From a virus: a DNA stretch of 64,000 bases. The stretch is taken from IMG/VR virus record IMGVR_UViG_3300034283_001919, positions 40,068 through 104,067 of that record. One strand, 5' to 3'. The position numbers and the translations under genes are program-made. Shown piece by piece: positions 1-64,000 of this stretch. Positions within the stretch are counted from its first letter, which is position 1, and each line of letters starts with the position of its first letter. The notes under the pieces were generated by a model that had not been told where the DNA came from, did no database searches, and worked only from the letters and a program-made list of their open reading frames with translations.

Positions 1-214
1 TTAATAAATACAAACCATTGTGCCATCTCTTGTCTTTCAACATAGCAGCAGAATGCTTGTGGTCTAAAATCACATAAGAAAGTTTTGTTGTGCCAATCCA
101 GTTTTGCTTATGAGCTTCTAAACCAATTTTAAATTGATCATAAGTTGTTAAATCAGATTTAATAAGTTTAGGTGGTACATAAGGAAGATCTAGTTCAGAT
201 ACTAGAATAGACAT
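1..214 (-). CDS. hypothetical protein, 3' end cut by window edge
   Basis: The first 71 codons of a leftward gene are visible, starting at an ATG complementary to 212-214 and beginning MSILVSELDLPYVPPKLIK. A good ribosome site (AAGGAAA) lies about 6 nt upstream of the ATG. No recognisable domain appears in the visible part, which is soluble and mixed in charge. The gene continues beyond position 1. It is the last visible member of the leftward set that follows the tRNA. Confidence 0.6.
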   Translation of the reverse strand, partial: MSILVSELDLPYVPPKLIKSDLTTYDQFKIGLEAHKQNWIGTTKLSYVILDHKHSAAMLKDKRWHNGLYLL

Positions 215-232
215 AAAATGTTTCCTTAAATA

Positions 233-706
233 TTAATTGGAGTTAGAAAGATAAAGGTTAAGATCACCTTTATATTCATCGCAAATATAAGTGATAGCTC
301 CAAAGATTACTGAAGCATACAAAGCAGCATCGGTTTCGCCAGAAGAACTATTTGAAAGATAACCTACGATATAAGGAATTGTTCTACCATTATCTAAGGC
401 AGAACAAATAGTATCTCCATATTCAATAAGAGAAGCTTTAGTAATTGTATTAGCTTGACCAGAGTTATTATAAACATGGTCAAGATAAGCTTCATACTTG
501 TTGACAACTGGAGCTGGAGCATAAGTTTGCACTGGGGCAGGCGGTGTGGTAACTACAGAATCTGATGTTTTACTCCCAGATGCTAAAAGAATACCAATGA
601 GTAATGCAACAACTGCAATTAGTCCCATGATAATTCCCATTTGTTTCATACCTGCACCTGGCTTAGGAGCTTGAGGTGTTGGTGGGTCTAGTAAAATATC
701 GTTCAT
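233..706 (-). CDS. small membrane-anchored protein, unknown function
   Basis: The likely product is 157 residues. The start at 706 is chosen because AAGGA lies 6 nt upstream; an upstream in-frame ATG at 733 has no ribosome site and would abut the tRNA. After a Pro-rich cytoplasmic leader (PPTPQAPKPGAG) there is one strong transmembrane helix (about residues 22-43, GLIAVVALLIGILLASG). A Pro/Val/Thr linker and an outer domain of about 90 residues with two Cys follow. The family is not recognised. The layout suggests an anchored extracytoplasmic protein, possibly acting at the host envelope. Confidence 0.7.
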   Translation of the reverse strand: MNDILLDPPTPQAPKPGAGMKQMGIIMGLIAVVALLIGILLASGSKTSDSVVTTPPAPVQTYAPAPVVNKYEAYLDHVYNNSGQANTITKASLIEYGDTICSALDNGRTIPYIVGYLSNSSSGETDAALYASVIFGAITYICDEYKGDLNLYLSNSN

Positions 707-735
707 TTTTTTCCTTATTATAGTGTATTGCATAG

Positions 736-819
736 TACCCGAGACCGGACTTGAACCGGTAAGAGGTTGCCCTCCGGGGGGTTTAAGCCCCCTGCGTCTG
801 CCTATTCCGCCACTCGGGC
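736..819 (-). tRNA. tRNA-Leu (anticodon TAA)
   Basis: The minus strand folds into a class II tRNA of about 84 nt. The acceptor stem is GCCCGAG/CTCGGGT with one terminal G-U pair. A D arm is present, the anticodon stem GGGGG/CCCCC closes the loop CTTAAAC (anticodon UAA, complementary to 783-785), and there is a long variable arm. The T arm reads ACCGG TTCAAGT CCGGT. The discriminator is A; CCA is not encoded. The long variable arm and UAA anticodon identify leucine. It would read UUA, a frequent codon in this AT-rich genome. It is the only convincing tRNA in the window. Confidence 0.93.
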
Positions 820-824
820 AGATG

Positions 825-1067
825 TTAGACGAGGTTAGGTTCTAAGACTACGTCTTCGGTGTTTCCTGCATAAAGTATAACATCTTTCATTGACTTATAC
901 CAGTCAATAAGATATTCTACTTTTTCTCCATTAAATTCTCCACCTTCTAAATCTAATACAGATTGGTGTTGTGGAAGGATATTATGAAGGAATTCAAGTG
1001 CTGCAATCGTGTCCACGATGCGGGGGATATCGTCGGGATCTGATCCGACTAAAATGTTAATTGACAT
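825..1067 (-). CDS. hypothetical acidic protein (80 aa)
   Basis: The protein has 80 residues and starts at an ATG with GGAGACATTT directly upstream, a good ribosome site. It is acidic and predicted mostly helical (PRIVDTIAALEFLHNILP). It lies immediately upstream of tRNA-Leu in transcription order, about 5 nt from the tRNA 5' end. No family is recognised. Confidence 0.7.
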   Translation of the reverse strand: MSINILVGSDPDDIPRIVDTIAALEFLHNILPQHQSVLDLEGGEFNGEKVEYLIDWYKSMKDVILYAGNTEDVVLEPNLV

Positions 1068-1083
1068 AAATGTCTCCTATTAA

Positions 1084-1245
1084 TTATAGATTATTTCTTA
1101 TGTAATCTAATAGACAATCTATACAAAAGTATTTGTTAAACTTAATTGACTTTTCAACTTTAGTGGATTTTAATCCACATGCTGAACATGTGTTTTGTAT
1201 AGATCTAATTTGTTTAATGTGAATAGATTTTCTATCTTTTTTCAT
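1084..1245 (-). CDS. small zinc-ribbon-like protein (53 aa)
   Basis: This short gene begins MKKDRKSIHIKQIRSIQNTC. It carries two Cys pairs, CSAC (residues 20-23) and CIDC (41-44), spaced like a zinc ribbon. The protein is basic at the N-terminus. Its start overlaps the stop of the preceding gene by 4 nt (ATGA type), so the two are probably translationally coupled. Nucleic-acid binding is plausible but unproven. Confidence 0.65.
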   Translation of the reverse strand: MKKDRKSIHIKQIRSIQNTCSACGLKSTKVEKSIKFNKYFCIDCLLDYIRNNL

Positions 1246-1637
1246 AATACATTAAACCTGTTAATAATTTCATTCATATACAAAGTAGATATGGAATGAA
1301 ATCTTTCGTTGTCTTGTATTAAGATAGAGTTGTAACCCAATATTACAGCATTACCATATATAACTTCATTAATATAATAAGTATTAGTGTAGTCTCTATA
1401 TATAGAAGTTGCTAGGATATTAGATTCTTTAATTGATCTTTCATGGTCTTCATGAAAGATTAGACAATGGTTATTCTTTAATATTAATAAAGATAAGTTC
1501 TCTTCTGATAATCCAGCGTAATTAAAAACATCATTCAATGAAGCTTTAATAACTTGTGGATAAGAATCAAAAGGTATTAGAATAGATTGAAAGAAATCAT
1601 CATCAAAAGATTTATGAACATCTTTCAAGGTCTTCAT
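1242..1637 (-). CDS. hypothetical protein (131 aa)
   Basis: The 131-residue protein begins MKTLKDVHKSFDDDFFQSIL and has no recognised motif. Its start overlaps the end of the upstream protease gene by 4 nt and its end overlaps the start of the 53-residue zinc-ribbon gene, giving a tightly coupled three-gene block. The composition is soluble, rich in Ile, Asn and Tyr. Confidence 0.7.
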   Translation of the reverse strand: MKTLKDVHKSFDDDFFQSILIPFDSYPQVIKASLNDVFNYAGLSEENLSLLILKNNHCLIFHEDHERSIKESNILATSIYRDYTNTYYINEVIYGNAVILGYNSILIQDNERFHSISTLYMNEIINRFNVL

Positions 1638-3214
1638 CTATTGACGTCTTCCCACCAAGATTTTGGAGCAAGAAAGGATCCTACTGCACCTTGCAGGTAA
1701 CACCTAATGATACCTGTAGCTTTAGCGTAGGTTCCATCTGTATTCTTTAATCTATAATAGTTTAAACGGCCAGTATAATCTACTGGAATAGTAAACGTTT
1801 GACCACTGTCGCAAGTCAATAGATAATGAGTTAAAACATCTTTGCCATAATAAACATCAAGATATGTAATCGTGAATACATCATGGAGGTAAGAGTTATA
1901 GACAGACGACATAGAGTCTAACGAAACAAGCAATGGTTTTCCTACTGCATATCCAGTAACGGGAGGAAGGGTTGTAGTTACTGGGACAGTAGTAGTGGTC
2001 ACCGGAACAGTAGTAGTAGTTGTTGTAGTAGGTAACGTTGTAGTTGTTGCATTTGGAATAGTAGTAGTAGTTACTACTGGAGGAACAACCGGTGTAGTAG
2101 TGGAATCAATCAAGGACTTCATATTAATTCGCTTAGTTATAATTCCAGTGAAATCATCAACAGCAGGCGAAGAAGTAGATTGAAAGTCAGTAATAACTTT
2201 ATCTACAGATTGGACACCAAACTTGGAACGGTACACGGCTAAAGCTCCGGCAACAAATGGAGTTGCCATTGAGGTACCAGAAGCTGAACCATAAGATCCC
2301 ATCAACTTAGAAGAGTTAATGGCATAGCCAGGAGCCGACAGTGTAGTAAACTGAGATACGTTAGAAAATGTAGTTACTTTATCTGTAGAAGTATAAGTAG
2401 CAGCTACGCTAACGGCGGTAGAGATACAAGCAGGAGCTGACATACCAGCAGAATAATTGTTTCCAGAAGCAATAACTGTAGCAATATTCTTTGACTTTAA
2501 ATTGTTAATAGCTTGAGTAACATCAGGAAGATAAGAATCGCAAGTAGATCTAAAAACAGTGTTACCACCAAGTGACATATTAACTGAAGTAATGTTGTAA
2601 GTATCAGCTAAAGAGTAGACATAGTTTAAAGCTTTAACCATATCATCATCATAGGCTGCACCATATACGTCAAAAATGTTGATAGCTATGATCTTTGCAC
2701 CTGGGGCAATTCCATGAAACTGTGAGTTGCTACCAGCAATGATACCAGCAACGTGTGTCCCGTGATAATGCACTGGGACAGCTGCTCCTGGTCCAATCAT
2801 CTGATTGGTACCATTAGGGCAACGAGTAGCAAAGCAGGCTTCTAGAGCTATCTTATCGGCTAAGAAAGGATGTGCTTTTTCTACGCCGGTATCAATGACA
2901 ACAACGTAAGATCCTTGCCCAGTATAACCAGAATCATAAGAATAGTCTGCACCTATCTTAGGAATAGCTGTGGACAAAGAAAGTTTAAATTTAACTTTAG
3001 AGTTAGCAGTAGCAACTTTAGACTTAGTCTTTACAACTTTCTTATAAGAATGAGACTTAACTCTTTTGTTAGTCTTTTTCTTAGGTTTAGAATTGGGTTT
3101 AGTTATTTCTGAACCGCCCTTGTTTTGGGCAGCTTGGGCTGGAATAGCATTAGTAAGTGTAAACGTAGTTAACATAACTAATGCTGTTATGTATTTAGTT
3201 AATTTATTGTTCAT
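1634..3214 (-). CDS. secreted subtilisin-like serine protease (peptidase S8)
   Basis: The protein has 526 residues from the ATG at 3214. That start gives a clean signal peptide (MNNKLTKYITALVMLTTFTL, cleavage after AQA). A basic propeptide-like stretch follows, then an S8 domain. The triad is Asp108 (VVVIDTG), His151 (HGTHVAG) and Ser315 (SGTSMATP), with oxyanion Asn252 (IASGNN). After the catalytic domain lies a Thr/Pro/Val linker (VPVTTTTVPVTTTLPP) and a unique C-terminal domain of about 100 residues. Subtilisins cut exported substrates. In a phage this could attack surface proteins or process secreted ones. Family assignment is certain; role is inference. An upstream in-frame start at 3247 would bury the signal peptide. 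Confidence 0.92.
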   Translation of the reverse strand: MNNKLTKYITALVMLTTFTLTNAIPAQAAQNKGGSEITKPNSKPKKKTNKRVKSHSYKKVVKTKSKVATANSKVKFKLSLSTAIPKIGADYSYDSGYTGQGSYVVVIDTGVEKAHPFLADKIALEACFATRCPNGTNQMIGPGAAVPVHYHGTHVAGIIAGSNSQFHGIAPGAKIIAINIFDVYGAAYDDDMVKALNYVYSLADTYNITSVNMSLGGNTVFRSTCDSYLPDVTQAINNLKSKNIATVIASGNNYSAGMSAPACISTAVSVAATYTSTDKVTTFSNVSQFTTLSAPGYAINSSKLMGSYGSASGTSMATPFVAGALAVYRSKFGVQSVDKVITDFQSTSSPAVDDFTGIITKRINMKSLIDSTTTPVVPPVVTTTTIPNATTTTLPTTTTTTTVPVTTTTVPVTTTLPPVTGYAVGKPLLVSLDSMSSVYNSYLHDVFTITYLDVYYGKDVLTHYLLTCDSGQTFTIPVDYTGRLNYYRLKNTDGTYAKATGIIRCYLQGAVGSFLAPKSWWEDVNR

Positions 3215-3240
3215 AGAATAGTTTCCGTAGGTGGTATTGA

Positions 3241-4920
3241 CTACCAACGTTTTTTAGATTCAATCTTATTTTGAAGCCATTTAGGCTTAGGATTGTTTTC
3301 GTAATACTTAGATATGATTTGAGAAGCCATACCTTTAGTCATGTCAGCAGTAAGGGGTATACCTAAACGCTTTAACATTTTCTTTTGAGGATCAGTAGGT
3401 CCATCAGTTCTCCATTGAGCAGAAGAATCGATTAGAACTAAAGATGCTGCACGATTCTCTTGAATCCATTTGTCAGTGCCGGAAAATACTGATCTAAGAT
3501 TATCAGCTCTACCAATAATCTTAACTGAAGTTTTATCATTATCTTTATAATGAAGCTCAGTATTCCAACGACCCAAAGCATCTAATGTTATATGCATGGA
3601 CTCATTATTATTAAGACCTAGGTGGTAAGAGTTTTCACCGATCTCTGCCCATACATACTTAGAGTATTCTAAGATAGCAGGGTTTGGTGGTGGTGGCATA
3701 AACAAGTTAATGCGTTTGTATGCACCTTGAATATCATCTGGATTAAGTACACGAATAGCTTCACCAGGACAATAGTCTTCTAGCTCTTCATACTTCTTAG
3801 CGACGTCTGTTAGGCTCTGTCCTTGTAAATCGAACTCTGGTGGCATTCCCAAAAGAGTAGGAAGGCCAATAGGCTTCTTCCCCCTCGTGGTGTCTGCAAT
3901 ATCGATAATCGTACAATGTTCTTTGCCTTCGAATAGACGGGTACCTCGACCAACAATCTGAGTATACAGAAGTGTTGATCTGGTTGGTTTAGCTAAGATA
4001 ATTGTTTCCAATGAGGGTTCATCAAAACCTTCGGTGAGAACACCTACATTGACAATTACTTTAAGTTTATTCGTAGAAAAATCCTGAAGGATCTTTTGAC
4101 GTTCTTCGTGAGGAGTTGTCCCCACGATTACTTCGCATTCTACCGACGCTTGTCGAAAGGATAAGGCCAGGTTTTCGGCGTGTCGAACGCCGGATGCGAA
4201 TACAATGGCTTTCGTAGCCATTGCCAAATTGCGATAGGTAGCGACAACAAAAGCGTTGCGCTCAGGAGTATCCACTTTTTCTTCGAGTTGATCTTGAGCA
4301 TATTCACCGTTTCTAATTTCGACATCTGATATGTCTACATTTGTTTTAACTCTATATCCGATGAGGGGACTAAGCCAGCCATCTTCAATGAGATCTTGTA
4401 TTGATTTATAGTAAACTATCTCATCGAAAACATCAATGAGTCTAACCGAATCCGACCTTTGCGGCGTTGCCGTAACTCCCAACAGAAAAGGAGGATTAAA
4501 GTAATCAACAATTCTTCTGTAAGAAGGAGCAGCAGCATGGTGGGCTTCGTCAATAACGATAGACTTAAAATAGTCATTAGGATATCCTTCAATACGGGGT
4601 GTGCCACTACGACCTAAGGTAGCTACAGAAGCTACCACTACGTCTACATGGCCAGCTTTACGATCAGCTTGCTCTATCTCTACAGTAAGTGTAGGGTTAG
4701 ATGCCATGATCTTATTGCGGGCCTGCTCTAATAGCTCTGCACGATGTGCAAGAACGAGCATAGGTAGAGTGTTCTTGCGAATAACTGGTAGATGAGAAAA
4801 CAAAACTGTTTTACCGGCACCAGTAGGGAGTACTACAAGTTGTTTACTAATTCCTTTTCCTTCATGGAATAGGATAGCATCAAGAGCTTCTTGCTGGTAG
4901 GGTCTAAGGGTAACGGTCAT
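3241..4920 (-). CDS. superfamily II DEAH helicase
   Basis: The protein has 559 residues with the full SF2 motif set. These are Walker A LPTGAGKT (about 32-39), IVIDEAHHAA (121-130, DEAH box), GVTATPQRSD (motif III) and QIVGRGTRLF (motif VI) with ATP-contacting arginines. The C-terminal 200 residues are less conserved. The architecture matches phage DEAD/DEAH-box helicases of the UvsW/type III restriction-helicase type, which remodel branched DNA during replication or recombination. It overlaps the protease reading region at its 3' end. The substrate cannot be read from sequence. Confidence 0.92.
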   Translation of the reverse strand: MTVTLRPYQQEALDAILFHEGKGISKQLVVLPTGAGKTVLFSHLPVIRKNTLPMLVLAHRAELLEQARNKIMASNPTLTVEIEQADRKAGHVDVVVASVATLGRSGTPRIEGYPNDYFKSIVIDEAHHAAAPSYRRIVDYFNPPFLLGVTATPQRSDSVRLIDVFDEIVYYKSIQDLIEDGWLSPLIGYRVKTNVDISDVEIRNGEYAQDQLEEKVDTPERNAFVVATYRNLAMATKAIVFASGVRHAENLALSFRQASVECEVIVGTTPHEERQKILQDFSTNKLKVIVNVGVLTEGFDEPSLETIILAKPTRSTLLYTQIVGRGTRLFEGKEHCTIIDIADTTRGKKPIGLPTLLGMPPEFDLQGQSLTDVAKKYEELEDYCPGEAIRVLNPDDIQGAYKRINLFMPPPPNPAILEYSKYVWAEIGENSYHLGLNNNESMHITLDALGRWNTELHYKDNDKTSVKIIGRADNLRSVFSGTDKWIQENRAASLVLIDSSAQWRTDGPTDPQKKMLKRLGIPLTADMTKGMASQIISKYYENNPKPKWLQNKIESKKRW

Positions 4921-5008
4921 GTTTAAATTCCTTAAAAGAATTTGTTAGAATAATGGACAATAATTCTAATTGTAAAGTAGATTACCAAACAAGTTGGAAT
5001 AATCATAA

Positions 5009-5218
5009 TTAGAATAAAGGTTCATAGAAGATTTCATCAACCATGAACTCATCCATTTTATCATATGGATTATCAAAAGAAACAACTTGATTAACCAAGT
5101 AACAATCTTCTTTAGTGACAAGATATTTATCTTGATTAGAAATAGAAGCTTTAGCTTTTGAATTTTTTGTATTATAAGTTTTACTTAAGCTACGTTTAGT
5201 TATATTTTTTATTAACAT
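5009..5218 (-). CDS. hypothetical basic protein (69 aa)
   Basis: The 69-residue product has a Lys/Ser/Asn-rich basic N-terminus (MLIKNITKRSLSKTYNTK) and an acidic C-terminal half. No clear ribosome site precedes the ATG, so translation or the exact start is uncertain. It sits between the helicase and a 209-residue gene in the same direction. Confidence 0.45.
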   Translation of the reverse strand: MLIKNITKRSLSKTYNTKNSKAKASISNQDKYLVTKEDCYLVNQVVSFDNPYDKMDEFMVDEIFYEPLF

Positions 5219-5233
5219 ATATTTATATAATTT

Positions 5234-5863
5234 CTAGATCTTGACAAGTATCTTGTCACCGATCATTGATGGGGGAAGTGTGTAGGGAAAATCCCTAAAA
5301 GAATAATAATTAATTAAAGTATTAAAAGGAAATGGAGATTGTTTAATGTGTGACATGATATAAAACAACTCAGTAAGAGTACCACTTGCATCCAAAGATA
5401 CAGCAGCTTCATCATCAAGCATAGAAGCAATATTAAATTCATCATGTAACCAGATAACATTGTTATCAGAATCTACTTGATAGGGCATGATTACAAGACA
5501 AGATGAACTACGAGAAGCAAAGCTAAGAGTAAGACAATCTTCTTTCTTAGTAGCTTCACCAGTAGATTCATGAGACCTTAAGGTAACGTCACTAGACATC
5601 ATGAATGAATGACCCTCTAATGCGCTATAGGAATAGAGCATTTCGGCAAAGCAGGTGTACATGTCTTTCTTAGAAGTATAAGGACGAGCTTCTAGTGCAA
5701 ACATAGGACTTGAATCATGGTCGTAAATTACAAGCATTGGGTTGTAAGAGTCAGGTCCGTTTTCTTTAACGCAAGCTTCAAAGGTCTTTTGAAGACTAGC
5801 GATTTCTACTTCAGGATTCTGATGAATACCAAATTCATTTAGAAGATCAACATCAAAACTCAT
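5234..5863 (-). CDS. hypothetical protein (209 aa)
   Basis: The 209-residue soluble protein starts at an ATG with GAGGTTCAACT upstream. It overlaps the stop of the upstream membrane gene by 4 nt, so the two are likely coupled. It begins MSFDVDLLNEFGIHQNPEVE. No known domain is recognised. Confidence 0.75.
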   Translation of the reverse strand: MSFDVDLLNEFGIHQNPEVEIASLQKTFEACVKENGPDSYNPMLVIYDHDSSPMFALEARPYTSKKDMYTCFAEMLYSYSALEGHSFMMSSDVTLRSHESTGEATKKEDCLTLSFASRSSSCLVIMPYQVDSDNNVIWLHDEFNIASMLDDEAAVSLDASGTLTELFYIMSHIKQSPFPFNTLINYYSFRDFPYTLPPSMIGDKILVKI

Positions 5864-6207
5864 AGTTGAACCTCATTGATAACGCCAAATGTAGCGTAGG
5901 TAAGATAGGCAAAGATAGCAAGAGTAAATCCTGCAGGAACAAACATGCCCATGGATATAAATGCGTAGACTCCAAGAGCAGAGATTAAAGCCTCAGTTGC
6001 CCAATAGGAAATCAAAGATCCAACTTTAACTTCTGGTCTAGCAAAGAACTCTTTTGTTTTAGTTGCACTAATACGTGTAAGCCTTTTACTTTTAGTAAAG
6101 AGCGTATCTTGAGATACGTACTGTGGTACATGATAAGCGATTTCAAGATCGTTCATCTTGAGTCTATCGAAGAACGATGCGTATGGGGTTGGTGTAATAA
6201 TAGTCAT
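5860..6207 (-). CDS. small membrane protein (115 aa)
   Basis: The 115-residue protein has a soluble N-terminal half and two hydrophobic segments near the C-terminus (about residues 63-105, around ALISALGVYAFISMGMF and GFTLAIFAYLTYATFG). A good ribosome site (AAGGAATAGTT) precedes the start. It is translationally coupled to the downstream 209-residue gene. The function is unknown. Confidence 0.75.
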   Translation of the reverse strand: MTIITPTPYASFFDRLKMNDLEIAYHVPQYVSQDTLFTKSKRLTRISATKTKEFFARPEVKVGSLISYWATEALISALGVYAFISMGMFVPAGFTLAIFAYLTYATFGVINEVQL

Positions 6208-6381
6208 AACTATTCCTTACTGTAAAGATAATATATTTTTGTTTTGTATATACTTAAAAGGATAAGTATATGGCTGTACGATCCACTAATAATCCGGTGC
6301 CGAAGAACTCCGTTTATTTTTTTTTTTGAGAATATTAAATAGTTTTTTCTTTGTATAAACTAAACATGATTAATTCAAATC

Positions 6382-6618
6382 TTATTCAGAAAACATTTCA
6401 TCCCAACACTTCGGGTGAGTACCTGAAATCATCCATTCACGAATGTCTGGAGCTGTATCAGGAAAAACATCTTGAGCATACTCTAGATTTTTAACCCATC
6501 GATCGTACTGATCTTGTGTCATTAAAAAGAATACTTCATCATTACAATGAAGGCATATCTTTTGAACAAAACAAGGAGCTACTTCTTTAGTGAGTCTATA
6601 ATAGATCACATTGGTCAT
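6382..6618 (-). CDS. hypothetical protein (78 aa)
   Basis: The 78-residue protein has a strong ribosome site (AAAGGTACCATT) before its ATG. It contains one pair CLHC (residues 22-25) and another Cys near the C-terminus (HPKCWDEM). Metal binding is possible. It is flanked by about 170 nt and 220 nt without genes; the first of these (6208-6381) holds only AT-rich sequence with a T12 run near 6318. Confidence 0.65.
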   Translation of the reverse strand: MTNVIYYRLTKEVAPCFVQKICLHCNDEVFFLMTQDQYDRWVKNLEYAQDVFPDTAPDIREWMISGTHPKCWDEMFSE

Positions 6619-6725
6619 AATGGTACCTTTTAAAAATAGAGTAAAAGCCAGCTGTCATATTTAGTGAGCCGAGCTGGCGTCGGTCATTCTCCTGCATATG
6701 ACTAAGCAGGTCTTAAGACTTTAAT

Positions 6726-6826
6726 CCTAGAGCACAAGAAAGGATTATTTCTTTGTACCCAATAAACACACACATTTAATCATAATACATCTAAGCATTA
6801 TAAGTTCAATGAACTTGTACTCTAGG
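6726..6826. repeat. long-range inverted repeat between genes
   Basis: Positions 6726-6738 (CCTAGAGCACAAG) and 6814-6826 (CTTGTACTCTAGG) can pair over 12 of 13 bases, enclosing about 75 nt. It lies in the 220 nt gap between the 78-residue and 114-residue genes. It could be a structured leader or processing site in the leftward transcript; no terminator T-run follows. Confidence 0.4.
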
Positions 6827-6840
6827 AAATCTTAATTGGG

Positions 6841-7185
6841 TTAGGCTGTAAGCATTACCCAAAGATCGATCATCTTTGTTTGTTCGTTGAGAACAGACGC
6901 TGAAGAGATACTGAGATTATCTTTTGCTGCGCGAGCAAACAATGATGCACGAAGGGTGCTCAGTTGCTTTTTGTCGGTGATGGGAATGTTTACGTGGAAC
7001 CACTGGTTACGCTTACCTACAAGCTCGTTGTAGATTGCGGTAATCACTGGATTACGCTTACGGCCTTTGCCTGCACCGATTGGTGGCTCGCCTTGGATTG
7101 GTGTGAGCAGCTTGGTTGGCTCAGCCATCTTGAACCGCCCTGGGTTCTGATGTACTTGAGTCTCTGTACTTGTTATCATAGGCAT
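6841..7185 (-). CDS. hypothetical basic protein (114 aa)
   Basis: The 114-residue protein starts with a good ribosome site (AAGAGGTAAATC before ATG). It has a flexible N-terminus, a basic patch GAGKGRKRNP and a C-terminal alpha/beta stretch ending DLWVMLTA. No family is recognised. The base composition is noticeably less AT-rich than its neighbours. Confidence 0.7.
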   Translation of the reverse strand: MPMITSTETQVHQNPGRFKMAEPTKLLTPIQGEPPIGAGKGRKRNPVITAIYNELVGKRNQWFHVNIPITDKKQLSTLRASLFARAAKDNLSISSASVLNEQTKMIDLWVMLTA

Positions 7186-7242
7186 GATTTACCTCTTATT
7201 ATATAGTGGTGATAGGAACTGAAATTGTTCATTGCTTTTTAT

Positions 7243-7998
7243 TCAATAAGGATTATTAGGTGGGGCAATGTAACTAGAATTTTTGAATGAAGATGATGGC
7301 TCTTGTCCAATAACTTCTATGTATCGGATCTGATGCCAGTGAGACAAGAAGATCTTAGTTGCATAGCGTCGAGCTTGAGCTTCTAGCCTGGAGTCTTCTG
7401 TGTCAGCACCTGAATCATCTCGTTGTTTGATTCTACGGTCAAGCTCTTTAGTATAGAGTTGACCGTAAAAGGAATCAGGAACAGTAGCAAAAGATTTGCC
7501 GATCTTCCAAGTAAGATTCTTTAAGAATGGGTTCCAAGATCCTGGTTGAGCAGTACTTGGATTAAGACCACAATAGCTCCATAAGTTATTAAAGTTAGGA
7601 GCTTTGTGAATATCTATCGTAGACAACAACGCAGCAGAGGCAGCTTGTCCGATACCAGGCTGTTGTAAAGCCCAGGTACCAGTCACAGTGGAGTGGTTAT
7701 AGTCACTAAAGATGGGAGTAGTAGAATTCTCTAATCCTCTTAGATAATGAGAATATGATTTAAAAACAGATGAGTTCTTAGAATCATTGAGATCTAGCAA
7801 CGAGATCCGTGTGTCTTCTATGTCATAATAGAAAGATACAAGGTTTTCCATTTCTGTAGTATCAAAACCACGAGAAATAAAATTAAATTTGCGTGACATT
7901 ATAGACACAACATCTACGCTCATAAGGGTGTCTGATTCAATATCTAATTGGGCTAGATCTTGATTGTGAACATGGTCATAGTTAATTTGATTATTCAT
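7243..7998 (-). CDS. protein with IS110-type transposase (Transposase_20)-like C-terminal region
   Basis: The 251-residue protein contains QQPGIGQAASAALLSTID (about residues 113-130), followed by FNNLWSYCGLNPSTAQPG. This resembles the helix-hairpin-helix Transposase_20 segment of IS110 enzymes (PGIG...AALL...F....LAAYAGLAP). The N-terminal DEDD catalytic region expected for a real IS110 transposase is not evident and there are no flanking IS ends. It is more likely a domesticated DNA-binding or recombination protein. It contains one in-frame ACA CGG ATC read as Arg with no frame change, which matters for the CGGA finding. Confidence 0.5.
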   Translation of the reverse strand: MNNQINYDHVHNQDLAQLDIESDTLMSVDVVSIMSRKFNFISRGFDTTEMENLVSFYYDIEDTRISLLDLNDSKNSSVFKSYSHYLRGLENSTTPIFSDYNHSTVTGTWALQQPGIGQAASAALLSTIDIHKAPNFNNLWSYCGLNPSTAQPGSWNPFLKNLTWKIGKSFATVPDSFYGQLYTKELDRRIKQRDDSGADTEDSRLEAQARRYATKIFLSHWHQIRYIEVIGQEPSSSFKNSSYIAPPNNPY

Positions 7999-8260
7999 TA
8001 GGTGTTTCTTGAAGTTTAAAGTTATTATAGATGAATCTTACTAGTAGGGCAGCAAGATGTTCATCGTAGCCAGGAAAATCAGAATGACATGAGCAGTCGC
8101 TGCAGTCAGCATCTTCATACGAGCAATCGTCACAGCAGTCGCCGTCGTCATCGTCGTATTCATACTCTTCTACATTGGCATCGATAATGTATTGTAGTAT
8201 GATTTCTTTTATTTTAGACTTAGAGTCTAGTTCTTCTGGTAGGTAGTTAGTTTTAGGCAT
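7991..8260 (-). CDS. Asp/Cys-rich acidic protein (89 aa)
   Basis: The start at 8260 is preferred because AAGGATATCCCT precedes it; a longer form from 8305 is possible. A central stretch (EYEYDDDDGDCCDDCSYEDA and on to CSDCSCHSD) packs seven Cys among many Asp residues, suggesting a metal-binding cluster. The gene overlaps the next one by 8 nt. The function is unknown. Confidence 0.65.
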   Translation of the reverse strand: MPKTNYLPEELDSKSKIKEIILQYIIDANVEEYEYDDDDGDCCDDCSYEDADCSDCSCHSDFPGYDEHLAALLVRFIYNNFKLQETPNE

Positions 8261-8338
8261 AGGGATATCCTTATGATTAAGGGTAATGATTCTTGTGTTT
8301 TGCATTAAGGGGAATGGGTATTCCCCTTTTACTGCAAA

Positions 8339-9214
8339 CTAGCGTACAGAAGTAGCTTTAACATTCCAGTTTCTAAGTCTGCCACTAGAGAAGTGGAGAA
8401 TCCAACTGGCGAATAAAGCATTGACTGCTGGTGTCATTAGATCGTCAGGGGCATAACCAAATTGTTCTCTTAATGTTTTAAACCATGAAGAGTTGATTTG
8501 GAGCAGACCTGAGTCGTATGAACCGTTAGAGTTGAGGGTCCAGACTATATGCCCGTTTTCCCATTTAGCATTGACGGCTCCAGGATTACACCTAGATTCA
8601 CGCCAAGCGATATAAGAAAACACTTTGTGTGGCAGGGCATACTTCTTAAAAGTATCTTCAAACTGTGGACAGTAAAATTCTTTACCTACAGGAAGTTTAA
8701 CTTTAAGAACTGTGTCTTTTTTAGGTTTGAGGTAAGTATTATTTTTAATACAGCCCCAACCATTAAAGCCAACAGCTGGTCTAAAGAATGGTGTGTTATT
8801 AGTTCTGTCTTCGACAGTCATAAACTCATTCTTTGTTTGGTAGCCAAACACTGCAATTCTGTTAGCCACTACGATCTGTTCAAGAACAGTCGCTTTGGAA
8901 GGATGAGATGCAAACTCTTTGCCACCATATCCTTGCCATGTGGATTTAGCTATGCCAAGTCCACCACCCCAGTTGCCACCGTCTTGCCAGTCCTGGCGAG
9001 TCTCGCATTGGGCTACTTTAGTCCAGTACTTAATAGAAGGTCCCATCTTAAATTCGACGGACTTCCACTTAGTAGGAGTACTGAGTAGGGTGGTACTTCG
9101 GGGCTCGGAAGAAAGCTCCGAGACGCCTCCAGTTGCTGCACCAGCAGCAGAGCTAACAACAACAGATGTTACTAGCATTGTTAATATTAATATTATCACT
9201 CGTAGTATGCGCAT
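8339..9214 (-). CDS. secreted cell-wall enzyme: Rpf-like domain plus lysozyme/SLT-like domain
   Basis: The 291-residue protein starts at 9214 with AAAAGGAGCGAATAAA upstream. It has a signal peptide (about residues 1-28, ending AAGA). Residues about 55-115 resemble resuscitation-promoting factor (VAQCETRQDWQDGGNWGGGL with STWQGYGG). The C-terminal part resembles a lytic transglycosylase (FSYIAWRESRCNPGAVN, the catalytic Glu being in WRES, then DSGLLQINSSWF). Both domains cleave peptidoglycan glycan strands. Rpf domains are typical of actinobacteria, which supports the host call. It may serve lysis or virion entry; the signal peptide favours export during infection. Confidence 0.85.
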   Translation of the reverse strand: MRILRVIILILTMLVTSVVVSSAAGAATGGVSELSSEPRSTTLLSTPTKWKSVEFKMGPSIKYWTKVAQCETRQDWQDGGNWGGGLGIAKSTWQGYGGKEFASHPSKATVLEQIVVANRIAVFGYQTKNEFMTVEDRTNNTPFFRPAVGFNGWGCIKNNTYLKPKKDTVLKVKLPVGKEFYCPQFEDTFKKYALPHKVFSYIAWRESRCNPGAVNAKWENGHIVWTLNSNGSYDSGLLQINSSWFKTLREQFGYAPDDLMTPAVNALFASWILHFSSGRLRNWNVKATSVR

Positions 9215-9420
9215 TTTATTCGCTCCTTTTCGATTGGGTTTGAAATCTTAAAAACAGATTTCATTAGCATCGCGCAGGTTGCGAAATCGAATGTTCCGGA
9301 CACAACGAATTGTCCGTTCAACAAAAGACAGGTTTGCCTTCTCCGACTTCACAGTATAACTGTTACGTAAGGGATTGTTTCCCTGCCCGCTTGTCAACGG
9401 GCATGTATATAGTATAACAC
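9215..9420 (-). promoter_or_regulatory. long structured 5' leader of the Rpf/lysozyme gene
   Basis: About 200 nt upstream of the start carry no gene but several hairpins. GGACA/TGTCC (9287-9315 area), GATTTC/GAAATC around TTGCGCGAT, and a CCCGTTGACAAGCGGG helix near 9390-9405 are visible. A sigma70-like TATACT box occurs around 9358. Actinobacterial rpf genes are often under riboswitch or leader control, so a regulatory RNA is plausible. I could not match a named riboswitch consensus. Confidence 0.35.
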
Positions 9421-9448
9421 ATTGGATATGGGTGGTTCCAGTTGGTGT

Positions 9449-9607
9449 TCAGCTACATTCCTCCTTGTTAGGACTATTAGAAAGGTCTTGCCTAAGAAGA
9501 CGAACTTCTTCGGTAAGTTGATCAATTTTTTGAGCAACCAAGACTATTGACCTAGTGAGTAGATTTACATCAACAGGGTGCTGTTGAGTTCTATCTTTCT
9601 TAGCCAT
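9449..9607 (-). CDS. small coiled-coil-like protein (52 aa)
   Basis: The short gene begins MAKKDRTQQHPVDVNLLTRS and continues with a heptad-like amphipathic helix (LVAQKIDQLTEEVRLLRQDL). The upstream sequence TAAGGAATAGACT offers a ribosome site. It ends just before the structured leader of the Rpf gene. It is probably a small oligomerising protein; the function is unknown. Confidence 0.6.
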   Translation of the reverse strand: MAKKDRTQQHPVDVNLLTRSIVLVAQKIDQLTEEVRLLRQDLSNSPNKEECS

Positions 9608-9660
9608 AGTCTATTCCTTAATAATAATCTTTTGAAAACAGGAAGCAATAGATAAAAAAA

Positions 9661-9751
9661 GGCCTCATATCTAACCATAACTTTAAAACAAAGAAGTAGA
9701 TTTTTAGTTTACTTATTCGCTCTTAACAAAGCAAATGGTTAGCATGAAGCC
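9661..9751. repeat. long inverted repeat, possible structured RNA
   Basis: Positions 9661-9678 (GGCCTCATATCTAACCAT) pair with 9735-9751 (ATGGTTAGCATGAAGCC) over about 15 bases, enclosing roughly 55 nt. A perfect small palindrome GTTATCAA TTG TTGATAAC follows at 9772-9790, next to the stop of the HTH gene. The segment lies in a 187 nt gap and may terminate or regulate leftward transcripts. Neither strand shows a classic T-run. Confidence 0.4.
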
Positions 9752-9794
9752 GATTTATCGAGATTACTGCGCTGTTATCAATTGTTGATAACCT

Positions 9795-10019
9795 CTATAT
9801 AGTACCCTCGTTATTTAAAAAGAGGGTGTTTTGTGAGGAATTAATTTTAAAAGTACCACGCTTAACTGACTCAAAGCGTGATGCATTTGAACGAATAAAA
9901 GTGTATACTGTTTGAATGGTAGTTTCTACTGCATCAGCAATCTGCTGAGGAGTAACTTCACTACCAATGTTCTGGTCAAGGTATTGTGTTATGAGTTGAG
10001 TTTTATTTCTCTTTTGCAT
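9795..10019 (-). CDS. small helix-turn-helix DNA-binding protein (74 aa)
   Basis: The 74-residue protein contains a helix-turn-helix stretch (TPQQIADAVETTIQTVYTFI, about residues 23-42) followed by a basic wing-like KRGTFKIN. This resembles winged-helix regulators. The start has AAAGGAAACCACA upstream. A short local regulator is likely; its target is not known. The upstream 190 nt carries AT-rich sequence with AAAGGTATATAA near 10069, similar to but weaker than the element array at 19.3-24.9 kb. Confidence 0.65.
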   Translation of the reverse strand: MQKRNKTQLITQYLDQNIGSEVTPQQIADAVETTIQTVYTFIRSNASRFESVKRGTFKINSSQNTLFLNNEGTI

Positions 10020-10207
10020 TGTGGTTTCCTTTCCCGTTAACGGGGATTGTTTATGGATTTTTATTCATATAAAGGTATATAAATAATTGTGTTACATAGG
10101 AATAGTTTAGCAAATAAAGTTGATAAAATCAAGAACATCATTACAAATAATATAATATATATAGTGATGATGTCCTCGAAGGTATATAAAATCAATGGTC
10201 TAACAAA

Positions 10208-10492
10208 TTAATCTTGACGTGGAGCTATCTTAGAGACTTGCATGAGAGCTTGAAAGAAAGTTATGATGGTTTCATGAACTTTGAAGTTAGCGTCCATTAA
10301 TGAAGAAAGACTAACAACAGTATCTTCTGGAAGTGTGTAAAGATCTAATTCAAGAATATAATTTTGGATAGTGCTAACATTTTCAGACAGCACTGACATC
10401 ATAGACATGAGCTCAGCGTGGTTAGCCAAGAAGAATTTCTCAATGTCTGCAGGGTCTTGTAAGTTATAACTTGAGATATCAATATCAGCCAT
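10208..10492 (-). CDS. hypothetical helical protein (94 aa)
   Basis: Two starts are possible: an ATG at 10540 giving 110 residues, or the ATG at 10492 giving MADIDISSYNLQDPADIEKF. The second gives a more natural acidic N-terminus. The product is predicted to be almost wholly helical (AELMSMMSVLSENVSTIQNY). No family is recognised. Confidence 0.55.
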   Translation of the reverse strand: MADIDISSYNLQDPADIEKFFLANHAELMSMMSVLSENVSTIQNYILELDLYTLPEDTVVSLSSLMDANFKVHETIITFFQALMQVSKIAPRQD

Positions 10493-10664
10493 ATTAGTTG
10501 GTGCCTCTCGTTTAAAAAAAACCATAGTCAACTCTGCCATCTCTAGGACAGTGGTGATGGGGCACTGGGAGATTTTAATCTGAGCTAAGGAGGGTAAGTG
10601 CTCAAAGATTATTTCCTAGAGACAGCAGAGCTGACTACAGTTCGTTGTTTTTTATGGTAGCGGA

Positions 10665-10680
10665 TGTTTCACGTGGAACA
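10665..10680. other. parS: parS-like centromere site
   Basis: TGTTTCACGTGGAACA differs at one position from the bacterial chromosomal parS consensus TGTTTCACGTGAAACA, which ParB binds. It lies in a 240 nt intergenic segment (10541-10779) with no gene, upstream in coordinate of a strong terminator. No ParA or ParB gene is in the window. The match is direct; binding is inference. Confidence 0.7.
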
Positions 10681-10723
10681 TTGTAAGTTGGTGTTAACCC
10701 TCGTACGCGTTCGCCCGCGTGAG

Positions 10724-10770
10724 AAAAAAAACCCCCAGAATACTAGCAACGTGCTAATACTCTGGGGGTT
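10724..10770 (-). terminator. strong intrinsic terminator after the 847 aa gene
   Basis: On the minus strand the 10-base arms at 10761-10770 and 10730-10739 (CCCCCAGA/TCTGGGGG core) pair around about 21 nt. They are followed by eight T residues (complement of 10724-10731). It lies directly downstream of the stop at 10780. This is a textbook rho-independent terminator for leftward transcription. Confidence 0.9.
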
Positions 10771-10779
10771 CATAAACTG

Positions 10780-13323
10780 TTAAGCAGTTTTCTTTGCGTT
10801 GGTAAACACAATAGGGCTAATCTTACCACGGAATCTTTGGTATTCAATGGCTTCATCAAAGGTATGATAACTGCCATCTTCATCGATGCCAATCCATTCA
10901 GATGTCTTGCTCTGCATTACTCGGACTGTGCCATCTTTGTTTCTAATGAAAGAAACTACGTTAGCCAATCCATAATATTGGAGTGCTCGTTCAAGGAACG
11001 GAAAGACATGTCGATTGAATACGATTTGGTCACTTACTTTACCATTTGAAGTTGGGTGCTTCAAGCTGGCAGAATAGAGACCAAGTACTAGATCGTGTCG
11101 ATCAGACTCATTGTCATGTAGTTCAATCTTATCAACGATTGATTGATACAGGAAGTCCCAGCTACTGCTGTCAAGATAACCACTAGATTCATTCATGTCT
11201 GATTGATTCAAGTTGTAAATATCTTTACGGAATTGTTTTAAGATAGGAATAGCATTGAAGCTCAAGCGATAGCCAATCTTATGAATAACTTCATCAGGTT
11301 GACAGTTCTTTTGAGCCCATTCGGTAATCATCTTTACATACTCACGATATTTAGTTTTCGTGATCATATTAAGCTGAGTGATTTTACCTTCGTGCTTTTC
11401 TACAAATTGGCCTGGCTTGAGATAGTAGTCAAACTTCTTAGCATCCCATAATGAACGGTCTACTGGAAGTCCAGAACTAATAACTTCATCAACCAATACT
11501 TTAGCTTCAAGCTCAATCGCTTCACGGTCAGCTGGTTCGTTTGTCTGAGTGCAACCGTCGATTGCATCTTCCAAACTACACAGTTGAAGTGGACGATGAG
11601 AATGGAACACAGAAGTATGTAGCATTACAGCATTGACGAAACCGCCAACGCCTCCACCTGTCATACTAGATCGGATATCATTAAAGACATCTTGTCTAGT
11701 ATAGGTTTCAGTACGTTCAGCTTTAGGAGCAGTAGAAGAAGGAAGTCCTACATAGCTAACTTTCCCTGCGTGAATGGCGGTAGATAGGCGCATAGGCCAA
11801 CCACGTCCAGAACACTCAGGAAACTTAACTTGAGTACCGTCACTGGTCAACCAAGTTGGAGACCATTGTCCTTCTACATATCTAAATACAGAGTACTCAC
11901 CAAGACCATTTGGAGATCGACGTGCAAAGACAACCTTTTCTTTATCATATTGTCCACCAACTGGAGTCCTATAGAATAAACCAAAGAAGTCGTCACCGTC
12001 GCAGCCACCATGGCTCTCATACATCTCAATCCAATCGAGATCATTAACTACGTGTACACCAAGGTCATTGATGCGTTGAATAGTTCCTTCTTCGACTTCT
12101 ACATCATAACCAGATAAGCGAGCCATAGACTCGCTAATAATCTGTTCAGATACAGAACAAGGGATTGGGATACGTTCTTGAAGGGGTTTAGCATGGCTAG
12201 TAGCAAGGGTCTGGAATAACCAAGGGGAATCAGTTACCTTCATCCCCATTGCTTTCCAGCGATAACCTTGATATTGAAACCGTGCATAAGACTCTTCATC
12301 TTCAAGGTTAGTATCATCACGGAAAGAACGTTGGTATACATTCTTCCAGTTCATCAAAAGCTTATTGTTGATGGCATCGTTGAAGAGTTTCTTATATTCC
12401 TCGTCTAGCCAATATTCCATATCACTCTTGGTAAAGAGTTGTGGCATATTAATAAGAGTTTGATCGTCCGTACGGACTTTGGACTTAGGTCCTTGAGGCT
12501 CAGCAATGAGTTGATAGCCTTCAGAATATGAGATCTCTGTCTTGACATTTCCATGCCAAGTCAATACATCTACACCTTCAGGAAGTTTATCGGTAACAAA
12601 GCAGTTGCCTTTAAGCTGACCCATTGGTCCAGTAAGTCTAATATTAAATACTTTAGCATTATATAGATTACGGATGCAATCCATACGCATAGTAGGATTA
12701 AGATAGTACTCACCTGGATCCTCGTTTTCAGCGGGATCAAAGATAGGTAGGTTATCAATACCTTTATGGATCAATCGTGGATGGATAGCAAAGCCACCGT
12801 CTAAGAGTCGATCCCAAACTTCAGGATTTTGATAAAATTCTTGATAGTCTTCAGCATCTATAAGCCAATAGCCTTCTTCATCGCTATCGAAATAGCGACT
12901 AAAGTCGCCGGCTTCACAATAGCGTATTTTGATTTCATCAAGATCAAAGTGAGCATTGATTAAAGTAGGTCGATGGAGAGTCTTCAACCGCTTAGCAGTC
13001 TTGCCTCCACCGTGGACAGTATAACCCATATCAGTAAAGATACTAAGCCATTCAGTATTGTTGCCAATTTGACAGATAACAATTTTGTTCTTGTCAACTA
13101 GAGCATACTGAATAGAAGGATCATTAATGATTTGTTGAATTTGGGTAAATTCATGTTCGTTTTGTGGGATAGGCAAAGAGCCTACCCGATAGAATGATTC
13201 GCCAGAATATTGTAATGCCTGGCGAAGGTGAGATATATCGTAGAAACCTACTTGATATCCACCTGTAGAGCGAATAGGTCCATCAGCATAGCAGATAGTT
13301 CTTGTTTTGGGGTTAATGGCCAA
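10780..13323 (-). CDS. large protein of unknown function (847 aa) with GGCDGDDF motif
   Basis: The start is a TTG at 13323 with AAGGAGGGATTT upstream. The 847-residue soluble protein has no family I can name with confidence. Around residue 435 an acidic motif (HGGCDGDDFFGLFYRTPVGG) followed by FARRSPNGLGEYSVFRY recalls the DxDGD metal-binding loop of two-barrel RNA polymerases and RdRP-like or YonO-like enzymes. The first Asp of that motif is replaced by Gly, and the surrounding order differs. It is a single-gene unit between a strong terminator and its own leader. It has two in-frame CGG codons read as Arg. A nucleic-acid enzyme is possible; this is speculation. Confidence 0.75.
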   Translation of the reverse strand: MAINPKTRTICYADGPIRSTGGYQVGFYDISHLRQALQYSGESFYRVGSLPIPQNEHEFTQIQQIINDPSIQYALVDKNKIVICQIGNNTEWLSIFTDMGYTVHGGGKTAKRLKTLHRPTLINAHFDLDEIKIRYCEAGDFSRYFDSDEEGYWLIDAEDYQEFYQNPEVWDRLLDGGFAIHPRLIHKGIDNLPIFDPAENEDPGEYYLNPTMRMDCIRNLYNAKVFNIRLTGPMGQLKGNCFVTDKLPEGVDVLTWHGNVKTEISYSEGYQLIAEPQGPKSKVRTDDQTLINMPQLFTKSDMEYWLDEEYKKLFNDAINNKLLMNWKNVYQRSFRDDTNLEDEESYARFQYQGYRWKAMGMKVTDSPWLFQTLATSHAKPLQERIPIPCSVSEQIISESMARLSGYDVEVEEGTIQRINDLGVHVVNDLDWIEMYESHGGCDGDDFFGLFYRTPVGGQYDKEKVVFARRSPNGLGEYSVFRYVEGQWSPTWLTSDGTQVKFPECSGRGWPMRLSTAIHAGKVSYVGLPSSTAPKAERTETYTRQDVFNDIRSSMTGGGVGGFVNAVMLHTSVFHSHRPLQLCSLEDAIDGCTQTNEPADREAIELEAKVLVDEVISSGLPVDRSLWDAKKFDYYLKPGQFVEKHEGKITQLNMITKTKYREYVKMITEWAQKNCQPDEVIHKIGYRLSFNAIPILKQFRKDIYNLNQSDMNESSGYLDSSSWDFLYQSIVDKIELHDNESDRHDLVLGLYSASLKHPTSNGKVSDQIVFNRHVFPFLERALQYYGLANVVSFIRNKDGTVRVMQSKTSEWIGIDEDGSYHTFDEAIEYQRFRGKISPIVFTNAKKTA

Positions 13324-13408
13324 AATCCCTCCTTAAGAGATTGTGTAATTATAATTATATTTTTGTATGTCTTTGCATAAACATAAAAAAGTATGATGGG
13401 GGGTGTAA

Positions 13409-13438
13409 GTGGGAGTATACATTTCTGCATACTCCCAC
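13409..13438 (-). terminator. hairpin downstream of the 353 aa gene
   Basis: GTGGGAGTAT (13409-13418) and ATACTCCCAC (13429-13438) form a perfect 10 bp stem with a 10 nt loop, just after the stop at 13467 in transcription order. The following transcript is C- and T-rich, without an uninterrupted T-run. Termination or 3'-end protection is likely. Confidence 0.6.
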
Positions 13439-13466
13439 CTACGGTAGGGCTTAGTTAGATGATTGC

Positions 13467-14528
13467 TTATTCCCAGGAAATTGGAGCTTCACCAGCAACA
13501 GCCGAAGCTGGTGCAGATGCAGTCGTATTACCTGAGGTATTAGCTTGCAATGAGTTTGTCCAAAGATCAACTGGCATTACTTTGTCGTTAACGACAACAG
13601 AGAAACGTCCGCAGTTAGCTTTGGTTGCATACCACTGGTCTTGAAGTTCAATAACAGAAGGATCTTTCTCGTCGATAACTTTACCTTGAGAAGAACCAGA
13701 CCAAACGCTTGACCAGTTCTGAGAAATGCGCATCAAAGCATTTGCATGCTCTTCAACGGCTTTAATTTTCTCAGGAGACCATGCTTCTACAACAGAGTTT
13801 GTAGTGATATCGTTCTTCATAGCTGCTGAAGTCTTACGAAGATCTACAATACGCTTGTAGTTAGCTGTAATGGCATCTACGAAATCAAGGAAACCTTGAC
13901 CTGTCTTAGATTCTTCGCGCTTTGCACGGCTAACTTCAAAGCCTACAATTGCAGGACCAGTAAGGTTCTTTGGCATTTCCCAAACTTCTTTAACTTTAGC
14001 AGGCAAGTTCTTAGTACCGAGACCACTTACTGCACCAAGTGACTTGAATGAGTCACGAAGTTCGTTGTAGCTATCGATATTAGAGCCAAACTGTTGCCAG
14101 AAGAAGGTCATACCTGAGTTGAAACGGAAGCCAAGGCTTTCGAGTGTAGGCATGAATTCTTCCAATGTAACTTGGTTTTGAGCTGAAGCATTAGACATTG
14201 CAAGAAGAAGTTCTTGAAGGCTAATAATTTCAGTTCCAATCATTACTTCTACGTCCATTTGAACGTTGTTAAAGATACCTGATACTAATGGCTTTGTGCC
14301 ATTTGCAGAAGTGTGATCTTCAACGCTAAGACGCTGGAGATTTGCAGATTTTAAGGTAACGAAACCAGGAAGCATGTTGCCATTAAAGGAAGCCTGAAAT
14401 GGAACACGACGGCCAAGGATTAAGTTAGCTGTTTTTGGTGTGGACTGCAGTATTTCGGGTGAATCTACTGCAATTCCAAGTGAACCTTCTGGGTCGAAGG
14501 ACTTAACAAGTGTATTTAGAATAGACAT
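13467..14528 (-). CDS. hypothetical protein (353 aa)
   Basis: The 353-residue soluble protein begins MSILNTLVKSFDPEGSLGIA. It ends in a low-complexity Ala/Ser/Thr/Asn tail (about residues 330-347) before EAPISWE. It uses frequent, well-translated codons and is framed by a long hairpin upstream and a hairpin downstream, suggesting an abundant product expressed on its own. No domain is recognised. A structural or DNA-associated role is possible but unsupported. Confidence 0.75.
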   Translation of the reverse strand: MSILNTLVKSFDPEGSLGIAVDSPEILQSTPKTANLILGRRVPFQASFNGNMLPGFVTLKSANLQRLSVEDHTSANGTKPLVSGIFNNVQMDVEVMIGTEIISLQELLLAMSNASAQNQVTLEEFMPTLESLGFRFNSGMTFFWQQFGSNIDSYNELRDSFKSLGAVSGLGTKNLPAKVKEVWEMPKNLTGPAIVGFEVSRAKREESKTGQGFLDFVDAITANYKRIVDLRKTSAAMKNDITTNSVVEAWSPEKIKAVEEHANALMRISQNWSSVWSGSSQGKVIDEKDPSVIELQDQWYATKANCGRFSVVVNDKVMPVDLWTNSLQANTSGNTTASAPASAVAGEAPISWE

Positions 14529-14587
14529 AGTGTCAATAATTCTTTCTGTATAAATAGGGATAATATTTGGGTTTTTAATTGGGCTTT

Positions 14588-14633
14588 ATGACCTAGGGAT
14601 TGGGTGATCCCTAGGTCATTGTTTTTTATTTTA
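14588..14633 (+). terminator. perfect long hairpin with T-run on the plus strand
   Basis: ATGACCTAGGGAT (14588-14600) pairs perfectly with ATCCCTAGGTCAT (14607-14619), 13 bp with a 6 nt loop, followed on the plus strand by TGTTTTTTATTTT. It is therefore a terminator for rightward RNA, although nearby genes run leftward. In the leftward transcript it forms a stable hairpin in the leader of the 353-residue gene. It may block antisense transcription or protect that mRNA. Confidence 0.7.
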
Positions 14634-14643
14634 ATGAATTTAT

Positions 14644-14733
14644 TTATTTCTTTGTTACAAAGCCAGTGATGAACGCACCAAAGATGCGAACACGCTGACT
14701 GATTGCAACAACAGTATTTTTAATGATACTCAT
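14644..14733 (-). CDS. microprotein (29 aa), basic and hydrophobic
   Basis: The product is MSIIKNTVVAISQRVRIFGA followed by FITGFVTKK. The ATG follows AAAGGAGACAGCACA, an excellent ribosome site, and overlaps the stop of the preceding gene by 4 nt (ATGA). The amphipathic, basic sequence could insert into membranes. The start context makes it credible despite its size. Confidence 0.55.
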   Translation of the reverse strand: MSIIKNTVVAISQRVRIFGAFITGFVTKK

Positions 14734-14933
14734 TGTGCTGTCTCCTTTAAGAGATCTAGTTGATAAGCGGAATATCCTGGAAGGGATGAACCTTCATCAG
14801 GGGAATGGTCGAAACACCAAGGCTCGTCATCGTACAAGACGAATTCTGAGCAAGATGGTTCTATACATTTGTGTCTATATATACCGTTACTAGGGTTTGC
14901 TTGGTATGCACCTATTGTATTGGAAATGGTCAT
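14730..14933 (-). CDS. small Cys-containing protein (67 aa)
   Basis: The ATG at 14933 overlaps the stop of the 23-residue gene upstream (ATGA), so this start is preferred over a GTG at 14942. The protein begins MTISNTIGAYQANPSNGIYR. It carries HKCIEPSCSEF and WCFDHSPDEG, a Cys/His pattern compatible with one zinc site. The function is unknown. Confidence 0.65.
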   Translation of the reverse strand: MTISNTIGAYQANPSNGIYRHKCIEPSCSEFVLYDDEPWCFDHSPDEGSSLPGYSAYQLDLLKETAQ

Positions 14934-15001
14934 TTTGACCACCCAAAAGCAAACGCTACGGAAGTGATAGTGAGCCCAATGTATTGTGCTACACGTTTCA
15001 T
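14930..15001 (-). CDS. microprotein (23 aa), hydrophobic
   Basis: The product MKRVAQYIGLTITSVAFAFG plus WSK is a short basic N-terminus followed by one hydrophobic helix. Its ATG overlaps the stop of the upstream membrane gene, and its stop overlaps the next ATG. It is therefore embedded in a chain of ATGA-coupled genes, which is the main support for it being real. It may be a small membrane peptide. Confidence 0.5.
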   Translation of the reverse strand: MKRVAQYIGLTITSVAFAFGWSK

Positions 15002-15513
15002 GGTGTTGTCCTTATCTTAGCCAGACGTTTTCTAGCTACATAGTTGTTATACTTAACCACATATGGACGAACCCATACGATAAAGTCGCGGGTCATCCAG
15101 ATAGGGAAAGTAAGGAATCGGATAAAGCTATACATAAGTTTACCTAGATCATTCAAAGCTACACCCCATTTAGCGAGGGTAACTTTATAGTTTTCTAGTT
15201 TAGACTTAAAGATAGCATGGTGATATTTGTATTCACTTCCACCGTGTGCACGAGCACGAGGTGTGTCATAGTTCCATTTAAGGAACTGATAACCTGGAAC
15301 TGAAAGTACAGTTGAGATAACACCAGCACCCATTGCTACAAGACCTGCTGCACCAAATGCTATACCCATTATGAATGAGATAACAAGAGAGTTTAGTAGG
15401 TTGAACAATGGATATTTAGCTGACATTTGACGCCAGATTGGAACCTTAGCAGCAATCATGAGCTCTAAAGCACACGATGTAATTGCTAAGATAATCATCA
15501 TAGATAATAACAT
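14998..15513 (-). CDS. membrane protein (171 aa)
   Basis: The protein has an N-terminal hydrophobic segment (MLLSMMIILAITSCALELMI) and further helices at about residues 35-75 (SLVISFIMGIAFGAAGLVAM). A basic cytoplasmic region of about 95 residues follows (PRARAHGGSEYKYHHAIF). A ribosome site GGAGTAACTA precedes the start. It overlaps its neighbours on both sides, so it belongs to the coupled leftward block. The function is unknown. Confidence 0.7.
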   Translation of the reverse strand: MLLSMMIILAITSCALELMIAAKVPIWRQMSAKYPLFNLLNSLVISFIMGIAFGAAGLVAMGAGVISTVLSVPGYQFLKWNYDTPRARAHGGSEYKYHHAIFKSKLENYKVTLAKWGVALNDLGKLMYSFIRFLTFPIWMTRDFIVWVRPYVVKYNNYVARKRLAKIRTTP

Positions 15514-15707
15514 TAGTTACTCCTTTGGGTTTCACCAGTGATGTCTTGTTTGGCCCAATCATACAGGGCTTTATCAGCTCCTGTAAGTTGGGATGATTTT
15601 GATTTAGATTTTGTATAGGTTATAAAACCAAACACAAATCCTACATTGATTACGGCAGATACCAGCAAGAAAGCTGAAATCATACCTGAAAGATACCAAT
15701 ACCACAT
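15513..15707 (-). CDS. small membrane protein (64 aa)
   Basis: One transmembrane helix (about residues 7-33, SGMISAFLLVSAVINVGFVF) is followed by a basic stretch TKSKSKSSQ and a short soluble tail. The start follows TTAGGAGAAATTAAA. It abuts the next membrane gene, suggesting the two act together at the membrane. Confidence 0.7.
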   Translation of the reverse strand: MWYWYLSGMISAFLLVSAVINVGFVFGFITYTKSKSKSSQLTGADKALYDWAKQDITGETQRSN

Positions 15708-15758
15708 TTTAATTTCTCCTAATGTTAGTGGGTTATTGTTTGGGCTAAGGATAATGAC

Positions 15759-16280
15759 CTAGAGGAAATCCTCTAAGTCATCATCCAAATATTGTCGCTT
15801 TACCCAAGTTAATTCGGGTGTAGCTATGTAAGTAGTGGATTGATTGTATGGACCAGACTTTTCAGTCTGATCCCAAGTCCAAGCGTATGGACAACAAGGT
15901 GGAACAAGTGTTCCATTCTCAATGTGGCTAAGTTCGCCACCTGAGAAACACCATCCTCCGGTGATGTTGCCATGACCACCATGAACTCCTGCAAATTTTG
16001 CAAGTCCAGGTAGTGCATTGAAAAGTATCACACTGCAGTCATGGCACAAATGTGCTAGGTATGGATTAGAATCATACTCAGAAATTGAGTACACTTCACC
16101 CCGAGTTTGATCGGGGATGCAGTCAGTGAATCCGCCATAGTGTCCAAGTGACAAGGTATTGATAGAAATACCGTCGTCAATAAACATACCCTGTTGTTGA
16201 GTCGTGGGATTGGGTATCCCACAGTTTGTACAGTTGAGTAGTGGATATTTATCCACTAATTCTTGAGAATGATTAAGCAT
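15759..16280 (-). CDS. Cys-rich protein with zinc-ribbon-like pairs (173 aa)
   Basis: The 173-residue protein has CTNCG (residues 17-21) and CHDCS (about 79-83), two Cx2C knuckles that could bind zinc, and later Cys in GGWCFSGG and VPPCCPYAW. No catalytic motif is recognised. It carries one in-frame CGG (ACT CGG GGT) read as Arg. Confidence 0.65.
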   Translation of the reverse strand: MLNHSQELVDKYPLLNCTNCGIPNPTTQQQGMFIDDGISINTLSLGHYGGFTDCIPDQTRGEVYSISEYDSNPYLAHLCHDCSVILFNALPGLAKFAGVHGGHGNITGGWCFSGGELSHIENGTLVPPCCPYAWTWDQTEKSGPYNQSTTYIATPELTWVKRQYLDDDLEDFL

Positions 16281-16298
16281 ACTCTTTCATTTTTTTCT

Positions 16299-16916
16299 TT
16301 ATTGTTTTGGACGATGACCCGTAACTGTTGGGTTCTTGAGAACAAATGCAATCCAGAAGTATTCTAAAACTGCAGCAACAGCATAAAAATGATCTGGTTC
16401 AGATGAGTTTCTAGGATCAACGGCCATATAATCTAAGATTTCAGACCAAGACAAATCTGTTTTGCCATAGTCTTCTAAAAGAGATTGAAAAGTTTTAAAG
16501 TCATCTTCAGAAATATAAATATTGTCAGAAGCAATAACTTTATTAATAGCAGAAAGCTGTTGTTGAACCATATGGCCAACAACATGAACTGAATTTTTGT
16601 GCAATTGAATGTTGTCTATAGGTTCTGAGATATTATAACCTTCAATACGAGCAATTGCTTCACAGTCTGCACAAGGGCATGGATTAAATCCATAGCCAAT
16701 TTCTGTGTGTTCACTGTGACAATAGCACGAATAGACAGGTCTAGTGGTATTAAACATAGATAGAATGTCAGTTGCTAAAGTATCATTAACACCGCTTTGA
16801 ACAAGCGATGAGTAAATGCCAACTTCAGCTTCAATATCCCATTCAGGATTTGAAACAACTTTGTAAGACTCTGTTTCAGGATCCCATATTACTTTTTTGT
16901 CATTAGGTTGATTCAT
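16299..16916 (-). CDS. hypothetical protein with Cys/His cluster (205 aa)
   Basis: The 205-residue protein has a Cys/His-rich centre (YSCYCHSEHTEIGYGFNPCP followed by CADC), suggesting metal binding. Helical flanks surround it, ending FWIAFVLKNPTVTGHRPKQ. The start MNQPNDKKVIWDPETESYKV follows AAGAGTAAATTTAAA. The family is unknown. Confidence 0.7.
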   Translation of the reverse strand: MNQPNDKKVIWDPETESYKVVSNPEWDIEAEVGIYSSLVQSGVNDTLATDILSMFNTTRPVYSCYCHSEHTEIGYGFNPCPCADCEAIARIEGYNISEPIDNIQLHKNSVHVVGHMVQQQLSAINKVIASDNIYISEDDFKTFQSLLEDYGKTDLSWSEILDYMAVDPRNSSEPDHFYAVAAVLEYFWIAFVLKNPTVTGHRPKQ

Positions 16917-16934
16917 TTTAAATTTACTCTTTCT

Positions 16935-17114
16935 TTAGAAATAATACCAAACTGAAGTTTTCATTTCCTCAGTCAGTTGTGACTCTTGATAGATAAGAAC
17001 TCCTCCATATTGTTGTTCAAGGACCTGTTCACAGTCTTGAAGATTACCACGATAAAGGATGAATTCATCTGCAGGGTCAACTACGTAATAGATAGTTTGA
17101 TTATTATTGTTCAT
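16935..17114 (-). CDS. hypothetical small protein (59 aa)
   Basis: The start at 17114 (MNNNNQTIYYVVDPADEFIL) follows TAGGAGAACTATA. A longer reading from 17171 would run through a tRNA-like T-loop and begins MGSNPITPTK, a typical translation artefact of tRNA 3' ends. The protein is acidic and of unknown function. Confidence 0.65.
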   Translation of the reverse strand: MNNNNQTIYYVVDPADEFILYRGNLQDCEQVLEQQYGGVLIYQESQLTEEMKTSVWYYF

Positions 17115-17147
17115 TATAGTTCTCCTAACTATAGATTTGATTTTAGT

Positions 17148-17250
17148 GGGTGTAATGGGATTTGAACCCAATTATGTATCTCACAGCTGATATAGCGGGG
17201 GAAGGCTATATTCAGGGTGGTCATTACCTTCCAGGCACCCGAAGGTGAGC
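17148..17250 (-). ncRNA. tRNA-like or structured RNA element
   Basis: The minus strand contains a convincing tRNA T-loop (TGGG TTCAAAT CCCA, 17158-17172) followed by CACCC, which can pair with GGGTG at 17236-17240 as an acceptor stem. A 7 bp stem ATATAGC/GCTATAT closes an 8 nt loop CTTCCCCC (17190-17213). The D arm is not canonical, acceptor positions 6 and 7 mismatch, and GGGTG can also pair locally with a nearer CACCC. It may be a degenerate tRNA or another folded RNA. A further 90 nt up to 17343 holds no gene. Confidence 0.35.
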
Positions 17251-17343
17251 ATATTTGTGCAGAGCATACTCAGGCTCCGTTAGCTAGCATTTTACCCTGG
17301 CTTACTACCATCCAGGTAACCTATAAATAGGAAATGCATTTTG

Positions 17344-17568
17344 TTACCAATCGTTACGAACGTGTGGGTTTTTGATTTCATTGATATACTCAACAGTATT
17401 TGTGACTGAATCATTAGCAATGGTTTTTAGGGCAAAACCAGTAGATTTAGTGATGTGCCATAGACCAAGAGCAGTGCCATAAAGCAATGTTCCTGCACCA
17501 ATGGCTGGCGCAACAACTCCATATTGAGCTGTTTTCTTAAATGTTGATTTAATTTTTGTAGTGTTCAT
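17344..17568 (-). CDS. small membrane-associated protein (74 aa)
   Basis: The start at 17568 (MNTTKIKSTFKKTAQYGVVA) is chosen for the ribosome site GGAGTTATT; an upstream in-frame ATG at 17646 lacks one. A glycine-rich hydrophobic segment (APAIGAGTLLYGTALGLWHI) suggests membrane association. The function is unknown. It is the last coding gene before the long non-coding region. Confidence 0.65.
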   Translation of the reverse strand: MNTTKIKSTFKKTAQYGVVAPAIGAGTLLYGTALGLWHITKSTGFALKTIANDSVTNTVEYINEIKNPHVRNDW

Positions 17569-17649
17569 AATAACTCCTGTTATTCTGGTTTTGTATGGGC
17601 GTATGGTCAATTGCCCGCAGGCAAATATCTTATAGAATGGAAGCACTTT

Positions 17650-18690
17650 ACATCATGATACTCAGCATGAGTTACTTTTAAATTAAGTAAGTAACAAACC
17701 ATAAGTGGTATATTCGGTTAGAAGAGCCTCAATATACCAGTGAGGGGTTTTTATCGCTAACCGTGCGATATTTCTACACGCACACACAATAAGCAGTGTG
17801 CAGTTGGAAACTTTAATCTTAAGAAGATTGGTCCTATTTTGCAAGGATAACAATGGGTACTAGATGGCTAACATACGCTGGGTTGGGATTGTACAATCCA
17901 ACAATTGAACCAGGGTAATGCATTCGTTCGCAGAGGTTATCACGGGATTTCGTATCAACCATAGTCTCAAAGAGACAGTTCTGTAGTCTCGGCTAAAGTG
18001 GCACTTGATTAGGCACTTCTCAATTGGAAACTTAAGGGTAACTCAATCGGGTTTTAGTCTAATCAGTTACAGACTCGCTATACAGACTCTTCTTAAGAAA
18101 TCTTGTGGTTCGCCGGCAAAACCAACGAACACGAATATTCTCAGGGGTATATCATATACTCTAGAAAGGAATAAGAGAGTATAGAGACACCTAATATAGG
18201 GGGAGATAATCTCCCATATTGGGTATACTTACATTTGCCGTGTCTAGTATACCCAAATGCATAACACCTTGGCAGGTTACATATGCATAGTTTTATAATG
18301 GGTATACCCCTGAGAGATATTAATATAAGCATTTGTCCAACAATAATATATATATTGCTATAGATACATTAGGGGATAAGTATACTTATACTAACGAAAA
18401 GGGTAGTTTCTTGGCAATCAGCCGTAGGTATCTACCAAACTATCATATGTTTGCTTTTGTTGCCTGGCCGGCAAATCCAAATGGAAATGCCTTAAAGCGG
18501 GACAACGGGCTAAAGATATCGATATGATACCTGCAATCATCTAACTGGGGGCCCAACCCCAGAGAACTTGAGATCGATTATAGATTTAGAATCTATGTAG
18601 GTACGAGTGTTACCTAATGTAGTAATGTACTCGTCAGTACACAACTACACAAGGTAGGACACAAGGATTGTTTCAGCGGATCAGTGCTAG
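17650..18690 (-). ncRNA. about 1 kb non-coding, hairpin-rich region; candidate large structured RNA
   Basis: No reading frame with a ribosome site occurs here. Many helices are visible: CGGTTAG/CTAACCG at 17718-17762 enclosing CCTC/GAGG, GCACAC/GTGTGC (17780-17801), AATCTT/AAGATT (17815-17829) and GGATTG/CAATCC (17885-17900). Others are GTCTC/GAGAC (near 17965), repeated GTATACCC arms (18142-18310) and CTGGGG/CCCCAG (18545-18564). Large ornate phage RNAs such as GOLLD and ROOL have this size and sit near phage tRNAs. Similarity to them is not established. The strand is inferred from flanking genes and UUCG-capped hairpins just upstream. Confidence 0.45.
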
Positions 18691-18734
18691 GTGAAATCAA
18701 ACCTAAGGATATATAGAGGGGGTTACACACAGCC

Positions 18735-18782
18735 TAGTCACCGAAGTGACCAGACTGGTGTCTTCACCAAGAGAACTTGGTG
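18735..18782 (-). terminator. two stable hairpins after the 141 aa gene, one with a UUCG loop
   Basis: On the minus strand, immediately after the stop at 18793, CACCAAG TTCT CTTGGTG (18765-18782) is followed by TGGTCAC TTCG GTGACTA (18735-18752). UUCG tetraloops closed by C-G are hallmarks of functional RNA. They may terminate or stabilise the upstream mRNA, or form the 5' edge of the following non-coding RNA. No T-run is present. Confidence 0.6.
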
Positions 18783-18792
18783 GCAAATCTCA

Positions 18793-19218
18793 TCAAACGA
18801 ACTTGATGGCGGGCACTGGTGCCAAACCGCAAATGCGTTCCGCAAAGCGGTCAGCATTCAGGATGATGGTCTGATAAGTGACACCCTTCTCAGAGAGATA
18901 GGGGACAGACTTGTCAGCGGTCAAGCAAGTGAACTCATAGTACACAACTTGGCCAGAAGCCTTTGCTGTGTTGAACCGAGAAACAATCTCAGAGTTCTCT
19001 TCTGCTGAAAACCAGAGTTCATACGCACCAGAGAAGTTCTGGTACTTGACGCCATCAGAGGCAACCGAGTCGAAACGAAGGTCGACTGGTACAGTGTTGG
19101 TAGCATCCATAATGCTAACCAAGAAAGCGAAGCGTTGACCATCAGCGGAACGCTTTTGGATTGGTGCTTGCTGAGTTGAGCCCTTGCCAGAAGCAAGAGC
19201 GTTGATACGGACTTTCAT
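18793..19218 (-). CDS. hypothetical protein (141 aa), possible beta-barrel
   Basis: The protein starts with TTTGGAGAAACT before ATG. Alternating beta-strand-like segments (GQRFAFLVSIMDATNTVPVD, QVVYYEFTCLTADKSVPYL) could form an OB-type fold as in phage single-strand DNA-binding proteins, but no signature residues prove this. It contains one in-frame CGG (TCT CGG TTC) read as Arg. Its composition is less AT-rich than the late genes. Confidence 0.65.
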   Translation of the reverse strand: MKVRINALASGKGSTQQAPIQKRSADGQRFAFLVSIMDATNTVPVDLRFDSVASDGVKYQNFSGAYELWFSAEENSEIVSRFNTAKASGQVVYYEFTCLTADKSVPYLSEKGVTYQTIILNADRFAERICGLAPVPAIKFV

Positions 19219-19530
19219 AGTTTCTCCAAACTACTACAAGAAACCCACGGATTGGGTCCCTATTTGAAAATTTAGAATAATATAATATTAAAACTTAAGA
19301 TATATGTCTATTAATAATATAGACGTAATTGTTTGCCGGCAAAATAACTATGCCTGATCAAGTCTAAGACATTGCTCCAACATATATATAAACATATATA
19401 AGATACTATTACAGCGTTCAGTAGGACAATCGTTCGCGGACTCCTCATACTATTCACTTAGTTCACTGGTTTCCAATCCCTGAAACGTGAGACTATAGAT
19501 ATAAACTAAAGACATATAAACGGTTGAAGG
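19219..19530. other. 312 nt gap with two degenerate promoter-like elements
   Basis: No gene with a ribosome site is visible. Degenerate copies of the array element occur at about 19288-19305 and 19500-19518. A small hairpin GTCTAT/ATAGAC lies at 19307-19325. The motif TGCCGGCAAA (19334) recurs in the non-coding region at 18112 and 18467. Confidence 0.4.
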
Positions 19531-19683
19531 TCACCCAGCTTTCGCTGGGGCCTTCTTCGCACGAGCCTTGCGAGGCTTCGACGAAGCAGCATGGAATGCT
19601 GCGTAATGACCACGGATGTGGTCGATGGACTGTGGTGTGATGTTGTTGCTTTCCAAGCGACAACGTGCGCAAATAGCGGACAT
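19531..19683 (-). CDS. small zinc-finger-like basic protein (50 aa)
   Basis: The product begins MSAICARCRLESNNITPQSI, with CARC at residues 5-8 and His22, His26 and His31 as possible further ligands. Its basic tail (PRKARAKKAPAKAG) matches the end of the 56-residue gene at 22701. AGGAGGTACACT precedes the ATG. The stop lies in the hairpin CCCAGC GAAA GCTGGG, a probable terminator stem shared nearly identically with that other gene. Confidence 0.7.
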   Translation of the reverse strand: MSAICARCRLESNNITPQSIDHIRGHYAAFHAASSKPRKARAKKAPAKAG

Positions 19684-19726
19684 AGTGTACCTCCTAAGGA
19701 CACTATGACATTTAAAGATCTATATA

Positions 19727-19801
19727 GATACAAGACTACATCTCTCGTCAGAGATGCAATCCTTGTGTGCCCGGACAGTCCTTGTTACAACTCCAGTCGG
19801 C
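19727..19801 (-). ncRNA. short non-coding transcription unit
   Basis: This about 75 nt segment lies between two array elements (19802 and 19703) with no ribosome site or frame. On the minus strand it carries a perfect hairpin CATCTCT GACG AGAGATG (19740-19757) and CCGGGCAC upstream. It is a candidate small RNA or extended leader of the zinc-finger gene. Confidence 0.4.
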
Positions 19802-19833
19802 ACTATAAGATTTAAAGATATACACACAGTATA

Positions 19834-19889
19834 ATCACTACACCATCTGTATAGCACTATGTGCATACAAGCTGGCGCGTGATAGTGGA
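19834..19889 (-). ncRNA. small RNA family, copy A
   Basis: This roughly 56 nt stretch directly follows the element at 19896 in transcription order. It shares three identical blocks with 23261-23314: CCACTATCACG at the 5' end, CACATAGTG in the middle and TAGTGAT at the 3' end. CACTAT can pair with the middle ATAGTG, or ATCAC with the terminal GTGAT, so alternative folds exist. No frame is present. Confidence 0.6.
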
Positions 19890-19936
19890 CGACAACTATA
19901 AGCTAAAGATATATATAAAGACCACAGTAACCCGAG

Positions 19937-20125
19937 CTAAGAAGCTCGAGCACTGCGGCGGTAACCAGCTTTGATTTCCAACAGCTTGAGAACCTGCTTG
20001 TCAGACAAGTTACCCTTAGCCCTGAAGGTCAGAAACATTGCACGACAAAACTTGTTTGAACGTTGATGTAGTTCTGCAAAGTCTAAAGCTTGGTCCACCA
20101 TTTTTGGTGTTACCCAGTCATTCAT
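19937..20125 (-). CDS. small helical basic protein (62 aa)
   Basis: The start follows AAAGGAGTCATCATC. The sequence MNDWVTPKMVDQALDFAELH continues with a helix-rich basic protein ending RRSARAS. The pattern DKQVLKLLEIKAGYRR could be DNA-binding. It is preceded by the element at 20148 as a monocistronic unit. The function is unknown. Confidence 0.7.
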   Translation of the reverse strand: MNDWVTPKMVDQALDFAELHQRSNKFCRAMFLTFRAKGNLSDKQVLKLLEIKAGYRRSARAS

Positions 20126-20179
20126 GATGATGACTCCTTTCGTCCCACTATAATTTAAAGATATATAATCCAGCTAAAC

Positions 20180-20521
20180 TCAGCCTTCCGAAGAAGACTG
20201 AGTAAAGCCAAGGGCTGCAAAGCGTTGGTCAATCGCTAGTGCTCCATAGCTCGGATGGTCAGGATTCCGAAGAGCGTTGAGAGTACTAGAGAACCGAAGA
20301 AGAACTTGGTTAGTAGGGCAGACAGCCTTGGCCAAAGCCTTCTGAATCTCCCAAGTCAAATAATCAAGACGCTTACGGTCCTGCTCATAAGCGTTGATTT
20401 GAGACTCGCACTCCTTCATGGTCTGATGAAGCGCAGCAATCTTGCTGTCAACAGAATCAATTTGCGTTTGCAAATCTTCCTGTTGTAATAGTAGGGATGT
20501 GACGGATGGCGTTGTTGCCAT
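20180..20521 (-). CDS. coiled-coil protein (113 aa)
   Basis: The start follows AAGGAGGTTCATT. Residues about 8-60 form an amphipathic coiled coil (LLQQEDLQTQIDSVDSKIAA, MKECESQINAYEQD). The C-terminal half is globular and unknown. It contains in-frame CTT CGG AAT read as Arg without frame change, so CGGA alone is not sufficient for shifting in this region. Confidence 0.75.
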   Translation of the reverse strand: MATTPSVTSLLLQQEDLQTQIDSVDSKIAALHQTMKECESQINAYEQDRKRLDYLTWEIQKALAKAVCPTNQVLLRFSSTLNALRNPDHPSYGALAIDQRFAALGFTQSSSEG

Positions 20522-20580
20522 AATGAACCTCCTTAGGTCACTATGAAATTTAAAGATATATAAAGCTCAAACAACGAACC

Positions 20581-20739
20581 CTAAAAGGGCTCGTCGTCCG
20601 ATGACTGGTAATCGTCGTCAGAAACAACGACTTCGCCAAATCCATTCAAACGATGATGAAAACACCATTCGTCTTGATGTGATGGACTCTCAAAGTCAGG
20701 CGCAAGTTGCCCGCAACGAGGACAGTTAGTAACAAACAT
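20581..20739 (-). CDS. small zinc-binding-like protein (52 aa)
   Basis: The start at 20739 follows GGAGGTTCAAC. The protein MFVTNCPRCGQLAPDFESPS has CPRC (residues 6-9) and WCFHH (25-29) as likely zinc ligands, and an acidic Ser/Asp tail (SDDDYQSSDDEPF). An in-frame ATG at 20862 would run back through the preceding element and is rejected. Confidence 0.7.
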   Translation of the reverse strand: MFVTNCPRCGQLAPDFESPSHQDEWCFHHRLNGFGEVVVSDDDYQSSDDEPF

Positions 20740-20784
20740 GTTGAACCTCCTTAGTTCGCTATGAAATTTAAAGATATATAATAA

Positions 20785-20901
20785 TAGAAAAACCCAGAAC
20801 GATAAACGTTCTGAGCTTTCTGGTACCCAGCTGATGGAGCCTGCGCTGTGTTGACCCACCATTTACTCCGACCATCGAATAGCCGTCGGTACAGCCTACC
20901 A
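20785..20901 (-). ncRNA. small RNA unit ending in an intrinsic terminator
   Basis: From the element at 20902 about 110 nt run leftward without a ribosome site. They end in the terminator CAGAACG TTTAT CGTTCTG followed by GGTTTTT (20788-20813). An internal CCGAC/GTCGG helix is visible. The segment CTGGGTACCAGA also occurs in the unit at 23138-23218. An independent small RNA is the simplest reading. Confidence 0.55.
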
Positions 20902-20944
20902 CTATGAAATTTAAAGATATATAAACAAGGAAAAGTCCCTCAGC

Positions 20945-21178
20945 CTAAGCTGAGGTCCCTTCCTTGGGCAAACGCAGAAGTGTAATGGTCTTCCAAGATT
21001 TACGCTTGTTCGCGGATGTTTTCAACACGAGGCAACGGTCATGGGTGCTCCAATGCAAGCCAGAGCCTGCGTAATCAGCCCAGTCGCTAAAAGCCCAAAT
21101 GTTGAAACAGCCAATCTTGCGCCATTCCATGCCGTGTGGATTGCCAATGTTACGAAAGAATAAAATCGCATTCTTCAT
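20945..21178 (-). CDS. hypothetical protein (77 aa)
   Basis: The ATG follows AAAGGAGAACACA. The 77-residue protein is Trp- and Lys-rich (FNIWAFSDWADYAGSGLHWS) and of unknown function. The stop codon lies in the hairpin CCTCAGC TTAG GCTGAGG, probably a terminator. It is preceded by the element at 21201. Confidence 0.7.
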   Translation of the reverse strand: MKNAILFFRNIGNPHGMEWRKIGCFNIWAFSDWADYAGSGLHWSTHDRCLVLKTSANKRKSWKTITLLRLPKEGTSA

Positions 21179-21244
21179 TGTGTTCTCCTTTCAAGAGTTC
21201 ATATAAGTATTTAAAGGTATATAAGACATGAGAGTTAACCCAGC

Positions 21245-21439
21245 CTAAGCCGAGTCAACTCCACACAACCAACAATACGATGCAGCAGGTGCAACATCGA
21301 GCCCGTTTAAGTAGCGCTGCTGCTCAAGGTCACTCATACCGTTGTTCTCGTTGATGTCGTAGTCATTTTCAATACAACGTTCACAGACCACAGCATCGAC
21401 GCCTTCGCCTTTTCCATCTGGCATAATAAATAATCTCAT
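21245..21439 (-). CDS. small Cys-rich protein (64 aa)
   Basis: The start at 21439 (MRLFIMPDGKGEGVDAVVCE) follows AAAGGAGTTATT. CERC (residues 19-22) and CWLC (57-60) form a two-knuckle zinc-ribbon pattern. It is monocistronic behind the element at 21463. Confidence 0.7.
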   Translation of the reverse strand: MRLFIMPDGKGEGVDAVVCERCIENDYDINENNGMSDLEQQRYLNGLDVAPAASYCWLCGVDSA

Positions 21440-21482
21440 AATAACTCCTTTCAAAAGTCGAACTATAATTTAAAGATATATA

Positions 21483-21596
21483 CCTTTCAGCATAGATCCT
21501 CGGGAGAATGACTCCCGAAGATCTTAGTTGCATTATCGCCTAGTGCTGTGCTAGACCCGAAGAACCACTTCGCTGGTTGGTTTTGTTGGCAACTCA
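21483..21596 (-). ncRNA. small RNA unit with long terminal hairpin
   Basis: About 110 nt follow the element at 21597 with no credible frame. They end in a roughly 13 bp hairpin AGATCTTCGGGAG/CTCCCGAGGATCT (21498-21529 area). A second hairpin around CGAAGTGGTTCTTCG is upstream. It is probably an independently transcribed structured RNA. Confidence 0.5.
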
Positions 21597-21630
21597 CTAT
21601 AAAATTTAAAAGATATATACAAGTGGATAA

Positions 21631-21786
21631 TCACGACGCCGAAACGTCGTGATCACCACTGACCAGAAGTGTGTAAATGGCAGACTCGCATTCACCACAA
21701 TCTGGGTCATAGTCAATAACCATCTGCTTGAGATCGATGTGACAAGTCGAACAATACCAAGCATCTTTGTCAAAATCATAATACAT
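21631..21786 (-). CDS. small zinc-ribbon-like protein (51 aa)
   Basis: The start follows AAGGAGGTTCATT. The sequence MYYDFDKDAWYCSTCHIDLK contains CSTC (12-15) and CGEC (30-33), a zinc-ribbon layout. The stop lies inside the hairpin ATCACGACG/CGTCGTGAT (21629-21653), a probable terminator. Two elements (21806 and 21851) precede it in tandem. Confidence 0.7.
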   Translation of the reverse strand: MYYDFDKDAWYCSTCHIDLKQMVIDYDPDCGECESAIYTLLVSGDHDVSAS

Positions 21787-21835
21787 AATGAACCTCCTTA
21801 GTTCACTAAAGTATTTAAAGATATATAATCACCCT

Positions 21836-21850
21836 GCGCGTGATAGTGGA
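21836..21850 (-). ncRNA. partial third copy of the small RNA 5' segment
   Basis: GCGCGTGATAGTGGAC here is identical to the corresponding part of copy A (19876-19891) and follows the variant element at 21851 (ACTAAAG type). Only the 5' portion is present before the next element at 21806. It looks like a truncated paralogue. Confidence 0.45.
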
Positions 21851-21882
21851 CTATGGACTAAAGGTGTATAAATACAACGGAC

Positions 21883-22062
21883 TTACCCTGGATTACTCCA
21901 GGGGGTCTCGCCGGGTGCCCCAACGGCCAACCATGTTTCAAACATGTTGATTTCCTTTAGGGTGAACCCATTGTCACACATTTCACATAGTTCATCAATC
22001 AATACTTGATTACGACCACATTTCACACATGCTCCACGTCCGTCTTCGTCTACATTAGACAT
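21883..22062 (-). CDS. small zinc-ribbon-like protein (59 aa)
   Basis: The start at 22062 (MSNVDEDGRGACVKCGRNQV) follows AAAGGAGTTATT. CVKC (12-15) and CEMC (26-29) are typical zinc knuckles. The C-terminal half is helical and ends PWSNPG. The stop is within the hairpin CCTGGA GTA ATCCAGG. Confidence 0.7.
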   Translation of the reverse strand: MSNVDEDGRGACVKCGRNQVLIDELCEMCDNGFTLKEINMFETWLAVGAPGETPWSNPG

Positions 22063-22107
22063 AATAACTCCTTTCACAAGTCACACTATAAAATTTAAAG
22101 ATATATA

Positions 22108-22167
22108 CACAATAAGAAACAATGCACTGCAGTCCAGTGCCCCATCGGTTTGCAATTGCTTCTCACT
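22108..22167 (-). ncRNA. short non-coding unit with hairpin
   Basis: About 58 nt follow the element at 22168 without ribosome site or frame. The hairpin GCACTG GACTG CAGTGC (22121-22137 area) is near the end. It is a candidate small RNA, or a tandem promoter leader for the gene at 21883. Confidence 0.4.
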
Positions 22168-22199
22168 CTATAATTTAAAGATATATAACAATTAGGTAA

Positions 22200-22318
22200 A
22201 TAGTCACTGCACCGCTCTTAAGCGGGTAAGATCAGTGACTACCAACAAGATCCCAGTTCATGACGAACCGGACTGCACGTCTGCAGCGGGATGAGTCTTG
22301 TCTGTGCCATCTCTCCCA
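22200..22318 (-). ncRNA. small RNA unit with terminator-like hairpin
   Basis: About 115 nt follow the element at 22319. A 23-codon frame exists but its GGGAG is only 2 nt from the ATG, so I do not call it. The unit ends in TAGTCACTG/CAGTGACTA enclosing CCGCTTAAGAGCGG (22202-22241). An independently expressed RNA is likely. Confidence 0.45.
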
Positions 22319-22388
22319 CTATAAGATTTAAAGATATATACAATAGCCAAATACACCCAACCTAAAAGGCTGAGTGTACTTGACCTGG

Positions 22389-22643
22389 TCAAGGCAACTG
22401 AATGCGGTCACCGACATCGATAACACCACCATACTGATCTACCAATTGATCAATGGCGGTGATGATACCGGAGGTGCAATGCGCATGTGCGATTGACCAA
22501 ATAGTCTCGCCTCTTGCAACAACATGCAATGCATGGTCGCAATCGGCAGGTGGCTCTTGAACGAGCACCTTGATGACTGGGATAAAGGCGATAAACAGTA
22601 CAACTGCTACCGCAATACGACGTCGTAGATACACGTAATACAT
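22389..22643 (-). CDS. membrane-anchored LysM protein (84 aa)
   Basis: The start at 22643 (MYYVYLRRRIAVAVVLFIAF) has GGAG 6 nt upstream; an ATG at 22667 lies too close to the array element. One N-terminal transmembrane helix is followed by a LysM domain (LHVVARGETIWSIAHAHCTS ... VGDRIQLP). LysM binds peptidoglycan or chitin, so the protein probably sits at the host envelope and contacts cell wall. It is monocistronic behind the element at 22669. Confidence 0.8.
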   Translation of the reverse strand: MYYVYLRRRIAVAVVLFIAFIPVIKVLVQEPPADCDHALHVVARGETIWSIAHAHCTSGIITAIDQLVDQYGGVIDVGDRIQLP

Positions 22644-22700
22644 GTAATCTCCATTCTGTAGGGACATACTATAATTTAAAGATATATAAATAGTTGAAGG

Positions 22701-22871
22701 TTACCCAGCTTTCGCTGGGGCCTTCTTGAGCTGACCATTAACCAACTCAAACTTGAGCTGACGATTAGCAAACTCAACGTTAGCCTCGATGAGGGTGATG
22801 AGTGCACGACGTGAATCGTCGCTAATCAACGACCAGATAGAGTGCCGACAGATAATAGCTTTCTTAGCCAT
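22701..22871 (-). CDS. hypothetical basic protein (56 aa)
   Basis: The start follows AGGAGGTTCATT. The protein MAKKAIICRHSIWSLISDDS ends LKKAPAKAG, the same basic tail and terminator hairpin as the gene at 19531. This suggests a shared or duplicated 3' end. The function is unknown. Confidence 0.7.
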   Translation of the reverse strand: MAKKAIICRHSIWSLISDDSRRALITLIEANVEFANRQLKFELVNGQLKKAPAKAG

Positions 22872-22933
22872 AATGAACCTCCTAAGTTCTCTATGAAATT
22901 TAAAGGTATATAAATCAGGGAAGTTAACCCAGC

Positions 22934-23095
22934 TTACGCTGAGCCAACTCCAGTGCAATCATGATCTTCCACATCGGTAGAACCACATTTGCAAACGCAA
23001 CGATGATCATCCAACGTGCATCCACAGTATTCACACCATCCACAGTAATCATACTTGTCTTCAATTTCCTTAGTGCAGTGTCCACATGTCCACAT
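22934..23095 (-). CDS. multi-Cys zinc-ribbon protein (53 aa)
   Basis: The start at 23095 follows AAAGGAGTTATT. MWTCGHCTKEIEDKYDYCGW and the following CEYCGC, HRCVCKC and DHDC give about ten Cys, enough for two or three zinc sites. It is preceded by the element at 23118. A nucleic-acid-binding or host-protein adaptor role is plausible. Confidence 0.7.
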   Translation of the reverse strand: MWTCGHCTKEIEDKYDYCGWCEYCGCTLDDHRCVCKCGSTDVEDHDCTGVGSA

Positions 23096-23137
23096 AATAA
23101 CTCCTTTCACGAGCAAACTATAATTTAAAGATATATA

Positions 23138-23218
23138 AATCAGTAGTCTCTACCTCCCAAAAGGGAAGTAAAGACCAAGTCCACGATAGCTCTGGTACCC
23201 AGTTGCATATCGCTCATA
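23138..23218 (-). ncRNA. small RNA unit
   Basis: About 80 nt follow the element at 23219 without a frame or ribosome site. They end in the hairpin TTTACTTCCC TTTT GGGAGGTAGA (23148-23172). It shares CTGGGTACCAGA with the unit at 20785-20901, so the two may be related. Confidence 0.45.
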
Positions 23219-23260
23219 CTATGATTTAAAGGTATGTACAATACATACATACATATATAC

Positions 23261-23314
23261 ATCACTATGCCTACCCTATCCCACTATGTGGACATAGGCT
23301 AGCCGTGATAGTGG
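23261..23314 (-). ncRNA. small RNA family, copy B
   Basis: This is the second copy of the element-driven RNA at 19834-19889, directly after the variant element at 23316. The identical blocks CCACTATCACG, CACATAGTG and TAGTGAT keep their order and spacing within 2 nt. The arms CCCACTAT/ATAGTGGG form an 8 bp stem here, with compensating extension relative to copy A. No frame is present. Confidence 0.6.
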
Positions 23315-23388
23315 GCTATAAACTAAAGATATATAACAGTAACCGACTTACCCGACTTGCCTGGGGGAGAGGCAGCCGGAGCGGTTGG

Positions 23389-23493
23389 TCAGAGAATCTC
23401 GTCGCGATGCTTGTAGGCAAAAGCCAAAGCAACGAACGAAAGAATCGCTGACACGATGTACGTAACATAGTACGCAGAACGTAAAGTCTTCAC
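23389..23493 (-). CDS. single-pass membrane microprotein (34 aa)
   Basis: The start is a GTG at 23493 with AAAGGGGATAAAC upstream. The product (V/M)KTLRSAYYVTYIVSAILS continues FVALAFAYKHRDEIL, one transmembrane helix with charged ends. It sits behind the element at 23520. Good start context supports it despite its size. Confidence 0.6.
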   Translation of the reverse strand: MKTLRSAYYVTYIVSAILSFVALAFAYKHRDEIL

Positions 23494-23581
23494 GTTTATC
23501 CCCTTTCATGGAATTCATACTATAATTTAAAGAACTATAATCCTTGGTGCCCGTCCCCCTTGCGGGGGAACAGGCTGGCGA

Positions 23582-23833
23582 TTAGACGAGTTCCGGATGG
23601 AGCTCGGCCAAGTGCGACGTGTGGTGAGTGTATCCACCACCACGGTTTTCTGCAATGTAGGACTCTGCCCATCCACCGGTGTGGACTTCCATTGTTACTG
23701 GAAGACAAGCATGATCAATGATGATCACGTTGTTACCGTAACGGATGTAAGCCTGACCACCGTTGTAGTGGAGCAGATCGCCCTTGCTGATAGCCGTGTT
23801 GATGAGTGCGTCAACTTGCGCTAATGTAAACAT
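23582..23833 (-). CDS. hypothetical protein (83 aa)
   Basis: The start at 23833 (MFTLAQVDALINTAISKGDL) follows AGAAAGGTAAAC. It is a soluble alpha/beta protein with several His near the C-terminus (GGGYTHHTSHLAELHPELV) that could bind metal. It is monocistronic behind the element at 23875. The family is unknown. Confidence 0.7.
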   Translation of the reverse strand: MFTLAQVDALINTAISKGDLLHYNGGQAYIRYGNNVIIIDHACLPVTMEVHTGGWAESYIAENRGGGYTHHTSHLAELHPELV

Positions 23834-23953
23834 GTTTACCTTTCTGATACAAGTACTTGGGTTTCCTTGCGTCACTATAAGATTTAAAGGATATATACTC
23901 CTTTAACCCTCACCCCCCTTACGGGGAAGTGAGGGACCAGAGTAGTCCGAAGA

Positions 23954-24148
23954 CTAGATGGTTGTTGGAACGCTCTTGTCACGAGTCGTGATGTAACCCA
24001 TTGCCGGAGCAATGACCTGCATACGTACCTGCTGTGATACAGCCTGGACTGCAGCGTTGTTCTTCTGACGTGCTTGGACGCCTTTCGCACGCTTTGCAGC
24101 GCACGCAGCCTCGAACTCGGCCTGTGATAGTGGTGTGAATAATGACAT
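23954..24148 (-). CDS. small basic helical protein (64 aa), paralogue 1
   Basis: The protein MSLFTPLSQAEFEAACAAKR is a close paralogue of the gene at 24590 (about 75-80% identical by eye, same length, same ending RDKSVPTTI). GGTACAG before ATG is a modest ribosome site. Downstream sequence, including the hairpin CCCTCAC/GTGAGGG near 23907-23933, is also duplicated. Confidence 0.75.
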   Translation of the reverse strand: MSLFTPLSQAEFEAACAAKRAKGVQARQKNNAAVQAVSQQVRMQVIAPAMGYITTRDKSVPTTI

Positions 24149-24230
24149 GTCTGTACCTCCTAAGTACTAATAGAGACACTATAATATTTAAAGATATATA
24201 ACATTGTTGAAACAACAACACACCTCAACT

Positions 24231-24254
24231 CTAGACCTGAACGGTTGCTGACAT
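24231..24254 (-). CDS. possible 7-codon leader peptide (MSATVQV)
   Basis: Behind the element at 24303, TTTAGGAGGAACA precedes ATG and a stop comes after seven codons. A TTGTTG TTT CAACAA hairpin follows. The ribosome site is among the best in the array, so translation of a tiny peptide is plausible. It could be a regulatory leader or a remnant of a deleted gene. Confidence 0.35.
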   Translation of the reverse strand: MSATVQV

Positions 24255-24342
24255 TGTTCCTCCTAAATACAAACTCTAACGACACGTGTGCATTGCTGCT
24301 CACTATAAGATTTAAATATATATACCTTTTCTTAGCTTACGC

Positions 24343-24489
24343 TCAGAACTCCGAAGAGTCCTGAACGCGAGCCTTGATTACGTTCACTACGTCGTACTTA
24401 CGTACGAGCGTGTACGCACCGAAGATCCATACACCCTTGGTGAGTGCGAATCCGATGATAGTGAACAATGATGTTAATAGTGTAAACAT
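24343..24489 (-). CDS. small membrane protein (48 aa)
   Basis: The start follows AAAGGAGTATTATC. MFTLLTSLFTIIGFALTKGV plus WIFGAYTLVRKYD is a hydrophobic N-terminal helix followed by a charged tail ending DSSEF. It is monocistronic behind the element at 24513. The function is unknown. Confidence 0.65.
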   Translation of the reverse strand: MFTLLTSLFTIIGFALTKGVWIFGAYTLVRKYDVVNVIKARVQDSSEF

Positions 24490-24589
24490 GATAATACTCC
24501 TTTCACGAGCATACTATAATTTAAAGATATATACTCCTTTAACCCTCACCCCCCTTACGGGGAAGTGAGGGACCAGAGCAGTCCGAAGA

Positions 24590-24784
24590 CTAGATGGTTG
24601 TAGGGACGCTCTTGTCGCGAGCTGTGATGTAGCCCAACGCTGGTTGTACTACTTGCATGCGTACCTGCTGTGTTACTGCAGTTACTTGTGCGTTGTTCTT
24701 CTGACGTGCTGATACGCCTTTCGCACGCTTTGCAGCGCACTTAGCCTCGAACTCGGCTTGTGTTAGTGGTGTGAATAGGGACAT
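24590..24784 (-). CDS. small basic helical protein (64 aa), paralogue 2
   Basis: MSLFTPLTQAEFEAKCAAKR pairs with the gene at 23954 as a recent duplication. Coding sequence and about 60 nt of 3' flank with the hairpin are nearly identical. It is preceded by the element at 24814. Both copies are intact, so both are probably used. Confidence 0.75.
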   Translation of the reverse strand: MSLFTPLTQAEFEAKCAAKRAKGVSARQKNNAQVTAVTQQVRMQVVQPALGYITARDKSVPTTI

Positions 24785-25100
24785 GTCGGTACCTCCTAGT
24801 ACTCATAGTGACATTATAAACTTTAAAACATATATATATCCTACATAGACCCGGTGGGCATGTTAAAGATATAAACATATACATATAATATACTATTACC
24901 CCTTTATAAATTTTCTCAACTTTTCCCCTATATGACTTTTATATATGTATATATAGGTTCACATACAATCATTACAGTCCAAAAAATTTTTCTTACAAAT
25001 ATTCCCACCTAGGTTGACAAACCACAAATCAACCGATAATGTTTCACTCACTAACCACAAAGGCGATGATCCGCCCCAAAAAACAAAAGGATAGAATCCA
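24785..25100. other. AT-rich divergent junction
   Basis: No gene is visible in these 316 nt. They hold the last two array elements (24814, 24861), long AT stretches such as TATATATGTATATATAGG near 24942, and the switch from leftward to rightward genes. A rightward promoter, and possibly a replication origin, would fit here, but no iterons or DnaA-type boxes were recognised. Confidence 0.4.
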
Positions 25101-25319
25101 ATGACTATGGAATATACCACCTGTACAAAATGCTCATCAGAGTTCATAATAGATGAAGGCGCAGCTGAAACAACACTACGTTGTCCAGACTGTCTCGTAT
25201 ATGCTGATGAACCAATAGAAGACGCCCACACATATGCTTCCGTATACTATGGTTACTCAAATAACGATAGATACCTAGACTATGACACAGATAACTATGG
25301 ATTCTCAGAATCCTACTGA
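25101..25319 (+). CDS. small zinc-ribbon-like acidic protein (72 aa)
   Basis: The ATG follows AAAGGATAGAATCC. Residues 8-33 (CTKC ... CPDC) form a zinc-ribbon pattern, followed by an acidic Tyr/Asp-rich tail (YYGYSNNDRYLDYDTDNYGF). It is the first rightward gene after the junction and overlaps the next frame. Confidence 0.65.
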   Translation: MTMEYTTCTKCSSEFIIDEGAAETTLRCPDCLVYADEPIEDAHTYASVYYGYSNNDRYLDYDTDNYGFSESY

Positions 25320-25920
25320 TACAAGAGAAACTATTAATCAAATGCCAAACAAATCAAAGGATATAAAAGTGCTATTAAAGACACAAGACAACCTGATCCT
25401 AGGATCCGAAAGACTATTCACTAAGTCCCTTACCAATAGCTTTACTAAGTTATTTGCTAATGAACATGATATAGCTCTAATACCATACAATAATAATAAA
25501 CTTTCAATAGAAAAGACTAATGAGATATATCCGTCCTTAAAGAATAGCTTTGAGTCTGGATATAATAAAAAGATCTTTATAGGTCATGGTCAAGACTGTG
25601 AGATGTTATTCGATCTCTATGTGAATTATGGCTTCACATTTGATGGGGCGGTTTTCATCAATAACTTGCGAGAAGATCAAGAAAAGGTATACGGCAATAC
25701 AGTTAAGTCTGTATATAAAAAGACTAAGATCTACAATCTCTACGGCAAGAGCCTAAAATACTCACCATTAGCTTGCGCACATGTGAATCAGTTGATTCCA
25801 ACATTGATTTCACCGTTAACCACACAACGTTACGCTCAAGAAGCATATGGAGTCGTATTATACGATATTCATCAAAAGACTTACCTTAATGACACAAAAG
25901 GTAAGATGGCGTTAATCTAA
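25282..25920 (+). CDS. hypothetical protein (up to 212 aa)
   Basis: The start is uncertain: 25282 overlaps the previous gene, while ATG at 25342 (MPNKSKDIKVLLK) would avoid this; neither has a clear ribosome site. The segment KKIFIGHGQDCEMLFDLYVN with FDGAVFINN vaguely recalls an alpha/beta hydrolase turn, but no Ser nucleophile elbow is present. It ends head-on against the leftward 97-residue gene. The function is unknown. Confidence 0.6.
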   Translation: MTQITMDSQNPTDTRETINQMPNKSKDIKVLLKTQDNLILGSERLFTKSLTNSFTKLFANEHDIALIPYNNNKLSIEKTNEIYPSLKNSFESGYNKKIFIGHGQDCEMLFDLYVNYGFTFDGAVFINNLREDQEKVYGNTVKSVYKKTKIYNLYGKSLKYSPLACAHVNQLIPTLISPLTTQRYAQEAYGVVLYDIHQKTYLNDTKGKMALI

Positions 25921-26205
25921 ATCCATCTCACCCAGATCCAGGCGTATTTGATCGATTTCTTGCGGAGATAATCCTTTAACTACATCTGAGATCTGGGTGT
26001 TTGTGATATCAGCTATATCTTGAATCATTTCCCATTGATCCATTTCAATGAGATTAATAACTAATACACTTTCACCCTCTTTGTGAGCAGTGATGACACA
26101 TTGACTGTCATCTATACCCTCAAACTGATATTCTACGATATCTTTACCTTCATCATGGTCTTCACTAAAGAACTTATAGATTAGTTCCCAAAAGTTTAGG
26201 CTCAT
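25912..26205 (-). CDS. hypothetical acidic protein (97 aa)
   Basis: The protein is leftward and converges on the 212-residue gene with 9 nt overlap. It is strongly acidic (EDHDEGKDIVEYQFEGIDDS), with a C-terminal helical segment (LSPQEIDQIRLDLGEMDLD). No family is recognised. Confidence 0.6.
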   Translation of the reverse strand: MSLNFWELIYKFFSEDHDEGKDIVEYQFEGIDDSQCVITAHKEGESVLVINLIEMDQWEMIQDIADITNTQISDVVKGLSPQEIDQIRLDLGEMDLD

Positions 26206-26274
26206 AGGTTCTATCTTTCCGTAAATGGTTTTACTATACTAACATAGTACACTAAAATGACAAGGAAATGATAT

Positions 26275-26541
26275 ATGTCCTCAGCAAGATTTGGCCTCAT
26301 ACCTAAATCAGCAGGTGGTAAAATGGCTCTTGGAGGTATGGGAGCTTTGGGTGTAGCAGCAGGCGTAAGAAGCTACAGGAACAGATCTAAGGGTATTACA
26401 GTTACTGGTGATTTCACTAGTGTAGCTAGCCCTCAGAAACAATATGAATGGATGAGAGAAGGTGGATCATCTCATACATCAGCAGCAAGAGATATAGCTT
26501 CAAATTATCCGAACTATGATATAAGTTCATTAAGGATGTAA
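26275..26541 (+). CDS. Gly-rich small protein, glycine-zipper type (88 aa)
   Basis: The start follows AAGGAAATGATAT. A basic N-terminus leads to a Gly/Ala/Met hydrophobic helix (MALGGMGALGVAAGV), then RSYRNRSKG and a soluble tail. Similar Gly-zipper segments recur at 30043, 30370, 36134 and the C-terminus of the gene ending at 36128. Such helices pack in membranes. A shared virion or membrane role is inferred. Confidence 0.6.
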   Translation: MSSARFGLIPKSAGGKMALGGMGALGVAAGVRSYRNRSKGITVTGDFTSVASPQKQYEWMREGGSSHTSAARDIASNYPNYDISSLRM

Positions 26542-26543
26542 TA

Positions 26544-26807
26544 ATGGCACCACGTAAGGCTTCTAAGCCAAGATCATCTTCACAGTTCTACTCTAAGAAC
26601 CCAGCAGCTAAGGCTAAGAAGGACGCTTATAATAAGGCATTCAACACAAAGCCTGAGCAATTAGCAAAGCGTCGTGAGTTATCAGCTGAACGTCGTAGCC
26701 GTGGGATTATGGGCAAGGGTGGCAAAGACATGTCACACACTAAAGACGGCAGAATGGTCCCAGAGTCACCAGCTATAAACCGTGGCCGTAACCGTGGCAA
26801 GAAATAG
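26544..26807 (+). CDS. strongly basic protein (87 aa)
   Basis: The protein begins MAPRKASKPRSSSQFYSKNP and is Lys/Arg-rich throughout, ending NRGRNRGKK. It starts 2 nt after the previous stop. Its composition suggests nucleic-acid binding, perhaps a DNA-condensing or virion protein. No domain is recognised. Confidence 0.6.
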   Translation: MAPRKASKPRSSSQFYSKNPAAKAKKDAYNKAFNTKPEQLAKRRELSAERRSRGIMGKGGKDMSHTKDGRMVPESPAINRGRNRGKK

Positions 26808-26867
26808 ATAGACTCCATTAACCTTAAAAATTACAAAAAAAATTTGCGGGGAAAGTTGGGATTAATC

Positions 26868-27008
26868 TTAGGGTACATCTTCAACTGGTGGATCTTGATC
26901 TGAGTTCTTGATAACCCATTTCTCTCCATCCCAGTAGTAGTTTACTGACCAAGGGTCTATACCGTTCTCATCGCCTTTAGTAACTTTTCTAAAGCCAGCT
27001 AGCGACAT
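26868..27008 (-). CDS. small hypothetical protein (46 aa)
   Basis: The product MSLAGFRKVTKGDENGIDPW continues SVNYYWDGEKWVIKNSDQDP and contains a WDGEKWV segment typical of short phage proteins. The ATG lies just past the previous stop (TGATATG), so translation is probably coupled to the zinc-ribbon gene downstream of recA. Confidence 0.55.
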   Translation of the reverse strand: MSLAGFRKVTKGDENGIDPWSVNYYWDGEKWVIKNSDQDPPVEDVP

Positions 27009-27009
27009 A

Positions 27010-27168
27010 TCAACCTTCTATTTCCTCGGTCCATTTTTCGCCACACTCTCTACAAGAGATTCCAAAGCTTTGACATTCGCCTTCTTTAACAGCCAATGGT
27101 TTTATTAAAACATTCATTGGTACTGGGCATTCAGGGCAAGGGTCTAGTTTTAGTTGTTCAGCTTTCAT
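27010..27168 (-). CDS. small zinc-ribbon-like protein (52 aa)
   Basis: The gene overlaps the 3' end of recA by 11 nt in another frame. MKAEQLKLDPCPECPVPMNV and later SCRECGEKW give two Cx2C knuckles. It is coupled to recA and could assist DNA metabolism, though this rests only on position. Confidence 0.6.
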   Translation of the reverse strand: MKAEQLKLDPCPECPVPMNVLIKPLAVKEGECQSFGISCRECGEKWTEEIEG

Positions 27169-28135
27169 AATCTAAAAGCTTAGCAATTTCTTTGTAAACA
27201 TTCTCGTCTTCTTTGAGCTTATTGATGGCGTTGTCTCTTCCTTGAGAAAACATCTCACCATTATAGTAAACCCAAGCTCCCTTTTGTGTAAAGATTCCAG
27301 ACATGAATCCAAGGTCCAACAAAGAACCATACATGTCCACACCCTTACCGTAATAGATATCAAACTCAGTTACCTTAAGTGGGGGTGCCATCTTATTCTT
27401 GATAACCTTAGCTTTGACCTTAATTCCAATTGAATCGCCGGCCTTGTCCTTAAGATCTTCTTTCTTGCGAATATCTAGACGTACAGATGCTGCGTAAGGT
27501 AGTGCTCGACCACCAGGAGTGGTCTCTGGGTTACCAAACATGATACCTATCTTCATGCGAAGCTGGTTAATAAATATAACAAGAGTTTTATGCTCGTTAG
27601 CAAGTGCTACGATCTTACGTAATGCCTTAGACATCATACGTGCCTGCAGACCCATCTGGTTGGCCTCCATATCGCCTTCAAGCTCTGCCTTGGGCACAAG
27701 TGCCGCAACTGAGTCTATAACGATAAGGCCGACCTCTCCGGTCCTAATGAGCTTATCTACAATCTCTAATGCTTGCTCGCCGTAATCTGGTTGCGCAAGT
27801 AATAGTTCATCTAGATCTACACCAAGTGCAGTCATGTAACCTGGATCTAACGCATGTTCGGCATCTATATATGCACAACGTAGTCCTTGCTTTTGAGCTT
27901 GTGCTACTGTAGATAGTGCAATTGTAGATTTGCCAGATGATTCTGGTCCATAAATTTCTACAACACGACCTAGTGGCAATCCGCCAATCCCTAGTATCTT
28001 ATCTAACGTTGGTGCTCCCGTTGACACTGATGGCCAAGGCTCTGAGGTATGAGCACCTAACTTCATTACTGCACCAATTCCAAATTGTCTTTCGAGTTGG
28101 GCAATCGCTAATTCAAGTGATTTAGATTCTTCCAT
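27158..28135 (-). CDS. recA: RecA recombinase
   Basis: The 325-residue protein is a clear RecA. Walker A is GPESSGKST (63-71), with AYIDAEHALDP, LIVIDSVAALVPKAELEGDM and the L2-adjacent FINQLRMKIGIMFGNPETTP all recognisable. The N-terminal segment LAIAQLERQFGIGAVMKLG is canonical. It is slightly shorter than bacterial RecA (about 345-350), the acidic C-terminal tail being reduced. It drives strand exchange in recombination-dependent replication or repair. It is transcribed leftward, divergently from 28229, and followed by two coupled small genes. Confidence 0.97.
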   Translation of the reverse strand: MEESKSLELAIAQLERQFGIGAVMKLGAHTSEPWPSVSTGAPTLDKILGIGGLPLGRVVEIYGPESSGKSTIALSTVAQAQKQGLRCAYIDAEHALDPGYMTALGVDLDELLLAQPDYGEQALEIVDKLIRTGEVGLIVIDSVAALVPKAELEGDMEANQMGLQARMMSKALRKIVALANEHKTLVIFINQLRMKIGIMFGNPETTPGGRALPYAASVRLDIRKKEDLKDKAGDSIGIKVKAKVIKNKMAPPLKVTEFDIYYGKGVDMYGSLLDLGFMSGIFTQKGAWVYYNGEMFSQGRDNAINKLKEDENVYKEIAKLLDYES

Positions 28136-28228
28136 AGAACAAGTATATCACATGCAATATACACTATCACCATATGAGTCAATGATATAATAGGTAAGCA
28201 TTATAACTACTAAAAAGGATCAGGCAAC

Positions 28229-28387
28229 ATGTCTAAGAATGTCGATGTCAATTTTGATTACAGAAGAGCAGTACTACTTCTTAAGAATAGAATCAATACT
28301 CCAATGGATCTTATAAAAATTTGGGCTTTTTGCGGACCTTTTCATGGAGATTGTCCAGAAGTAGAAAAAATACCTAAAAGTTCTTGA
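28229..28387 (+). CDS. small hypothetical protein (52 aa)
   Basis: MSKNVDVNFDYRRAVLLLKN continues RINTPMDLIKIWAFCGPFHG and is preceded by AAAAAGGATCAGGCAAC. The coding sequence ends inside the -35 box of the next promoter. No family is recognised. Confidence 0.55.
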   Translation: MSKNVDVNFDYRRAVLLLKNRINTPMDLIKIWAFCGPFHGDCPEVEKIPKSS

Positions 28388-28413
28388 CAGAGCTTGACAG
28401 GCGTGGTTATAAT
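28384..28413 (+). promoter_or_regulatory. sigma70-type promoter for the Clp-like gene
   Basis: TTGACA (28384-28389) and TATAAT (28408-28413), both perfect, are separated by 18 nt. About 155 nt of leader follow before the Clp-like gene. It would be read by unmodified host RNA polymerase, suggesting early or constitutive expression. Confidence 0.75.
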
Positions 28414-28569
28414 TGTTTACTCTCAGCGACAGAATATTAGCTATCACAAGAATACATAACCTATATTATATAATTACTTCGCAAAACAGATTAAATGTAT
28501 CTGCAACAGGATCTAGTAATTACTATAATCTTCATAAGTACATCTCTAATTTAAAAGTAGGTGACTAAA

Positions 28570-29982
28570 ATGAAGATATATCAAATATATGTTCCAGAAC
28601 TAGCATCTTACGTTAAGTATAAAGTTCTCACACCAGAAGATATTGAAGCATTAGTTGCTGAGTTGTCTGGAAAAACTGCTAAAGAGTATAAATTAGCTAT
28701 TTTAGAAAATGTTATCTATAATATAAAATCTGAAATATCAGAATCTCTTAGATTGATGTCCCGTCCAACGGCAGAAAAATGTATTGACGCACTTTATAAC
28801 GGTTGCGTAATGCTAAACCCCGGTCTAGATATAGATTTGTGGATTAATCTCGCATATTCTAAGACACTAGAGATCTCTGGACTAGATGATAATATATTCA
28901 TAGATGACGAATTAGCTAAAAAAATACACGACGCTAAGAATAAGAAGACTTCAACTAAAAATAAAGTAAAAAAAGTTACTAGACAAAAGTTTTTGGGACT
29001 TCAAAATCATCTTGATAGCAATATCATAGGACAAACAGATGCTGTAGAGTCAGTAATATCGGCTTTGAAAAGATCTCAAGTAGGTTTGAACGATAAAAAC
29101 AGACCATTAGGAATATTTTTATTTGCAGGATCTTCTGGCGTTGGTAAAACTCATCTAGCTAATACACTTCATAAGTATTTATTTGGTGAAGATAACCCTA
29201 TGGTGCGAATTGATTGCGGAGAATTTCAACATAAGCATGAAAATCAAAAGTTAATTGGTTCTCCACCTGGTTATATAGGTCACGATGAAGGTGGTCAGCT
29301 AGTAAATCTAGTAAAAAAGAATCCTTCAACTGTAGTTTTGCTTGACGAGGTAGAAAAAGCTCATCCAGATCTATGGAATACTTTCCTTAGAGTATTTGAT
29401 GACGGAATTTTAACAGATGCTAAAGGCGAAGAAGTTAATTTTCAAAATACAGTTATAATAATGACTACTAATTTGGGAAATGAAAAGACTGTAGATTATT
29501 TATTAGCTGGTGGAACTGGATTTAATAAAAATATTAACTATAAAACTACTACAACTCAAGCTCCACCAAAGGAAATGGTTGAAAAAAATACTTTAGATGC
29601 AGTAAGAAAACATTTTAGACCAGAATTTCTTAATAGATTAGATAAAATTATTGTATTTAATCACCTTATTCAATCAGATTATGAAAAAATAGCAGAACTT
29701 GAGATGTCTGTTATAGTAGAAAAGCTTACTAAAAAAGGTTATTCAGTTAATTATAACGATCAAGTTATATCTGCTCTAATATTAAAAGGCGTGGATACAG
29801 TAAAGGGGGCCAGAGGTTTAGCTCAAGTTCGTAGAGAACAAATGGAAGATAAGCTGGCAGACATACTTATTAAGTCCATTCCTCCAAGAGGCAGTATATT
29901 TGAGATATCTTATAAAGATAAAGAAGATAATTTTATTTTTACAATTAAAAAGCCAGAAAAACAACTAAATCTGGAAACTTAA
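28570..29982 (+). CDS. Hsp100/Clp family AAA+ ATPase
   Basis: The start at 28570 is preferred (AGTAGGTG upstream) over a GTG at 28561. The 470-residue protein has a novel N-terminal region of about 140 residues and one AAA+ domain of the ClpA/ClpB D2 type. Features are Walker A GSSGVGKT (187-194), pore loop GSPPGYIGHDEGGQL (about 230-244), Walker B VVLLDEVEKAHPD and the FRPEFLNRLDKIIVF arginine-finger segment. A C-terminal D2-small domain follows. The Tyr pore loop implies substrate threading. There is no N-terminal ClpN repeat and no obvious ClpP loop. It could remodel phage or host complexes. Confidence 0.9.
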   Translation: MKIYQIYVPELASYVKYKVLTPEDIEALVAELSGKTAKEYKLAILENVIYNIKSEISESLRLMSRPTAEKCIDALYNGCVMLNPGLDIDLWINLAYSKTLEISGLDDNIFIDDELAKKIHDAKNKKTSTKNKVKKVTRQKFLGLQNHLDSNIIGQTDAVESVISALKRSQVGLNDKNRPLGIFLFAGSSGVGKTHLANTLHKYLFGEDNPMVRIDCGEFQHKHENQKLIGSPPGYIGHDEGGQLVNLVKKNPSTVVLLDEVEKAHPDLWNTFLRVFDDGILTDAKGEEVNFQNTVIIMTTNLGNEKTVDYLLAGGTGFNKNINYKTTTTQAPPKEMVEKNTLDAVRKHFRPEFLNRLDKIIVFNHLIQSDYEKIAELEMSVIVEKLTKKGYSVNYNDQVISALILKGVDTVKGARGLAQVRREQMEDKLADILIKSIPPRGSIFEISYKDKEDNFIFTIKKPEKQLNLET

Positions 29983-30042
29983 ATTACTATATAGCTATAA
30001 ATACCACTCAGTATTGATAGTCTTTAAACAAGGAGAAATAAA

Positions 30043-30357
30043 ATGGGAATGTATGGCGGAATGGTTGGCAGAGTAGCCGGAACATCCACTGGAGCAAGAG
30101 CTCTGGGAATGATGGGGCCAATGGCTTCAAGAGTGTCAAGAGGAGCAGGAAGGGCATCTGCTACTATGGGAATGAGGAGCGCAAGTTCCTCAGGCGCAAG
30201 AAGTGCCATGTACGGTGCTGGAGCTAAAGCCGCAAGTTCAATAGCTAGACACCCAATGAGATCAATAGGAGCAGCTGGAGTAGCCGGAACAGCTGGACTT
30301 GGTGCAATGGCAGGTGACGGTCGTCGTAAGGGTAGTCAAAACTACCCAATGTACTAA
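30043..30357 (+). CDS. Gly/Ala/Met/Ser-rich protein (104 aa)
   Basis: The start follows AAGGAGAAATAAA. The sequence MGMYGGMVGRVAGTSTGARA is rich in Gly, Ala, Arg and small residues. It has a Gly-zipper hydrophobic core near the C-terminus (IGAAGVAGTAGLGAMAG) and a basic tail GDGRRKG. It belongs with the similar gene 12 nt downstream. It is possibly an internal virion or membrane-active protein. Confidence 0.6.
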   Translation: MGMYGGMVGRVAGTSTGARALGMMGPMASRVSRGAGRASATMGMRSASSSGARSAMYGAGAKAASSIARHPMRSIGAAGVAGTAGLGAMAGDGRRKGSQNYPMY

Positions 30358-30369
30358 TAGGAGAGACTA

Positions 30370-30681
30370 ATGGCCTTTCTAGGTGGAATGGCTGGACGAG
30401 TAGGTTCAGCTGGAAGGATGATGGGATCTGGAGCGAAAAAATTCTCTGGATATGGCCCACAATTAAAAAAAGGTGTAGGCAGCATAGGGCTACATGGATC
30501 ATACGCTTATAAAAACGGTTTTAGTACTATGGGCAAAATGAGAATGGGTGCAGCAGCCGGCGGTGCAATAGGAATGTCATTAAGAGACAATCAAAAAAGA
30601 GGTGGATATAATCCAAGATCCTCTGCAACTGGCGGGTTGCAACCAAAATCATCAGGTGGAATGGGAGTAGGCGAATTCTAA
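30370..30681 (+). CDS. Gly-rich protein related to its upstream neighbour (103 aa)
   Basis: MAFLGGMAGRVGSAGRMMGS resembles the start of the preceding protein (GGMVGRVAG). It also contains a short Gly/Ala-rich helix (GAAAGGAIGMSL) and a basic C-terminus. A GAGAGACTA segment precedes the ATG. The pair may have arisen by duplication. Confidence 0.6.
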   Translation: MAFLGGMAGRVGSAGRMMGSGAKKFSGYGPQLKKGVGSIGLHGSYAYKNGFSTMGKMRMGAAAGGAIGMSLRDNQKRGGYNPRSSATGGLQPKSSGGMGVGEF

Positions 30682-30726
30682 CTTGATATAAAATTTTATA
30701 ATAATAATGTATTGGAGATATGTAAG

Positions 30727-31140
30727 ATGAATGATTGGAAGAATTATATTGATTTAAATGGTAACTTTGAATTACCTAATTTTTTATATAAGACAATAAA
30801 TGAATTAATGAAACAAGCTTTAGATATGGGGACTCTCCTTTCTGACGATCAGTATAAGTTGAGAGCATATAAAGAACAGACTAAAAAGTTATTTAAGAAT
30901 AAATGGTTTTCTATAGCTGAGTCTTTAGAATTTTTTGGTCTAATAGAAGAATGTATCTGTAAATCCTCATACAGAGAAAGCTATTGTGACGCTTGCAAAG
31001 GTGCAAGATATGTAATAAGCGCAACTCTTTCTCCAGACGAAATGAGAGAAGTTGGAGTATTTTTTAACGCAGCCCAAGATGCTCAAGCAATAAGTAAGAT
31101 TCAAAAAAGTTTGATTCAAGCACTAAATGAAATGTCCTAG
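30727..31140 (+). CDS. hypothetical helical protein with zinc-knuckle (137 aa)
   Basis: The ATG at 30727 (MNDWKNYIDLNGNFELPNFL) follows GGAGATATGTAAG and is preferred to a TTG at 30712. Residues about 78-94 (CICKSSYRESYCDACKGA) hold four Cys in a zinc-binding arrangement. The rest is helical. Its stop overlaps the next gene. Confidence 0.65.
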   Translation: MNDWKNYIDLNGNFELPNFLYKTINELMKQALDMGTLLSDDQYKLRAYKEQTKKLFKNKWFSIAESLEFFGLIEECICKSSYRESYCDACKGARYVISATLSPDEMREVGVFFNAAQDAQAISKIQKSLIQALNEMS

Positions 31141-31312
31141 GTGCCTATATAAAACTGAAGTAGTTTCAGAATATTACGATTATAATATACAGGTATTGGT
31201 AAGAGATACATATTGTTCTAATTGTAAGAGTGTTCTAATAGAAAAATTTTACGAAGATAAAAGATATAATAGCGATTGGATAGACTTAAATGTCGGAAAT
31301 AGAAAAGATTGA
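31127..31312 (+). CDS. small zinc-ribbon protein (61 aa)
   Basis: MKCPRCLYKTEVVSEYYDYN with later YCSNCKSVL forms a classic two-knuckle zinc ribbon (CPRC, CSNC). It overlaps both neighbours, so the three genes are translationally linked. Confidence 0.65.
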   Translation: MKCPRCLYKTEVVSEYYDYNIQVLVRDTYCSNCKSVLIEKFYEDKRYNSDWIDLNVGNRKD

Positions 31313-32021
31313 CCAAAAGAATAACTTCATAAAAAGTTTTGAGTCATTAAGACCAGACTTGTTTTTTCCTGAAGAATGGGATCAGTCTCAAGTAGATAAG
31401 GCAACAGAATTAATTAGACCACAGAGAACTAAAAACGCCATGTTTTCTTCTATACCAATGAGTTGTCAGTCTAGCAAATGCGTCTACGCCTCAACATGTC
31501 CATTATACGCAGAGAATCTTGCCCCACATGGGAAGCCATGTCCAATAGAGATGTCTATGGTTTCTCAGTTCACTTCTGAATACATGCATCAATTGGATGT
31601 TAGTCCAGACAATTTAGTCGAAGTTTCTATGGTTAGAGACCTTGTGGATCAAGAAGTTCAATATCTTCGTAAAACAAAACTGCTTGCTAAAGAACATTTC
31701 ATTCAAGAAAATATTGTTGGAATTGACCCTAATAGTGGTGAGCCAATTCTCAAAAAAGAATTGCACCTTGCAGTTGAATTAGAAGATCGTTTGCACAAGA
31801 GAAGAAAAGATCTTCGTAATCAATTACTGGCAACACGTGAAGCTAGAGCAAAAGTCGGACAAGTTCAACTTGATACTGCTCAAGCTATATCTGAAATAAT
31901 TCAAAAAGTTAAAAATGTTGAAACGGAAAGAAATAAGATTCTTAGACAAAAACTTGGTACCTATGAGATCGATGATTACATTGTAGATTCTGAATCCTCG
32001 GGAGAAAAAGAAAGTGGCTAA
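31290..32021 (+). CDS. hypothetical protein with Cys motif and long helices (243 aa)
   Basis: Residues about 50-80 contain four Cys (SCQSSKCVYASTCPLYAENL, then KPCPIEM) that could hold zinc or an iron-sulfur cluster. The C-terminal two thirds are charged helices (LEDRLHKRRKDLRNQLLATR). Its place upstream of late genes would suit a small terminase or regulator, but no small-terminase signature is certain. Confidence 0.6.
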   Translation: MSEIEKIDQKNNFIKSFESLRPDLFFPEEWDQSQVDKATELIRPQRTKNAMFSSIPMSCQSSKCVYASTCPLYAENLAPHGKPCPIEMSMVSQFTSEYMHQLDVSPDNLVEVSMVRDLVDQEVQYLRKTKLLAKEHFIQENIVGIDPNSGEPILKKELHLAVELEDRLHKRRKDLRNQLLATREARAKVGQVQLDTAQAISEIIQKVKNVETERNKILRQKLGTYEIDDYIVDSESSGEKESG

Positions 32022-35000
32022 GATACTACCAAGGCAGACTATACCAGAACAAGAAATAAATGCTGCTAGGCTATCAAGACGAAGCGGATCAATTCCGATA
32101 GTTCCTCAATCTAGTTTTATTACTCCACAAGATATAAATAGAATATATAACACAGAAGACTCAGATCCATTTATCTATGGCGTCGAAAGATACTTTACTT
32201 CACTAAGAAAAGTTACTAACACTTACATGGAAACGTTAGAAGATCCAGATAGTCTAAGTCTAAGTGGTCAAAGAATGTTACGGAGAATCTCCAACAGCTG
32301 AGTTACGATGGAGAAAAGGGTTAAAAGCCACAAGTGCGAGACTAGATCTAACTGATTTAAATTACAAGGCAAGACAACCTATTTATGAGATGTTTGCCCA
32401 AAACACTATAAATATGCCAGAGATAGTAGAACGATTGGGTACTCCGGGAATATCATTACCAACTTCAAGCCCATATAACACATTTGGTAGATACTTTATT
32501 GACCCTCAATTACAAGCAGGTCAACGGAATTCATCCAGCCCTAATGTCATTGATGAGAACTTCAGTTAACACTAGAATGACTGGTGGAAACTTAAGTGAT
32601 GCAATTAGTATAGGAAAAACTCAATTACCATCTTTCCAAGAAGCATATGAAATGTATTCGCAAACAGCTAGATGGATAGCACCATTAGTCGATACCGATG
32701 GTAGACTAATTAATGCCGATGGTACGCTATTGGAAATTGGAGATAGGGTTGTAACTAATCCATTACAAAGAGGTCTTAACTTATACGGAGTTAGATTGCC
32801 GGGCCAATCAATTAGACAGGGTATAGAATCATCTACTGCAGAACAAGCAATGGCTGGTGTTTCTAGTCACGAAGAACTGATTAGAAAAATGGGGATGTAT
32901 GACATATTGCCTGGTCAAGAATATAATATTTATACATTAGACATTGAAACTACAGGACTTCATCCATTATCTCAAACAAGAGAAATTTCTGTATTGCATA
33001 GAAAAGCAATAACCGATATCCACGGAAATACTACATATACTCAAGATATAGATCCTTCTAATGTTACAACTTTTAATATCAAAACAAACAAAATGGATGC
33101 CGGAGCAACTTACGAAACAGTAGGTGGAGTAGAAAGACCAGTTCCTTTATCAGAAACCGCTTTTATGCAATCCGAAGCAAGAGAAATGGTAGATCATGTT
33201 GACGAATTTGGCACTGTTACAAAAAAATTAAAAAATCCAATATACAGTTTCTTAGAAGAAGGTGGAGATGACGCAGAAACTGCAATTAGAGAAGCTTTTA
33301 CAATGATAATGGGTAAAGGCGAAAATGCAAATGGTCTTCCAACTAGATTTTCTCTTCATAACAACAGTTTTGACATTGACTTTATGGTAAGAAACGTATT
33401 ACCCATGGCTAAAAATCCAGAAACAATAAAAGTTCTTAGAGAGTTTGCAGAGAGAAGAGCTAACGATCCACATTTTGTTGTTGATACATTACATAGCGTT
33501 ACTGTAACAATGATGAAACAAGTAAATGATCAAAAAAATATACTTGAAAGAGTTGGTGGAGTAAATCAAGAACATGTAAATAAGTTTTTAACAAATTCCC
33601 TTATAGATAGATCTCTAATGGAAAAAGCTGAATTTACAGGGCAAGGTGCTACTGTTAGTTCTGTAGAAAATACTATTTTAAATACAAATCTATTATCAAT
33701 CATAGAAGAAGATGCGATTAATAATCCAAGTCTTTTAAAAGCTCTAGAAAAAGGTACGCACACAGGTAAAGTGGACGTAGTAATGCAGGGCTATATAGAA
33801 AAAGCAATAGTAGAAGATAGATTAAGAATTCAAAGAACCTTAACAGAAGAACAAGTTATAAACATGGTTAAATCTGCAGGGTTAGACGAAGAACTTGGTC
33901 GTCAAGCATTTAGGGGATTAGACGAAGCGGGTTTTGTTAGAAAAAAAGGTTTCAGTGCATTTGAGCAACATTTTAGAAGAAAAGCAACTAGAAGTAGTGC
34001 GCTTACTTTGACTACTAATGTTAAAGACGTAAATCTATTAAGTGAAACTGGCTATAAATATTTAGCAGATACTGAAGAGGGAATTAGAAGAGTATCGCTT
34101 GATTTAGAAGGAAGCATAGCCCAAGATCAAATGAGAGCATTAGGTCTCTCTGAAGATGATATCTCTAGGTTTGGAGATGATTTTCAGGGAAGATTAAGAT
34201 TTGGTAAAGATAAGTTTTATATAACTAATCTTCCAGAAGGAACTACTCTTCCATCTGATTTTCAAACAAAAGCTCGATCACTTATAAGAGACACTTTAGC
34301 GAATGCAAGAACAGGACTAGAAGAAGATCTCATAGAAATTGCACCTGGTATTGCTCCAATAAAAACTAACATGGCTAACAACATGCTGGATATAAGAATG
34401 ACCAACATGGAGCATACTGAATTAACACAAATGAGCGCAGCAAGACAAGCTAGAAACTTACCTGGGCTACCATTTAATCCAAATACTGATCAAGATCAAT
34501 TAATAGAATCTCTTACTCACACTTCTACGAATTATAGAGAAGCAGGAATACCTCTTTCAAAGACAGTTCATTATGGAGACATACTAGAAGATGGTACGGA
34601 AAGAATTTCTCACTATGCGCAAAGAATGCAAGAGCTAGGTTTGCCCTATGCTGATATATCTCCAGTTTCTAGAGTTTCTGCGGTAGAAACTTCAAGGGCA
34701 ACTTCCGACATTGGAGCAACACTATTTAGGCAACATGCTGGAAAGATATCCGGAGAAGAAGCAAGAACTGCTAGAAATATAGCAGAACACATTGAACTGT
34801 TAGAGGAATTTGGACAAACATACGCTGTTGGACAAGGAAGAGAACTTGAATTTGGAATGATAGAGGAAACAACATTTAATAAAAAACCTTATTCAAGAAT
34901 TCCATTAGAAGGTGTTGAAAAATCTGGTTCAAACTTTATTATTCCATCTAATATTTTAGGGAAACTAGAAGTAGATCAAATTGATAATTTAGGTGAAAAA

Positions 35001-36128
35001 ACTGGAAAAAGAATTCTTATTGGTAGTCCAGAATATCTAGAACAGGCAAATCATACTGTTCACTATTCCCTTCCTAGTGGTCCTCAAAATGAGAATGTTG
35101 TTAACTTAAGATTCAATCATGGTTTTTCACAAATAGAAGATGAGGCAGTAGCGGAATCGCAAGATCTAGTTAGGCAAGCCCTTAGGCATATTACAACAGA
35201 TATACCAATTGAAAATGACATGTCAATTCATCCTATTAATCAAATTACTGAAAGCATAAAAGCTTCTGGTATAGATGTAAATAGTAAACAGGTTAGTCAG
35301 ATGGTGACAGGAGGTGACGACCTAGTCATACCACAGGGTGCAAGAGGAGCTTACGAATCAATAGTAGAACAACTTGGCAGAACCTTAAGAGAAAGAGGAA
35401 TCATAAGCTTTACCGTAAAGGGAGAAGCAGGAGGAAGATTAAAGCAAGCGTTACAACACACTATGCCAGAAATATTCTTTGGACAAAACACTGACGTAGA
35501 AGCAATGAAGAACCCAATGAGAATTAATCAAGTTTTTGGTGGAGAAGACATGCTAGGAGTAGCATTGTCACCAATGAGAAACCAAGAGGCAGCGGTTGGA
35601 GTAGAAGCATTAGAAAGAATTGGATTAGAAGCAGTAGAAGGCGCGTCTGGTGCAGAAAGAGCTGCTCAATTAGCTGGTCGTGCAGCAGACGAGGAAGCGA
35701 TAAGAGGACTTGGAGCAACTGCTAATGTATTAGCAGACGATTCTAAATTAGTATCAAACTTAAGAATTAGTAAGGCTAAAGAAATAGGTGATAAGTTTCA
35801 ACCATTTGCCATTAGGGCTAAACAAATGTATGGGGACAATAGAGGTAAAGTGGCAATTGGAGCAGCAGTAATTGGTACTGCATTAATTGCAAGACATTTC
35901 TCTAAAAAACATAGAGAAAATCAGCAATATGAAAGTACTATGATGATGTCTGAGCCAGAACAGGGTCAAAGACCATATGGTGCACAAGAGGCGTTGTTAG
36001 CCCCTAAGGCTCCACAGTCGAACTCAGACCCACTGGCAACAGCTGGAGTTGTTGGTAATTTAGATCGCAGAAAAGTAGGGCATACAAATATGAGTCCACA
36101 AAAAAACGCCCATTTATTTAGAGGATAA
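32014..36128 (+). CDS. giant DEDD-exonuclease-like protein, read through two CGGA +1 sites
   Basis: The first frame starts at a GTG (32014) and would stop at 32299. Removing the C of CGGA at 32281 and of CGGA at 32525 joins three frames into 1370 residues. An exonuclease domain of the DnaQ/DEDD type is seen downstream of the second site (TLDIETTGLHPLSQTREISV; then SLHNNSFDIDFM and, further on, a C-terminal acidic region). The remaining 1000 residues are unknown, largely helical. They end with a Gly-zipper helix (GKVAIGAAVIGTALIARHF) and a basic tail. It may be a virion-associated nuclease. The two frame changes are direct observations; the recoding interpretation is inference. Confidence 0.75.
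32281..32284 (+). other. CGGA +1 recoding site 1
   Basis: The in-frame codons are TTA CGG AGA. Frame 0 ends in TGA six codons after CGG. Reading CGGA as one unit continues GAA TCT CCA ACA into the next open frame (residue 90 of the giant exonuclease-like protein). Confidence 0.8.
32525..32528 (+). other. CGGA +1 recoding site 2
   Basis: The in-frame codons are CAA CGG AAT. Frame 0 ends in TAA fourteen codons later. Reading CGGA as one unit continues ATT CAT CCA GCC into the long frame that ends at 36128 (about residue 171). Confidence 0.8.
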
Positions 36129-36133
36129 AACAG

Positions 36134-36967
36134 ATGCCATCATTTGGAAACATCTTAAACAGAGTTGGACAAGAGGTAAGATCCAGTAGAGCTGCAGGAT
36201 ACTTTAGTCAAGAGACGGCACGTGTAGGAGGTTTCTTTAATAGGGTAGGAAATTCTGCATCTTCTCGTGCTAGTGCGGTTGCACAAGGGGCAGGGCAGTA
36301 TGCTAATAACGCTTCACCTTTAACTAGGGGAGCAAGTGCAGTAGCATCAAAGGCACCGGGTGTGGGTAAAAGTTTATATAAAGCAGCTACATCTTCATTT
36401 GGTACAAAGGCAATAATTGGAGGAGCAGCAGCAGTAGGAATGTACAACGTTGCAGCTCGTCCAGCAATGGACGCAGCAATGGACGTTGCGTTTGACAACC
36501 CAGACGCTGATAAAGAATTTACAGGTGGAAAATTAAGTCCATTAATTTTTGGTGGCGGAGCAATTGGTGGAGCTGCAAGTGGAGCAAAGCTTTTAAGCCC
36601 ACAGTACGCAGATGATTATGCAATTCCATTGAATCCAGGAGCAGGTGTAACTGCTGGTGCAGCAATAGGAGCTGGAATTGGTGGACTAATTACTAGAAGC
36701 GCAAAAGGTGCAGCTGTAGGTGGGTTAATGGGTGGTGGAGCAGCTACAGCCGGATATGTTAGAACAGGGAAACACAGAGGCGACAAAGCTATTAAGACTG
36801 CATATAGTGGAAGTAGAAGACTAGATCCTAACACCTTAGAACACAATTGGGACCAAGGTCCATCGGACCCAAGAGAAGCTTATCGTAATTCTTCTGGAAG
36901 AATATCTCAACAAATGAATAGTTCTGGAGACATAGTTCTCGGAATGCACAACTTGAGAAGAGGATAG
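36134..36967 (+). CDS. Gly/Ala-rich protein, possible internal virion protein (277 aa)
   Basis: The 277-residue protein is rich in Gly and Ala with several Gly-zipper helices (IIGGAAAVGMYNVAARPAMD, GGGAIGGAASGAKLL, GAAIGAGIGGLITR). A basic N-terminus full of Arg/Ser precedes them. Repeated zippers suggest insertion into membranes or tight helical packing. It lies between the exonuclease-like and 542-residue genes. Confidence 0.65.
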   Translation: MPSFGNILNRVGQEVRSSRAAGYFSQETARVGGFFNRVGNSASSRASAVAQGAGQYANNASPLTRGASAVASKAPGVGKSLYKAATSSFGTKAIIGGAAAVGMYNVAARPAMDAAMDVAFDNPDADKEFTGGKLSPLIFGGGAIGGAASGAKLLSPQYADDYAIPLNPGAGVTAGAAIGAGIGGLITRSAKGAAVGGLMGGGAATAGYVRTGKHRGDKAIKTAYSGSRRLDPNTLEHNWDQGPSDPREAYRNSSGRISQQMNSSGDIVLGMHNLRRG

Positions 36968-36968
36968 A

Positions 36969-38597
36969 ATGATAGGCGACCAGAATACAAAAATGGTAGC
37001 AGCTCAAGAAGCAGCAGCAATAGGTGGATTCCCCGGTGCAATGACGCAAGCTATGTCTATGCTTCCAACGCCTATGGCAATGGCTGGGTTTAATAACTTT
37101 CGCTATCAACAAACAATGCTTAAAGGTGGCTTTTATGACGACAAGCTCACCAGTAGGGGTAAATTTGGAACAGCAATAGGTAGAGATAAGTTTAGAATAT
37201 ATAAAGATGCAGGCTCTATGAAGCCTACTGATCTTTCGCATAGATCTTTTGCTTTTGGTTCAAAGTTTGGAAAAGAAACAACAAGAGGCAGCAGAATGCT
37301 TGCCAGATCAGCAGAAGGAGTCCGTGGAACACCTGGCATGGCTGGTGGTTTTAGGGCGAACTATGCCAATCCATTGCACATGCTTTCAGGAAGAATGCAC
37401 AGTACTTCAGTATTTAGCGCTGGAGCTCATTCTAACTTTTACGCACCTGTTCAAGGTGGGTTTATGTCTACGACTGGAAACGCAATAGTCAATGGAAGTA
37501 GAGCTGTAAATAGGTTTGCTAGAGGCGGATCATTAAGAAAGCCTGCGGGAGAAGCACCAGGTAATTATTTCAACGGAGGAATGATAGGTAGACTTGGTGC
37601 TGTAGCAAGAGCTGAAAAGATGTCACCTCGTAAATTGACAAAAATGGATAGAAATTTATCTAGAGTCATGGTTCAAAACAATGCATCTTTGGGCAGTGTC
37701 ATAAAAGCTAATGGCTCTATAAGTGCAGCTAGACTGGGAGCAGACACTGGTCATTTGATCGGAATGGGTGGATCAACTCCAGCGGAAAGAATTGCAGTTG
37801 GAAGGTCTATGGCGACAAGTAACACTGGTCAAATTGGAGCCTATAGATCTTTAATGGGCATGGAAGGCGCAGCACCAGTAACAAATGGTATGAGACGTTA
37901 TGCCACAACTGAAGGAATGACAGGAAAGTATACAAAATCATTTACTCAAAATCTTTTGACCTCTGGTGGTGGAATAGAGATGAGAACGTTGAATGGCACA
38001 GTTGGTAGAACAGCAGCTTTTGGTGTTGAAAATATTGCCATGACAGAAGCAGCTGAAAAGATGATTAGGCCTTTAGCTGGGGCCTTGGAAGCTAATCCGG
38101 CTTTAATGAATAGGGCTCTTGGCAGAGGAGTAACTGGAGGCACCCATCTAGCATCTTCACTTGCTCCTGAAATGGTCTCTGCAAGAGCAGGATTAATGGC
38201 TACTCAGATATCAGATCAAGGTATAATAAAGACCCTTGGAGTTAAGGGCGCAGCACAGGCTGCAAAAGCTGGAGGTGCAAGAGTTGGAATGGCAGTTGCT
38301 GGTGAGGCATTATTAGCTGCTATTCCTGGAGTGAACCTTGTGTTTGCAGCAGATTTAGCGTATAATTTAGCTAAACTAGCTGGTGCCGGCGTTAAAGCTG
38401 GTATAAATTTTGGAAAAGATGGAATGAAGTCTATGACTGGAACTATGAATAATGGTTTATTTGGTGCAGGTTATAAAGATAACGAAGTAGCAGCTACATC
38501 CAGGGCAAGAGGTGTATCTGCCATTCAGAACAGTAGACTAAACGCAAGGTCTCTTTTGGGTTCAGAAGGTGCAATGATGCACGCCCACTTTGGATAA
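36969..38597 (+). CDS. Gly/Ala/Met-rich protein (542 aa), probably structural
   Basis: The protein begins MIGDQNTKMVAAQEAAAIGG. It is rich in Gly, Ala, Met and Arg with repeats of short sequence such as RGSRMLARSAEG. A hydrophobic segment lies near the C-terminus (AGEALLAAIPGVNLVFAADL). No family is recognised. Its position directly before terminase and its composition suggest a virion component. Confidence 0.65.
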   Translation: MIGDQNTKMVAAQEAAAIGGFPGAMTQAMSMLPTPMAMAGFNNFRYQQTMLKGGFYDDKLTSRGKFGTAIGRDKFRIYKDAGSMKPTDLSHRSFAFGSKFGKETTRGSRMLARSAEGVRGTPGMAGGFRANYANPLHMLSGRMHSTSVFSAGAHSNFYAPVQGGFMSTTGNAIVNGSRAVNRFARGGSLRKPAGEAPGNYFNGGMIGRLGAVARAEKMSPRKLTKMDRNLSRVMVQNNASLGSVIKANGSISAARLGADTGHLIGMGGSTPAERIAVGRSMATSNTGQIGAYRSLMGMEGAAPVTNGMRRYATTEGMTGKYTKSFTQNLLTSGGGIEMRTLNGTVGRTAAFGVENIAMTEAAEKMIRPLAGALEANPALMNRALGRGVTGGTHLASSLAPEMVSARAGLMATQISDQGIIKTLGVKGAAQAAKAGGARVGMAVAGEALLAAIPGVNLVFAADLAYNLAKLAGAGVKAGINFGKDGMKSMTGTMNNGLFGAGYKDNEVAATSRARGVSAIQNSRLNARSLLGSEGAMMHAHFG

Positions 38598-38599
38598 AT

Positions 38600-40463
38600 A
38601 TGTCAAATACAACTACTAGATTTAGAGAAAAATTAGAGAATCTTTCAAGAGAAGATTTACTTGAAATTATTCAAGAGCAAAACCCTGAAACAATTAAACA
38701 AATAAAAAGAATTGAATGGGTATTTGAAAACAAATTAAGCCATCTTGCTTGGAATGATGGAACTCCAGTAACAGAGAGACCTTTAACTATAAAAGAACTT
38801 GCCCTGTTAGTTGATGAGCCTTTTGAAATAGATAGAGAATTATTAGATATTGGTGTTTCCGCAGAACAACAAAGGCAGATACACATAGCTAAAGACCCAT
38901 GCAGATGGGCAAAGCATTTCCTGAATGCTGAGACCAGAGTTTATCAAACGCTAATATTAAGAGATCCAGGACTAAGAAAGGTACTTAGAGCAGGTCGTCG
39001 TTTAGGTAAGACTTTTAGTATGGCTATTTACTTGCTTCATTATAGCTATACTCATACCGATGGTCGCTCATTGGTTATTGCGCCAATGAAAACTCAAGTT
39101 GAATTAATCTATCAAGAAATATTAAGATTATCTTCTAAGAGTGATATTGTAACTAATTCTATAACTAGAAAAGTAACATCTCCTCAATTCATGATTCAGT
39201 TTTCTAATGGATCAACTATTCGATTCTTTACTTCTGGCATGAGATCTGGACGGAAAGTCTGACGTAGCTCGTGGTCAGGAAGCCCATCTAATTGTTTTGG
39301 ACGAAATGGATTATATGAATCCAGACGACCTCGATGCGTTATATGCCATGTTGCAGAAAACCGCAGAAGATCAACCAGATAAAGTTCTCATTGGAGCTTC
39401 TACTCCAACTGGTAGAAGAGAGAGATTCTGGGATTGGTGTAGGAACGAAAGATTCAAAGAATTCTGGTATCCTTCGTATTGCAACCCATACTTCACTAAA
39501 GATCAAGAAGACGAATTTAGAGAAGAATATTCTGAATCTGGTTACAGGCATGAAATTGAAGCTGACTGGGGTGAAGACTCTGAAGGCGTATATCCTAGAA
39601 AATATGTAGATAGAGCTTTCGTTGAACCAGGGTGGAATTATATTCCAGAGATACAGTCTGCAAGGAGCTTCTACTCGGTTGGAGTGGATTGGGACAAGTA
39701 TGGTGCCGGAACCAATATAGTCGTCTTAGAAGCGTGCTCAGAGGCCTATGAGGACGAAAGATTTAGAGGTAAGGTCAGAGTAGTGTACAGAGAAGAGATT
39801 GCTAAGTCTGAATACACCTTAACCAACGCCGTTAATAGAATCGTAGAACTAAATCATTCTTTTAGCCCAAAGTTTATATATGTTGACAGAGGATATGGTG
39901 AAGTTCAAGTAGAACTGCTTCACAAGTATGGGATGGAAAATCCTCAATCTAATCTTAGGGAAAAAGTAAAAGGAGTTGCGTTTAGTGAATCTATAGAAAT
40001 TAGGGATCCTTACACTAAGCTTCCTACCAAAAAAGAAATCAAACCTTACATGGTCGATAACCTTAGGCAATATCTTGAAAGAGAACAAATTCTATTCTCC
40101 TCTTTTGATGAAGAACTTTATACCCAGTTAATATCTTATGTGGTAGTTAGAACTACTCAGTCTGGAAGACCAGTCTTTGAGGCAGGTGGTTCAGCGGTAG
40201 ATCATGCACACGATGCTTTGATGCTAGCCCTTCTCGCAATAACTCAAAACTTTGGTGAATTTAGCAAGATTAAATCAGCAACAAATACAACTACATTTTC
40301 TAATACATTTTTTATGCCAAAGCAAAAGAATGAGGAAGACAGTGATAGTGAAAAAGAATCTGGATACGGAAAGCATTTCTTGGACACAAATAGAACACAG
40401 GGATTAAAAGCTGGAAGATCTAGAAAAAGTGGATCTAGACAAAATACCAGGAAGATGTTCTAA
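38600..40463 (+). CDS. terL: terminase large subunit, read through one CGGA +1 site
   Basis: Without a frame change the product stops after 220 residues, within the ATPase domain. With CGGA at 39251 read as one unit it is 620 residues. Walker A is AGRRLGKT (131-138). Walker B, LIVLDEMD (230-237), lies just past the shift. The coupling motif is ASTPTGRRE. Nuclease acidic motifs are SVGVDWDKYG, IYVDRGYG and VDHAHDALM. It is the ATP-driven DNA packaging motor and nuclease. Since Walker B and the nuclease lie after the shift, an unshifted product would be inactive. Confidence 0.92.
39251..39254 (+). other. CGGA +1 recoding site 3 (terminase)
   Basis: The in-frame codons are GGA CGG AAA with TGA two codons later. 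Reading CGGA as one unit gives SG-X-KSDVARGQEAHLIVLDE, a normal terminase Walker B context. X is residue 218. Confidence 0.85.
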
Positions 40464-40471
40464 GGGTAATT

Positions 40472-42061
40472 ATGGCTATTGAAAACCTTAACCAAATTCA
40501 AGCAGTTGAATCAGATATATTTGGCGACTACCAGCTTAATGGAGTATCGCCTTACGCAGATTTAAACAAAGACGCAGGTAAAAATAAGTTTCAACTTAAA
40601 TCAGACGTTACAACTTACGCAGCTGGTACGGATCAGTATTACAGTGTTCCACTAAAAGCGGTAAAGGATCAGGCAAAGAATACTTGTGATGATTTACTTT
40701 TTTTTGTAGATGAATTAGAAAAATTATTAAATGAGATTAGCTTAGACCCAAATGCTACTCCAGCTATAAGTGAATATCACAGGTATGTATGGAGTGAAAT
40801 ATCTAAAATAAACGATCAATCTTTAGGAGAGGGTACTCTTCCTAATTTTATCTCACATGCAGAATATCTATATGCAGAAAAACATGGTTGTAGAGGATGT
40901 AGAAAGTTTACAAAAGAATATGATCAACTCATATCTTCAACTACTTTTGGTCATATATATTCTTTTAGAAAAATAGCAAAAGCACTTATCAATGAAGCTG
41001 AGTGCATTAAGAAATCACTAATGACAGATTTTGGAGATGACTATGAAGACGAATCACAGCAACAAGTCGCAACGTACTACCTCTACTGGCTCAAAATGGC
41101 GACCCATTATCAGAGGAGGTTTGAAGACGCGATCCCAGCCTCTCCCGTCCTTCTCCCAGAATCCGAAGTGGATAAAGTCACTAAAAGACAAGCCGGTCAA
41201 TTTCAAGCATTTTTTTCGATCAGAGTAAATTCAGAAACAGTATCAATTAATAATCAAATAGAGTCTTTGAACAAGGACCTAGGTCAAGACTGTAGTGTTT
41301 TTTATGAAAAGTTTTTAGGACCATCTATAAAGTTTAAAACAAAAGTTGGAGGAGATTTAGCTTTAGATTTTAGAACGACTAACATGCTCTCTCAAATGCC
41401 TCGACTTGCAGAAGAAGCGATAACTGCTGTCTTAACTATAGAAGGAAACTTTAAGTCTGTTTTGACAGATCTTCTTGAAAGAAGAAATATAATGATCAAA
41501 AAAATAGATTCATTATATCAATCAATAATGCAAAGAAGAAAATATGTTCTTTACATTTCTCAATTAGCATCTAAAGCTATATCTAAAAATAGAATAGTTA
41601 CTTCTGAATCTAATGAAGAGTATATATCAGCAGCTTATTACGCAGTTGCCGATAGAAGTTCTATAACAGAATCATTAAAGTCTAGTCACTCTTCATTGGA
41701 TGATTTAGGCGAGGATAATCACCCTCAGTATTTACTCAAAACAGGTGGGGTTATATCAGGCGATGTCTCGGTAGAACCTAACGTTACTATTGATGGAGTA
41801 GATTTAAGTACTCATAGTCATACGGGATATGACGGTTCTACTAAAATTAGATCTATAGACATAGATTACAATTCAGTAAGAGACGATTATAAAAACAGTG
41901 ATCTTCTAAAAGTTAAAGACATTTTAGATATTAAGATAGAATCCTTCATACCTGATATACTAATTGGTGGAGTTCCAGTAGCAGATGTTGTAGTAAGCAT
42001 TAATGTTCCTGATGAGTTAAAAGATAAGTATGAATTTGAGATTAGATACATAGAGATTTGA
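40472..42061 (+). CDS. tail-associated structural protein (529 aa)
   Basis: Most of the 529 residues are helical and unrecognised. The C-terminal part contains DDLGEDNHPQYLLKTGGVIS and a His-rich segment (DGVDLSTHSHTGYDGSTKI) typical of phage fibre or baseplate proteins. It starts 9 nt after terminase. A tail or adsorption role is likely. Confidence 0.65.
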   Translation: MAIENLNQIQAVESDIFGDYQLNGVSPYADLNKDAGKNKFQLKSDVTTYAAGTDQYYSVPLKAVKDQAKNTCDDLLFFVDELEKLLNEISLDPNATPAISEYHRYVWSEISKINDQSLGEGTLPNFISHAEYLYAEKHGCRGCRKFTKEYDQLISSTTFGHIYSFRKIAKALINEAECIKKSLMTDFGDDYEDESQQQVATYYLYWLKMATHYQRRFEDAIPASPVLLPESEVDKVTKRQAGQFQAFFSIRVNSETVSINNQIESLNKDLGQDCSVFYEKFLGPSIKFKTKVGGDLALDFRTTNMLSQMPRLAEEAITAVLTIEGNFKSVLTDLLERRNIMIKKIDSLYQSIMQRRKYVLYISQLASKAISKNRIVTSESNEEYISAAYYAVADRSSITESLKSSHSSLDDLGEDNHPQYLLKTGGVISGDVSVEPNVTIDGVDLSTHSHTGYDGSTKIRSIDIDYNSVRDDYKNSDLLKVKDILDIKIESFIPDILIGGVPVADVVVSINVPDELKDKYEFEIRYIEI

Positions 42062-42062
42062 T

Positions 42063-43068
42063 ATGACTTGGTTTAGCTATTTAAAGAATGATAGTAATAT
42101 TTCAGCGTCTCCATATACGCTTAATTTGTCGAATCCGCCATTAAGAAAACGGATTATCTTTTTCTGACATCAAAGAAACAATTCATGCAAACGATTGGTT
42201 ATTCGTTGATTTGTTAGATAACGAAATTAATTACCTATATGATGCTAATCTAGTCAAGACAGAACAAGATCATTCTTACGTAATGGTTTATGAAGACCCA
42301 ATAGATTCAACAGATGCTACTCCAGTATCAACTACAATTCTGGATAATTTAATTTATTTTAAATCTGCAAAAGAACATTCTATTGGTCCCGGAAATGCCG
42401 TTAATTATAATCTTTATTATGGTAGAGATTATATAAAATATATAAAGCCAACTTCTTACTATAACTACGATATAGATGAAACTGTTTATAAGTATATTCA
42501 ATATGATCAATCTACTATCAATTATTATTTATCGGGAAATAATTCTCAAGACAATGCGCCATTAAGCGCAACTCCTAGTGACGTTAATCTATATCAAAGT
42601 AAAGTTGATAAAGACTCTAAAGAAAATTATACATTAACATTTTTTAATGATGGAGTTGATTGGATAGATAACAAATCAACAAAAGCAGAAGTAAAAGTTG
42701 TAGGTAATTTTAGTGGACCTAAATTTAAATTAATAGGAAATGTTGGTCCAGATCATGGAATTTTTAAATATAGAATATCTACAAAAATTATTTCTGATCA
42801 ACAGATAGAACAGGTCGTAGTAGACTGGACAAATGTAGACTGCTACTTATCCTCTGGTCTTTTGGAGACTGAGCTTATTAATATAATAGATTTAGGCTAT
42901 GAGGAATATATTATAGAAATAGAAACTTTATATGATAAAAACGTATTATCATCTGGAAATAATATTTTAATTAAAGAAATACAATTTTTAAAAAATTATA
43001 ATATATCTCTAGGTGAAGAATCTATAAATCCTGATTTATCATTTATATCTATAGGCGGAGTAAAATAA
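42063..43068 (+). CDS. tail-associated protein, read through one CGGA +1 site (334 aa)
   Basis: The ATG at 42063 begins MTWFSYLKNDSNISASPYTL; frame 0 stops four codons after CGG at 42150. Reading CGGA as one unit joins RK-X-LSFSDIKETIHANDWLF to the long downstream frame. The product is beta-rich with fibronectin-like character and is followed without gap by a fibre gene. No family is named. Confidence 0.7.
42150..42153 (+). other. CGGA +1 recoding site 4
   Basis: The in-frame codons are AAA CGG ATT with TGA four codons after CGG. Reading CGGA as one unit continues TTA TCT TTT TCT GAC into a 305-codon open frame. Confidence 0.8.
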
Positions 43069-45887
43069 TGGCTATTGTAAAAAAGACACTTCAAAATTTA
43101 AAACCAGGAAAACAATATTTATTAACAGTTAGGGCAAAAGACGCTGACTTAAATAATACTTTAGACCCTTCTGCTGCTATAAGATTCACTGTTCCAACAG
43201 ACCAGGTTGAACCTACGTCACTTGGAAATCTTCAAATATCCGTAGGTTATAAAACAGCAATGGTTAGCTTTAACCCAGCTGATGATCTTAACCTAAAAAA
43301 CTATGAATATAAAGTATACAAAGAATCTCAAGTAGAACAAATTGGATTACATTACGAGCCTATATCAGAAGATGATTATGAGATTCAAGGTTTTTCTAGC
43401 TCAAACGTATTTACTGTAAACCTAGAAGAAACTTCCTATATAGAGCAAGGTACTTTTGTAGAAAATGTTACAGATAGTACAATTACAACTAACTTTGAAC
43501 AAATAAAAGCATACTACTTTGTTAAGGTTAGATCAATCACTACCTCTGGAGTAGCATCAAGTTGGACTCCTCTTCAAAAATCTGGACAAATTCCCTTTAT
43601 ACCATCAGCTCATATACAAGAGCTCAGCGCTTCAAGAATCACATCAGGTTATATAGGTTCTGCTCAAATAATTTTAACTGGATCAGACTCCGTTATAAAA
43701 TCTGCTTCATATAAACCAGAAGTAGGAAACTTAAGAGCAACTTTGTCGACAACTGGTACTGAAGCAAATAAAAAACTAGTAACCTTAACTCAAGGGACAA
43801 CAAACGGCTTATATCCAGGAATGTTTTTCTTTATTCCTGGAGTAAACCTAGCAACACCTAACGTTCTTGGTCCTGGTAGATTTGGATCAAACTCTCAAAT
43901 AAGTTCAATTGTAGATGAAACTAATTTTACAGCAACTGTTAATCATTCTGTAGCTGGTTTAGTTGAATTTACTTGCTACGCAAAAGGATGGAATATCACT
44001 GGTGATGGCCGTGTCAACTTTGGTGGAATTCAGGGAATCACATTTGACGGAAGTCAAGTTCGTATTGGTTCAGACGCAATTATCGACCCTGGTGCTTCAT
44101 TGCCAGAGGCTAATATCTTTTCAGTAACTTCTGGAGCACAGTCTTTAGTAATCGGAAATAGATCTGGAGTTATTGGATTAAAGATTTCTGACACTGCTAG
44201 TGGTAACGTTAATAATAACTACTGGTATGTAAACGGTTCATTTAAGGTCGGCAATGCAACAAAGAATATATCCTACGATGCAACTACTGATGCTTTTAAT
44301 ATTTCTGGAGAAGTAACAATAGGCGGAACAAGTGCTACAACAGTCGCTAGTAACGCAGCATTAGGTGCAGAAAATCCAGCTACTAGAATAAACTCTAATT
44401 CAACCATAATTAAGGGTGGACTAATTAGAACTGGAACAATAGAGTCTACTGGCTTTAGTTGGCCTAATACTTCCTCTACCTACTCTTCAGTCGGCACAAG
44501 AATAGATCTTGATAATGGACAAATAGTTTCTAAAAATTTCAGAATAGATGGATCTGGGAATGCTAGCTTCAGTGGATATATAAATGCAACAAGCGGAAAT
44601 CTTACTGGAAAACTAACTGTAGGAAATGTTCAAGTTGGAAATAACTTAACAGACGCTAACGGAAGTGCAAGCGATTTTCGTGGAATAGTACTGAGTAACA
44701 TTAAAGGCAGTTGGACCAATACATGGCTTGAAAGAGGTGATGGAACAGTTTACTTTAGGGCAACATCTAATAAATCTTATCTTTACATGGATGACACCAA
44801 TGCAGCTATAAGTTTGGGCAATGGAGCATTTTACGTTGACAATGAAGGTAATCTTACTGCGCAAAAAGGAAATTTTTTAGGACAATTAGAAGGTGCAACC
44901 GGATATGTAAAAGGTGACTTTAGGGTTTTAGAAAGATTAAGAGTTGGAGATGGAGCTGCTGTAGACGGTACTACAGTTTGTAGAGTTCAAGGAGTTGGAA
45001 ATACTGCTACTAATAGATATCCATTTGTTGTAGAAAAATTAGATGGAACTAACACTTTTACAGTAAGAGAAGATGGTAGAGTTGATGTTCTTGTTGGTTC
45101 CCTTTATGTTGGCGGGACCATAGTATCGCTGTCAGGACATTCTCACGCTTATCTCCCTTCGTCTGGGGGAACTCTTACGGGTACGCTCATAGTCTCAGCT
45201 ACAACTTACGCAAGGGAAATAAACATAACAGCTGGATATGACATTAACGCTACTGGAACAGGCTCTAGCATAAATGGAGCAACTGTAAGTGGGTCAATTG
45301 TAACTGGAACAAATTTCAATCCAGCATACGTAACTTTAGGTAATGGATATGGCGTTAAAAGCGATTGGTCTCCCAATACTGATAATACATATGACTTAGG
45401 GCAAGATAATACAGCTACTGGTTCAGGATCTGCCGATAAAAGGTGGAAAAGATTATACTCCAATAATACTTCTATATCTACATCTGATATCAGGTTGAAA
45501 AAGGATATAGAAGATGCAAGTTTGGGTCTTGATTTCATAGAAACACTTAGACCTGTTAGTTATAAATTTATAGTTGGAAGCAATGAAATAGAAAAAGATC
45601 AAAATGGAAACCCCATAATCATTGGAACAGATGAAAAAGGTGGAGAAATTTACAGATTAAAGCCAATACCTGGAGTTAGAAGGCATTGGGGATTTATTGC
45701 CCAAGAAGTAAAAGAAGTAATAGATCAATTTGGAGTTGAAGATTTTGCTGGTTGGTCAATTAGTAATATTAATGATCCAGATTCTAAGCAGTCTCTTTCT
45801 TATGAACAATTTATATCCCCTTTAGTTAAGGCCGTTCAAGAACTTTCTCAAAAAGTAAAAGAGTTGGAATTAAAGATTCAAAGCTGA
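43068..45887 (+). CDS. tail fibre/spike with C-terminal S74 intramolecular chaperone (939 aa)
   Basis: The N-terminal part is fibronectin-type (LTVRAKDADLNNTLDPSAAI). The middle is beta-repeat. The C-terminus is a Peptidase_S74 chaperone (TSDIRLKKDIEDASLGLDFI, PVSYKF, GFIAQEVKEVI, LSYEQFISPLVKAVQEL). S74 domains trimerise the fibre and then cut themselves off. The start ATG overlaps the previous stop by 1 nt. It probably binds the host surface. Confidence 0.9.
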   Translation: MAIVKKTLQNLKPGKQYLLTVRAKDADLNNTLDPSAAIRFTVPTDQVEPTSLGNLQISVGYKTAMVSFNPADDLNLKNYEYKVYKESQVEQIGLHYEPISEDDYEIQGFSSSNVFTVNLEETSYIEQGTFVENVTDSTITTNFEQIKAYYFVKVRSITTSGVASSWTPLQKSGQIPFIPSAHIQELSASRITSGYIGSAQIILTGSDSVIKSASYKPEVGNLRATLSTTGTEANKKLVTLTQGTTNGLYPGMFFFIPGVNLATPNVLGPGRFGSNSQISSIVDETNFTATVNHSVAGLVEFTCYAKGWNITGDGRVNFGGIQGITFDGSQVRIGSDAIIDPGASLPEANIFSVTSGAQSLVIGNRSGVIGLKISDTASGNVNNNYWYVNGSFKVGNATKNISYDATTDAFNISGEVTIGGTSATTVASNAALGAENPATRINSNSTIIKGGLIRTGTIESTGFSWPNTSSTYSSVGTRIDLDNGQIVSKNFRIDGSGNASFSGYINATSGNLTGKLTVGNVQVGNNLTDANGSASDFRGIVLSNIKGSWTNTWLERGDGTVYFRATSNKSYLYMDDTNAAISLGNGAFYVDNEGNLTAQKGNFLGQLEGATGYVKGDFRVLERLRVGDGAAVDGTTVCRVQGVGNTATNRYPFVVEKLDGTNTFTVREDGRVDVLVGSLYVGGTIVSLSGHSHAYLPSSGGTLTGTLIVSATTYAREINITAGYDINATGTGSSINGATVSGSIVTGTNFNPAYVTLGNGYGVKSDWSPNTDNTYDLGQDNTATGSGSADKRWKRLYSNNTSISTSDIRLKKDIEDASLGLDFIETLRPVSYKFIVGSNEIEKDQNGNPIIIGTDEKGGEIYRLKPIPGVRRHWGFIAQEVKEVIDQFGVEDFAGWSISNINDPDSKQSLSYEQFISPLVKAVQELSQKVKELELKIQS

Positions 45888-45925
45888 TATACTAAGATGT
45901 CAATTCAACTAAGATAGGAACGACA

Positions 45926-46120
45926 ATGCAAGAACCAAATTTAGATGTGAATTTAATTATTCAAACATTTCAAGAAAAGCTATCACAGCTTACAACAGAT
46001 TTAGTGGTTAAAGAAGCCACAATCAAACAATTAAATTTAGTCATTCAAGAGCTTCAGACGCATACTCATGACGAAGATTTTTCAACACCAGTAACTCAGA
46101 TATCAAAAAAGGATAAGTAA
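45926..46120 (+). CDS. small coiled-coil protein (64 aa)
   Basis: MQEPNLDVNLIIQTFQEKLS continues as a single amphipathic helix (VKEATIKQLNLVIQELQTHT). It overlaps the next ATG by 1 nt. It could be a small fibre chaperone or capsid-adjacent protein. Confidence 0.6.
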   Translation: MQEPNLDVNLIIQTFQEKLSQLTTDLVVKEATIKQLNLVIQELQTHTHDEDFSTPVTQISKKDK

Positions 46121-46332
46121 TGGCAGCTAAAAAAGAAGAAGTAGCAACAGAAACAGTAGCAGAAGAAGTACAAGCTCCTAAAGAGTTTAATATTGGAATC
46201 AATATTTCCGATAAAAACTTAGCTTACAAGAGCGATTTTAATGAAGCAGAGACTATTTTCTGGCTCGAAGCTGTAAAGAATTTGATTATTCAAAAGACAT
46301 TTGAAGCAGCAGGAATGCAAGACAAGAGCTAA
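46120..46332 (+). CDS. hypothetical small protein (70 aa)
   Basis: The acidic N-terminus (MAAKKEEVATETVAEEVQAP) precedes a helical segment (NEAETIFWLEAVKNLIIQKT). It is coupled to the 64-residue gene upstream and lies just before portal. The function is unknown. Confidence 0.6.
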   Translation: MAAKKEEVATETVAEEVQAPKEFNIGINISDKNLAYKSDFNEAETIFWLEAVKNLIIQKTFEAAGMQDKS

Positions 46333-46399
46333 ATTCTTTAGCATATATAAATAAAACACTACTATTTAACATAGTTTAGTTTTATATACGGGAAGTATC

Positions 46400-48118
46400 A
46401 TGGCCATTAAAGACTACCTTCCATTCCAAAGAGTGGAAAACGAAAACAATTTCGTTGCAAAAACGCTAGAACCAGATGAGCTAAGATCTCTTAGCACCTC
46501 CATGAGAATAGCTTCTATTGCCCTTGGCTTTAGAGGGGTGGCGTTAACTTCTAATACAAGAACTGTATTTGAACCTGCCCCATATGACTTTGAGAGAATT
46601 ATTCAGGCCATAGATACTGACTCGTATGTAAAACAAGGTTTCAATAAATATAAAGAGCTTTTCTGGAAAGAGGGCTGGGACATAATCTCAGAAAACCATG
46701 AAGCTAGATCTTATCTTTATCAAAGAATAGACTTCTTGGAGATAACAATGAAAAGACCTTTCATTGATTTCTTGAGTGAAATAGTCGATCAACTTATAAA
46801 ATTTGGTAATGCATTTGTGGTTAAAGCTAGAGCCGATATAGGTGATTATTTTCCTACAACTTTAACTGCAATCAATGGAGCTCAACCGATAGTTGGTTAT
46901 TACCTAATACCAACTGAGCAAGTTAAAATTCTTAGAGATAAGCATAACAAGCCAAAAAGATATAAGCAGCAAACAAACCCTTATACTTTTTCTCCCAATA
47001 CCTTAGCTCCAGAATGGCCAGCAGATCAAGTAATTCATCTTCATTATGATAGAAAAACCGGAAGAGCTTTTGGAACTCCGTTTATAACCAATGCACTTGA
47101 CGATGTTATAGCCCTTCGCCAAATGGAAGAAGATGTGCAGAACCTTGTTCATAGAGAACTATTCCCATTATACAAATATACAATTGGAACTCCAGAGCAA
47201 CCAGCAGAGCCCGATGAGATCGAAAGAGCTTCGATAGAGCTAGAGAATCTAAACAATGAAGGTGGATTGATTCTTCCTCATAGACACGATGTATCTATTA
47301 TCGGATCTGGAGGAGCAGCATTAGATGCAATACCTTACATGGATCACTTTAAGGAAAGAGTGGCTATTGGACTAGGTGTTGCACCTCACCACCTTGGTAT
47401 GACTCTTAATGGTGGAAATAGATCTGTTACAGAGAGATTGGATACAGCTCTCTATGATAAGGTAAAAAATTATCAAAGACTATTTTCTGAAATGATTCGA
47501 CTTAACATATTTAATGAGTTGTTATTTGAGGGTGGATTTGATCCTATCGTTAATCCAATGGAGTCAAATATCTCTGATCGTTGTTTCTTTAGATTCAAAG
47601 AAATAGACGTAGATACTCAGGTTAAAAAAGAAACTCATTTAATTCAAAAATATGTAAATAACATTGCAACATTAGGTGAGACAAGAGTGGCTCTCGGTTA
47701 TGAGCATCCAGAGCTAGATCTCTCTCAACTATACTCTGCGATTCAAGGTAAGGTTCAATTGGCCATAGCCACAGGGGCAATTAACTCAAGTTCATTTAAT
47801 CCAGATAATCAAAGCACTAGCGTAATAGATACTTCTCAGCCTGATTTGAGAAAAAATGGCAATACAGAAAAACCTGCCAATAAGAACCAAAGCCTTACCC
47901 CTGTTGATAAAAAAACAGCTCCCGCAAATAAAGGCGTAGATAACACGATGCGTCCAGCTAACCAGTATGGAAAGAAAACTTCTCCAAATATTAAAAGAAT
48001 GGACAATCAATTCCTAACCACTATTGAAAATCTCCTCGATGAAGAGTATACTACTATACGAGATGATTTCGATCAATTAGATACAATAGAGGTTATAGAA
48101 AATGGTAAGTCAGAATAA
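46400..48118 (+). CDS. portal protein (572 aa)
   Basis: The 572-residue protein has the portal pattern. It contains PADQVIHLHYDRKTGRAFGT, then PFITNALDDVIALRQMEEDV and GLGVAPHHLGMTLNGGNRSV. These match the wing, stem and crown of phage portals. The C-terminal tail is Asn/Lys/Pro-rich. Portals form a 12-subunit ring at one capsid vertex, through which DNA is packaged and the tail joins. The start follows GGGAAGTATC. The neighbouring protease and capsid genes support the call. Confidence 0.9.
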   Translation: MAIKDYLPFQRVENENNFVAKTLEPDELRSLSTSMRIASIALGFRGVALTSNTRTVFEPAPYDFERIIQAIDTDSYVKQGFNKYKELFWKEGWDIISENHEARSYLYQRIDFLEITMKRPFIDFLSEIVDQLIKFGNAFVVKARADIGDYFPTTLTAINGAQPIVGYYLIPTEQVKILRDKHNKPKRYKQQTNPYTFSPNTLAPEWPADQVIHLHYDRKTGRAFGTPFITNALDDVIALRQMEEDVQNLVHRELFPLYKYTIGTPEQPAEPDEIERASIELENLNNEGGLILPHRHDVSIIGSGGAALDAIPYMDHFKERVAIGLGVAPHHLGMTLNGGNRSVTERLDTALYDKVKNYQRLFSEMIRLNIFNELLFEGGFDPIVNPMESNISDRCFFRFKEIDVDTQVKKETHLIQKYVNNIATLGETRVALGYEHPELDLSQLYSAIQGKVQLAIATGAINSSSFNPDNQSTSVIDTSQPDLRKNGNTEKPANKNQSLTPVDKKTAPANKGVDNTMRPANQYGKKTSPNIKRMDNQFLTTIENLLDEEYTTIRDDFDQLDTIEVIENGKSE

Positions 48119-48359
48119 CAAAGAAGACAAAGATTTCTTCAAGGCTTTAGAAGAGTTTAGAACAGCTGTTGACAATGGTCAACTTCGTTTGGCATTGATG
48201 CACTTAGTGATAGTGATTGACGAAATAGTCGATGTACTTTCTCAAGAAGAAGAAGACGATTCTCCAGCTCCAGCTACTGAAGAAGAAAAAGCTCCTGCTC
48301 CAAAAGTAGAAAAAAAAGTAGCTTCAGCAGCCTTTGAAAAAGAAAAAGTATCTGAATAA
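48102..48359 (+). CDS. small acidic protein (85 aa)
   Basis: It overlaps the portal gene by 17 nt. MVSQNNKEDKDFFKALEEFR leads to a helix followed by a Glu/Ala/Pro-rich tail (EEEDDSPAPATEEEKAPAPK). It is perhaps a scaffold-like or head-assembly helper; no family is recognised. Confidence 0.6.
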   Translation: MVSQNNKEDKDFFKALEEFRTAVDNGQLRLALMHLVIVIDEIVDVLSQEEEDDSPAPATEEEKAPAPKVEKKVASAAFEKEKVSE

Positions 48360-48371
48360 TATTTCAATAAG

Positions 48372-49145
48372 ATGAAGCTATTAATAGGTTGTCCGATATA
48401 TAAAAGAGAATGGATTTTTCCATATTGGATTTCCTGTATTGAAAGTCAAGGAATTGATTTATCTAATATAGGATTTATTTTTGAGGCATCTCCGGATGAC
48501 GAACAAACAACCCAAATGCTGGAGAGATACAAAAAGCACGTTAAGTCTGTTGCTTTATTCGATATAAGTGTGAGAGAAGATATTCCTCATTTTTATCACG
48601 AAGAAGGGACTAGACAATGGAGCATCTCTAAGTATGAAAATATGGTTTCACTTAGAAACTCTCTGCTTACAAAAGTAAGAGATATCAAACCTGATTATTA
48701 TTATAGTTTAGATTCGGATATACTATTAACCAATAGCAACACAATTAAGCTTTTAACTAGCCATATTCAATCAGGCGCAGACGCTGTTAGCACGGGAATG
48801 TTTATGACCCCTACAACAACAATGTATCCAGGTGTAATGAACTGGCATGAAGAAGAACAAGATCTAGAAAAAGCCTATAGAAAAGAACAATATCCTTTAG
48901 GTACTTATTTTAAATCTGACATAATCATGGCAGCAAAGATGATGTCACCCAACGTTTACAACAATGTAGACTACAAACTTCATCCTCAAGGGGAAGATTT
49001 AGGATGGTGTGCAAACGCTAAAAAATTAGGGTATAATTTATATTGTGCAAGTTATATATACACTCCGCACATTATGAATAAAATGATGCTTCAAGATTTC
49101 TCAAACAATGGAGATCCTAGAGGCAGTGTAACTTATAGTAATTAG
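48372..49145 (+). CDS. GT-A type glycosyltransferase-like protein (257 aa)
   Basis: The protein has the N-terminal pattern of GT-A transferases (LIGCPIYKREWIFPYWISCI) and a DxD-type motif in YYYSLDSDILLTN (about residues 113-125). A later HPQGEDLGWCANAKKLGYNL matches the acceptor-base region. These enzymes transfer sugar from a nucleotide sugar with a divalent metal. It sits inside the head module, so it may glycosylate a virion protein. The donor is unknown. Confidence 0.8.
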   Translation: MKLLIGCPIYKREWIFPYWISCIESQGIDLSNIGFIFEASPDDEQTTQMLERYKKHVKSVALFDISVREDIPHFYHEEGTRQWSISKYENMVSLRNSLLTKVRDIKPDYYYSLDSDILLTNSNTIKLLTSHIQSGADAVSTGMFMTPTTTMYPGVMNWHEEEQDLEKAYRKEQYPLGTYFKSDIIMAAKMMSPNVYNNVDYKLHPQGEDLGWCANAKKLGYNLYCASYIYTPHIMNKMMLQDFSNNGDPRGSVTYSN

Positions 49146-49153
49146 TAGAAAGT

Positions 49154-49246
49154 ATGATATTTTCATATAATATTGTTCAATCTTATAAAAATCAATTTAC
49201 TATAACCTTTGAATTTAAAGAACCATTATTTGGAGTAAGCAAATGA
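49154..49246 (+). CDS. possible small gene (30 aa)
   Basis: The product MIFSYNIVQSYKNQFTITFE ends GVSK and its stop overlaps the next ATG (ATGA). The ribosome site is weak. Coupling to the protease gene is the main argument for it. Confidence 0.4.
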   Translation: MIFSYNIVQSYKNQFTITFEFKEPLFGVSK

Positions 49247-50980
49247 CATTTGAGTTTGTAGAAAACTTTACTATACAGCTTCCAGATCTTTCTGAATCTA
49301 CATATGATTTCTCTGAAGGATTTAATGAAAACTATGGCCTCATAATAGAAGTAGCAGCAATCCACGAACGGACTAACTGCTAACTATAATAACTATTCTG
49401 CAGCTGAATTAGAAAAAGCATTACAATCTTGGGTTGATCCATATCCAAAACCAATCATCATGAATCATGATCTTAGCTCAGAACCAATTGGTCGAGTTAT
49501 AGCTGCAAAGATGGACAAAGAAGAAGATGGTTCTCATTTTGTTCGTTTGCAGATTGCCGTTACTGATCCAGTAGCAGCGCAAAAGATTTCTGATCAAAGA
49601 TACCTCACTGGTTCCGTAGGCGGTCGTGCCGGAAAAGCAGTTTGCTCCATCAGTGGAGAAGACCTTGCTACCGAAGACGCTAGCGGAAGACCAAAAGCTC
49701 CTAAGTACAAAAGAGGAACTGTTCACAAAGGAAAAATGGCATATATAGATATGCAGGACATTTCTTTTAAAGAATACTCTTTTGTTAATCAACCAGCCGA
49801 TCAAAGATCTAGTGTTAGATCCAAGAAGGCTGTTGATGGCAAAGTAGCAATTTCCGATTCAGAAGACTGGGTCGCAAAGAGCAAAGCCTTTGTTTTACAT
49901 ATGAATGAAGAAGATATCGTCTCTATTAGTGAGAATGAATCTATATTACATAACTTAAAGAAAAAAGAATCTAGACCCTTGTATCTCCACATGAAAGGTG
50001 CTTTCTTGTCGGCAATAGCCATACAGGAGAGCGAAAATAGTAACAGTGAGAACTCATCATTACTATCTAAGGGAAGTGAAGATATCAATAGCCATGAGGA
50101 GAACTCAAATATGGACGAAAACGTTAAGAGTGAGGACATCCTCGCTGCTGTAGAAGATCTAAGTCAAGATCTTTCAAACATCGCTGCAGGCACTGTTCAG
50201 GAATCAGATCCTGAAGTATCACAAGACGATACAGAAGCTCCAGAAGCTACAGAGCCTGAAGAGGCCCCGGAAGCAGAAGAGTCGCTCAAGACTGAAGAAG
50301 AAGTAACTGAAGAAACGGTTACGGATAAAGAAGATTTAGAAGTTGATCCAGTTGATGCCCTTAAAAAGGCAAATGAAAAAATTGCTCAACTTGAAGCACA
50401 AATTGCAAAAGACTCATCGATAGCACCAGCTGCTGATGAGCAAGAGTCTACAGTAGTTCCAGAATCAGCAGAAGAACTCGCCTCAGAGGCAGTTGAATCA
50501 GCTAATTCTGAAGTCGCTGAAGAAAACAAAGTAAATGAAGATTCAAAGGTAGAGCTCACTGACAACAATATAGTCTCTGAGCAAGATGCTGATGATTTAA
50601 TGAAAAAACTCCATTTACTTGAAGAAGAAAACAAGAAGCTTAAACAAGCTCTACACCGTACTTTGGCTGAAAGAGTTGTCGATACTAAAATCTCAATAGG
50701 AACTGAATCTGTTGAAAGCAGAGAAGAACTTATTAAGGATCACGTAACTAGATCAGCTGGTTCACTAGCTGATACGTTAAGAGATCTTGCAAAGCTCCCA
50801 ATATTCAAAAAGAGCATTCATGGTCTTAGTGAGTCTATCCTTGAAAATGACGTTGTCTTAGAAAAAGAAGAAAACGTTTTAGAAGAGGATGACGAAGAGG
50901 TTATCGAACAACCAAAAGCAAAAAATAATTCAGTTGAAGAACTGTTTGTAGATGCCTTAATGGGCCGTCGTAAACTTTAA
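49243..50980 (+). CDS. prohead protease with C-terminal scaffold-like region, read through one CGGA +1 site (578 aa)
   Basis: The ATG at 49243 begins MTFEFVENFTIQLPDLSEST; frame 0 ends three codons after CGG at 49369. Reading CGGA as one unit joins HE-X-LTANYNNYSAAELEK to the protease (KPIIMNHDLSSEPIGRVIAA with candidate His, and YLTGSVGGRAGKAVCSIS with candidate Ser). Residues about 230-560 are very acidic and coiled-coil, like a scaffold. Such proteins shape the procapsid, then digest the scaffold. Position just before capsid supports this. Confidence 0.85.
49369..49372 (+). other. CGGA +1 recoding site 5 (protease/scaffold)
   Basis: The in-frame codons are GAA CGG ACT with TAA three codons after CGG. 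Reading CGGA as one unit continues CTA ACT GCT AAC into the open frame ending at 50980. Confidence 0.85.
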
Positions 50981-51007
50981 TCATAAAAATATACAAGGAG
51001 AAATTAA

Positions 51008-64000: not shown

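Follow-up and report, generated by a model that had tools for sequence, protein, structure and literature searches.

Analysis of the window, i.e. the whole 64,000-nt stretch of viral DNA, revealed a block of approximately 5 kb made up of about 27 units, tiny genes and small RNAs, headed by copies of one A/T-rich start element. Judged from the sequence, we think it fairly probable that each element would be a core promoter that lacks a −35 box and is joined to the terminator upstream, every micro-gene forming its own transcription unit. The window was 100% identical to part of a 267,766 bp contig of a jumbo phage, which was used for scans beyond the window. The DNA polymerase III alpha subunit was closest to Streptomyces and other phages (38–39% identity) and WhiB was present; this giant phage probably infects actinobacteria. 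Host assignment through genome contigs gave no result, and a search of phage records for near DNA matches gave none among isolates.

On the minus strand between 19496 and 24858, 26 clear copies and 1 weak copy of the element were detected, all in gene orientation, a number close to the approximately 29 near-identical copies of the original prediction. The exact 20-mer occurred 6 times and, with up to 3 mismatches, 16 times, all on the minus strand (19896–24533), compared with 0.03 in shuffles. A PWM grown from these matches gave 26 sites (19496–24536) plus the weak first copy at approximately 24814–24842. The consensus was TATATATCTTTAAAT(0-2 nt)TATAGT, with two spacing classes, ...AAAT-TATAGT and ...AAATnn-TATAGT; the element is therefore two boxes with a variable gap, and of the 20-bp element first proposed the repeat itself stands but not its rigid length. 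With a 16-nt core and 2 mismatches, matches on the 267,766 bp contig were confined to 199.0–203.7 kb except for two isolated sites, and the best non-array site scored 20 PWM bits, compared with 22–33 for most array copies. The rest of the 268-kb version of the phage is essentially free of the element, as had been expected, and the expected lack of a −35 partner was also seen, sigma-70-like pairs in the array region being at shuffle level (19 vs 18.5).

Short and uniform elements ending in TATAG, as T7 and SP6 promoters likewise do, might serve as promoters for a phage RNA polymerase of the single-subunit type (T7- or N4-like); we hold this to be highly improbable. The gap of 0–2 nt is unlike the rigid spacing of approximately 20 bp in T7-type promoters, and no single-subunit or multi-subunit RNA polymerase was recognized by Pfam or catalytic-motif scans of the contig, which may be incomplete. 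The Pfam search is weak taken alone because the PF00940 control matched nowhere. The dedicated phage polymerase suggested earlier thus finds no backing here. Giant virion proteins were considered as N4-type virion RNA polymerases and rejected, the 3799-aa protein matching an endolysin family and two others matching nothing. An 847-aa protein (10780–13323) was assigned to no family, and just two further relatives of it were found.

Read 5′ to 3′ along the minus strand, the syntenic anchor of the array is a recA/UvsX-like gene (27158–28066; phrog_97, E = 3.6e-85; 80 relatives kept). Just before the first unit lies the array head (24791–24933), a conserved single-copy noncoding block (GAAAAnTTATnAnnGGGTAATAGT...CTTTAACATGCCCACC; model R1), to which the copy originally placed near 24876 belongs. 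The first unit is headed by the weak copy (24814–24842) and carries an ORF of 64 aa (24590–24784). Clear copies (PWM bits in parentheses) follow at 24511–24536 (30.3), with a membrane-like ORF of 48 aa (24343–24489); at 24302–24327 (24.9); at 24178–24203 (28.9), with a second ORF of 64 aa (23954–24148), the duplicate of the first; at 23875–23900 (15.4), a one-base-insertion variant, with an ORF of 83 aa (23582–23833, set by sequence; the ORF list starts it at an upstream GTG); and at 23517–23542 (23.6), with a membrane-like ORF of 34 aa (23389–23493). The copy at 23313–23338 (22.7) heads a noncoding structured unit (23242–23317; no ORF, predicted −25 kcal/mol), and that at 23216–23241 (24.5) is followed by a unit (23141–23220; predicted −35 kcal/mol) that is either structured or an almost leaderless ORF of approximately 25 aa. 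Next are copies at 23115–23140 (30.2), with a Cys-rich ORF of 53 aa (22934–23095); 22890–22915 (26.1), with an ORF of 56 aa (22701–22871); 22666–22691 (30.6), with an ORF of 84 aa bearing a membrane anchor and a putative LysM (22389–22643); and 22318–22343 (30.9), with a noncoding structured unit (22191–22322; predicted −47 kcal/mol) sharing 78% identity over 144 nt with related locus L029.

In the second half, the copy at 22165–22190 (31.6) heads an 80-nt unit, that at 22085–22110 (32.8) precedes an ORF of 59 aa with CxxC pairs (21883–22062), and a variant at 21848–21873 (15.4) heads a 43-nt unit. The copy at 21805–21830 (25.8) precedes an ORF of 51 aa with CxxC pairs (21631–21786), and a variant at 21597–21622 (19.4) heads a noncoding unit (21486–21600) whose sole ORF is 7 aa. 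The copies at 21460–21485 (28.4) and 21201–21226 (19.2) precede ORFs of 64 aa, with CxxC pairs (21245–21439), and 77 aa (20945–21178), and that at 20901–20926 (31.6) heads a conserved noncoding RNA with a terminator hairpin (20784–20903; predicted −42 kcal/mol; 87% identity over 137 nt to locus L028). ORFs of 52 aa (zinc-ribbon-like, 20581–20739), 113 aa (20180–20521) and 62 aa (19937–20125) follow copies at 20758–20783 (28.7), 20540–20565 (30.1) and 20145–20170 (31.2), respectively. Noncoding structured units at 19828–19897 (predicted −22.5 kcal/mol) and 19728–19806 (predicted −31.8 kcal/mol) are headed by copies at 19893–19918 (22.6) and 19802–19827 (28.2). An ORF of 50 aa with CxxC (19531–19683) lies between the copy at 19702–19727 (21.8) and the last one at 19496–19521 (19.0), which heads the final unit.

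About 17 copies lie 20–31 nt upstream of an ORF start, and for these units one element per micro-gene, as first described, applies; it does not for about 10 of the 27 units, which have no convincing ORF and most of which are predicted to be strongly folded. The constant geometry before ribosome sites was confirmed in the coding units, TAG-to-SD distances being mostly 7–18 nt and TAG-to-start-codon distances 20–31 nt. Noncoding, often highly folded units are likewise headed by the element, and two are conserved almost full length in relatives; an Rfam scan of the array gave no convincing match. Among the predicted products, LysM was weak and limited to one gene (PF01476, E = 7.6e-4, narrowly missing the cut-off), and Cys-rich proteins looked zinc-ribbon-like by eye with weak Pfam support. 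A role of the micro-genes in host takeover would be plausible.

A stem-loop closes each unit directly upstream of the following element. Terminator-like sites in the array region numbered 13, compared with 4.8 in shuffles, and stem-loop strength upstream of elements gave z values of −1.7 to −5.4 in 17 arrays, most flanking controls being near −1. In the proposed mechanism, the RNA of the preceding unit would stop at its own stem-loop, directly downstream of which would lie the A/T-rich core promoter without −35 (box TTTAAAT). The new RNA would begin approximately 7 nt past the box, at or beside the TATAG end, and its short leader (about 20–31 nt) would often fold into a small hairpin whose loop exposes the ribosome site. 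The element would be bound as DNA and fire transcription, host RNA polymerase would be the transcribing enzyme, and the array genes may be early. With its own terminator-to-promoter cassette for each micro-gene or small RNA, the block would be modular and readily duplicated or exchanged. Initiation inside the element, as originally proposed, agrees with a predicted 5′ end at its downstream end, to which the geometry, the stem-loops, the noncoding units and the relatives' leader hairpins starting in the element all point.

The same array was found at the same position, downstream of the recA-like gene, in at least 20 related contigs, with gene content varying between relatives. Model R1 of the array head matched the + strand in 48/48 related loci; no consensus RNA structure with covariation was obtained for it, and isolated phages gave no meaningful match. 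Mycobacterium phage Kumao was considered as a carrier and rejected, its annotation near recA being without such an array. The start element is lineage-specific in relatives, with the geometry kept: hairpin, A/T- or T-rich element, inferred RNA 5′ end and short leader. The box is TATAAAT in L029, L039 and L045, compared with TTTAAAT in this phage. The T-tract/GNNTAG relatives form one large group, and GNNTAG makes up the 5′ arm of a hairpin in almost every leader there; this hairpin begins inside the element, and positions 2–3 covary as G-C, A-U and C-G pairs; the GNNTAG letters are thus in the RNA, with the 5′ end at or just upstream. Upstream of this inferred end the DNA holds only the terminator T-tract and AT, and no −10 box can be recognized; a promoter of this kind would be unusual, and this counts against that reading.

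The hairpin-element-hairpin order would also suit RNA cleavage. An RNase of the host or of the phage might cut a long array transcript within the element, which would be single-stranded and is A/U-rich, the hairpins shielding the 3′ and 5′ ends. This is a serious rival to the promoter reading; we rate it as unlikely. Hairpins bound every unit, the mature 5′ end in the T-tract relatives would be a stable hairpin after a U-rich linker, and the single conserved head block ahead of all arrays could be the place where a long transcript begins. However, a U-rich cleavage linker would require far less constraint than the 18–20 bp sequence shows, and the hairpin and T-tract of the relatives resemble intrinsic terminators, at which a long transcript would stop. 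The element is also present at the first unit of the arrays, and most loci have no good sigma-A-type promoter at the array start. Explaining the T-tract relatives' hairpins through RNase P was also considered, but dropped because no 3′ CCA was seen.

One phage protein of 205 aa contains sigma region 4 (PF08281, E = 1.1e-5); for its low-confidence model, Foldseek gave SigL, SigH, RpoE and AlgU as top matches at high probability, suggesting an ECF-like sigma factor. That the elements are promoters for this sigma appears very unlikely: it is 61–100% identical among its relatives while the array elements are lineage-specific, making it a poor match to the array. A likelier target, judged by conservation, is the late-gene motif TTACTATA, which lies outside the arrays and is kept in many relatives; together with TTGACA-17-TATAAT it forms the other promoter classes of this genome, both different from the array element. 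The conserved sigma is thus probably not the reader of the elements. A dedicated factor, which was also suggested originally, may exist; no protein was found for that role, which counts against the favoured promoter explanation. It is conceivable, but doubtful, that the related jumbo phages each possess a terminator-fused start element of their own, within an initiation system that evolves fast, is specific to the lineage and has no counterpart known so far. Its reader would be some other factor, or RNA polymerase, having just terminated at the hairpin, would restart at the first purine beyond the T-tract, yielding back-to-back single-gene transcripts with 5′ hairpins.

The cassette at 24513–24836 is a duplicate of that at 23874–24200 (85.7% DNA identity), and this, with the differing gene content of relatives, would also suit sites of recombination or cassette exchange (attC-like), or operators that take no direct part in RNA starts. 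Such sites need neither a constant distance to the ribosome site nor a same-strand bias, the leader hairpins are RNA features, and the scanned proteins included no recognizable integrase; we give this explanation very little weight.

The arrays suggest a design shared across this family of uncultured giant phages, with a terminator-start cassette for each micro-gene and small RNA, and they point to phage small RNAs that have not been described before. The start signal appears to be rewritten between lineages while synteny, array head and sigma factor are conserved. This makes testable a separate recognition factor co-evolving with the elements, the way phages assemble modular small-gene arrays, and the coupling of initiation to termination.

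Among known systems, the SAS/ESAS of Cluster K mycobacteriophages are 13 bp repeats containing the Shine-Dalgarno sequence (PMC3203893). The suggested analogy is weak: both are short repeats ahead of small genes (a subset of them for SAS) in an established or probable actinophage, but SAS overlaps the ribosome site, whereas the array element lies upstream, with the SD mostly 7–18 nt downstream of it. Phage SPO1 uses host sigma-A promoters, and we know of no one-element-per-gene uniformity in its host-takeover module. That module (Stewart 1998, cited in PMC12282133) groups numerous very small genes, as the array does. T4 late promoters lack a −35, have an 8-bp TATA-like box placed approximately one helical turn before the start, and serve late genes via gp55, gp33 and gp45 (PMC2988020). 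The arrays of close relatives may resemble these, with TATAAAT(A) ahead of predicted starts (TTTAAAT in this phage); in contrast, the phage sigma here is ECF-like and late genes bear another motif (TTACTATA).

Promoter early stem-loops (PeSLs), reportedly described by Arbiol in 2010 and Comeau in 2014, have early sigma-70-type promoters. In T4-type phages they place a terminator stem-loop and a promoter between small early genes and are proposed to allow gene shuffling as cassettes (PMC4503421). The array likewise joins a stem-loop (terminator) directly to a start signal, and one duplicated cassette and the differing gene content might reflect similar shuffling. It differs in the lack of a −35, in an element near-identical in 26 copies and lineage-specific in sequence, in about a third of units that appear noncoding, and in being carried by an actinophage-like jumbo phage (DNA polymerase III alpha, WhiB) and not a T4-type one. 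The array would thus work like PeSLs but is not a member of them, and the recurrence of its layout in relatives under another signal points to a so far undescribed start-and-stop system.

The exact 20-mer element occurred 6 times in the window, and with up to 3 mismatches 16 times, compared with 0.03 matches expected in shuffled sequence; all copies were on the minus strand, between 19896 and 24533. A PWM grown from these copies gave 26 element sites from 19496 to 24536, and an additional weak first copy was observed at about 24814–24842. The copies form two spacing classes, AAAT-TATAGT and AAATnn-TATAGT; therefore, the element consists of two boxes separated by a short gap of variable length. 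The window was 100% identical to part of IMGVR_UViG_3300042868_009074 (G001; 267,766 bp), which represents the same phage in a longer contig. Motif search of this contig returned only isolated weak matches outside the array segment, to which the original prediction had confined the element.

Read leftward, each unit consists of the element, a leader, a ribosome site, an ORF or structured RNA, and a stem-loop, followed by the next element. Where a unit is clearly coding, the TATAG G mostly lies 7–18 nt upstream of the SD and 20–31 nt upstream of the start codon. TATAGT as a normal -10 box was rejected, since transcription would begin within the SD; judged from this spacing, transcription must start at the element's downstream end or close to it, in agreement with the predicted initiation inside it. 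The proposed absence of a -35 partner was borne out, with 19 sigma-70-like hexamer pairs vs. 18.5 in shuffles (no enrichment). Terminator-like sites were enriched in the array (13 vs. 4.8 in shuffles), 12 of the 13 being on the gene strand, and one cassette was duplicated with 85.7% identity. One element per micro-gene, as predicted, holds for the coding units but not for about 10 units that have no convincing ORF. As to the small proteins expected, a LysM domain was weakly supported in one product, and several others are Cys-rich.

Strong folding (-22 to -47 kcal/mol) was predicted for most of these ORF-less units. Two noncoding structured units, both on the minus strand, were kept over nearly full length in loci of related phages: 20784–20903 (87% over 137 nt in locus L028, at 16476) and 22191–22322 (78% over 144 nt in locus L029, at 16277). 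Such structured units, conserved between phages, could represent new phage small RNAs. Three of the short array units share the string CCACTATCACG. Directly before the first unit lies the array head (24791–24933, minus strand), a single-copy conserved noncoding block, GGGTAATAGT ... CTTTAACRWGCCCACC. A sequence model from 14 relatives matched this block in all 48 related loci searched, each time on the same strand. The block shows no consensus RNA fold and could serve as a promoter, a regulator site or an origin.

For the recA/UvsX-like gene adjoining the array, IMG/VR contains at least 136 relatives, and 80 of these were retrieved. Many have an array downstream of the gene on the same strand, each with its own repeated element; no comparable repeat enrichment was found upstream of the gene or in shuffles. 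Close relatives carry TATA-like versions (TTTAAATGTTTTAG, TATAAAGGTTTTATAG and TATAAATATATC). In a second group, ATGGGTAG, ATGACTAG, ATGCCTAG or ATGAGTAG comes directly after a terminator T-tract; the element of a third group is T6-GAGGATAG, and in a fourth group TTTTTATTG comes after a hairpin. Across the 17 arrays analysed, the 55 nt preceding the element were more structured than control DNA 345–400 nt upstream, clearly so in most. The GNNTAG letters form the 5′ arm of the leader hairpin in nearly all leaders of the second and third groups; positions 2 and 3 vary among G-C, A-U and C-G pairs in the second group. Thus, these letters are part of the RNA, whose 5′ end lies at the G or just upstream of it. 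In the phage of the window, leader hairpins are weak, while sequence conservation upstream is longer; this would be expected were the information to reside in the DNA element. RNA cleavage between hairpins, the main rival explanation, is considered unlikely; the best reading, and a fairly probable one, is that a terminator-promoter cassette would precede every micro-gene or small RNA.

The dedicated phage polymerase originally suggested was not upheld, as no RNA polymerase was found in the 268-kb contig; a search of the phage's own record, covering the 104-kb fragment only, also found none. A 205-aa protein (G001 64597–65214, minus strand) showed sigma region 4 (E = 1.1e-5), and PDB search with its low-confidence model (mean pLDDT 58) ranked ECF sigma factors top, suggesting an ECF-like sigma factor. 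Viral contigs contain 129 relatives, with 61–100% identity among the 80 matches listed. A motif distinct from the element, TTACTATA(T), was enriched outside the array, mostly 36–60 nt before genes, with late-promoter-like sites throughout the genome, on the minus strand at, for example, G001 38958, 44449, 170592, 193567 and 265192; relatives likewise showed enrichment of this motif around the recA locus. The phage sigma may recognize this motif: both are conserved, and such a pair fits the late genes, whereas the lineage-specific array elements appear ill-matched to that sigma. Clear sigma-A-type promoters were also present (e.g., G001 195167, TTGACA-17-TATAAT), and the array elements seem to form a third promoter class.

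The phage encodes WhiB and an Rpf-like transglycosylase, which point to a probable actinobacterial host. Besides WhiB, the unusual cargo in G001 includes cytochrome P450, a proteasome/HslV-like subunit, glutathione peroxidase, about nine 2OG-Fe(II) oxygenases, subtilases and a class II ribonucleotide reductase, and a 794-aa ORF holds tandem repeats of about 159 bp (259960–262102). Two paralogous five-gene clusters (16070–22312 and 231488–237907) encode a JAB-domain protein and an AAA ATPase; together with a ThiF protein that the genome also encodes, they are reminiscent of ubiquitin-like conjugation systems.

No isolate with such an array was found in searches with phage records, the Mycobacterium phage Kumao annotation and the array head, and we therefore infer all functional steps. 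Two defining features of the promoter early stem-loops (PeSLs) of T4-type phages, a sigma-70-type promoter (-35 plus -10) and a T4-type genome, are absent here, and the array is thus not classed as PeSL; however, its cassettes would work in a manner similar to PeSLs.
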